This document shows, piece after piece, positions 1 through 35,836 of a stretch of 35,836 nt of DNA (its first letter is position 1; each line of letters begins with the position of its first letter). The stretch is from Methanobacteriota archaeon (GTDB lineage Archaea > Thermoplasmatota > Poseidoniia > Poseidoniales > Poseidoniaceae), in the NCBI GenBank assembly GCA_018701175.1, contig JABIWF010000038.1:1-35836 (forward strand). Direction: 5' to 3'. Both the position numbers and the translations under genes were made by a program. The notes beneath the pieces were generated by a model that had not been told where the DNA came from, searched no databases, and was given only the letters and a program-made list of their open reading frames with translations.

Positions 1-1
1 C

Positions 2-1357
2 GGAGCACTTGCTTTTTCGGCAACATCTCCAAAATGGTGGTCGCAAATCGAACCGACGGTTGGAATAAGTTTCGCCATGGCTCTGACCGCCCTTACTTTT
101 GTTCTCCTGCTCGGATACATTCTTGCCCAAACATTCCATCGACATCGAGTTGAATTGTCTCTCAACAACTTTGAACAGGAAGTTGAGCGGCTTAACGGCG
201 AACATTTGTCGGTACAGTCCTTGCACGGCTATGAAAGTCTCGCAGATCAGTTGTCTGGCGCTAAATCAAAACACACTTGGTCGCTTTCTTTTGGTATTCT
301 TTCAAGCCTTCTTTTGATTGTAATCTTCTTTGTAGATATCGCTTCACTTAACGGACGAATCATGCTCTTGCTTTCTTTCTCAACGCTGATGCTTTCACTC
401 TCTCAGCATTTCCCAACACGTTCCTATCCGTTCAATATGGACGAACGTACAGGTTTGTTGAAGGCGTACAACCCGCCAATTCACCCTTCTACCCTCGAAA
501 TGGTGTTTGACGACCTCGTTAAAACCCACATGGACCCACTCCTGCGCTCGGTTTACGAAATCTATTCGAAGGAATTAGAACAATGCCTCAAGAGAGGAAC
601 AGATCCACAGTATGCTCGGGAGAAAATCTTGATGACGCTGTATCGGCACTCCAAAGGTCTTGATTTTAAAACAATGGAATCTGAACTTTCCGAAGTATTG
701 ACCAAGAAAGGAATGGATCTCGTTCGTAGCCACCCAGTCTTTACGATTGAGGAATGGCTTTCGATTATTGACCACATCGAACATGCGTGTCCTGCATTCT
801 TCAGGATGATTGGTCGAATCGAGGAGGACCTTGGGGCAGGCCGAGCCGCTACAAACTCCGATATTGTGTTTGAAGTGGACATGGAGAATGTTGTTCATGA
901 ACGTGCCAACCTGTTCACGCTGATCCACAATCTTTCAGACACTCCGAGAAACGTCGTCCTGCGTGTCCAATCGCCCGATTTCCGACCGCACGACATTGCC
1001 ATGACCTATCGGCTCAACCCAGGTGAAAAACATTGGTGGTCTGCAAAGGCACTTCCACTGGCTGCAGAGGGTGATGAGGATGTTCTCGGACTCATGTCTG
1101 GTCTTCTTAGAGACGGTACAGTCGCTTGGCAATCCTTGCTCCCTGAGCGCTTTGGAGAAGCCACCGTCTCCGTTCGTCTTGAGGAACAAAGCGGTGACCT
1201 CATCATTGGAAGACAGATTAACGTCCGAGTTCGAACGAAGTTCCTTGAACGCATCCTCGGCTTCTCATCGGTTACTACAGGCCTACTCGGTATCCTCGGT
1301 ATATCGGCTGCTGTGTTCATTAAAATCAGCGAAATACTCGGTGACATCGGTGTGTAA
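2..1357 (+). CDS. Multi-pass membrane protein of unknown function, 5' end outside window
   Basis: The reading frame is open from the first bases of the window through the internal ATG at 77, with no stop upstream, so the gene probably begins before the window. Residues just before and after that ATG together form one hydrophobic helix, which argues that the ATG is internal. Two further hydrophobic segments follow (around 284-350 and 358-415). A soluble, partly helical domain of about 290 residues comes next, and a last membrane segment lies near the C-terminus (about 1270-1335). The soluble part ends in a beta-rich stretch. No catalytic motif or known family was recognised. The next gene on the same strand starts about 50 bases downstream. 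Confidence 0.75.
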   Translation, partial: GALAFSATSPKWWSQIEPTVGISFAMALTALTFVLLLGYILAQTFHRHRVELSLNNFEQEVERLNGEHLSVQSLHGYESLADQLSGAKSKHTWSLSFGILSSLLLIVIFFVDIASLNGRIMLLLSFSTLMLSLSQHFPTRSYPFNMDERTGLLKAYNPPIHPSTLEMVFDDLVKTHMDPLLRSVYEIYSKELEQCLKRGTDPQYAREKILMTLYRHSKGLDFKTMESELSEVLTKKGMDLVRSHPVFTIEEWLSIIDHIEHACPAFFRMIGRIEEDLGAGRAATNSDIVFEVDMENVVHERANLFTLIHNLSDTPRNVVLRVQSPDFRPHDIAMTYRLNPGEKHWWSAKALPLAAEGDEDVLGLMSGLLRDGTVAWQSLLPERFGEATVSVRLEEQSGDLIIGRQINVRVRTKFLERILGFSSVTTGLLGILGISAAVFIKISEILGDIGV

Positions 1358-1409
1358 TTGCCTTTTCACTCATGGGTAGATTTGAAATGGGTCACTCTGT
1401 GCAGTAGCC

Positions 1410-2417
1410 ATGCGCGGAAGACCAGACGATGCGACACCAAGTCCTGATGCTGAATTGCGAGAAGAATTACAGGGCATGGAAGCACGTATTCGAAAGATGC
1501 GAAACACTCGCAATTCGTTCAGTGATCAGGCTCGTACTGTAGCGGATAAGCGCAATGCAGTACAAGGACAATACAAGGAACACCGAGAGAAGGTCGACCT
1601 CGTACTTACCGAGATTAAAGCGATCCGTGCAGAAATCAAGATGTTCAAGGAGAAGCGTAATGCTCTCCAGCAGCAACTTCGAGAAGTGATCAATCAAGTG
1701 AAAGGTCGGCGCGATGAAAAGGGCGAAAAGAAGTCAGCAACCGCAGAGTATGCCAAGTTGCAACGAGAAGTTCAATCTCTCGAAAAGACCTTCGAAACCT
1801 CTTCTGTAGGTCAGAAGAAGGAAAAGGAAATGATTAAGAAAATCAAGGAAATGAAACTTCGAATCAAGGAATTGGCTCCTGAGGTGACCCAATTTGAAAT
1901 GATTAACGTTGACCTCAGCGATATGGACTCAGCAATCAAACTGCTTCGCTCTGAAGCTGACGCTGCACACCAAGATATGCTCGAAGCAGTTGGCCGTGCA
2001 GATGCGATTTCCAAAGAAGTTGACGAAGCATTCACCCACCGAGACTTCCTCAAAGCGGAGGGCGACCGATTCCACAACGAATTTTTGGAATTGCGTCAGA
2101 AGTCTGACGACATGCACAACAAAATCACTGAATTGATGGTGGATGTCAATAAGGTGCGTGACAAGTTGAACATGGCTCGTGATGAGCGAAAGTCATGGAT
2201 GACCGACCACAATGCATCCGTTAAGGCCGAAATGAAGACCGGTGCAGAATCCGAAGAAGTTGCAGACGAATTGGTTTCGAAACTTCTCAATTCTGGCGGA
2301 ATCACCTTTGGTGGTATCGGTCAAGGCGATACTGGCAGCTCCAGCAAGCGCAAATCCAAGTCTGGTAAAAAGAAGTCAATGCGCAAGATCGACATGCGTG
2401 CATCACGCCGACGCTGA
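1410..2417 (+). CDS. Archaeal coiled-coil protein (COG1340-like)
   Basis: This 335-residue protein is almost entirely charged heptad-type sequence from about residue 15 to 285, rich in Lys, Glu, Arg and Gln, which indicates a long coiled coil. The tail is glycine-rich (GGITFGGIGQG) and then strongly basic (GKKKSMRKIDMRASRRR), so it could contact nucleic acid or acidic surfaces. The composition and layout resemble the uncharacterised archaeal coiled-coil family COG1340, but no enzyme motif is present. The stop lies 9 bases before the ATG of the nucleotidyltransferase gene and overlaps that gene's likely ribosome-binding site, so the two are probably cotranscribed. Its role is unknown. Confidence 0.8.
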   Translation: MRGRPDDATPSPDAELREELQGMEARIRKMRNTRNSFSDQARTVADKRNAVQGQYKEHREKVDLVLTEIKAIRAEIKMFKEKRNALQQQLREVINQVKGRRDEKGEKKSATAEYAKLQREVQSLEKTFETSSVGQKKEKEMIKKIKEMKLRIKELAPEVTQFEMINVDLSDMDSAIKLLRSEADAAHQDMLEAVGRADAISKEVDEAFTHRDFLKAEGDRFHNEFLELRQKSDDMHNKITELMVDVNKVRDKLNMARDERKSWMTDHNASVKAEMKTGAESEEVADELVSKLLNSGGITFGGIGQGDTGSSSKRKSKSGKKKSMRKIDMRASRRR

Positions 2418-2426
2418 GGTTTGAAC

Positions 2427-3488
2427 ATGTATGGGGTCATCATGGCAGGTGGCCAAGGCTCTCGTCTTCGCCCACTTACGCTCACTCGACCTAAACCAAT
2501 GGTAGAGATTCTCGGCCGTCCAGTCATTGATTTTGTCAAAGATGCAATGCAAGAAGCTTCCATTGACACCATCGTTGTCACGACCGGGTACCGCGGAGAA
2601 CAACTTGAGCATCATGTTGAGTCCTGGACGCATGGAGAGCATCCGATTCATGCATGGGTCAATCAAGAATCGACGCCGATGGGTACTGCAGGTAGTGTCC
2701 GACTCCTTTCCGAACACTTGACTGAAACGTTCGTTGTAGGCTCTGGTGACTCTGTCGCCTCGTTCGACATTGGTGCACTTCTTGATTCACATCGTCAAAG
2801 CGGTGCGCGAGTCACAATGGCGCTTTGGGAAGTTGATGACCCAACTGAGTTTGGTATCGTTGGACTTTCACACTCACATTTAGGTGAACTTGATGGGGGA
2901 CTCCGGGAAGGCTACATTTGCAAGTTCAAGGAAAAACCCAAGTCTGGTGAAGCATTTAGCAACGTGATTAACGCTGGACTCTACATCATTGAACCTGAAG
3001 TTTTGGCTTTGGTACCAGAGGGTGAGAAGTTTGATTTTAGCAAACAACTCTTCCCGATGGTGCTCGAAAAAGGCTGGCCGATGTATGCGAAAACCATTGA
3101 CGGTGTTTGGTTTGATGTTGGACACCCATCTGAACTCATCCGTGCGCAACACACGCTCATTGAACAACGAAGTTCTCTGCCTTTTCCTCTTCCAGAAGGT
3201 GAGTTCAAGGGGAACAGTTTCATCTCGTCCTCGGCAGAGATTCTCGGGGAGATTGAAGGTTCAGTTGTATCGTCGATGAGTCGCATCGACTTGGGCAGCA
3301 CTCTCAAAGATGTTCTCGTGATGTCCGGTTCGAAAATAGGAAAGGATTGCAAAATCACCAATACCGTTGTCGGTGAAGGTGTCGATATTGGCACCGAGTG
3401 TATCTTGCAGAATGTCATACTTGGGGACGGAGTGATTGTTGAGGCTGGTAGCAATCTCAAGGACTGTCGAATTCCGAATACGAACTAA
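2427..3488 (+). CDS. Sugar-phosphate nucleotidyltransferase
   Basis: The protein activates a sugar 1-phosphate with an NTP to give a nucleotide sugar for surface glycan or glycolipid synthesis. The N-terminus has the family signature GGQGSRLRPLT followed by RPKPMVEI, and the substrate-binding part includes GSGDS and NAGLYII. The C-terminal third shows hexapeptide-like repeats (for example IGKDCKITNTVVGEGVDIG) typical of a left-handed beta-helix domain. The length of about 353 residues fits glucose-1-phosphate thymidylyl- or mannose-1-phosphate guanylyltransferases; the substrate cannot be told from sequence. An in-frame TTG lies at 2421, but GAGGT at 2416-2420 is spaced 6 bases from ATG 2427, so I chose that ATG. 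The gene probably forms an operon with the preceding coiled-coil gene. Confidence 0.92.
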   Translation: MYGVIMAGGQGSRLRPLTLTRPKPMVEILGRPVIDFVKDAMQEASIDTIVVTTGYRGEQLEHHVESWTHGEHPIHAWVNQESTPMGTAGSVRLLSEHLTETFVVGSGDSVASFDIGALLDSHRQSGARVTMALWEVDDPTEFGIVGLSHSHLGELDGGLREGYICKFKEKPKSGEAFSNVINAGLYIIEPEVLALVPEGEKFDFSKQLFPMVLEKGWPMYAKTIDGVWFDVGHPSELIRAQHTLIEQRSSLPFPLPEGEFKGNSFISSSAEILGEIEGSVVSSMSRIDLGSTLKDVLVMSGSKIGKDCKITNTVVGEGVDIGTECILQNVILGDGVIVEAGSNLKDCRIPNTN

Positions 3489-3490
3489 TC

Positions 3491-3775
3491 ATGTTGGCGT
3501 TTGACTCAAATACCTTGGGTTGTCGCAAGAGCCATATGTCCTCTCGTGCCACACCCGTTCGAAGTTATGATCGCACCTGGGAGGAGATTGAGGAAATGCT
3601 CAACCGGGCAGAAGCAAAGCGGGCTGAATGGAAGGTTTGGTTTGATGAATGTCGCAAAAATGAAGACCGTGACGGAATGAAAGAAGCTGCACGAAATCAC
3701 AAGGCATTGGACGGGGTCGTAAAGACGCTCAAGTGGGCTCTCGGGGAAGAGGGTATATCCAATCCTCTAGAGTGA
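3491..3775 (+). CDS. Small charged protein of unknown function
   Basis: This is a 94-residue frame 2 bases after the nucleotidyltransferase stop on the same strand. From about residue 28 it is helical and rich in Glu, Arg, Lys and Trp (TWEEIEEMLNRAEAKRAEW), suggesting a short helical bundle or coiled coil. A second ATG at 3536 would drop the first 15 residues; neither start has a convincing ribosome-binding site. The stop abuts, without a gap, the stop of pdxS on the other strand. No family was recognised. It is kept because it fills the space between two real genes and its composition is protein-like. Confidence 0.6.
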   Translation: MLAFDSNTLGCRKSHMSSRATPVRSYDRTWEEIEEMLNRAEAKRAEWKVWFDECRKNEDRDGMKEAARNHKALDGVVKTLKWALGEEGISNPLE

Positions 3776-4768
3776 TTACCAACCACGCTGATCCATTCGG
3801 ACTTCAAGTGTTTCTAATTCGTCGCCCTTCATTGGATCTCCAATCGTCATCGCCATAGCCTCAGTAACCTTAGCGGCATCATCGTAGTGTGCTGTTGCAA
3901 GAACGATTGCATCAGCCATCGTTTTTGGGTCGGACGACTTGAAGATTCCAGAGCCGACAAAAATGCCATCCATGCCAAGTCTCATCATGTGAGATGCGTC
4001 AGCAGGAGTTGCTATGCCTCCGGCTGAGAAAGTGACTACAGGGAGTCTTTCCATGTTCTTGACTTGGTTAAGAATCTCAAGGATGTCGTTGTTCATGTTA
4101 TCATCGATCGCACCAAACGGGGTCATTGGGTGGTGGCCTGGAAGTTCTGATGTGTCTGCAAGAACACGGTATCGATCAACAATGATGTTGGAGACCTTTT
4201 CCAATCCTGCGTCATCCAATGACTGGATTTGGCGGATTTCTTGGTCAATGAGCCTTGCGTGAGTTACTGCAGCAACGAGGTTTCCAGTTCCTGCCTCACC
4301 TTTGGTTCGAATCATTGATGCACCTTCGTAAATGCGTCGTACCGCTTCACCAAGTCCTGTGGCGCCACATACAAACGGAATGGAATAGTCGTTCTTGTTG
4401 ATGTGGAAGAAGGGGTCGGCAGGAGTCAAAACTTCTGATTCGTCGACCATATCCACACCCATGGATTCGAGGATTCGTGCTTCTCCTTCGTGCCCGATGC
4501 GTGCTTTTGCCATCACTGGGATGGAGGTACAATCGAGAATACCTTGAATCATGTCAGGATGGCTCATACGGGCCACTCCACCGTCTCTTCGGATGTCAGC
4601 AGGAACACGTTCCAAAGCCATAACTGCAACAGCACCAGCGTCTTCGGCAACTGCTGCCTGTTCTGGGTCGACGACATCCATAATGACGCCGCCCTGTTGC
4701 ATACGAGCGAAACCTCGCTTGAGTAAATCGCTGCCGTTTCGCAGTTGCGTAAAATCTGTTCGAACCAT
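3776..4768 (-). CDS. pdxS: Pyridoxal 5'-phosphate synthase, lyase subunit PdxS
   Basis: PdxS makes pyridoxal phosphate from ribose 5-phosphate, glyceraldehyde 3-phosphate and ammonia supplied by the PdxT glutaminase. The sequence has the conserved GGVIMDVV start of the barrel, the lysine motif [11 protein letters not shown] (Schiff-base lysine), [10 protein letters not shown], and [10 protein letters not shown] with the second catalytic lysine. Near the end [13 protein letters not shown] and [12 protein letters not shown] form the phosphate site. The length of about 330 residues is slightly longer than bacterial PdxS. I use ATG 4768; in-frame upstream codons to 4807 include an AAGGAG followed closely by a TTG, so the true start may be a few codons earlier. 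No pdxT is visible nearby. A ferredoxin gene lies upstream on the same strand. Confidence 0.95.
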
Positions 4769-4837
4769 ACTAATCAATTTCTCCTTGAGCGCGACCTTCA
4801 TGAACATTGGTTTAAGCCATGAGTCTGTAAAGCGAAC

Positions 4838-5116
4838 TCAGTCGCTTGCAAGAACCGGTGAATCGCCTTCTGCAACTTCAGCATCAACAGCTTCGTCAGC
4901 GTTGCGATCAATCCATGATTCTTCTTCTTCAGGAACATCGGTATCTGCAAAAATAGCGTCTACTGGACATTCTGGAATGCATGCGCCACAATCGATGCAT
5001 TCGTCAGGATCAATGACCAAGTATGTCTCGGCTTCTCTGAATGCTTCAACAGGGCATACTGCAACGCATTCTTGGTATTTGTGATCGACACAGGTGCTTG
5101 TTACTACGTGGGTCAT
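4838..5116 (-). CDS. 7Fe-type ferredoxin ([3Fe-4S][4Fe-4S])
   Basis: This is a small electron carrier of about 92 residues. The N-terminal half has a three-cysteine cluster (CVDHKYQECVAVCPVEAF), in which the usual second cysteine is replaced by a longer spacer, as in 7Fe ferredoxins. The second half has the full motif CIDCGACIPECP for a [4Fe-4S] cluster. An acidic tail follows (PEEEESWIDRNADEA). The start ATG at 5116 is preceded by GAGG seven bases away; an in-frame extension to 5176 exists but is not supported. The gene lies upstream of pdxS on the same strand with a gap of about 69 bases, so cotranscription is possible but a functional link is not evident. Confidence 0.93.
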   Translation of the reverse strand: MTHVVTSTCVDHKYQECVAVCPVEAFREAETYLVIDPDECIDCGACIPECPVDAIFADTDVPEEEESWIDRNADEAVDAEVAEGDSPVLASD

Positions 5117-5188
5117 GGATATTCCTCGTCCGACCCAAGAACTCGCCATACATGAAGGCTTTGAAACAAAACTCAAACAAAATGTTGC

Positions 5189-7315
5189 CTAACCTTGTCC
5201 TTCATCCTTTGAATTTCGAGGTAAAATGCGGAAGTAGAGACCTGCTAGAGCAATCGAAAAAACTCCGACCCCAATCGCTACCTTCGCTACGAATGCGTTG
5301 GTGTTGGTTGATGTGGAATCTATGTCTTGAGTTTGTGGCTCATCGGTTTGAGGGTTCGTTGAATTGTTCGAATCGGAGGTTGAATGTTCACTCAATTGGT
5401 TGGTTGAGTTGTCAGAATGATTTGATGAAGTCACTTCGCCGTTTGGTGTAGCGTCACAGCCGTCTGGAATGCCGTCAATATCCGTATCTATAGAATCTTC
5501 ACTGCCTTCACAAACATCCTCTGCGTTTGAGATGCCATCCGAATCATTGTCGAGGAGTTCGTCACATCCATCCGCAATCGAATCGTTGTCGATATCAATG
5601 GAATCATCAAACCCTTGGCAAGTGTCGTTTTCATCAACAATTCCGTCTCCATCCGAATCAACATAGTCATCGCAACCGTCCGGCAAGGAATCGTTGTCAA
5701 GGTCTATTTTGTCATCATGTCCTTGGCATACGTCGAACGGGTCGTTCGTCCCGTCGTCATCAGAATCGTCTACACACCCGTCGCCATCTCGATCCCATGG
5801 ATGTGCATCTTCGGATGGGCACGAATCCGTTGAATGTTCGATATAAGAACCGGGGGTCATGTTTTTGTCACTGAATGCCGAAAAATTAGGCGCATATCTT
5901 CTCGCCTTGAAAAGGGCATTTCCAAGTGCAACAGACACATTTCCAGCCGGTATTTCTTCGCCCTGAGTCATCGTGCCTTGATTTGAAATCGGACTCACGT
6001 ATTTCCACACAATTTCACCGTTCAAATCTACTTCATACAGTGTTCCCGTTGTGCCATCTGTGACCAGTGTATTGCCGTTCAGTAACCGCTCTGCACCGGA
6101 GACAATCTGTGCATACATCTCACTGCCTTGATTCCACGACCAGTTTGGCTGTTGGGGTCCCCACGTGTTGTTGCTTAGCAGCGGATAAGTGCCGTTGTCG
6201 CCCGGAAGTCTGAGTACGTCGACTGAAGAGTATCCGTAATTCTGTCCTCCACCGTTGTTGAATACGATGAGGTCTCCTTCGCCTTCTCTGCCTGGTTCAA
6301 TCCATTGGATGTCGTGTTGTCCGAACAACTTCTGTTCGCTTGATAGACCTGCATCGTAGACTTGCTGATTTCCCCATCGATAGAGAAAGTCTCCTCCCTT
6401 ACCAGAAAAACCACCGGTATGACCTGCAGCCTCTTCGGTCGTTGTGCTGTGGTCAATAATGTAGACTTCATTCATGTTTTTGCATGAGATGGCGATTTGG
6501 TCGAGGAGTTCGTTGTAATCAATGCCGTTGCAGTGCATCCAATCAGCACGGCCGGCTTGGTTGCCAGTGGCACCTACATAATTGATGTCAAGCAACTCTG
6601 GATGGTCTCGAACGACACCGTAATTGTCTTTTGAAGCATCATAATCCTGGATAAGGTGGTCCCAAGCGTGCCATTCCCAAACGATGTTTGCCTCATTGTT
6701 TTCTAGAGGCTCGATTTCGATAATGAAATCCGGCCACACATTTGCATTACCGCCAGGGGCATCACTCGCTATCGCTGGGTTTCTTCCTGCTTGCAGAGCC
6801 TCCGATTCCGTTTTATCTTCCCATGCAATTGCCAATATATTCCCGTTTGGCATAGGTTCGATATCATGGTGTGTGATGTAAGATGTCGAGGAGAACTCCC
6901 ACGACCATTCAGCAGTTCCATCCCATCCAATCCGTTCTATTTTACCTGCAGTTCCTCCTCCACTGAAGTTGCCTACCGCTTGTTGAGATATGTCAGCGCT
7001 CCGTAACAGATCTCCGTCGGGGAGAAGGTACGATGACATGCCCGGACGATGTTTACCCGGGGAGTCCCAACTGTGGACCTCTCTACCTTCGTAGTCGATG
7101 AGGAAACTTTCCGACGAAGAAAACGGTGAAAACAATGTATACCCTATGTCGATTGAATCGGTGCAGTAAACAAGACCCACCGTCCACGTCGAATTACGGT
7201 CTGCATTGCACACAGGTGCTTCATTCATGCTGGGCTGATGTTCAGCTGAAATTGGCACGGTGAGGCTGAGCAGCATGAGGGCAGTAAGCACAACCGCCCT
7301 CAGCCTGATACTCAT
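5189..7315 (-). CDS. Secreted arylsulfotransferase-like protein with TSP3 calcium repeats and C-terminal anchor
   Basis: This is a 708-residue exported protein. Residues 1-24 form a signal peptide (MSIRLRAVVLTALMLLSLTV). About residues 55-490 resemble the arylsulfotransferase (ASST) beta-propeller: repeated WEW and GNILAIAWE-like blades and conserved histidines in THHDIEPMPNGN, DWMHCNGIDYN and GQHDIQWI. ASST enzymes move sulfate between phenolic donors and acceptors without PAPS; this activity is inferred only. Around residues 500-640 lie about five Asp-rich thrombospondin-type-3 repeats (DRDGDGCVDD, DSDGDGIVDENDTC), which bind calcium. A Ser/Thr/Asn linker and one transmembrane helix (VAKVAIGVGVFSIALAGLYF) with a short charged tail complete it. 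It is probably held on the outer face of the membrane. Confidence 0.85.
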   Translation of the reverse strand: MSIRLRAVVLTALMLLSLTVPISAEHQPSMNEAPVCNADRNSTWTVGLVYCTDSIDIGYTLFSPFSSSESFLIDYEGREVHSWDSPGKHRPGMSSYLLPDGDLLRSADISQQAVGNFSGGGTAGKIERIGWDGTAEWSWEFSSTSYITHHDIEPMPNGNILAIAWEDKTESEALQAGRNPAIASDAPGGNANVWPDFIIEIEPLENNEANIVWEWHAWDHLIQDYDASKDNYGVVRDHPELLDINYVGATGNQAGRADWMHCNGIDYNELLDQIAISCKNMNEVYIIDHSTTTEEAAGHTGGFSGKGGDFLYRWGNQQVYDAGLSSEQKLFGQHDIQWIEPGREGEGDLIVFNNGGGQNYGYSSVDVLRLPGDNGTYPLLSNNTWGPQQPNWSWNQGSEMYAQIVSGAERLLNGNTLVTDGTTGTLYEVDLNGEIVWKYVSPISNQGTMTQGEEIPAGNVSVALGNALFKARRYAPNFSAFSDKNMTPGSYIEHSTDSCPSEDAHPWDRDGDGCVDDSDDDGTNDPFDVCQGHDDKIDLDNDSLPDGCDDYVDSDGDGIVDENDTCQGFDDSIDIDNDSIADGCDELLDNDSDGISNAEDVCEGSEDSIDTDIDGIPDGCDATPNGEVTSSNHSDNSTNQLSEHSTSDSNNSTNPQTDEPQTQDIDSTSTNTNAFVAKVAIGVGVFSIALAGLYFRILPRNSKDEGQG

Positions 7316-7366
7316 GAACCACGGTTGCTCGGACTCGACTTCAACTTAGCGTTCAGTCGACTTCAT

Positions 7367-7816
7367 TCAATCAGACATCTTTTGATTCTGTTTCATTGCT
7401 TGTTCAATGACCTTCATGCACTCTTCTTTCGGATCTTGTCCAGGGTAGACTTCGACCTTCGTGTGGCATTTGATGGTTGAAGCATGTCCTGACGATGCTA
7501 GAACTGCCTCACCGTTGACAAAGGAATGGAACTCAAGACGGAAGTGCAGGGTGTTGTTTTCATCGTAGCGTTGCTCGACTTCTCGAGCAAGGGTCTGCAG
7601 GTTTTCTTCTCCAATTTGCGCAAGAGACACGAGGGACTGTTTCTTCTTTTTACAAACTCCAGTAACCATGTGGATATCCGAGCCGTGGTAGGAAGTAGTG
7701 CGTTCAATCTCGACCAGTTCAGGGTCGCCCACCAACCAAGCAATAGCCTCTGCCACTACTGTTTCATCTTCAACTGCGCCGACGGTTGCACGCCAGGTGA
7801 TATGGTGTAGGCTCAC
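7367..7816 (-). CDS. Predicted RNA-binding protein, exosome-associated type (COG1325/DUF54)
   Basis: This protein of about 149 residues opens with a strand-helix arrangement (HHITWRATVGAVEDETVV) and contains TSYHGSDIHMVTGVC followed by a basic run. That matches the archaeal COG1325 family, which adopts a ribosomal-protein-L5-like fold and is predicted to bind RNA, often near exosome or ribosomal genes. The start codon appears to be GTG at 7816. It is transcribed away from eS1, with 171 bases between them that must hold both promoters. The function in this organism is inferred from family only. Confidence 0.75.
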   Translation of the reverse strand: MSLHHITWRATVGAVEDETVVAEAIAWLVGDPELVEIERTTSYHGSDIHMVTGVCKKKKQSLVSLAQIGEENLQTLAREVEQRYDENNTLHFRLEFHSFVNGEAVLASSGHASTIKCHTKVEVYPGQDPKEECMKVIEQAMKQNQKMSD

Positions 7817-7870
7817 ACCCTTCCGTGCCCCTTCATGCTCAAGAGTTTACCGAACCATCGAGGATTCAAT

Positions 7871-7987
7871 TGTCTATATTGACCCATCTTTGTTTAAGTG
7901 AGCGAAGAGACTTCTTCAAATAGGGGAGGGAGGTCGCCAACCTGCAAGTGGGGTAGCCCCCGCAAACACACACCCCGAGATGATACC
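7871..7987 (+). promoter_or_regulatory. Promoter and leader region of the eS1 gene
   Basis: The 171-base gap between the COG1325 gene and eS1 is A/T-rich at its upstream end. Two TATA-like stretches occur, CTATATT near 7874-7880 and TTTAAG near 7893-7898. The leader that follows is G/C-rich and holds two small hairpins: AGGT/ACCT (7931-7934 with 7940-7943) and GGGG/CCCC (7950-7953 with 7957-7960). GAGATGAT just before the ATG may serve as a ribosome-binding site. Which TATA is used cannot be told by eye. Confidence 0.4.
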
Positions 7988-8938
7988 ATGGCAAAAAAGA
8001 TTAGTGTAAAGGCACGTGCAGCAGCACGTAAGCAACGTGACAAGTGGAAGAATAAGATTTGGTACACCATTCGTGCCCCACGAACACCATGGGATTTTAA
8101 GAAAATAGGAGAGACTCTCGGGGAGTCCGATGAATACATTATCGGCCGTGTGTACGAAATGACACAACAAGAATTCAATGGCGACTTTACCAAGATGCAC
8201 GTTATCCTCCGATTCCGTGTTCACGAATGTGTCGGGCAAGATGCTCTAACCACATTCATCGGTCACCACCACCAAACCGACCACATCCGTCGTCAAATCC
8301 GTCGCTACCGTGGTAAAGTCGACGATGTCGTCGATGTCGTTTCGACAGACGGTTACTTGATTCGACTCAAGCCACTGATTATCACTCAAAAGCGAGTTCA
8401 GACTTCCATCAAGCAGGCTATGCGTGCTAAGGCTCGAGACATGATTATCGCTTTTGCTTCCAAGGCAACCTACTCCAAGATTCAAACTCAGATTCTTGAC
8501 GGAACCCTTGAAGAAGAAATCCGAAAGGCAGTCAAGCCGATTTACCCCGTAAAGTCCGTCGCAATCCGTAAGAGTCAACTGCTGCAAGCTGGTGTTGTTG
8601 CTGATAAGGGTAAGACGCTCGATGAAATTCACGCTGAAGAAGCACGCAGCGATGCTGAAATCAAAGCAAAGAAAGCAGCAGCACTTGCATCTGCAATGGA
8701 AGATGAAGAGGAAGAAGAATCCACTCCGTCGATTATCGATGCTGCTGAAGCAATGGAACCTGCATCTGAAAAGGCCCCTGCCAAAGAAGCACCAGCCAAA
8801 GAAGCACCTGCCGAAGAGGCTGCACCAAGTGCAGACTACGACTCAATGAAGGTTGCAGAACTCAAGGAACTTCTCAAGGCAGCTGGAAAGCCAGTCTCTG
8901 GCAAGAAAGCAGACTTGATTGCTCGTCTCAACGAGTGA
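7988..8938 (+). CDS. rps3ae: 30S ribosomal protein eS1 (S3Ae) with C-terminal SAP domain
   Basis: This is the archaeal/eukaryotic small-subunit protein eS1. Residues 1 to about 215 match the family: basic N-terminus (MAKKISVKARAAARKQRDKW), then FRVHECVGQDALTTFIGHH and DHIRRQIRRYRGKVDDVVDV. Usual archaeal eS1 proteins are near 200-220 residues; this one has 316. The extra part is an acidic stretch (DEEEEES), an Ala/Pro/Lys/Glu repeat (KEAPAKEAPAEEA) and, at about residues 283-316, a SAP-type helix-turn-helix (MKVAELKELLKAAGKPVSGK then KADLIARL). SAP motifs usually bind DNA or RNA. ATG 7988 is chosen because the family's N-terminus begins there; an in-frame extension upstream to 7898 has no similarity. 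Confidence 0.95.
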   Translation: MAKKISVKARAAARKQRDKWKNKIWYTIRAPRTPWDFKKIGETLGESDEYIIGRVYEMTQQEFNGDFTKMHVILRFRVHECVGQDALTTFIGHHHQTDHIRRQIRRYRGKVDDVVDVVSTDGYLIRLKPLIITQKRVQTSIKQAMRAKARDMIIAFASKATYSKIQTQILDGTLEEEIRKAVKPIYPVKSVAIRKSQLLQAGVVADKGKTLDEIHAEEARSDAEIKAKKAAALASAMEDEEEEESTPSIIDAAEAMEPASEKAPAKEAPAKEAPAEEAAPSADYDSMKVAELKELLKAAGKPVSGKKADLIARLNE

Positions 8939-8947
8939 ACGTCCGAC

Positions 8948-8998
8948 GACGTAACAACGTCATCAGCGAAAGCAAGGTTCAAGCGGCTCAAGAGCCGT
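8948..8998 (+). other. Two small hairpins between eS1 and the phosphorylase gene
   Basis: The gap after eS1 holds two perfect short stems. One is GACGT/ACGTC with loop AACA at 8948-8961. The other is a 14-base palindrome, CGGCTCAAGAGCCG at 8984-8997, which can form a five-base stem with loop CAAG, extended by a G-T pair. Neither is followed by a long T run, so a classical intrinsic terminator is not supported. They could mark a processing site or the leader of the downstream gene. Confidence 0.35.
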
Positions 8999-9031
8999 AG
9001 GTTTGACAAACACATAGTGTGAGGGGCTGGC

Positions 9032-9820
9032 ATGCAACGACTCGGAGTGATTGGCGGAACAGGTCTCATCAACATGGCTGTTGGTGAGGAAATGAAACAA
9101 TTTGGCATTGAGTTGCTGAGAAGGGACGACGTCAATGTTGAGACGCCATGGGGAGATGTCCCACTGACTTGCATGCGACTCACAAACGGAAACGTAGAGA
9201 AAGAACTGTTCTTCCTACAGCGCCATCACAACGACGGTGAAGCCAGCAAACCCCCTCACATGATTGAACACAGAGCCAACATGCGTGCACTCGCTGATGC
9301 TGGATGTGAAGCGGTCATGGCGGTTTGCTCAGTCGGAGCAATTCCAGAGGATTTCCCGCCAGGGAAAGTTGCATTAGCGGAACAGTACATCGATTTCACT
9401 GGCAAGGCTTCAACATTTCACGATGATGAGGCCGTATTCACATCGGTGACCGAACCGTTTGATGCTGCCATCAATCAACGACTGAGTGAAGTGTTGCGCT
9501 CGGTCCAAGCGTTTTCAGATGCCGAGCGCATGTTCTATACGTACTGGCTCGCTCAAGGACCTCACTTTGAAACTAAAGCCGAGATCGATGCGATTGATAC
9601 GCTTGGTGGCCATATGGTGGGGATGACGATGCCACGCGAAGCAAAGCTTGCCCGAGAACTCAAGCTCCCATATGTGGCCGTTTGCATTTCATCCAACTGG
9701 GCTGCAGGCCGTGAACCTGGCGATTCCGGAGCAGACCTTGACCATCATTCGGTCTCTTCGCAGGCGAACCGTCGATTGATGCCTGTATGGGCGTGCATGG
9801 TTGAATTGCTGAAGGGATAA
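9032..9820 (+). CDS. Purine nucleoside phosphorylase of the MTAP/MTIP family
   Basis: Members phosphorolyse methylthioadenosine, methylthioinosine or purine nucleosides to free base and sugar 1-phosphate, feeding methionine and purine salvage. The protein of 262 residues shows GVIGGTGL at the N-terminus, the phosphate and histidine region (QRHHNDGEASKPPHMIEHRA), QGPHFETKAE, and VGMTMPREAKLARE. Where adenine-specific MTAP enzymes carry Asp after VTD, this one has an Asn in SSNWAAGRE, which suggests preference for 6-oxopurine substrates such as methylthioinosine; that is an inference. The ATG at 9032 has GAGG seven bases upstream. No other methionine-salvage gene is adjacent. Confidence 0.88.
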   Translation: MQRLGVIGGTGLINMAVGEEMKQFGIELLRRDDVNVETPWGDVPLTCMRLTNGNVEKELFFLQRHHNDGEASKPPHMIEHRANMRALADAGCEAVMAVCSVGAIPEDFPPGKVALAEQYIDFTGKASTFHDDEAVFTSVTEPFDAAINQRLSEVLRSVQAFSDAERMFYTYWLAQGPHFETKAEIDAIDTLGGHMVGMTMPREAKLARELKLPYVAVCISSNWAAGREPGDSGADLDHHSVSSQANRRLMPVWACMVELLKG

Positions 9821-9880
9821 CTTCTGTGATATACTCGCCAGTTTTATCTCGATTCGAGTTTCCTTTTCGAGGAGATTTGG

Positions 9881-10552
9881 TCATGATGCATCGACATTCA
9901 CATCATCCCAAAAGTTGCTGCCTTGCTCTTCTGATTCGTTCGGAACCGTTGGTTCTGTACTTGGAGGAGTTTGGCTGTTGGTTGGGGGAGATTCGTTATC
10001 TGATTGCGTTCGAACTTTCTTTTCCTCGGGTGATGAGTTCCTCTGTCCTACCGGATATTTTGAAGAGAAGTAGCCCGATACATCATTTGTTGGCAAGCCC
10101 AATTCAGGAAGTATTTCCTTAACTTCATGTTGAGAACCCGGACAATCGAGAATTTTTTCACCTTCGTAGAACAACTGGACATAATTGATTGAGCCGTCTT
10201 CTCCTGCACTACGCTTGACCGTTCTGAAATTTAATTTGGAAATCTCATATTTCTCCGCCCAGACGTATTTATCCGTAAGTTGTTGCCCAACAGTGACCCA
10301 ATCTTCGCCTTCGTTCCGGCCAATGAAACGCCTTCGAAACCACCATTCGATCAAGAGTAGGGTTGTTACGATGAGGAGTACGAAGAAAAAAGGCGGGGCG
10401 TGAATAACTTTTTCATCGACTAAAACACCTACAGAAAAGAACCAGCCCAAAATGAACAAAATCGGTAAGCCTTGATATCCAAACGTTTGGAATTTGACTT
10501 TCTGGTCATAGGTCACTGGCCCATTGACATCGTGTTCCTGTGAAGCAGACAT
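9881..10552 (-). CDS. Two-pass membrane protein of unknown function
   Basis: I start at the ATG at 10552 (MSASQEHD), giving 223 residues; an upstream in-frame extension to 10627 is unlikely. Two adjacent membrane helices lie near residues 27-45 (GLPILFILGWFFSVGVLV) and 53-72 (PPFFFVLLIVTTLLLIEWWF), separated by a short loop. They are followed by a cytosolic or exterior domain of about 85 residues and a disordered tail rich in Ser, Pro, Thr, Asn and Glu. No known family was recognised. It lies downstream of a second small gene on the same strand and converges on the phosphorylase gene with a gap of 60 bases. Confidence 0.7.
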   Translation of the reverse strand: MSASQEHDVNGPVTYDQKVKFQTFGYQGLPILFILGWFFSVGVLVDEKVIHAPPFFFVLLIVTTLLLIEWWFRRRFIGRNEGEDWVTVGQQLTDKYVWAEKYEISKLNFRTVKRSAGEDGSINYVQLFYEGEKILDCPGSQHEVKEILPELGLPTNDVSGYFSSKYPVGQRNSSPEEKKVRTQSDNESPPTNSQTPPSTEPTVPNESEEQGSNFWDDVNVDAS

Positions 10553-10623
10553 TTTCAACACTTCCGACTCATGGGTGCGACATATAGATGTGCGCCCGAC
10601 GCTTCGACACCGTTTTCGGCATT

Positions 10624-10938
10624 TCACTCAATGATTTTTTGAATGGACAATGATGCGCCATTGTGCCCCCAAGTAAGATGCCCTGGGCGAGAATCATCGA
10701 ACATGAAGTATTTCGTTGACAACTCGAGCCCTAACTCTGGATGCGGTGAATCGAATTTGATAACAAGCCTTGTGCTGTAGTTACCGAACGAACCAACACC
10801 GGCATTTGCTGGCCATCCATCGACCAGAACCTTGTGCATTGTTGGTTCTACATTGGCGTCTTTTGCTTCAAATCCATGGGTGTCGTTCTCGACGAACAAA
10901 TCTCGTTCAGTTGCAGGTATTGTGGTTGGTACTGTCAT
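10624..10938 (-). CDS. Small protein of unknown function
   Basis: The 104-residue product is predicted to be mostly beta strands (KVLVDGWPANAGVGSFGN, STRLVIKFDSPHPELGLELS). It has no signal peptide, membrane segment or cysteine. No family was recognised. The ATG at 10938 has a TATA-like element (GATTTAAGA read on this strand) centred about 28 bases upstream, so the transcript may be leaderless. It lies upstream of the two-pass membrane protein with a gap of about 71 bases and is divergent from the MazG-like gene. Confidence 0.6.
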   Translation of the reverse strand: MTVPTTIPATERDLFVENDTHGFEAKDANVEPTMHKVLVDGWPANAGVGSFGNYSTRLVIKFDSPHPELGLELSTKYFMFDDSRPGHLTWGHNGASLSIQKIIE

Positions 10939-10961
10939 GGCAATACGTAGCAGTCTACTGT

Positions 10962-10970
10962 TCTTAAATC
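10962..10970. promoter_or_regulatory. Candidate shared TATA element between two divergent genes
   Basis: TCTTAAATC reads as TATA-like on both strands (GATTTAAGA on minus). On the minus strand it is centred about 28 bases before the ATG at 10938, the expected spacing for a leaderless archaeal gene. On the plus strand it would start a transcript near 10993, ahead of ATG 11017. The intergenic space is only 78 bases, so one element serving both directions is plausible but unproved. Confidence 0.35.
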
Positions 10971-11016
10971 TCTCTGACGGTAGTTATCGAGATTCATACA
11001 AGTTCAAAGTCTGGCG

Positions 11017-11403
11017 ATGGTAGGCTTTGATATGGATGGAATGTCAGTGGCTGATTGGATGGCTCATGAAGCAACGAACGAATGGGAAGTTATGATGAAA
11101 AAAATCGCAGTTTTTCATGACAAACACAATTTCGAAGAGAATAACGGCCATGACATGGGCTACCGAATTGCTCTAACCGTCGAAGAGTTGGGTGAATTGG
11201 CTGCTGCTGTCACGAAGGGCAAACCTCTCTCTGAATGCGCAGAAGAAATGGCGGACATTTTGCTCCTCTTAATGGGCCACTCCCTCGCCATGGAAATTGA
11301 CTTGAAGGCAGCATTTGAAGAGAAATACGCCAAAATCATGCAGCGTCCATCACGCCAAGGAAGACTCGGCTTACGAGTGACTGAGTACCAGCCCGAAGAG
11401 TAA
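11017..11403 (+). CDS. MazG-like nucleoside triphosphate pyrophosphohydrolase
   Basis: All-alpha NTP pyrophosphohydrolases turn NTPs or dNTPs into monophosphates and clean the nucleotide pool. The metal-binding signature is visible: EELGE in the first helix, then EEMAD about 20 residues later (the EExxE...ExxD pattern), followed by the IDLKAAFEEKYAKIMQR segment typical of the family. The length of 128 residues suits a single-domain MazG-like enzyme. A second in-frame ATG at 11032 is possible. The gene converges on folA with abutting stops and is close to thyA, so a role in dUTP or dCTP metabolism is a reasonable guess, but the substrate is not shown by the sequence. Confidence 0.82.
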   Translation: MVGFDMDGMSVADWMAHEATNEWEVMMKKIAVFHDKHNFEENNGHDMGYRIALTVEELGELAAAVTKGKPLSECAEEMADILLLLMGHSLAMEIDLKAAFEEKYAKIMQRPSRQGRLGLRVTEYQPEE

Positions 11404-11871
11404 TCAGCGAATCCAGTGCTGGAATACCATATCGTGTTCATCGCGTGGGCCGGCATTGACAAATCGTTCTCCAATCATGTGAAAACCTTCTCCATCCATC
11501 GATGGTGCAAATGCATCAGCGTCCTCAACTCTTGTGTTGATGATGGTCTTGTGGATTTCTTTCGTATGCTCCATGAACAGTTGGTATATCTCCCCGCCAC
11601 CAATGATCATTAATTCCTCAGATTCACCAAGTTCCAAGACTGACTCATACGACATAACTTCCACATCATCTCGAGGTGTTCTGGAAAGCACGATGTGTCT
11701 ACGCCCTGGTAATTTACCGGGAAGACTTTCCCAGGTTTTTCGCCCCATGACCATTGTCTTCGACATCGTGATGCGCTTGAAATGTTGCAGGTCAGACGAT
11801 TGTCGCCATGGCAAGTCTCCGTCTTTTCCGATGGCCCCGTTCAAGTCGCAAGCGAAAATCATTGTGAACAT
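11404..11871 (-). CDS. folA: Dihydrofolate reductase
   Basis: The enzyme reduces dihydrofolate to tetrahydrofolate with NADPH, restoring the cofactor oxidised by thymidylate synthase. The 155-residue protein carries GAIGKDGDLPW at the folate site, GRKTWESLP, the NADPH-binding RRHIVLSRT and GGGEIYQLF. The length is that of ordinary bacterial DHFR. It follows thyA on the same strand. A TTG at 11886 would overlap the thyA stop, but ATG 11871 is preceded by GAGG nine bases upstream and gives the normal N-terminus (MFTMIFACDLNG). The pair thyA-folA is a natural folate-cycle operon. Confidence 0.96.
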   Translation of the reverse strand: MFTMIFACDLNGAIGKDGDLPWRQSSDLQHFKRITMSKTMVMGRKTWESLPGKLPGRRHIVLSRTPRDDVEVMSYESVLELGESEELMIIGGGEIYQLFMEHTKEIHKTIINTRVEDADAFAPSMDGEGFHMIGERFVNAGPRDEHDMVFQHWIR

Positions 11872-11882
11872 GGAATCTCGCC

Positions 11883-12677
11883 TCAAACTGCAATCGGTGC
11901 GGATATGTGTGGGTGATGTTCATACCCCACAACTTCGATGTCTTCGAATGTAAACGAGTCAATGGTCGTGCATTCCGAATTGAGTTTCAGACTCGGTAAA
12001 GCCATTGGTTCTCGACTGATTTGTAAGTTGGCTTGTTCCAGATGGTTTGTGTACAGATGTGCATCACCGAGTGTGTGGACAAAGGTGCCAGCCTTCAACC
12101 CGCAGACTTGGGCCATCATTTCAGTGAGTAATGCGTACGATGCAATGTTGAACGGGACGCCAAGGAATACATCTGCGCTGCGTTGATAGAGTTGGCAATT
12201 CAATTTACCGTTTGCGACGTGGAACTGGAAAAATGCATGGCATGGCATCAAGGCCATTTCATCAAGCTCGCCGACGTTCCACGCAGATACGATAATTCTT
12301 CGACTGTTTGGGTTGTTTTTGATCATGTCAATCGCCTGTTCGACTTGGTCGATGATTCGGCCGTCTTTTGCTTCCCACTTACGCCATTGCTTGCCATATA
12401 CTGGGCCAAGATCACCGTTTTCATCAGCCCATTCATTCCAGATTCGAACGCCATTTTCTTGTAGATATTTGACGTTGGTATCGCCTTTAAGAAACCACAA
12501 AAGTTCGTGAACAATGGAGCGGAGGTGAAGTTTCTTGGTGGTAACCATTGGAAATCCTTTGGAAAGGTCGAAGTGCATTTGGTGTCCGAAGACTGAAAGC
12601 GTACCTGTGCCGGTTCTGTCCCCCTTTTCTTCACCTTCGTCAAGAATGCGTTGTATTAGGTCATGGTAGACTTTCAT
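11883..12677 (-). CDS. thyA: Thymidylate synthase ThyA
   Basis: It methylates dUMP to dTMP using methylenetetrahydrofolate. The protein is 264 residues, the same length as the E. coli enzyme, and the active-site motif [12 protein letters not shown] puts the catalytic Cys at residue 146, as in E. coli. Other family landmarks are [12 protein letters not shown] (Arg for phosphate), the dUMP-binding [18 protein letters not shown], and [12 protein letters not shown]. This classical folate-reducing form requires DHFR, which is the next gene. Its close agreement with bacterial ThyA suggests acquisition from bacteria, although a tree is needed. It starts with ATG at 12677. Confidence 0.97.
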
Positions 12678-12736
12678 TCACTCACCGAACAATTGTCGTA
12701 ACCGGCAGCACTTGAGCATTCTTGAGTGATTCTATC

Positions 12737-13411
12737 TCACGGAGCGAGGAAAAGAACATCGGTTTCTTCATCTGGATGTTGAATGTAGGTTTGAACTTCA
12801 GCATCTGTGAAATTTTCGAGGATGGGTTGGAGAGCCAAACGTATTTTGTCAAAATGCCAACATCTGCATACATACAAACGCCGAGCCATTTGAGCGAGTA
12901 CCGATAATCCAGCATGAGTAAATCCTTCTTGGTGGAGGTGAAGGGCAGATTGCATTTGATTGTGGTCTGACTCCAAAAGTTGGCCGAAGTTTTCGATCTT
13001 TCCGTGCGAAGAAGTAAGTGATTTCTCCCTGAGGGTTTTGGGTGTAGAATCGTATGGCCACCCAGCAATTCCCAGCAATACAAGTGATACGAGTGAGTCT
13101 GTGGAAGGTGTGTCAACAATATCGCTGTCACGCAAGATGCACACCGGTCTTTGCGACATGTAGACTGTGATGTGTGGGTCTCCTTCGCATATCTTCTTGC
13201 GAATGCTCTCAAAAACATCGATGAGAATGGTCGGTCCGTTGTCGTTGGAAATGATGAATGGTTTTTCAGACCCCATCTCTAGACTCCAGATTGGTGTCGA
13301 ATTGACAATTGAACACAACAGTTCCAGTCCTCGAAGTTCTGACTTCAGTCGCTTTGGACAAACAATGTCTCCAAGGATAAGGGTTCCAAGTTGGGTGTCT
13401 ATACGCTTCAC
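12737..13411 (-). CDS. Protein of unknown function
   Basis: The 224-residue frame starts with GTG at 13411. The N-terminal half looks like alternating strands and helices (TLILGDIVCPKRLKSELRG, GPTILIDVFESIRKKI); the second half is mostly helical (ENFGQLLESDHNQMQSALHL, LSVLAQMARRLYVCRCWHF). There is no signal peptide, membrane segment or clear catalytic motif. No family was recognised. It sits between the plsC-like gene upstream and thyA downstream on the same strand with gaps of 29 and 59 bases, so it may be part of that transcript. No clear ribosome-binding site precedes the GTG. Confidence 0.65.
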   Translation of the reverse strand: MKRIDTQLGTLILGDIVCPKRLKSELRGLELLCSIVNSTPIWSLEMGSEKPFIISNDNGPTILIDVFESIRKKICEGDPHITVYMSQRPVCILRDSDIVDTPSTDSLVSLVLLGIAGWPYDSTPKTLREKSLTSSHGKIENFGQLLESDHNQMQSALHLHQEGFTHAGLSVLAQMARRLYVCRCWHFDKIRLALQPILENFTDAEVQTYIQHPDEETDVLFLAP

Positions 13412-13440
13412 GTAGGGGTAAGCGGTCGACAGTACATCAA

Positions 13441-14226
13441 CTATGGAGCACCAAGCGTCGAAATGCTTGCCATTATTTGGTCGGTAAATTTTCTATAGAG
13501 GTTGGCAAGAGACGAACGAATTTCATGGTCTTCCATCTCTGCCAACTCGAGAAGTTGTGTGGAGGTCATGCCGCCTCCGTTCTCATGTTCCAACCATTGC
13601 ATCCACGTAATGCCGACACCTGCTGAGAGCCCGATTCTCCTCCAAAGCCGTGGCAACTTGTGATCTTGAGGTTTCATCATATTTCGTGTACCAGTGAGTG
13701 CAATAGGTACAATCACTGCGCCCGGATACGATGCAGCGAGACGAGCAATTCCAGTTTTACCGGGCAGTAGGAACGGTGCATCCGTTCTTTTCGAACGTGT
13801 TCCTTCCGGGAATATTCCGAGTGCCTGGCCCTCGGAAAGTACATCCGCAGCACTTGATAAAGCTCCTTCTCCCCCCTCATCTCTTTTGGTCTCAATCTGT
13901 CCAGTTGCTCGCATAACAAATCGAAGCAGCCCGTTTTTGAAATGCCCGTCTTTTGCCAGGTAATGGGTCGTTCGTCGTGCTGCAGCAATGACCAGAATCG
14001 GGTCGACGTGTGACAAATGGTTTGCTGCCAGAATCACTGCCCCCTTTCTTGGAATGTTATGCAATCCGACCAATTTTGCGTTTAGAACTGGGCGTAAGAA
14101 AGGGGAAAGAAACATTCGAAGAAAACTGTAGCTAGGAGTTTTTTGAAGTACTTCACCTGTGGGAGGAATAAACCAGTGCGATTCGAGGGCTTGCCATGCA
14201 TCCTCGAGTGATGGCGCCTCTGTCAT
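13441..14226 (-). CDS. PlsC-type glycerolipid acyltransferase (1-acyl-G3P acyltransferase family)
   Basis: Members transfer an acyl chain to a glycerol-phosphate or lysolipid acceptor at the inner membrane face. Diagnostic blocks are NHLSHVDPI (the HX4D catalytic motif, about residues 68-76), the substrate block FPEGTRSKR (about 139-147) and the PGAVIVPIALTGT region. A hydrophobic stretch (GAVILAANHLSHVDPILVIA) could touch the membrane. The length of 261 residues is normal. Archaeal membrane lipids are isoprenoid ethers, so the acceptor and acyl donor are unclear. It starts at ATG 14226 and is divergent from the exported protein gene. Confidence 0.9.
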   Translation of the reverse strand: MTEAPSLEDAWQALESHWFIPPTGEVLQKTPSYSFLRMFLSPFLRPVLNAKLVGLHNIPRKGAVILAANHLSHVDPILVIAAARRTTHYLAKDGHFKNGLLRFVMRATGQIETKRDEGGEGALSSAADVLSEGQALGIFPEGTRSKRTDAPFLLPGKTGIARLAASYPGAVIVPIALTGTRNMMKPQDHKLPRLWRRIGLSAGVGITWMQWLEHENGGGMTSTQLLELAEMEDHEIRSSLANLYRKFTDQIMASISTLGAP

Positions 14227-14355
14227 AGCAAATTGGAATCAACCACGGGTTTTGACTGTTCCCTTTCTATGAAGCCGCAGAAGCCACTTTCACTTCATTT
14301 TGAACTCAGTCATACCCATACAAACCATGAAAGCATTCCTTCCACAGCGCGTTGC

Positions 14356-15633
14356 ATGGCAAGAGCCTCCCACGGACTGTTCCTTCGTGGTTTTGTTGTC
14401 ACCGTTCTTCTTTGTCTCTTGTCCTCGACATTCAGTCCTGTAGCGATGGCTGATGTTGGTTGGGAGGAGGACGGCTGGCTTCGAACTGCACTTGCTCAAG
14501 AACGACTCGATAATGGCGATGAGTTCGGCTGTTACGGGATGCCGCACCTGTCATGGCAAGCGGACCCAGGTGCCGTTGCACTTGAGTGCCAGAAGTACAT
14601 CACTGGACGCGTCGATGCTAGCCACTGGGGCGCCAACCCAGTCTCAACTTTTACGCCACCTGGCCTAACAATGAGTCAACATACGACCATTGCAGGTCAA
14701 GGTTTTCCGGTTCAGGGTGACATGAATGGTTTGACGTCGACGGCATGGCATACATCAGAAGATTCCCCTGTCGACGATTGGGATTGGTTCAACCTTGGGC
14801 GACGAGGTGGAAGTCTTGAGCAGATTATTGGTTCGAAAGAGCAAGTAAAATCTGCGGTGGAAGAGGGTGGACTGGTCAACTTGTATTGGGTGGGTCGAGT
14901 CAACGATGCTACAATTCGTCACGACAAGGACATTGCGGAATATCTTGACTTCGAAGCACAAGCATGGATGACAACATGGGGCGAGGCATGGTCGTATTGG
15001 AACGTTCATGACTGTTATGAAATTGCTCACTCCAGTTCGGTGGTCGCAAACCAAACAACCATTGAATTCGAGTCACTTTTGACCGAGCAATGCACTGCTG
15101 TTGCACCATTGGCTTGGAATGTTCCAATGACATGGATTCTCGATGTCGGCTCTGAATCTGTAGTCGATGTCCGTGATGCAAACGGTACGTTGCAGCCGCT
15201 TGAAGGGGTGAAGAAAACTTCTGAAGGTTATACGCACACCGAATCGGAGTACCTTCACCTTTCGGTCCTACGGGGTCACAATGTGTCGATTGTCGTCAAC
15301 GGGACGGATGATTATGATGTTGTGGGTCGCTCACAATTTTGGAATAATTACTCATCGGCCGTAACCATCGCTGCACACGACACGACGGACTTGTTCAAGT
15401 GGTCAAAGCGCTTCACGGATGAATCAAATCTCGTGTTTACATGGCTTGTACAGCCTCGAGATGGACTTGGTGAAGCACCTTGGCTTCCGTTTTTGGCCGT
15501 TATCATCACGGTTTCTACGATCACTGGGATGATGTATATTCTCAAACGAGAAGGCCTCGGTCCGTTTGGCAATAAAAATTCAGATACTGGCAAGCATTAT
15601 GGTTCTCAGCAATCGATGTTTGAAGCAGAATAA
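14356..15633 (+). CDS. Secreted, C-terminally membrane-anchored protein of unknown function
   Basis: Starting at ATG 14356 the product begins with a clean signal peptide (MARASHGLFLRGFVVTVLLC, ending near SPVAMAD). In-frame starts at 14269 (ATG) and 14233 (TTG) would add a non-hydrophobic extension and are less likely. The exterior part of about 350 residues is rich in Trp, Asp, Thr and Asn, with N-glycosylation-type sites (NYSS, NGTD, NQTT) and five or so cysteines. One membrane helix (FLAVIITVSTITGMMYIL) precedes a short charged cytosolic tail. No domain was recognised. It lies upstream of TrpRS on the same strand. Confidence 0.75.
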   Translation: MARASHGLFLRGFVVTVLLCLLSSTFSPVAMADVGWEEDGWLRTALAQERLDNGDEFGCYGMPHLSWQADPGAVALECQKYITGRVDASHWGANPVSTFTPPGLTMSQHTTIAGQGFPVQGDMNGLTSTAWHTSEDSPVDDWDWFNLGRRGGSLEQIIGSKEQVKSAVEEGGLVNLYWVGRVNDATIRHDKDIAEYLDFEAQAWMTTWGEAWSYWNVHDCYEIAHSSSVVANQTTIEFESLLTEQCTAVAPLAWNVPMTWILDVGSESVVDVRDANGTLQPLEGVKKTSEGYTHTESEYLHLSVLRGHNVSIVVNGTDDYDVVGRSQFWNNYSSAVTIAAHDTTDLFKWSKRFTDESNLVFTWLVQPRDGLGEAPWLPFLAVIITVSTITGMMYILKREGLGPFGNKNSDTGKHYGSQQSMFEAE

Positions 15634-15686
15634 GGGCGAAGCCTTGATGCCATGAAGTCTTCACCGCAGTTTGAGAGGAACTGAAC

Positions 15687-17072
15687 ATGGCAGGAGAAGA
15701 TGTCGTCATTGACCCATGGGGAAGTGCACAATCGACTGATTATTCTCGCATCATCGAACAGTTCGGACTGTCCTCTATGGATTCAGTCACCCTCCCTCAA
15801 CCATCTCGTCTTCACCGGCGAGGTATTGTGTTCGCACATCGCGAACTGGAAACCGTTCTGGATGCACAACGGCAAGGCGATTCATTTGGGGTCCTCACTG
15901 GACTTATGCCAAGTGGTCAAATGCACATGGGCCATTCAATGGTCATTGACCAAGTCAAATGGTTTCAACAGCTTGGAGGCGATGTGACAATCGCAGTTGC
16001 AGATCTCGAAAGTCAAGCAACCCGTGGTGTGTCGTTAGAAAAAGGCCGACGCATCGCGCTTGAAGAATACATCTCTCATTACGCAGCCCTCGGATTGGAC
16101 CCGGAGAAAACCAATGTATACTTCCAGTCTTCTCGTCCAATCGTCCAAAGGCTAGGGTTCCAACTTGGGAAGCGTACAAACCTCAATGAATTTGAATCAA
16201 TATACGGTTTTAACGGTGAAACCAATTTGGCTCATGTTCAAGCACCGTTGGTTCAAGTTGGCGATATACTCCATCCACAGACCGATGAATACGGTGGTCT
16301 TCGACCTATCGTAGTGCCTGTAGGTGTCGACCAAGACCCGCATTTGCGCCTTACTCGAGGTCTTGCATCGAAAACAAACTGGTTCAATGTGAACGACGGT
16401 AAATCATCCGGTGTCGTCATCACGCTATCGGTTCAAGACGACAATGCAGAAGTTCTGGGTCAGTTACCAAACGGTCGCCTTGACAAGGAACGCTTGAATG
16501 GCGTCTTCGGTGGAATTGTTGAGTGCCTCGAACATCTTGGGTACTCCGATATCATGTCGAATCCCAAGCAGGGAACGGTTCGTGTTCCAAGTGCAACTTC
16601 GAAAGATAAATCCAAAATTCGCATGAAGTTGCTTGATTATGAACGTTCACTTGGTGGTATGGGCCTTCTTGCACCTTCATCGACTTACCATCATTTCGCA
16701 GTCGGGCTTACAGGAGAGAAGATGAGCAGCAGCAAGCCCAAAACCACTCTTTTCCTCGGTGACGACATTTCAGTTGTTGAAAAGAAGATCAAGCGTGCTT
16801 TCTCTGGAGGACAATCTACCGTTGAAGAACACAGACGGTTGGGCGGTAATCCCGACATCGATGTCGCATACCGTTACATGATGTATTTCTTTGAAGATGA
16901 CGACTCGTTCCTTGCTGAAATCAATGCTGATTATCGTTCAGGGAAGATTCTTGCAGGTGAGATGAAACAAATGTGCATTGAACGAGCCACGTCATGGCTT
17001 GGCGACTTACACGAAATGCGTGACCAAACTGCTCATCTGGTCGAGGAATTCCTCGCTTCGGATGCCCGTTAA
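15687..17072 (+). CDS. trpS: Tryptophanyl-tRNA synthetase
   Basis: This class I synthetase charges tRNA-Trp. The HIGH-equivalent motif is GLMPSGQMHMGHSMV and the second signature is EKMSSSKP. The N-terminal extension (about 70 residues before the Rossmann fold) and the sequence VPVGVDQDPHLRLTRGLA match the archaeal/eukaryotic TrpRS group rather than bacterial TrpS. The length of 461 residues is a little above the archaeal norm. GAGAGGA sits eight bases before ATG 15687. The stop TAA overlaps the stop of ZPR1 on the opposite strand in a shared TTAA. Confidence 0.96.
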   Translation: MAGEDVVIDPWGSAQSTDYSRIIEQFGLSSMDSVTLPQPSRLHRRGIVFAHRELETVLDAQRQGDSFGVLTGLMPSGQMHMGHSMVIDQVKWFQQLGGDVTIAVADLESQATRGVSLEKGRRIALEEYISHYAALGLDPEKTNVYFQSSRPIVQRLGFQLGKRTNLNEFESIYGFNGETNLAHVQAPLVQVGDILHPQTDEYGGLRPIVVPVGVDQDPHLRLTRGLASKTNWFNVNDGKSSGVVITLSVQDDNAEVLGQLPNGRLDKERLNGVFGGIVECLEHLGYSDIMSNPKQGTVRVPSATSKDKSKIRMKLLDYERSLGGMGLLAPSSTYHHFAVGLTGEKMSSSKPKTTLFLGDDISVVEKKIKRAFSGGQSTVEEHRRLGGNPDIDVAYRYMMYFFEDDDSFLAEINADYRSGKILAGEMKQMCIERATSWLGDLHEMRDQTAHLVEEFLASDAR

Positions 17073-17695
17073 TTGGCAACATCGTCTGAAGAAAAAACCG
17101 CTGGGTCAGGGCCGATAGGCAACTCTTCCAGTTCTTCAGCGGTTAATTCTCTCTCATCAGCATCTGAATCAAGAATCATAGAATGGCCGTTTGGGTCAAG
17201 AAAGTCGACGGTAAATTGCGCTGTATCTCCGGCGTTCTCGATGGACTCAAGTAGACCGTCGAGTGTTTGCAGCGATTGCATGAGTTCTTCCTGCTCTACA
17301 TCAGGACTGGATAAATCTCGGACAACATCTCGACGAACCATATTGATGATGTCGACAAATCTGTTGAGAACACCTTCGATGTTGCTGACATATCCAGTAG
17401 AATTGGTACCAGGCATCACTTCAAGATCCAGTTCAGGTATTCGTACAGTGCATGAAGATGAGCGGACGACTCGACTTCGTAACTTTTTGACATCGTCAAT
17501 TCGAAGTGACCACGCACCAGCTTTACGGCCTTCAGCCGGGATGAAATCGGTTTGCCTCCATCCGCATGCGTGGCACATCACTGTTACTTGGGTGTGCTCC
17601 CCAAAGTAAGGGATTTCGTCGACGTGAGCGACCATTCTTAGTTGGCCTTCTTGGTGACAAATTGGGCAAGGAATGTTGATGTCTTGTTCATCCAT
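17069..17695 (-). CDS. ZPR1-family zinc-finger protein
   Basis: The protein has one C4 zinc finger at its N-terminus, CPICHQEG then CHACGWRQTDF, followed by the conserved ZPR1 sequence RVVRSSSCTVRIPELDLEV. The eukaryotic relatives have two such finger/domain units and act with translation factor eEF1A; archaeal members usually have one, as here, and their function is little known. I prefer ATG 17695, with AGGGA upstream, over GTG 17698. The start overlaps the stop of the SepF-like gene (TGATG), so the two genes are translationally coupled. The C-terminal tail is acidic. Confidence 0.9.
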   Translation of the reverse strand: MDEQDINIPCPICHQEGQLRMVAHVDEIPYFGEHTQVTVMCHACGWRQTDFIPAEGRKAGAWSLRIDDVKKLRSRVVRSSSCTVRIPELDLEVMPGTNSTGYVSNIEGVLNRFVDIINMVRRDVVRDLSSPDVEQEELMQSLQTLDGLLESIENAGDTAQFTVDFLDPNGHSMILDSDADERELTAEELEELPIGPDPAVFSSDDVAN

Positions 17696-18324
17696 CACAA
17701 TCCCTGCCTGCCGAGTTCTTTTGCATCAACGGCAAACGCTTCCATGTCAACACCTCGAACACCTCTGCATCCTGGTGGAAGCAGCATGAGTCGGGTGTCA
17801 GTCATCTGGATTATCTGGCCACCTAAATCAGTATCAATGAAGGTGTTGAGTCGAGCAATGGCACTGTTGAACTCGACAGTCTTCTTCATCAATCGGCTCA
17901 TTTCGACGATGACGGCATGATCATCAGCAACCCAATCCATGAGTTGACCGCACCCAGTGATGTCGTTGAGCACTGCTCGGTGCAACACCAGCCCATGTCG
18001 TGAATCGATTATAGGGGCGTGCGGGTACATCTCGCCAAGTTTGTGGTAGATGACTTCTGCCTCAGGAATCGCAACAGTAGGCCGTTGTTCCATACTTGGC
18101 ATGTTGAATGTTCGCAATGGTTGTCTGGCTTCGGGTTCTAAGGCAGACGTTTCGACATCGCCGATTGTTTCCCGAGCCTTTTCATCAGCGCGTGTCAATG
18201 CATCAAGGTCTGGCATCGAAGGGACAATAGTAGGCATCTCTGTTTCAGAGTCTGCCCCGATATTGGTGAAAGCATCGAGGGAAGACTGCGCTTCGTCTTT
18301 CTTGGCTTTTCTCCTCCGGCGCAT
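17695..18324 (-). CDS. SepF-like cell-division protein
   Basis: The 209-residue product has a basic start (MRRRRKAKKDE), a disordered linker rich in Glu, Ala, Pro and Thr of about 110 residues, then a compact C-terminal domain. That domain, with HAVIVEMSRLMKKT and LNTFIDTDLGGQIIQMTDTR followed by LMLLPPG, resembles the SepF fold used to tether FtsZ to the membrane in archaea. The usual N-terminal amphipathic membrane helix is not obvious. The assignment rests on remembered family pattern, so it is moderate. It is cotranscribed with ZPR1, which it overlaps. Confidence 0.6.
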   Translation of the reverse strand: MRRRRKAKKDEAQSSLDAFTNIGADSETEMPTIVPSMPDLDALTRADEKARETIGDVETSALEPEARQPLRTFNMPSMEQRPTVAIPEAEVIYHKLGEMYPHAPIIDSRHGLVLHRAVLNDITGCGQLMDWVADDHAVIVEMSRLMKKTVEFNSAIARLNTFIDTDLGGQIIQMTDTRLMLLPPGCRGVRGVDMEAFAVDAKELGRQGL

Positions 18325-18344
18325 ATCTCACCCTCATAACCTCC

Positions 18345-18382
18345 ACCTCAAGAAGACTCGCATGAATCCAAGTGATTGAGGT
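18345..18382. repeat. Inverted repeat between the SepF-like gene and psmB
   Basis: ACCTCAA at 18345-18351 is repeated in inverse as TTGAGGT at 18376-18382, a perfect seven-base match with 24 bases between, followed on the plus strand by six T residues (18384-18389). It lies in the 178-base divergent promoter region. With no plus-strand gene upstream, a terminator makes little sense; an operator or chance are the alternatives. A possible psmB TATA (CATTAAAG) follows near 18394-18401. Confidence 0.3.
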
Positions 18383-18502
18383 CTTTTTTGATGCATTAAA
18401 GGCTCTAGCCGTCGGCTCGTGGGGTTGATAAGGGTCCGCTGATACCTAGCACTTGCGCCTCAAGGTTCAAGAGGTGTCGACCAAGACAAAGGATTGATGA
18501 CA

Positions 18503-19123
18503 ATGGAAGCACACCAGAATGTATTGAAGACCGGGACCAGCACAATAGGCATCACTTTCGATGGCGGTGTCGTCGTTGGAGCTGACCACAGAGCGACTAT
18601 GGGCCATTTCATCGCCAACAAGAGTGTGCAAAAACTCTTCAAAATCGGCGAAAACTTGGCACTTACTACTGCTGGTCTCGTTGGACACGCTCAATCACTT
18701 TCTCGAACACTCTCGGCGGAAGTTGCTCTATTCCAACTGCGCCGTCAACAACAGATGACCGTACGTGGCGCTGCAACACTGACCGCAAACATTCTGTCTG
18801 GACGCCCACACTGGGTTCAATTGTTGATTGTTGGCGTTGATGATGAAGGCGGACATGTCTACTCTATAGATTCTGCAGGTGGTTCAATTCCTGACTTGTA
18901 TTGTGCTACCGGTTCAGGTTCTCCTTACATGTACGGTGTCCTCGAAGACGGCTTCAGCGAAGGTATGTCACGAACCGATGCATTGAAACTCGCGGCCCGT
19001 GCCCTTCACGCATCGGGGCAGCGTGACGCCGCCTCCGGCAACGGCATGGATTTGGCGGTGATTACCGCAAAAGACGGCTACGTGGCCCTTTCCCAAGGCG
19101 AGATTGACAAACTTCTCTCCTGA
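18503..19123 (+). CDS. psmB: Proteasome beta subunit
   Basis: This is the catalytic subunit of the archaeal 20S proteasome. A short propeptide (MEAHQNVLKTG) is followed by the cleavage site Gly-Thr; the mature protein begins TSTIGITFDG. Counting from that Thr1, Asp17 (GADHRA), Lys33 (SVQK) and Ser129 (GSGSP) fall where the catalytic set is expected, so the subunit should be active. ATG 18503 is chosen because AAAGGA at 18488-18493 lies nine bases upstream; TTG 18494 and ATG 18497 are too close to it. The next gene is aCPSF1, a common archaeal neighbour, separated by a structured 83-base gap. Confidence 0.97.
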   Translation: MEAHQNVLKTGTSTIGITFDGGVVVGADHRATMGHFIANKSVQKLFKIGENLALTTAGLVGHAQSLSRTLSAEVALFQLRRQQQMTVRGAATLTANILSGRPHWVQLLIVGVDDEGGHVYSIDSAGGSIPDLYCATGSGSPYMYGVLEDGFSEGMSRTDALKLAARALHASGQRDAASGNGMDLAVITAKDGYVALSQGEIDKLLS

Positions 19124-19130
19124 TTCACAT

Positions 19131-19192
19131 TCCCGCAGCTCATCTGCGCTCCCTTTGGGAGAGTCTCTGCACATTGCTGTGCGAGCGCGGGA
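19131..19192 (+). ncRNA. Predicted three-way-junction RNA in the aCPSF1 leader
   Basis: The gap between psmB and aCPSF1 can fold into one compact structure. The closing helix pairs TCCCGC (19131-19136) with GCGGGA (19187-19192), then, after a single bulged A, GCTC (19138-19141) with GAGC (19183-19186). Inside are two hairpins: CTCCC/GGGAG with loop TTT (19149-19161) and GCACA/TGTGC with loop TTGC (19169-19182). The second abuts the closing helix. The ribosome-binding site GGTGA (19196-19200) and ATG (19207) follow at once. A competing helix, GCGCT (19146-19150) with AGCGC (19184-19188), is possible, so it might switch. The role is unknown; regulation or processing of the aCPSF1 message is inferred. 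Confidence 0.55.
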
Positions 19193-19206
19193 TACGGTGA
19201 ATTATA

Positions 19207-21111
19207 ATGCGTTTAACATTTAAAGAATTGAAAGACCAAGTGCAAAAGATTGTCCCAAAGGACATCCCCTACACTGTTGAACTCGAAGCTGGCAACATTG
19301 CTCTGGTAACTCCAGAACCCAACAGAATCCTTGCTACGGATGGACTTCTTGCTAAGCTCTCTCAAAAAGTAAAGAGAAAGATTGTTCTTCGACCTGATGC
19401 TTCAATCATGAAGTCTGAAGAAGAGGCTACCAAAATTGTCAAAGAAATCATTCCGGAAACTGCCGATATCAATCAAATCTACTTCGATGCGTGTTACCGT
19501 GAGATCACGGTCCAATGCCAAAATCCTGGAGAGGCAGTTGGTCGCAGAGGAATTAATTTGCAACAAATCCGCGACCAATCTGGATGGCTGGTCACCGTTG
19601 AGCGAACTCCTCCATTGGTTTCCAAGACGGTTCACGATATCCGTGGATATCGACATGCACATGCAGACGAACGGCGTAAGTTGCTCAAGGATTTCGGCTT
19701 GAATATCCATCGACCTCAACGTCCGGGTTCTGCATGGGCTCGCGTCACCGCCCTTGGTTCATACCGTGAAGTCGGAAGAGCCTGTCACTTCGTTACGACA
19801 AACGAATCTCGCGTGATGATCGACGTCGGCGTAAACATTGCATCGGATACAGACCCGATGCCGTACTTCACTGCTCCCGAAGCCTTACCGTTGGAAAAGC
19901 TGGATGCGGTTGTACTGACCCACTCTCACCTTGATCACGCTGGAATGCTGCCGGTATTGTTCAAGTATGGATACCGTGGTCCGGTTTACTGTACTCCTCC
20001 AACCCGTGATCTCATGCTCTTGCTCCAAACAGATTACCTCAAAGTTGGTGGTGCGGAAGGAAAGCGTGCACCCTATGACATGGAGGACATCCGTACCTGT
20101 ATGAAGCACGTCGTTGATGTTGACTGGGATGAAACTACAGACATTGCTCCAGACATCAAGCTCACCTTTTCCAATGCGGGTCACATTCTCGGCTCATCTG
20201 CAGTTCACCTCCACATTGGTGATGGAAAGCATAACATTGTGTTTAGTGGAGATCAAAAGTATGAGAAATCATGGTTGTTTGATGCTGCAAACACCCGTTT
20301 CCCTCGTGTCGAAACCCTCGTTATCGAATCCACATACGGTGCTTCAGGTGACTACCAACCATCTCGGCAAGAAGCCAACCAGGAATTGCAAGACATTGTT
20401 TCAAGGACAATTGCTCGTGGCGGTAAACTGATTTGTCCGGTTTTCGCCGTTGGTCGAAGCCAAGAAGTGATGATTGCGATTGATGAATTGTTCCGCTCTG
20501 GAAATGTGAAACCAGTGCCAGTTTGGTTGGATGGAATGATACAGGAAGCGACTGCAATACACGCTTCGCACCCCGACTATCTCACCAGCAGTTTGCGTAA
20601 GTCACTGCTCAAGGACGACGGAGAAAACCCATTCACAAGTGAATGGTTCCGTCCAGTCAAAGGCCGTGAATTGCGTGAAAGTATCATCATGGATAATTCT
20701 CCTTGTATTGTATTGGCAACCTCGGGAATGCTCAACGGCGGACCGGTTATGGAATACTTCAAGAATTGGGCTCACGAAGACCGAAACTCGTTGTGCTTTG
20801 TTGGGTATCAGGCTGAAGGAACACTTGGTCGTCGTTTGCAGAAAGGATTCGGTGAAGTCCCAATGATCATCAATGGCAAAACTGAAATCGTCAAGATTGG
20901 CTGTGAAATGGTTACCATTGATGGCTTTTCTGGGCACTCTGACCGTCGCCAATTACTTGATTTCGTCGACCAAATCTCTCCGACACCACGCAACATTATT
21001 TGCCATCACGGAGATTATCACAAATGCAATGAACTTGGGAAAACCCTGCGTGAACGATACAAGTGCAGAACATATGCACCTCAGAATCTCGAAACAGTTC
21101 GTTTGATGTGA
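19207..21111 (+). CDS. KH-domain beta-CASP ribonuclease aCPSF1 (FttA), archaeal transcription termination factor
   Basis: aCPSF1 is the archaeal homologue of CPSF73 and cleaves RNA 3' ends to end transcription. At 634 residues it has the usual length. The first 150 or so residues are two KH-type RNA-binding domains with the GRRG loop in EAVGRRGINLQQI. The metallo-beta-lactamase core carries THSHLDHAGM, GHILGSSAVHLH and the Asp in FSGDQKYEKSW. The beta-CASP part has ESTYG, CPVFAVGRSQE, TSGMLNGGPV, FSGHSDRRQL and the final HHGDYH, so all metal ligands appear present. GGTGA six bases before ATG 19207 fixes the start. It follows psmB and the three-way-junction RNA. Confidence 0.97.
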   Translation: MRLTFKELKDQVQKIVPKDIPYTVELEAGNIALVTPEPNRILATDGLLAKLSQKVKRKIVLRPDASIMKSEEEATKIVKEIIPETADINQIYFDACYREITVQCQNPGEAVGRRGINLQQIRDQSGWLVTVERTPPLVSKTVHDIRGYRHAHADERRKLLKDFGLNIHRPQRPGSAWARVTALGSYREVGRACHFVTTNESRVMIDVGVNIASDTDPMPYFTAPEALPLEKLDAVVLTHSHLDHAGMLPVLFKYGYRGPVYCTPPTRDLMLLLQTDYLKVGGAEGKRAPYDMEDIRTCMKHVVDVDWDETTDIAPDIKLTFSNAGHILGSSAVHLHIGDGKHNIVFSGDQKYEKSWLFDAANTRFPRVETLVIESTYGASGDYQPSRQEANQELQDIVSRTIARGGKLICPVFAVGRSQEVMIAIDELFRSGNVKPVPVWLDGMIQEATAIHASHPDYLTSSLRKSLLKDDGENPFTSEWFRPVKGRELRESIIMDNSPCIVLATSGMLNGGPVMEYFKNWAHEDRNSLCFVGYQAEGTLGRRLQKGFGEVPMIINGKTEIVKIGCEMVTIDGFSGHSDRRQLLDFVDQISPTPRNIICHHGDYHKCNELGKTLRERYKCRTYAPQNLETVRLM

Positions 21112-21113
21112 TT

Positions 21114-21416
21114 TCACATTAGTGGAATCTCGAATCCAGCTTCGAGAGGGTCCGGAAGTTCGCTGTCGAGTTCGCTTGATGCAAATTTGTCCAGAGTTTT
21201 ACCAGAAGCATGTTTTGCTTTAATCGGTGAAGAACCCCGCTCATTCGAACGGGATGTCGCCTCAAAGAGGTACCATGAAAACACGACCATAATGAGTCCG
21301 AACCCGAATATCGCTACAGTGAGGACACTTCCACCCGTTGAAATATTCAGTCCGATGGCAACAAGTAAAATCAAAATGGCTGCAGATGGAAGAAGCCTTC
21401 GAGAAAGCGTCGCCAT
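21114..21416 (-). CDS. Small membrane protein of unknown function
   Basis: From ATG 21416 the product is 100 residues with two membrane helices: LLPSAAILILLVAIGLNI and SVLTVAIFGFGLIMVVFSWY, joined by a short STGG turn. The remainder is a hydrophilic tail with Lys, Ser, Glu and Asp. GTGAGA precedes the ATG by five bases. An extension to a GTG at 21467 would overlap the promoter of the divergent decarboxylase-like gene and is unlikely. The stop lies two bases from the aCPSF1 stop. No family was recognised. Confidence 0.65.
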   Translation of the reverse strand: MATLSRRLLPSAAILILLVAIGLNISTGGSVLTVAIFGFGLIMVVFSWYLFEATSRSNERGSSPIKAKHASGKTLDKFASSELDSELPDPLEAGFEIPLM

Positions 21417-21468
21417 GAGTGTCTCACAACCATGTTCTTCATGAACCCGTTGCATCTGTAGTGACACT

Positions 21469-22128
21469 ATGTACTCCGCCGATGGAACTCATGGTTCATC
21501 TGCAAAATGCCCTGGTTGGCTGATGACCGCTGTAGCACCGTGGGGTGAAAACAGCGAGGATGCTTACGACCAAGGTTTGGTTGAACTCGGTCTTGGTGAT
21601 TCACGTCTTATTGAAATGAAAGGGGCTATGTTGCCTTTAGGTTTTGGCGCTACGCCCCCTCAACCACTTCCAATGGGCTCTCTTGTAGAATGCCATTTAG
21701 CGACTGCATATGCCTGGAACGGTTCATCTGCTTGCGCAGGGGTTGCTTGGGCAGCGTGCGTGACACCTGAAGGCGATAATTGTGCTATCGTGGCAACCGT
21801 TTCTACTGAGATGGATTACGAAGAAACGACATTGCTGTTGCGCCGCCACCTCCAACGGAAACTGGCTAGCCGTGACCTAGAAGTGCTCTCATTCGATGTT
21901 GCAGTCGACGAAGTTACTGCAGCAGCAGATCACTACGGAGTTGCAATGGCAGCACTCATTTTACCAAACTCACTATCGCTTGGTGCTCGCACTGGCACCG
22001 GGCCTGTGCGAAAGGCCTTAACGCGACAAGCTGCCGAACCTCCTCAAAAACGAGTCGATGTCAAAGCACCTGCTGCACCAGCATTACGTCCTGGTGGTCG
22101 CAAGTCCAACACTGATTTTTCTCTGTGA
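21469..22128 (+). CDS. Pyruvoyl-dependent arginine decarboxylase homologue lacking the cleavage serines
   Basis: The protein matches the pyruvoyl-dependent arginine decarboxylase fold: DAYDQGLVELGLGDSRLIEM, then LPMGSLVECHLATAYA, GVAWAACVTPEGDN, and an ending like FDVAVDEVTAAADHYGVAMA. In active members self-cleavage between two serines (SSIMPP in M. jannaschii, Ser52/Ser53) makes the pyruvoyl group. Here the aligned residues are Lys51-Gly52 (EMKGAMLP), so no pyruvoyl group can form in the known way. About 50 residues beyond the fold form a basic, disordered tail. It may be a pseudoenzyme or have a new role. Its stop overlaps the GTG of the zinc-ribbon gene. Confidence 0.65.
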   Translation: MYSADGTHGSSAKCPGWLMTAVAPWGENSEDAYDQGLVELGLGDSRLIEMKGAMLPLGFGATPPQPLPMGSLVECHLATAYAWNGSSACAGVAWAACVTPEGDNCAIVATVSTEMDYEETTLLLRRHLQRKLASRDLEVLSFDVAVDEVTAAADHYGVAMAALILPNSLSLGARTGTGPVRKALTRQAAEPPQKRVDVKAPAAPALRPGGRKSNTDFSL

Positions 22129-22604
22129 GAAGCGTTGAAGTACCGTTGCCAAGAAGGCAGACTGTGTCTGGTCGTGGGTGGAACGTTCTTCGTTGCAGTG
22201 CTTGCAACACCTGCCATGGTCACCGTGGCACAGGGAACTCATGCCCACATTGCGGTCAGAAAATGGGTAAGAACCCGATCGTTGTTTGTACGGTACAAAG
22301 CGCTGCTGATTTACGTATCGAAGTGGCTTTGGCCAACACTCCCGATGAATTGCGAGACTCGTTACGTAAACGACTTGTCAAAAATGAGAAATTGTTTCAA
22401 TCGGATGACCAAGTTTCGTTTACAGGCCTGCCGCAAATCCTGCATCGAGCTGCTGATGAGGATGGCGTTTTTACCGTCAAACAGTTGGAACCAGTACTTC
22501 AGAAAAGTGGACAATCCCTTGATGTTCAAGATCTCATTGATATCGCAGAATCGCAAGGATTGCTTGTTCGACTTGATACGAATCGCTGGCAAGTTCTTGA
22601 GTGA
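22125..22604 (+). CDS. Zinc-ribbon protein with putative winged-helix C-terminus
   Basis: The 159-residue protein begins with GTG at 22125, sharing GTGA with the preceding stop, so translation is probably coupled. A zinc ribbon is visible at residues 24-43: CSACNTC, then CPHCG. The C-terminal part from about residue 95 (LPQILHRAADEDGVFTVKQL) looks like a helix-turn-helix or winged-helix unit. A nucleic-acid-binding role is plausible. The middle (IVVCTVQSAADLRIEVALAN) is a strand-rich linker. No known family was recognised. The downstream tRNA-Pro starts 36 bases after the stop, on the same strand. Confidence 0.75.
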   Translation: MRSVEVPLPRRQTVSGRGWNVLRCSACNTCHGHRGTGNSCPHCGQKMGKNPIVVCTVQSAADLRIEVALANTPDELRDSLRKRLVKNEKLFQSDDQVSFTGLPQILHRAADEDGVFTVKQLEPVLQKSGQSLDVQDLIDIAESQGLLVRLDTNRWQVLE

Positions 22605-22640
22605 ACTTCATAGGTAAGACGCCGTGGCGAGGACTGCAAG

Positions 22641-22718
22641 GGGCGATTGGGTTAGCTTGGCCTATACTCGGGCGTTTGGGACGCTTGGACCCAGGTTCAA
22701 ATCCTGGATCGCCCACCA
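22641..22718 (+). tRNA. tRNA-Pro (anticodon UGG)
   Basis: The acceptor GGGCGAT (22641-22647) pairs with ATCGCCC (22708-22714). A discriminator A and encoded CCA follow (to 22718). The T arm is CCAGG-TTCAAAT-CCTGG. The anticodon stem GGGCG/CGCTT encloses the loop TTTGGGA, giving anticodon TGG at 22677-22679. The D loop keeps A14 and GG18-19, but its stem has one U-U mismatch. No clear TATA box was found; it may be transcribed with the zinc-ribbon gene. Confidence 0.95.
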
Positions 22719-22735
22719 ATTATTTTGAGATGTCC

Positions 22736-23065
22736 TTACTCGGGCAGAATTACCTCATGGACCCACAAGATGTGGTATCCAAATTGTGTCTTGATGAAGT
22801 TTTGTGGGATTGTTTCAGGCTCAGTTACCCAAACCGCATCCTCAAACTTCTGTACCATTTGCCCTTCGACAAATTCCCCAAGGTCGCCTTTTTTAGTGGC
22901 ACTTGAGCAATTGGAATATTTTTTTGCCAATCTTTTGAACATTTTTAGCGGGTTTCTGGCCCCTTGAATTTGCTCGAGTAATTCTCGAGCATCTGGTTTA
23001 CTGGCAACCAATATATGGCGGACATGAGCCTTTCTTGGCTTACGTCTTTTGTCGAGCCTTCGCAT
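22736..23065 (-). CDS. Parvulin-type peptidyl-prolyl cis-trans isomerase
   Basis: The 109-residue protein is a single parvulin domain: a basic N-terminus (MRRLDKRRKPRKAHVRHIL), then ARELLEQIQ, the FKRLAKKYSNCSSATKKGDL block, GQMVQKFEDAVW and the ending KTQFGYHILWV. It speeds proline isomerisation during folding. There is no signal peptide, so it should act in the cytosol. Its first 26 bases overlap the 3' end of the GT2 gene, which lies just upstream on the same strand, so translational coupling is likely. It converges on tRNA-Pro with a gap of 17 bases. Confidence 0.93.
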   Translation of the reverse strand: MRRLDKRRKPRKAHVRHILVASKPDARELLEQIQGARNPLKMFKRLAKKYSNCSSATKKGDLGEFVEGQMVQKFEDAVWVTEPETIPQNFIKTQFGYHILWVHEVILPE

Positions 23066-23996
23066 TCACTCTCAACTCCTGTACAGTCCGAGTAGCCCCC
23101 TTGTCAAAAACATGAGCCACTACCCACGCTGCAAGTGTAATGAATACTGGAGCAATTCCTCTACGAACTAATTCTCTCTCGATGTCAGTACTAATCCCAG
23201 GTAGCAGTGCTGCCCATCCAATTCCGTATGCGATGGCGGCAAAAATGGTATGAGGCGTAATTCGATGACTGAGTAACCAAGAAAAGTTCCGTTTGTGGTG
23301 CTCCATCGCCAGCATTGATCCGACCTTGATGAAAAACGGAAGCCGGCGAATTCCAGAGGATTGCGTTCCATAGATGGATTCAACGGGTATGTGGGCAATA
23401 CGAAATCCGAGTCGCGAGAGATGTATCAACCAAAAGTTCGGATATCCGTACCCCTTCCACGATTTACTCCAATTCCATTCACGAAGAACTTCACACTTTG
23501 TGGCAGTGTAGCCACACTGCGGGTCTGTTACAGTCTGTCCTGATGCAAGCGTCGTGAAAAGGGACAGTATTCGACTTGCTCTTCGCCGGTCGTTTGGCAT
23601 GCCTTGGACGCCCTTTGTATGGATAAATCGATCACCTTTCACGTATTCACATAGCCCTTCAGTAATGGGAAGCAAGAGGAGCTCCATATCATTGGGATTC
23701 ATTTGGCCGTCTCCTGCCATTACGACGCTGATAAATTCCTCTTCACCCCATAATTCGAGGAGGTACTGGTGTCCAGCATCGATGGCAGCCCCAACTCCGT
23801 TGCCAGAAAGTTCAATTGAATGTATTTGTTTAGATTTCGAATAATCTTCAAGGATATTTTTCGTCCCATCTGTTGAACCATCATTGATTACGATTGCCAC
23901 ATCGACAAAGTCTGGTAGCGTATCGATGACCTTGCGAAGGTGTTTCTCCTCATTACGGGCAGGAATGACTACTCCGATTCGGTAGTCTCCCTTCAT
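23040..23996 (-). CDS. Family 2 glycosyltransferase with C-terminal membrane helices
   Basis: The protein adds a sugar from a nucleotide- or lipid-linked donor, probably to a polyprenyl phosphate or surface glycan. The N-terminus has IGVVIPARNEE, VINDGSTDGT and the metal-binding acidic motif MAGDGQMNPND. Beyond residue 140 come DPQCGYTA and WKGYGYPN, typical of GT2. Two hydrophobic segments near the C-terminus (TIFAAIAYGIGWAALLPGI and VFITLAAWVVAHVF) probably anchor it. The length of 318 residues suits the DPM1-like group. It starts at ATG 23996, divergent from another GT2-like gene. Confidence 0.9.
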   Translation of the reverse strand: MKGDYRIGVVIPARNEEKHLRKVIDTLPDFVDVAIVINDGSTDGTKNILEDYSKSKQIHSIELSGNGVGAAIDAGHQYLLELWGEEEFISVVMAGDGQMNPNDMELLLLPITEGLCEYVKGDRFIHTKGVQGMPNDRRRASRILSLFTTLASGQTVTDPQCGYTATKCEVLREWNWSKSWKGYGYPNFWLIHLSRLGFRIAHIPVESIYGTQSSGIRRLPFFIKVGSMLAMEHHKRNFSWLLSHRITPHTIFAAIAYGIGWAALLPGISTDIERELVRRGIAPVFITLAAWVVAHVFDKGATRTVQELRVNAKARQKT

Positions 23997-24090
23997 ATGT
24001 TGAGCATCGAGTCATAGAACATGAATCTGTGGCTTTCTCCGGATGGATTTCAAACACCCCTTTGACTCTCCATCTCGGCGAGGGTTTGAT

Positions 24091-24948
24091 ATGAAGTGGC
24101 AGACAGTCGACGGTGTGGCTCGGGGAAAGTTACGGATTGTCCTCATTGCTAAGGACATTGAGTTGAGGATTGTTTCCATCATCGTACGGGCACGGGAAGG
24201 TTCGGATGAAGTAATTCTTCTCGACCATGGGTCGACTGATTCAACCGCCGAATATGCAGCTGAAGTTGGTTGCAAAGTTTTGAATTTCAATCACGACATC
24301 GATGTTCAAAGTATTGCTTCGTTCCTTTTGGATGGCAACCTCGACCCCATTGATTCGACGCTTGTTCTTTCCATCACCGACCAGTGGAAACTGCAGGACC
24401 TCTCGTTATCCATCAACAGGGCACGAGAGGTTTGGGACATTCACCTCTCACATCAAGTCAATGAATCTGAAACTGAATCAGCTGATGAACTCGTTCTAAG
24501 TTCGGTGAAACTGCAGCACCTCGTGCTTACGCAAGAAGGAATGGAGGCACTTGCTTACTTGGGCCCATTGGCCAGAGCAGTTGAAATCGATGAGTCATTG
24601 CGTGTCCGGATTGTGCCTGCACGCAAATCAGTACGAGTCCCACAGAGAGAGTCACTTGCTACAGCATCTCGTTTTGCCCAGTTGTTTTACTGGATGCTCG
24701 AGAGTAAACACCCCTTGTTGCTGTTTGGGATTCCTGGAAGCGTCTTGTTCATACTCGGATACAAATTATCAGGAAATGTCATAGGTACGCTTGAAGAATT
24801 AAATTCTACATCCATTGGAGTCACACTCGCAACCATTGCAATGACCTTGGTTGGCCTGTTCGGAATCATGGTTGCTTTGATTTTGTATATTATGGGTAAG
24901 CAAGTCGAGCAAATACAGTCGCAGTACAACTGGCCAACACGTGAGTAG
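24091..24948 (+). CDS. Divergent GT2-like membrane protein, possibly inactive
   Basis: From ATG 24091 (GAGG seven bases upstream; 24043 is a possible earlier start) the product has 285 residues. The first part resembles a GT2 core: LRIVLIAKDIELRIVSII, then EVILLDHGSTDSTAEYA. The expected acidic DxD is not visible; the corresponding stretch reads LVLSITDQWKL. The C-terminus has two or three membrane helices (LLLFGIPGSVLFILGYKL and VTLATIAMTLVGLFGIMVAL), like those of archaeal GT2 enzymes. It could be a degenerate or pseudo-glycosyltransferase partner of the GT2 gene across the divergent promoter. It precedes a HAD phosphatase gene by 38 bases. Confidence 0.6.
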   Translation: MKWQTVDGVARGKLRIVLIAKDIELRIVSIIVRAREGSDEVILLDHGSTDSTAEYAAEVGCKVLNFNHDIDVQSIASFLLDGNLDPIDSTLVLSITDQWKLQDLSLSINRAREVWDIHLSHQVNESETESADELVLSSVKLQHLVLTQEGMEALAYLGPLARAVEIDESLRVRIVPARKSVRVPQRESLATASRFAQLFYWMLESKHPLLLFGIPGSVLFILGYKLSGNVIGTLEELNSTSIGVTLATIAMTLVGLFGIMVALILYIMGKQVEQIQSQYNWPTRE

Positions 24949-24986
24949 TTGCATTTAGATTCGTGAAGAAAGTTGGATTGAATATT

Positions 24987-25763
24987 ATGTCAGAAAGAGA
25001 TACTCCCCGCTTGGTTTGCCTCGATATGGACCGTGTGCTTGTCGACCACTTGTCAACATGGCAATTCGTGTACGATAATTTAGGAATTTCGAACGACGAG
25101 TCATTTGAATTGTACAATCAGGGTCTACTCGATGAGTGGGACTGGATTAAGTTGGATATCGCATTAATCAAGGAAACACGATCCGAGGAGGACTCAACGA
25201 TTACCGATTCAGAATTACGCGGATACATGGAAGGTATGCCGATGATGAAGAATTGGAAGCCATTCATCCAGACACTTCTTGACAGTGGATACCATGTCGC
25301 CATAGTGAGTGGTGGCTTGCAACAAACTGCACGTGATATTGCGGCACAGTTTCCAAGTAAGAAAGAATGGAAAAAACGCTGGGGCGGGATTGATCGCTTC
25401 ACAGCACAACGGTTTGGTGGCGGCAAGGATACGCGTCTTCACGTTTTTACAAACGGTTGGCTTCTAGGCGAGCAGTTCCAAAATGGCGAGTATGGAATCG
25501 GAGATTTTGGCCGTTACCAAGTCCAAATGGATGGCAAAGGATCGGTCGTTAAAATGCTCCAGCGTCGTCTTGATGTTTCAAAGGAGAATACTGCTTCAGT
25601 GGGCGATTCTGCCGGCGATATTGCAATGTTTCAAGAATCGGGTTTTCCAATTTGCTTTAACCCATGGGACGAGCGTCCAAAAAAACATGCAAGCATGGTC
25701 ATAGAAGAAAAAGATCTCCTTCCTCTAGCAACCCTTATCGCAGATTATTTTCAATCTGTGTGA
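24987..25763 (+). CDS. HAD-superfamily phosphatase (SerB-like)
   Basis: The HAD motifs are in order: motif I CLDMDRVLVDH (nucleophile and acid Asp two residues apart), motif II IVSGGLQQT, motif III Lys in DGKGSVVKML, and motif IV VGDSAGDIAMF. The cap between them (about residues 35-105) is helical and acidic. The length of 258 residues and the SGG motif suggest phosphoserine-phosphatase-like activity, but the Arg after the second Asp (DMDRV rather than DMDGV) is unusual and the substrate is unknown. I use ATG 24987; a GTG at 24963 is an alternative. It follows the GT2-like gene. Confidence 0.87.
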   Translation: MSERDTPRLVCLDMDRVLVDHLSTWQFVYDNLGISNDESFELYNQGLLDEWDWIKLDIALIKETRSEEDSTITDSELRGYMEGMPMMKNWKPFIQTLLDSGYHVAIVSGGLQQTARDIAAQFPSKKEWKKRWGGIDRFTAQRFGGGKDTRLHVFTNGWLLGEQFQNGEYGIGDFGRYQVQMDGKGSVVKMLQRRLDVSKENTASVGDSAGDIAMFQESGFPICFNPWDERPKKHASMVIEEKDLLPLATLIADYFQSV

Positions 25764-25800
25764 GCGATACTTTGATGAACATCGCAGAGGATGTGTCTAC

Positions 25801-25908
25801 ATGATTGTTGAAGATTTCATGACCTCTCTCTGTCCGCATTGTGGTTTTCTCTTGGGCGAGTTTATTCCTGGACTGCCCTGTCCGAGTTGCGGGGAGACAA
25901 TGCTCTAG
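25801..25908 (+). CDS. 35-residue zinc-ribbon microprotein
   Basis: Between the HAD gene and the saccharopine-dehydrogenase-like gene lies a short frame ATG 25801 to TAG 25908. It encodes only 35 residues, of which the core is a two-knuckle ribbon, LCPHCGFLLG then PCPSCGETML (two CPxCG motifs 12 residues apart). GAGG lies about 10 bases before the ATG. The frame is open further upstream, but no ATG is seen. The four cysteines at the proper spacing and the natural stop argue for a real gene. The final TAG overlaps the opposite gene's stop in CTAG. The function is unknown. Confidence 0.6.
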   Translation: MIVEDFMTSLCPHCGFLLGEFIPGLPCPSCGETML

Positions 25909-26948
25909 TCTTCGTCGATTTGTACGCCGTTTTGTACCAACATAGCGATGACTGAATCGATGGCCTCGGTGCTTAGTGCCTCGGGTGGATGTATCCCTGG
26001 GCCAAGTCCGCAACCCTTGAGCGGTCCATCTCTCAAAAACAGCAGAGCGCATGCAGCGGTTACGAGCCCTGTTGTTCTGGCCATTGAACCATTTCCATTG
26101 AGGCCGGAATCTTGGACAACCCAGCGCTTTTGCTCATGCGCAGTTTTGGTAACCACTTCCAGCCAAGTGAATTCTTCTCTCGAAGAGTCAAATTTCCACG
26201 CATCCAAGATTTCACTTTCATCCAGTATGCCTCTTGAGTCTAACCACTTTTGGATGTGCCCGGGCCAGCGGACGGTGTATTCCTTCATGTTCGTAGCTGA
26301 AATCGTAGTCAGAATGCTCCGCAAACCATCTGTGAGGAAGGCTTCCATTTCTCCATATCCATCGACCTGTATGAGGTGACGGTCAGTGATTGCAGGAACT
26401 TCGAAAAAATCATTGTTCGCCTTTATTCGAACAGGTCTGGTGTACTCTTCGATGACATCCGATGGAGAAAATGGGGCCATGTAGGACCAGCGTGAATCAG
26501 GCGCTGTAGGGTTACCCCCGACTTTGATTGTGAGTGTTTCAAGATGACCCAATGCCTCAAAGCCTTTCTTAGCGAGCATGTTTGACATGCCAGGTGCGAT
26601 TCCTACATCCCAAAGTAGAACTGCATTGTTTTCCACTGCCAATTGCTCGTGAATATGTGGGTCTTCGGCAGTAAACGCAAGGTCGACAACATTGTGGCCT
26701 GACGAGAGGAGTTGAGGTCGAACTTTGTCCCCAACTCGCCCGGGAAGCATGTTGATGACGACAGACTGTGGAGGCAAGTTCTCGATATGTTGAGTCGCAT
26801 CACCAACCAGTGCCTTAACCATCGGATTGGAGGATAACTCCTCTGGAATCTGTAAGTCAACAACGGTAACTTCATGGCCATGTTCAAGCAAACGTTCGAC
26901 AACAAATTGTCCTACAAGCCCACACCCTAGAGCAATTGCTGTAGCCAT
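25905..26948 (-). CDS. Saccharopine dehydrogenase-like oxidoreductase
   Basis: A 347-residue NAD(P)-dependent enzyme. The N-terminal Rossmann motif is ALGCGLVGQFVVERL; later come VINMLPGRVG, WDVGIAPGMSNMLAKKG, SYMAPFSPSDVIEEYTRP, FLTDGLRSIL, TVRWPGHIQKW and a C-terminal GIHPPE, all shared with saccharopine dehydrogenases of the Lys9-like group. The substrate could be saccharopine or another opine-like imine; no lysine genes are adjacent. ATG 26948 has GAGGGGAG just upstream. It starts nine bases after the AsnRS stop, so the two are likely cotranscribed. Confidence 0.85.
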   Translation of the reverse strand: MATAIALGCGLVGQFVVERLLEHGHEVTVVDLQIPEELSSNPMVKALVGDATQHIENLPPQSVVINMLPGRVGDKVRPQLLSSGHNVVDLAFTAEDPHIHEQLAVENNAVLLWDVGIAPGMSNMLAKKGFEALGHLETLTIKVGGNPTAPDSRWSYMAPFSPSDVIEEYTRPVRIKANNDFFEVPAITDRHLIQVDGYGEMEAFLTDGLRSILTTISATNMKEYTVRWPGHIQKWLDSRGILDESEILDAWKFDSSREEFTWLEVVTKTAHEQKRWVVQDSGLNGNGSMARTTGLVTAACALLFLRDGPLKGCGLGPGIHPPEALSTEAIDSVIAMLVQNGVQIDED

Positions 26949-26957
26949 GATCTCCCC

Positions 26958-28289
26958 TCAAGGTGTAACTCTTCGAGAATCTCTCGGGAATGGAATCACT
27001 TCACGGATGTGATCTGCGCCGGTTAACCACGCACAGACCCGGTCGACACCGAGTCCAAAACCTCCGTGAGGAACGCCACCGTAGGAGCGCGTGTCAATGT
27101 AGAATTGGTATGCTTCGGTTGGCGTTCCTTCTTCCTTGAGTCGAGCAAGGATTTCTTCTTCAGACCAAGTACGCTCTCCACCACCGATGATTTCTCCGTA
27201 GCCTTCAGGAGCCAGTAAATCATGGCAGAGCACATAGTTGTCATCATCTGGGTCAACGCGATGATAGAATGGCTTTGCTATCTTCGGATAATGGGTGAGG
27301 AAATGAGGGACATCGAAATCTTGTGTCAAGATTTTTTCCTTTGAGTAGTCAAGGTCTTGACCCCATTCGATGTCAACGTTCATACCTTGAAGAGTTTCAA
27401 CAGCCTCATCGTATCGCATTCTTGGGTAGGGATTATCGGCATATCGGGCAACCAGGTCGAGGTCTCTTCCAAGTCCCTCAAGTTCTGATGAACGTTCATC
27501 AAGTAAAGTCGAGGCAACGCGTCGAACAACACCTTCGCCGTGGGTCATGATTTCTTGATTGCTGGCCCAAGCGACTTCCATTTCAGCATGCCAAAATTCG
27601 GTGAGGTGTCGACGTGTACGGGATTTTTCAGCTCTGAATGATGGAGCAATTGTATACAATCTTTCCAAAGCGGGCATGGCAGCCTCAGCATACAGTTGCC
27701 ATGACTGTGTGAGGTATGCAGTACGCCCGAAGTACGGAACTTCGAACAGCGTAGAGCCACCTTCAACTGCACCAGCGACAAAATTTGGTGCTTGGTATTC
27801 TACAAAGTCCAGATCCCGGAAATACGAGTGTATTGCTCCGAAAACACTGCTTCGAATTTGCAGCATAGTGGTCATGCGGGAGGTTCTCAAGTACAGGTGT
27901 CGGTTGTCCAAAAGGAATTCTGTTTCTCCTCCATCAGCAGCCGCCATTGCAGATTCAGTGATTGGAAATGGTTTTTCAGGGTTAACCGCACCAATAATCT
28001 CGAATGAGGAAGCAACTAATTCGTGTCCGCCGTCGGCTCTCTCGTCAGCGTTGACTTTGCCGTGAATGATGACAGAAGTTTCAATGAGAACATTCTTGAC
28101 TTCAGCAAACAGTTCTTCACCGATGGTGTCTTTCTTCACAACGCATTGAATTGTTCCAGTCGAGTCTCGTAGGACGACGAATCGGATGTTGTTGTTTCCA
28201 CGTGCCCTTTTGACCCAGCCTTTCAATTCGACCTCTTGGTCGTCGTACTTTCCAGACTGAACATCTCCTATCCAAATCGTCTTTACCAT
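26958..28289 (-). CDS. asnS: Asparaginyl-tRNA synthetase
   Basis: This class II synthetase charges tRNA-Asn directly. From ATG 28289 (MVKTIWIGDV) the product has about 443 residues. An N-terminal OB fold (ELKGWVKRARGNNNIRFVVL) is followed by the catalytic domain, with motif 2 FRAEKSRTRRHLTEFWHAEM and motif 3 GGFGLGVDRVCAWL, ending in IPFPRDSRRVTP. This C-terminus and HLYLRTSRM fit AsnRS better than AspRS. An in-frame extension to 28391 lacks similarity. GGTG five bases before the ATG may be the ribosome-binding site. It is divergent from arcC. Confidence 0.95.
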   Translation of the reverse strand: MVKTIWIGDVQSGKYDDQEVELKGWVKRARGNNNIRFVVLRDSTGTIQCVVKKDTIGEELFAEVKNVLIETSVIIHGKVNADERADGGHELVASSFEIIGAVNPEKPFPITESAMAAADGGETEFLLDNRHLYLRTSRMTTMLQIRSSVFGAIHSYFRDLDFVEYQAPNFVAGAVEGGSTLFEVPYFGRTAYLTQSWQLYAEAAMPALERLYTIAPSFRAEKSRTRRHLTEFWHAEMEVAWASNQEIMTHGEGVVRRVASTLLDERSSELEGLGRDLDLVARYADNPYPRMRYDEAVETLQGMNVDIEWGQDLDYSKEKILTQDFDVPHFLTHYPKIAKPFYHRVDPDDDNYVLCHDLLAPEGYGEIIGGGERTWSEEEILARLKEEGTPTEAYQFYIDTRSYGGVPHGGFGLGVDRVCAWLTGADHIREVIPFPRDSRRVTP

Positions 28290-28423
28290 GTTCGCACCAG
28301 TTGGTGGTGTGACCTTCTCTAATTCAATGTCACCCTTCGTGACTTTGCAAGTGCACTCCGAAATGGGTTTGAGCCGATGGGAATTGGGCAAAGGGTCAAA
28401 CGCTCCGCGTTCTTCTCAATGTT

Positions 28424-29335
28424 ATGCCTCGTATTGCAGTCTATGCCATTGGCGGGAATGCTTTGTCTTCTCCAAACGGAGACGATGCAGTACGTAGTGC
28501 AGAAATATTGGCGCATGTCATGTCCGACGTTATTGATTTGCTTGAGGCCGGATGGGGTGTTGTTCTTACACACGGAAACGGCCCACAGGTCGGCCACCTC
28601 ATGGAGTTAGATTTGGAACAAACACAAACAATGGACAGTTGGGTGTCAGCAACCCAAGGTATGATTGGCCACTCTCTTGCGCTTAATTTAGATTCAATAC
28701 TTCACCGACGTCAACGGCCCGAGCGTACGGCTTGCATCCTTACTCGTGTCTTGGTCGACGGTAACGATAATGGCTTTCAATTTCCGACTAAGCCAGTCGG
28801 TCCAATTCTTTCTGCTGATGCAGTAATGTCATCAGAATGGGACATTGCTGAGACCATCAAGGGCCCGCGCAGAGTTGTAGCAAGTCCCCTTCCAATGAAA
28901 GTCATCGATCTTCCTGTTATCCAAAAATTAGTCGAGTTACATGCTGTTGTTGTGTGTGGAGGTGGAGGTGGCATACCAATCGTCGATAAGGGCGATCATT
29001 TTGCTGGAGTTCCTGCTGTCATAGACAAGGATCGTTTATCGGCGCTTCTTGCCATCGAACTTCAGGCCGATGCACTCATCATCTCAACCGCAGTTGATGC
29101 TGTACGAACCGACTTTGGTGGTCCGAACGAGGAAATCCATCGCCGCCTCTCGCTCGATGAATGTGAAAAATACATGGAACAGGACGAATTTCCAACAGGT
29201 TCGATGGGTCCGAAAATTGGTAGTTTGATGGAAGCTGCCCTGCATCGGCCGGGTCTTCAAGCGATACTCTGCCAACCAGGAGATGCCTTGCTCGCCCTCC
29301 GTGGAGATACCGGTACGACAATCCATGTCGGTTGA
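28424..29335 (+). CDS. arcC: Carbamate kinase
   Basis: The enzyme interconverts carbamoyl phosphate plus ADP with carbamate plus ATP. The amino-acid-kinase fold is shown by AIGGNALSSP at the start, VLTHGNGPQVGHL, ATQGMIGHSLAL, VVCGGGGGIPI, GVPAVIDKDRLSALLA and the C-terminal GSMGPKIGSLMEAA. The length of 303 residues is normal. No arginine deiminase or ornithine carbamoyltransferase gene is nearby, so whether it runs in the catabolic direction is unknown. It starts at ATG 28424, divergent from AsnRS, and the sodN gene begins five bases after its stop. Confidence 0.95.
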   Translation: MPRIAVYAIGGNALSSPNGDDAVRSAEILAHVMSDVIDLLEAGWGVVLTHGNGPQVGHLMELDLEQTQTMDSWVSATQGMIGHSLALNLDSILHRRQRPERTACILTRVLVDGNDNGFQFPTKPVGPILSADAVMSSEWDIAETIKGPRRVVASPLPMKVIDLPVIQKLVELHAVVVCGGGGGIPIVDKGDHFAGVPAVIDKDRLSALLAIELQADALIISTAVDAVRTDFGGPNEEIHRRLSLDECEKYMEQDEFPTGSMGPKIGSLMEAALHRPGLQAILCQPGDALLALRGDTGTTIHVG

Positions 29336-29340
29336 GAGTT

Positions 29341-29832
29341 ATGGCACATATTGATATGCTTGTTCTCAATCCGAGAATCATGGAAGACACCCCATTTACA
29401 CTGATTGAAGCATCTGCACACTGCGACGGACCTTGCGGAGTATACGACCCAGCGAGTGCCCGTGTTGCTGGAGAAGCAGTTCAATCGATGACTAAGAAGA
29501 TGCTCGCACTTGAATACCCACAAGTATTCAGTTCCGAATCCATGGCTTCATACCTCAACACTATGAGTCGATATGCAGCAATCAAAGAAGAAGAAGCACA
29601 GAAGTGCAAGAAAGAACTTCTCGTTCTTTGGACTGATTTCTTCAAGCCAATGCATCTTGAAGCACATCCTGAACTGCACGATACATTCTGGCAAGCCGCT
29701 AAACTTTGCAGTGCCTGCAAGGTTGAGGTTTCAGCCCAACACGCTCAAGAATTGATGGACGCCATCGAATCGATTCACAACATGTTCTGGGCGGTCAAGG
29801 GACGAGAAGTTCCTTGGATTCGTGCAAGTTGA
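29341..29832 (+). CDS. sodN: Nickel superoxide dismutase (precursor)
   Basis: NiSOD converts superoxide to hydrogen peroxide and oxygen. The precursor carries a leader of about 26 residues (MAHIDMLVLNPRIMEDTPFT onward) that must be removed so that the His of the nickel hook becomes residue 1. The hook is HCDGPCGVYDP, with His1, Cys2 and Cys6 in place; the canonical hook is HCDLPCGVYDP, so only position 4 differs (Gly for Leu). The remainder is helical, as in the four-helix bundle. I start at ATG 29341; TTG 29332 is an alternative. The protease gene sodX follows directly. Confidence 0.95.
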   Translation: MAHIDMLVLNPRIMEDTPFTLIEASAHCDGPCGVYDPASARVAGEAVQSMTKKMLALEYPQVFSSESMASYLNTMSRYAAIKEEEAQKCKKELLVLWTDFFKPMHLEAHPELHDTFWQAAKLCSACKVEVSAQHAQELMDAIESIHNMFWAVKGREVPWIRAS

Positions 29833-29841
29833 GGTTCTTGA

Positions 29842-30138
29842 ATGTCTGAGGTCCGAGTGAATATCTCGGGCGACAGTATGTGGCCGACGTTTCCTGATGG
29901 GAGTCAATTTTTTCTCAAGCCCTGTCCGTTTGAAGAACTCTCCGTAGGTGATGTTGTTCTTGCACAACACCCTTTCCACTCAACTGTTCGAATCGTTAAG
30001 CGTATACAAATTATTCAGGACCAAACCGTATTTCTGGTTGGAGACAATCCAGATCCGCTGGCGAGTGAAGACTCTCACAATTTTGGTACTGTTCATCATG
30101 AAGCAATTCTTGGTCGATGTGAACCGATTCAAGAGTGA
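29842..30138 (+). CDS. sodX: NiSOD maturation protease (signal-peptidase-like, SodX)
   Basis: SodX is the S26-type peptidase that trims the NiSOD leader. The 98-residue product has the catalytic serine in ISGDSMWPTFPDG, the lysine about 45 residues later in STVRIVKRI, and the C-terminal GDNPDPLASEDSHNFG motif shared with signal peptidases. No membrane helix is evident, as expected for this cytosolic maturation enzyme. ATG 29842 lies nine bases after sodN with GAGGT between, so the genes form an operon. The pairing supports both assignments. Confidence 0.92.
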   Translation: MSEVRVNISGDSMWPTFPDGSQFFLKPCPFEELSVGDVVLAQHPFHSTVRIVKRIQIIQDQTVFLVGDNPDPLASEDSHNFGTVHHEAILGRCEPIQE

Positions 30139-30144
30139 TGTGTT

Positions 30145-30221
30145 TGGCGGGCCTGACGGGGTTCGAACCCGCGACCGATGGATTAAGAGTCCATCGCTCT
30201 ACCTGACTAAGCTACAGGCCC
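30145..30221 (-). tRNA. tRNA-Lys (anticodon CUU)
   Basis: Read on the minus strand the gene begins with acceptor GGGCCTG (30221-30215) and ends with CAGGCCC, a discriminator G and encoded CCA (30145). The anticodon loop is CTCTTAA, giving CTT at 30187-30185. The T arm contains GGTTCGAACCC. It lies six bases beyond the sodX stop and is transcribed towards it. No intron is seen. Confidence 0.96.
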
Positions 30222-30241
30222 AACCTTGGGTTCGACCACCC

Positions 30242-30250
30242 GTATTTAAC
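30242..30250 (-). promoter_or_regulatory. TATA box of the tRNA-Lys gene
   Basis: On the minus strand the sequence reads GTTAAATAC, close to the archaeal TATA consensus, and is centred 25 bases before the 5' end of the mature tRNA. That is the expected distance for archaeal RNA polymerase, so the tRNA probably has its own promoter rather than relying on rpiA. Confidence 0.65.
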
Positions 30251-30267
30251 AATTGACAGAAAGCTGT

Positions 30268-30972
30268 TCACTGAATACGCCCATTCGGGTTGACAAATGT
30301 TTCAACGCCGTTTGCTCCAGCAAGTACAACGACGTCACACATGTTGTTGAAAAGACCGACTTGTACAACACCAGCGACATTCAAAATCTCTTTTTCCATA
30401 GACTCAGGAGACGATATCGTCGGCCCACAGTGTGCATCAGCAATCATGTTGCCATTGTCGGTAATTACGGGGTTGTCTCCAGACATTCTGCAGTTGACAC
30501 GACAGTCCAGCAATCTTCCAAGCACCCGAATCGTTGCCTGATGGGCAAACGGTGTAATCTCAATAGGAAGCGGAAACGCTCCGAGTGCATCAACACGCTT
30601 TCTGTCATCGGCAACGACAATCATTGCTTTGGATTCTTGTGCGACAATTTTTTCTCGCAAGAGTGCTGCTCCTCCACCTTTGATAAGTTGGAAGTTTGGG
30701 TCGTATTCATCAGCACCGTCAATGACGATGTCCAGACCATCAATTTGGGAGAGTTCGACCAATGGGATTCCTATTTCAATAGCCAGTTTTTCTGTGGCCA
30801 GAGATGTTGGGACGCCAACGATTTCCAACCCATCTTCAGCCATCATTCGTCCGAGCTCTACAACCGTATGTTTTACAGTTGAACCTGTTCCCAAACCTAC
30901 CTTCATTCCGCTTCGAACAAACTTGCATGCAGCGATTCCAGCCTCTTTCTTGAGCGCTTCAACATCGGTCAT
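30268..30972 (-). CDS. rpiA: Ribose-5-phosphate isomerase A
   Basis: It interconverts ribose 5-phosphate and ribulose 5-phosphate, supplying nucleotide and PLP synthesis. The signatures are GLGTGSTV near the N-terminus, DIVIDGADEYD, KGGGAALLREKIVA, the catalytic Glu in PIEITPFA, and the ending FNNMCDVVVLAG. From ATG 30972 (MTDVEALKKEAG) it has about 234 residues, normal for RpiA. An upstream in-frame codon at 30993 adds seven unsupported residues. It is divergent from the giant secreted-protein gene, and tRNA-Lys lies downstream on the same strand. Confidence 0.96.
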   Translation of the reverse strand: MTDVEALKKEAGIAACKFVRSGMKVGLGTGSTVKHTVVELGRMMAEDGLEIVGVPTSLATEKLAIEIGIPLVELSQIDGLDIVIDGADEYDPNFQLIKGGGAALLREKIVAQESKAMIVVADDRKRVDALGAFPLPIEITPFAHQATIRVLGRLLDCRVNCRMSGDNPVITDNGNMIADAHCGPTISSPESMEKEILNVAGVVQVGLFNNMCDVVVLAGANGVETFVNPNGRIQ

Positions 30973-31094
30973 ACTGCGATAACTTTGGGCCAAGCCCTTG
31001 AGGCTTCCGTTTTCGCTTTCAACAAACAGGTACCTCTGCGGACTGAGATTCCTTGAGCCGAAGTCTTTTGACCTACGAGTCGCCTCGTCAAGTC

Positions 31095-34000
31095 ATGGTG
31101 TCGTCTCGTGCGAACGCGCTACGCTGCTCGGCAGTTGTAGTTTTGTTCTTGCTTTCAACGCTAATGCAAGGCTATTCACCGTCAAATAGCGACGTTTTTG
31201 AGACAAAGTCGCACGAAATTTCACCAGTTTCTACCCCGTTTGGGCAGAGTAAAACGTTGTCCATTGGTTCGTTCCCTGATGGTGCAAACACGAACACAAG
31301 GTTGAGTGTTGATGAAAGTGAGGCATTGAAAACACTCGAACTCCAAGTAGAGGCCGCCCGTTTGCCAACCTCCACAGGTTTCTCTTGGGCAGAGTCGAGC
31401 GATTTCTCGATGAACACCGTCTACGATGGAATGGATGTCAACGCGACCTCTCTAAGCTTGCTACCACAAGAGTGGAAATGGGATTTTGAGTCGGCGACTT
31501 TTGGTCCTGAATGGACTCAAGGTGGTACCTCAAATTGGAACTTGCAAACGAGCAATGTGATCACCGGCTCTCAATCAGCACAAGCAGGAAGTATAACTCA
31601 CAACCAAGAAAGTTCGCTGACCTTGGATGTCTCTGGAATCCCCTCAGCGAGTGGTTCTTTTCAATACGAAGTTTCGTCAGAATCGAGTTTCGACTATCTT
31701 AATTTCTGCATCGACAACACAGGATGCACACGATATTCAGGATACTCTGCTCAGTGGTCTGGGACGCAAAGTGGTACGCATACATTCAACATACCGGCTT
31801 CTGCTCAGACGTTAACTTGGAAATATACGAAAGACGGCAGTGTAGATCGCAATCAAGATACGACATGGATCGATGAAATCATTCTGTCGCCTACCGGTGG
31901 TTCAGGAAACGGTTTGGGGTATTGGGTTTCTGCTCCATTCGGACCTTCCTTACTCGGCCAAGGTGAAGACAGGTCTTTCGGACATCTGTACATGGACGCT
32001 TCCATTCCAACAGGAAGTATCTTCGAATGGCAACTCATCGACGCAGCAACCAATTCCATTGTCCCTGGATTTGAATCCATAAGCGAAACTTCGTTTGACC
32101 TTGGAATGATTGATTGGGAAACCTATCCAATGTTAAAAATGAGAATATACATGGAAACTTCTACTGGAAATTTACCGTCCATTCACGGTATTCATTTCGA
32201 AGGTAAAATAGTTGAAGACTTTTCAAACAATCCAACTGAAATCGGTTGGCAAATGCAAGGCGTGTCTTGGTCAAACGGTGAAGTCTCGGGTTCAGGTACA
32301 CTGAAATCTCCGGTGTACAATGTTCGTTCAGGTTTTGCTGGATTTGAATCAAATTCGGTTCTCTCACCGAGCGCTTCTGTACAATACACGCTCGATGGAG
32401 GGACCAATTGGGTCGATTTACTGCCAGGAAAACAATGGCTTACGAATCCTGCTTTTACCGTGCAATTCCGCGTAGCCTCTGCAGGCAGTCAGTGGGACAT
32501 AGATGTGTTTGAGGTGGAATTAATTCGCACAAGCATTCCTGATGGATTGCGTATCGATGTAGGCATGGATGGTGTGAGCGATTGGTCTCTTGAAGGGGAA
32601 GGAATTGGGCGTCTCGGTATTCAGGACCGGTTGAAAGACAATTCACTATGGCAAACCCGAGCCTCTTCACCCTCTGCTTCAGCGTCATTTAGTCTACTCC
32701 TGCCCGCATCGGGAGTGGAAGCGTTCGAATTCGGTGTAGCTTCACCGTTGCAAGCAATGAATTCACCTTTCTTAACCATGTCAATTGGTGGCCAAGATTT
32801 CCTCTCTACATCACTTCCTAATCTCCAATCATTGCAAGTGATCGAACTCTCATCGAATGAACTGGGATCACTCAACAGTGCACTTTCCCAAGCCTCTGCA
32901 GAATATGGAGTTGAGGGATTGCCGATGGTGGAAGTGACCGTTCGCCTCGGCTCTTCAACGACACCAACCGATGTCCTACTTGGCGGGATATTTGCTCCAT
33001 ACGACTCCGCTCTTGCGCTGCAGTTTGGCCCGAGTGATGCCGTGATTATCGCTTTGAATAATGCGCTTCAGTCGGTCATTCCAGTGGGTGGTAGCAAAGA
33101 ATTACCTCTTCCAATCCGTATGACCTCCTCGGGTGCGGTCCATATGGTCGTTGTGCAGCAAACGACACAAGCTTCGATTGAACCAATCTCGATGTCCGTA
33201 TCCAATGTGAGCGATACATTCACGCCTTCAACCGACTGGATCGAGGTTGCAAGCACCTTCGATTTCTCGAATTTAGGCGTTTCGAATGCTGAATCCTATG
33301 TCAAGTCAAACGGGTGGTCCGTAGCATTGCACCTTACCGGTGTGAACTCCCAATCAGAAACCCGTTGCCCCATGCTCTCACTACCAATGTCCGGTGCGGC
33401 GGTCAACAGTTGCCTGACACAAGGCAACTCAATGATCTGGTCTTCAGGAGGCTCCGATGGCTCAATTCGTATGGTTGAGAGTGGTTCATTGCTCCAAGTC
33501 AACCATCGCTTCCAATTCTCTGAACTCTGGGACGATGAAGAATCTCTAACCGTTTCAGTGAATATGCTTTCTCCATCCGGGCCAATGCTACCGGCAAACA
33601 TCAATTTCGGCCTTGGTTCTTCAAACGGCGTCGAGAATGATGTTGAAGTCAAGGATTGGAGCATTGTCTATGACAATGACGTCCGTTCAACGCATGATTC
33701 TCCATACCTTCACCCTGGAGAAAGCGTCAATGTTGAGGTGCAACTTGGATTTGAAAATGTACCATCGGATACGACTCCACGCTCCGGTTCAACGCTTGTT
33801 CGCTTCATCGCTGACGGTGTTGAAATTCAGTCGACTTCAGTCTTTTCAGATGGCATTGCATCCTTCCCATGGGTTATTCCTTCGAACAAGGAATCCATCG
33901 AACTCGAGGTCGATGTCATTCCACTTGTAAATCAAAATATCCTTTTCGCTGTCCCAAACAAGGCAACTTACGGTTTTGATACCGTCGATCCTGAACTCTT

Positions 34001-35836
34001 GGGTGTTAGCATCTCGGAGTTCGACCATGTCGAAGCCAACCCCGCTACTTCAATCGAATTTGTAATTGCGGACCGGCCAATGCTCCCATCACACGCTAAT
34101 GCTCACATGTGGCGTTCATGGTCAGATGACTCGAATCTTGATGGAATCATGCAACGCGATGAAGTCCAAGTTCGGTCTCTCTTCGTTCCTGAGGACAGAA
34201 CCCCTCTTCAGGGCACATATGTGCTTGAGCTCGATACTTCTGAAGCATATTCTGGTTCTTACTTCGTGGGATGGCTTGATGTCGCCGATTCTGCAGGCAA
34301 TGTGATGCTTAACTCAGGTTCTTTTGACTCTCCACTGTTCAATGTTCAAGTCAACAACGACGGTTCACCTCAACTCGGCACTTCATCTGCATACTGGGGT
34401 CACGGAGACTCGGTATGGATTCACCCCGGTGAATCAAACATCATGCATCTTCCTTTGCTCGATTTGAATGGTATCTCTGATATTACTCACATTGAAGTCA
34501 ATTTAGCGGGTAACCAAATTGACCCTGTTGAATTCAACTGGAATTCTGAGAACCAGAGATGTACCAGTCTCAATATATTCCTTGACATTGAATCATGCAC
34601 ATTCCAACCTGCGGATTCTGGCAGTCTGTTTTCTTCGGAAGGCATGTTCATTGTCAATTTCTCACTCGAATGGGGCTTTGACCCGGATGTGAGTCTGTTG
34701 CGCATTCCCAATGTGTTAGTCCACGATTCGCAAGGACAATCAAACTCTATTTCCGTACCGGATTTGAGTTGGAGTTTTTCCGGTGAGGTTGCTGTGAATT
34801 CACAAACCCTTGAATTCTCTTTGGACGGTTCTGAGGTGGAAACCCTTGGGACGTGGGTAAAACCACGCGCAGACATTGGTGTGAATGGCGAACTCACTTG
34901 GCATCGATCCCATAGGGCAGTCATCCAATCGATGGAATTGGATATCGAAATTGGAGAAAATGAACTTCTCGCCGACAGTGTTAACGGGAGTTTTTCTGGT
35001 ATTCTAACGGCTCCTTTGGAACCTGGATCTTACGCTGTATTCACATCGCTTCATAACCCTCCAAATGGAGCAATTGACCGAACTCCGACAACCCCACCTG
35101 CTTGGTTCATTGTCGATAATAAGGCTCCATTAATCGTAGGAATACCTTCTCCGGTGAATGAAATTGTGCTTGTCGAGGACACATGGAGTTCTCTTGACAT
35201 TGAAATACTCATCTCGGAGGGCGACCGGCTCGATGAAAGTTCATTGATACTGCATTGGGCAGTTCATCCAGAAGGCGTTGGTATCTCGAGTGATTCGGTC
35301 GTGAACGGTAGCGAGCCTCTCGCGATTGTCGGAGGACGTGCCTTTGGCGATGCAATACCATGCGCAACGAACTTGAATCTTGATTCAATGCTGACACCAT
35401 CGATGCGCAACGATGCTCTCGAGATGAGAATTTGGGTGAGTGGATTTGATCAGGCCGGTCATGAAATCAGTACATTGTCCAATGATATTGATTCACCACT
35501 CTCCGTTTGGGTTCTTGAGCAACGCATTGCAGAGTACTCATTCACCGAACCAGTAATGAAACCCAGTAAGCAGATTGCTGCGGGTGAAACAGTTGCTCTT
35601 GCTGTAGAAATTTCAAACTCAGGCCTTGCAGATGGTGAAGCCCAAATGTTCGTCGAACTGGTTGAAAGTAACGGTGCTCGAACACGAATTGATGCTCGTA
35701 GCATCGAAGTTGAGTCTGGGGGAACTTATGTTTACACGAAGGACTGGATTCCTGCACGAGAGGGTACAATGTGGATTGAGTTCCAAATTATTAACGGACC
35801 AAACGTTCAAACCAACACGGTCTACATTGACGAGGC
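31095..35836 (+). CDS. Giant secreted surface protein, 3' end outside window
   Basis: A single frame from ATG 31095 runs without a stop to the window end, at least 1,580 codons. Residues 1 to about 27 are a signal peptide (NALRCSAVVVLFLLSTLMQG). Around residues 126-268 there is a jelly-roll or MAM-like domain (WKWDFESATFGPEWTQGG ... WKYTKDGSVDRNQDTTWIDE), related to carbohydrate-binding sandwiches. The long middle is Ser, Thr, Asn, Asp and Gly rich and beta-like, with few cysteines. At about 1475-1580 a CARDB/immunoglobulin-like unit is visible (ALAVEISNSGLADGEAQMFV). It is most likely an adhesin or cell-envelope protein; no catalytic site was found. The open frame and residue make-up argue against pseudogene status. 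Confidence 0.85.
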   Translation, partial: MVSSRANALRCSAVVVLFLLSTLMQGYSPSNSDVFETKSHEISPVSTPFGQSKTLSIGSFPDGANTNTRLSVDESEALKTLELQVEAARLPTSTGFSWAESSDFSMNTVYDGMDVNATSLSLLPQEWKWDFESATFGPEWTQGGTSNWNLQTSNVITGSQSAQAGSITHNQESSLTLDVSGIPSASGSFQYEVSSESSFDYLNFCIDNTGCTRYSGYSAQWSGTQSGTHTFNIPASAQTLTWKYTKDGSVDRNQDTTWIDEIILSPTGGSGNGLGYWVSAPFGPSLLGQGEDRSFGHLYMDASIPTGSIFEWQLIDAATNSIVPGFESISETSFDLGMIDWETYPMLKMRIYMETSTGNLPSIHGIHFEGKIVEDFSNNPTEIGWQMQGVSWSNGEVSGSGTLKSPVYNVRSGFAGFESNSVLSPSASVQYTLDGGTNWVDLLPGKQWLTNPAFTVQFRVASAGSQWDIDVFEVELIRTSIPDGLRIDVGMDGVSDWSLEGEGIGRLGIQDRLKDNSLWQTRASSPSASASFSLLLPASGVEAFEFGVASPLQAMNSPFLTMSIGGQDFLSTSLPNLQSLQVIELSSNELGSLNSALSQASAEYGVEGLPMVEVTVRLGSSTTPTDVLLGGIFAPYDSALALQFGPSDAVIIALNNALQSVIPVGGSKELPLPIRMTSSGAVHMVVVQQTTQASIEPISMSVSNVSDTFTPSTDWIEVASTFDFSNLGVSNAESYVKSNGWSVALHLTGVNSQSETRCPMLSLPMSGAAVNSCLTQGNSMIWSSGGSDGSIRMVESGSLLQVNHRFQFSELWDDEESLTVSVNMLSPSGPMLPANINFGLGSSNGVENDVEVKDWSIVYDNDVRSTHDSPYLHPGESVNVEVQLGFENVPSDTTPRSGSTLVRFIADGVEIQSTSVFSDGIASFPWVIPSNKESIELEVDVIPLVNQNILFAVPNKATYGFDTVDPELLGVSISEFDHVEANPATSIEFVIADRPMLPSHANAHMWRSWSDDSNLDGIMQRDEVQVRSLFVPEDRTPLQGTYVLELDTSEAYSGSYFVGWLDVADSAGNVMLNSGSFDSPLFNVQVNNDGSPQLGTSSAYWGHGDSVWIHPGESNIMHLPLLDLNGISDITHIEVNLAGNQIDPVEFNWNSENQRCTSLNIFLDIESCTFQPADSGSLFSSEGMFIVNFSLEWGFDPDVSLLRIPNVLVHDSQGQSNSISVPDLSWSFSGEVAVNSQTLEFSLDGSEVETLGTWVKPRADIGVNGELTWHRSHRAVIQSMELDIEIGENELLADSVNGSFSGILTAPLEPGSYAVFTSLHNPPNGAIDRTPTTPPAWFIVDNKAPLIVGIPSPVNEIVLVEDTWSSLDIEILISEGDRLDESSLILHWAVHPEGVGISSDSVVNGSEPLAIVGGRAFGDAIPCATNLNLDSMLTPSMRNDALEMRIWVSGFDQAGHEISTLSNDIDSPLSVWVLEQRIAEYSFTEPVMKPSKQIAAGETVALAVEISNSGLADGEAQMFVELVESNGARTRIDARSIEVESGGTYVYTKDWIPAREGTMWIEFQIINGPNVQTNTVYIDE

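Follow-up and report, generated by a model that had tools for sequence, protein, structure and literature searches.

What lies in the gap between psmB and aCPSF1 in this archaeal genome, and does it act on the gene that follows? The window analysed here, that is, the whole 35,836-nucleotide stretch of contig JABIWF010000038.1, carries both genes on its + strand: psmB, encoding the proteasome beta subunit, at 18497-19123 (start at 18497 or 18503, stop codon TGA at 19121-19123; TIGR03634 score of 213.5 bits, slightly below the 224-bit cut-off), and aCPSF1 (FttA), encoding a beta-CASP ribonuclease and termination factor, at 19207-21111 (TIGR03675 score of 829 bits, cut-off 580). In Methanococcus, aCPSF1 is essential, cleaves RNA and drives termination at U-tracts, also within operons (PMC10450193). 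Based on the gene order and the lack of any terminator-like site on the + strand of the window, we infer that psmB and aCPSF1 share one message and that the gap is carried on it. The same strand also holds, at 31053-35834, an open frame of at least 1594 amino acids that runs off the window end and begins with a hydrophobic N-terminal stretch, suggestive of a giant protein that is secreted or displayed at the surface.

The original prediction placed a compact branched RNA in the gap and offered three roles for this leader: a self-regulating target of aCPSF1, an internal processing site between the two messages, or a separate small RNA. Of the roles considered, a cis-acting leader fits our results best. 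The RNA fold itself is almost certainly real and conserved, its regulation of aCPSF1 in cis is probable, and the more specific model, in which the gap would be a cis-regulatory leader of aCPSF1 that refolds and is particular to one archaeal order, is the one we favor on balance.

We delimit the leader RNA as the whole gap, 19124-19206 on the + strand, based on its folding z-score, its outlier position in the window and the covariation described below. The 62-base fold predicted for 19131-19192, in which ten closing pairs, interrupted by one bulged A, enclose two hairpins of five pairs each, was reproduced at -30 kcal/mol (z -2.76; 3 of 200 dinucleotide shuffles were equally good), whereas the whole gap reached -35.7 kcal/mol (z -4.0) and, together with the psmB stop codon, -39.1 kcal/mol (z -4.8). 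That is, both the predicted core and the full gap fold better than shuffled sequences, and within the window's set of 23 spacers (46-284 nt) the gap also stands apart, with a z of -4.3 vs. -1.6 for the next spacer. The closing stem, P1, is formed by a 5' strand at 19131-19141 (with A19137 bulged) and a 3' strand at 19183-19192, pairing 19131-19136 with 19187-19192 and 19138-19141 with 19183-19186. Enclosed by it are hairpin H2 at 19149-19161 (CUCCC/GGGAG, 5 bp, UUU loop), which is lengthened by two more pairs (19146-19147/19163-19164), and hairpin H3 at 19169-19182 (GCACA/UGUGC, 5 bp). The Shine-Dalgarno sequence of aCPSF1, GGTGA at 19196-19200, is invariant in the window's clade and is separated from the closing helix by three bases rather than the four originally counted. 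None of the Rfam 15 covariance models matched the leader at gathering score, and a permissive Rfam search of 18950-19400 gave one chance-level match, located outside the leader.

How widely the structured gap occurs was assessed on 208 loci with an aCPSF1 start, collected by protein searches and covering both families of the order Poseidoniales (marine group II). In 206 of them psmB lies directly upstream of aCPSF1, and the remaining two contigs stop 60 bases before aCPSF1. The 206 gaps are 55-110 nt long, comprise 155 distinct sequences, and always place the leader at the same position, after psmB and just ahead of the aCPSF1 ribosome-binding site. A covariance model built from the window's clade alone recovered leaders from other clades in the correct place and on the correct strand (E-values of 1e-10 to 7e-3 for the better matches, with no false match below 0.7). 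Outside the order, another family of the same class keeps the gene pair with a gap of only about 25-35 nt, while in 20 genomes from other parts of the phylum psmB also lies upstream, with gaps ranging from a few bases to >100 nt; 12 of the outgroup gaps of at least 45 nt have a mean fold z of -0.1 (one below -2) vs. -2.0 for 28 leader clusters of the order. Because the gaps of the sister family and the outgroups are short or mostly unstructured, the structured gap is, as judged from the genomes compared, a feature of the order Poseidoniales that was presumably either gained there or lost outside. Seven loci of the order (L107 and L145 of genus g13; L188, L192, L194, L193 and L195 of family f2) have short leaders of 55-66 nt that match the common scheme poorly, with a reduced or replaced structure. 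Separately, an identical gap occurs on two contigs of assembly TMED132 (L054, NHGH02000023.1, and L055, NHGH02000033.1), probably an assembly duplicate.

This distribution also bears on the possibility that the gap contains, by chance, a separate small RNA, a transcription terminator or a mobile palindromic repeat. Compact intergenic folds with strong hairpins are what such elements look like, but the structure always sits immediately before the aCPSF1 ribosome-binding site, belongs to no Rfam family, is followed by no U-run in the window gap, and was found in no second copy in 26 genomes when covariance-model scoring was applied to the 150 top-ranking first-look candidates of each genome; the + strand likewise offers no terminator-like site. 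The element was also considered as a transcript of its own, and the scans returned no promoter or terminator sites for it (the promoter scan covering the bacterial type only). We thus regard these readings as highly improbable, and the small-RNA role suggested originally is set aside in view of the lack of further copies and the invariant position between both genes.

The outcomes named originally as refuting the proposal were looked for and did not occur: in related genomes the fold turned out to be conserved and its arms to covary, and it did better than shuffled sequences. Consensus folds of five large clades, compared with column-shuffled alignments, gave z-scores of -4.6, -6.3, -6.0, -6.0 and -5.7, with none of 200 shuffles as good; small sets, of three to five sequences each, gave weaker values (z -1.6 to -5.2). 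As an alignment-free test, the duplex formed by the two arms (5' and 3') of one leader was compared in energy with duplexes whose arms had been swapped between leaders. Own arms paired better, with z-scores of -5.7, -6.7 and -8.1 for 23, 37 and 67 representatives, respectively (0 of 5000 permutations; the significance is by between-clade permutation, not a tree-aware null), vs. +1.7 to -2.2 for control stretches in the psmB and aCPSF1 coding sequences. The arm covariation is located in the inner closing stem and is absent from the outermost arm. At the level of single clades, clade G has eight pairs with changes on both sides (0 of 500 shuffles), clade H has a covariation score for the long-range fold above all shuffles but a count of both-sided pairs that is not, and A3 was left out of pair counting because two of its subgroups were misaligned there. 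In the clade to which the window belongs, P1 shows little variation, H3 is nearly invariant and H2 changes on both sides; hence, support for P1 rests on the wider order. G-U pairs, which on the opposite strand would read as A-C mismatches, are frequent among the kept pairs of the sense strand; the conserved molecule is thus probably the sense RNA. The bases that recur from clade to clade are mainly the closing UCCC/GGG; loops differ between clades, and some are kept within them. Clade G (L093-L101, L132-L170) strongly keeps a UUAG loop in the local hairpin H1 (below) and a stretch, AUGUCAAUC, that are absent elsewhere and possibly represent a clade-specific binding site.

A helix competing with the closing stem was part of the original prediction, and a competing fold does exist, although it is not the one that had been named. 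GCGCU/AGCGC can form only in the window's closest relatives, outside of which GCACU stands at this place, and it was rejected as the conserved competitor. The conserved competitor is instead a local hairpin, H1, that pairs GCAG at 19135-19138 with CUGC at 19144-19147 on the + strand and excludes P1. H1 is formable directly after the closing-stem UCCC in most representatives, and its versions elsewhere include GCGGC/GCCGC, GCAAC/GUUGC, GCGAC/GUCGC, UGCGGA/UCCGCA, UCACGGA/UCCGUGA and CGGCG/CGCCG, among others. In fixed windows, covariation between the two H1 strands reached z-scores of -3.4 to -7.2, and the H1 partner pairs with a mean of -5.7 kcal/mol vs. -1.5 kcal/mol for shuffled downstream sequence (Fisher p 1e-13, 33 representatives). 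The 5' strand of H1 covaries with the 3' arm of P1 as well (z -4.4 to -5.2 in the strict version without the invariant CCC; the composition control was near zero), so that one strand has two kept, mutually exclusive partners; these significances, too, come from between-clade permutation rather than a tree-aware null. In other words, P1 and H1 compete in silico for one strand, with both pairings kept by compensatory changes. In clade H, H1 is always pairable, yet no both-sided changes were found in it. An exchange of the H1 3' strand with the middle hairpin was also evaluated and rejected; wider windows did give signal, but strict segments gave no support. What stands of the original regulatory idea is its anatomy, a leader with a competing fold, built on a different conserved helix.

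The relative stability of the two folds raises the question of whether H1 matters at all. The P1 fold is the more stable one in 25 of 32 representatives (by a median of 4.1 kcal/mol), with the two folds lying within 4 kcal/mol of each other in 16 of the 32; in the window P1 is favored by 7 kcal/mol, and switching there would thus need help. It is conceivable that the structure is passive, a spacer that protects or separates the coding regions or a fixed damping of aCPSF1 without switching, and that H1 is a folding intermediate. The greater stability of P1 agrees with such a role, as does the low sequence conservation outside the stems, which may hint that a ligand-binding core, as in a riboswitch, is lacking. 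Against it, the partner strand of H1 is kept by compensatory changes though P1 has no need of it, and we consider a passive structure rather unlikely.

If the leader refolds, which step of expression would it control? Next to the core, the window and some relatives, several distant ones among them, can form an outer helix between UGAUUCAC at 19121-19128, which consists of the psmB stop codon plus 5 nt, and GUGAAUUA at 19197-19204, which covers most of the Shine-Dalgarno sequence (both on the + strand, based on the fold). The pairing probability of the Shine-Dalgarno sequence in the window is 0.80 compared to a mean of 0.57 for other genes, 2 of 19 of which are at least as high. Across clades, the outer arm showed no covariation beyond what the conserved Shine-Dalgarno sequence allows. 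Universal sequestration by this arm was rejected since, taken over all leaders, the pairing did not clearly exceed that of shuffled or permuted arms; it is clear in the window and in L032, L015, L058, L063 and L160, and falls below shuffles in some small clades. Toggling of the Shine-Dalgarno sequence by P1/H1 refolding was rejected as well. Its pairing is 0.68 vs. 0.70 in the two folds, that is, neither fold alone exposes the signal as an attenuator-type arrangement would have it. Translation initiation may be the step controlled, a tentative assignment that we would call likely at most because the Shine-Dalgarno pairing is not general, does not covary, is the same in both folds and is not unique to this gene.

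The same observations bear on the possibility that the two genes are coupled through translation. Ribosomes translating psmB would, in such a scheme, melt the outer helix together with the P1 5' strand, H1 would form, and the aCPSF1 ribosome-binding site would be freed, so that aCPSF1 would be made only when psmB is translated. In line with this, the psmB stop codon lies inside the outer helix in the window, and the structured core of the leaders begins at a median distance of 11 nt from the stop codon, about where the edge of a terminating ribosome lies. On the other hand, the stop-to-core distance ranges from 4 to 21 nt, the outer arm is without covariation, and the Shine-Dalgarno sequence is paired to the same extent in either fold in silico, and we view coupling of this type as rather improbable. 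A direct variant, reinitiation by the ribosome that has just finished psmB, is unlikely because gaps of 55-110 nt are too long for it: in Haloferax and E. coli, a distance of about 20 nt between the genes is enough to nearly abolish termination-reinitiation (PMC10666635).

Alternatively, the leader might serve feedback by the protein whose gene it precedes. Abundant aCPSF1 would bind or cleave its own leader, or the pyrimidine stretch after psmB, and thereby end or cut transcripts, with the two folds showing or hiding the site. The activities known for the protein in Methanococcus (PMC10450193, above) would suit this, and the first 15 nt downstream of psmB (19124-19138 in the window) are pyrimidine-rich, with a pyrimidine fraction of 0.66 in the order and 0.68 in the outgroups that lack the structure vs. 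0.54 after other genes of the window. This stretch may represent an aCPSF1-type signal of older origin for processing or termination. An internal processing site between psmB and aCPSF1, as the original prediction had offered, is possible. Some relatives also carry U-runs after the psmB stop, but the window has neither a U-tract nor a terminator-like site on the + strand, and our literature search found no report of aCPSF1 acting on its own message. We consider feedback of this type unlikely. Its more elaborate form, an autogenous two-state switch in which aCPSF1 would bind or cut one of the two kept folds and thus tie termination capacity to proteasome expression, is doubtful as well.

We favor, therefore, the refolding leader introduced above and envision that it would work as follows. 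During RNA synthesis H1 would form first, to be replaced by P1 once the 3' arm has been made. The resulting stable branched structure would stand beside the ribosome-binding site, with the outward continuation of P1 covering or crowding the Shine-Dalgarno sequence, and would lower translation of aCPSF1 relative to psmB. The balance between the two folds could be shifted by a signal such as the ribosome finishing psmB, a protein, or aCPSF1 itself. If so, the leader would be a concrete control point for aCPSF1 in these abundant marine archaea, and its >150 distinct natural variants allow a pair of mutually exclusive helices within a single RNA to be traced through evolution.

As predicted from sequence comparison, the leader is a new RNA family of the cis-acting structured leader kind, one that is unusual both among archaea and ahead of a gene such as aCPSF1. 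The pairing of psmB with aCPSF1 is itself a known old association of archaeal genes, according to a passage of PMC3095777 that cites Koonin et al. 2001, and the same gene order was present in every genome that we compared from the phylum, whereas the conserved structured gap was seen in this order only. Another structured RNA of the same archaeal group, the Tan1 ncRNA of marine group II, is set apart from the aCPSF1 leader by its description as a 229-nt, abundant RNA (PMC5069720). The analogy to bacterial RNase leaders is that a key ribonuclease may have its synthesis limited via its own message. The 5' UTR of rne, the RNase E gene, is used in autoregulation, and so is the leader of the RNase Y gene of Bacillus subtilis (PMC10303841). 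The aCPSF1 leader differs in being archaeal, in lying between two genes rather than at the 5' end, and in its unrelated sequence and fold, and action of aCPSF1 on it is putative. Attenuators of the trp and erm type also rely on mutually exclusive helices, and they share with the aCPSF1 leader a strand that has two alternative partners, but no leader peptide or terminator hairpin was seen in the latter. The leaders of the archaeal ribosomal proteins eL15, S15 and L4 are lineage-restricted, structured and predicted from covariation (PMC7247131). Like them, the aCPSF1 leader is a lineage-restricted, covarying element beside the gene that it probably controls; unlike them, it precedes a nuclease gene in an old gene pair and has two mutually exclusive, conserved pairings.
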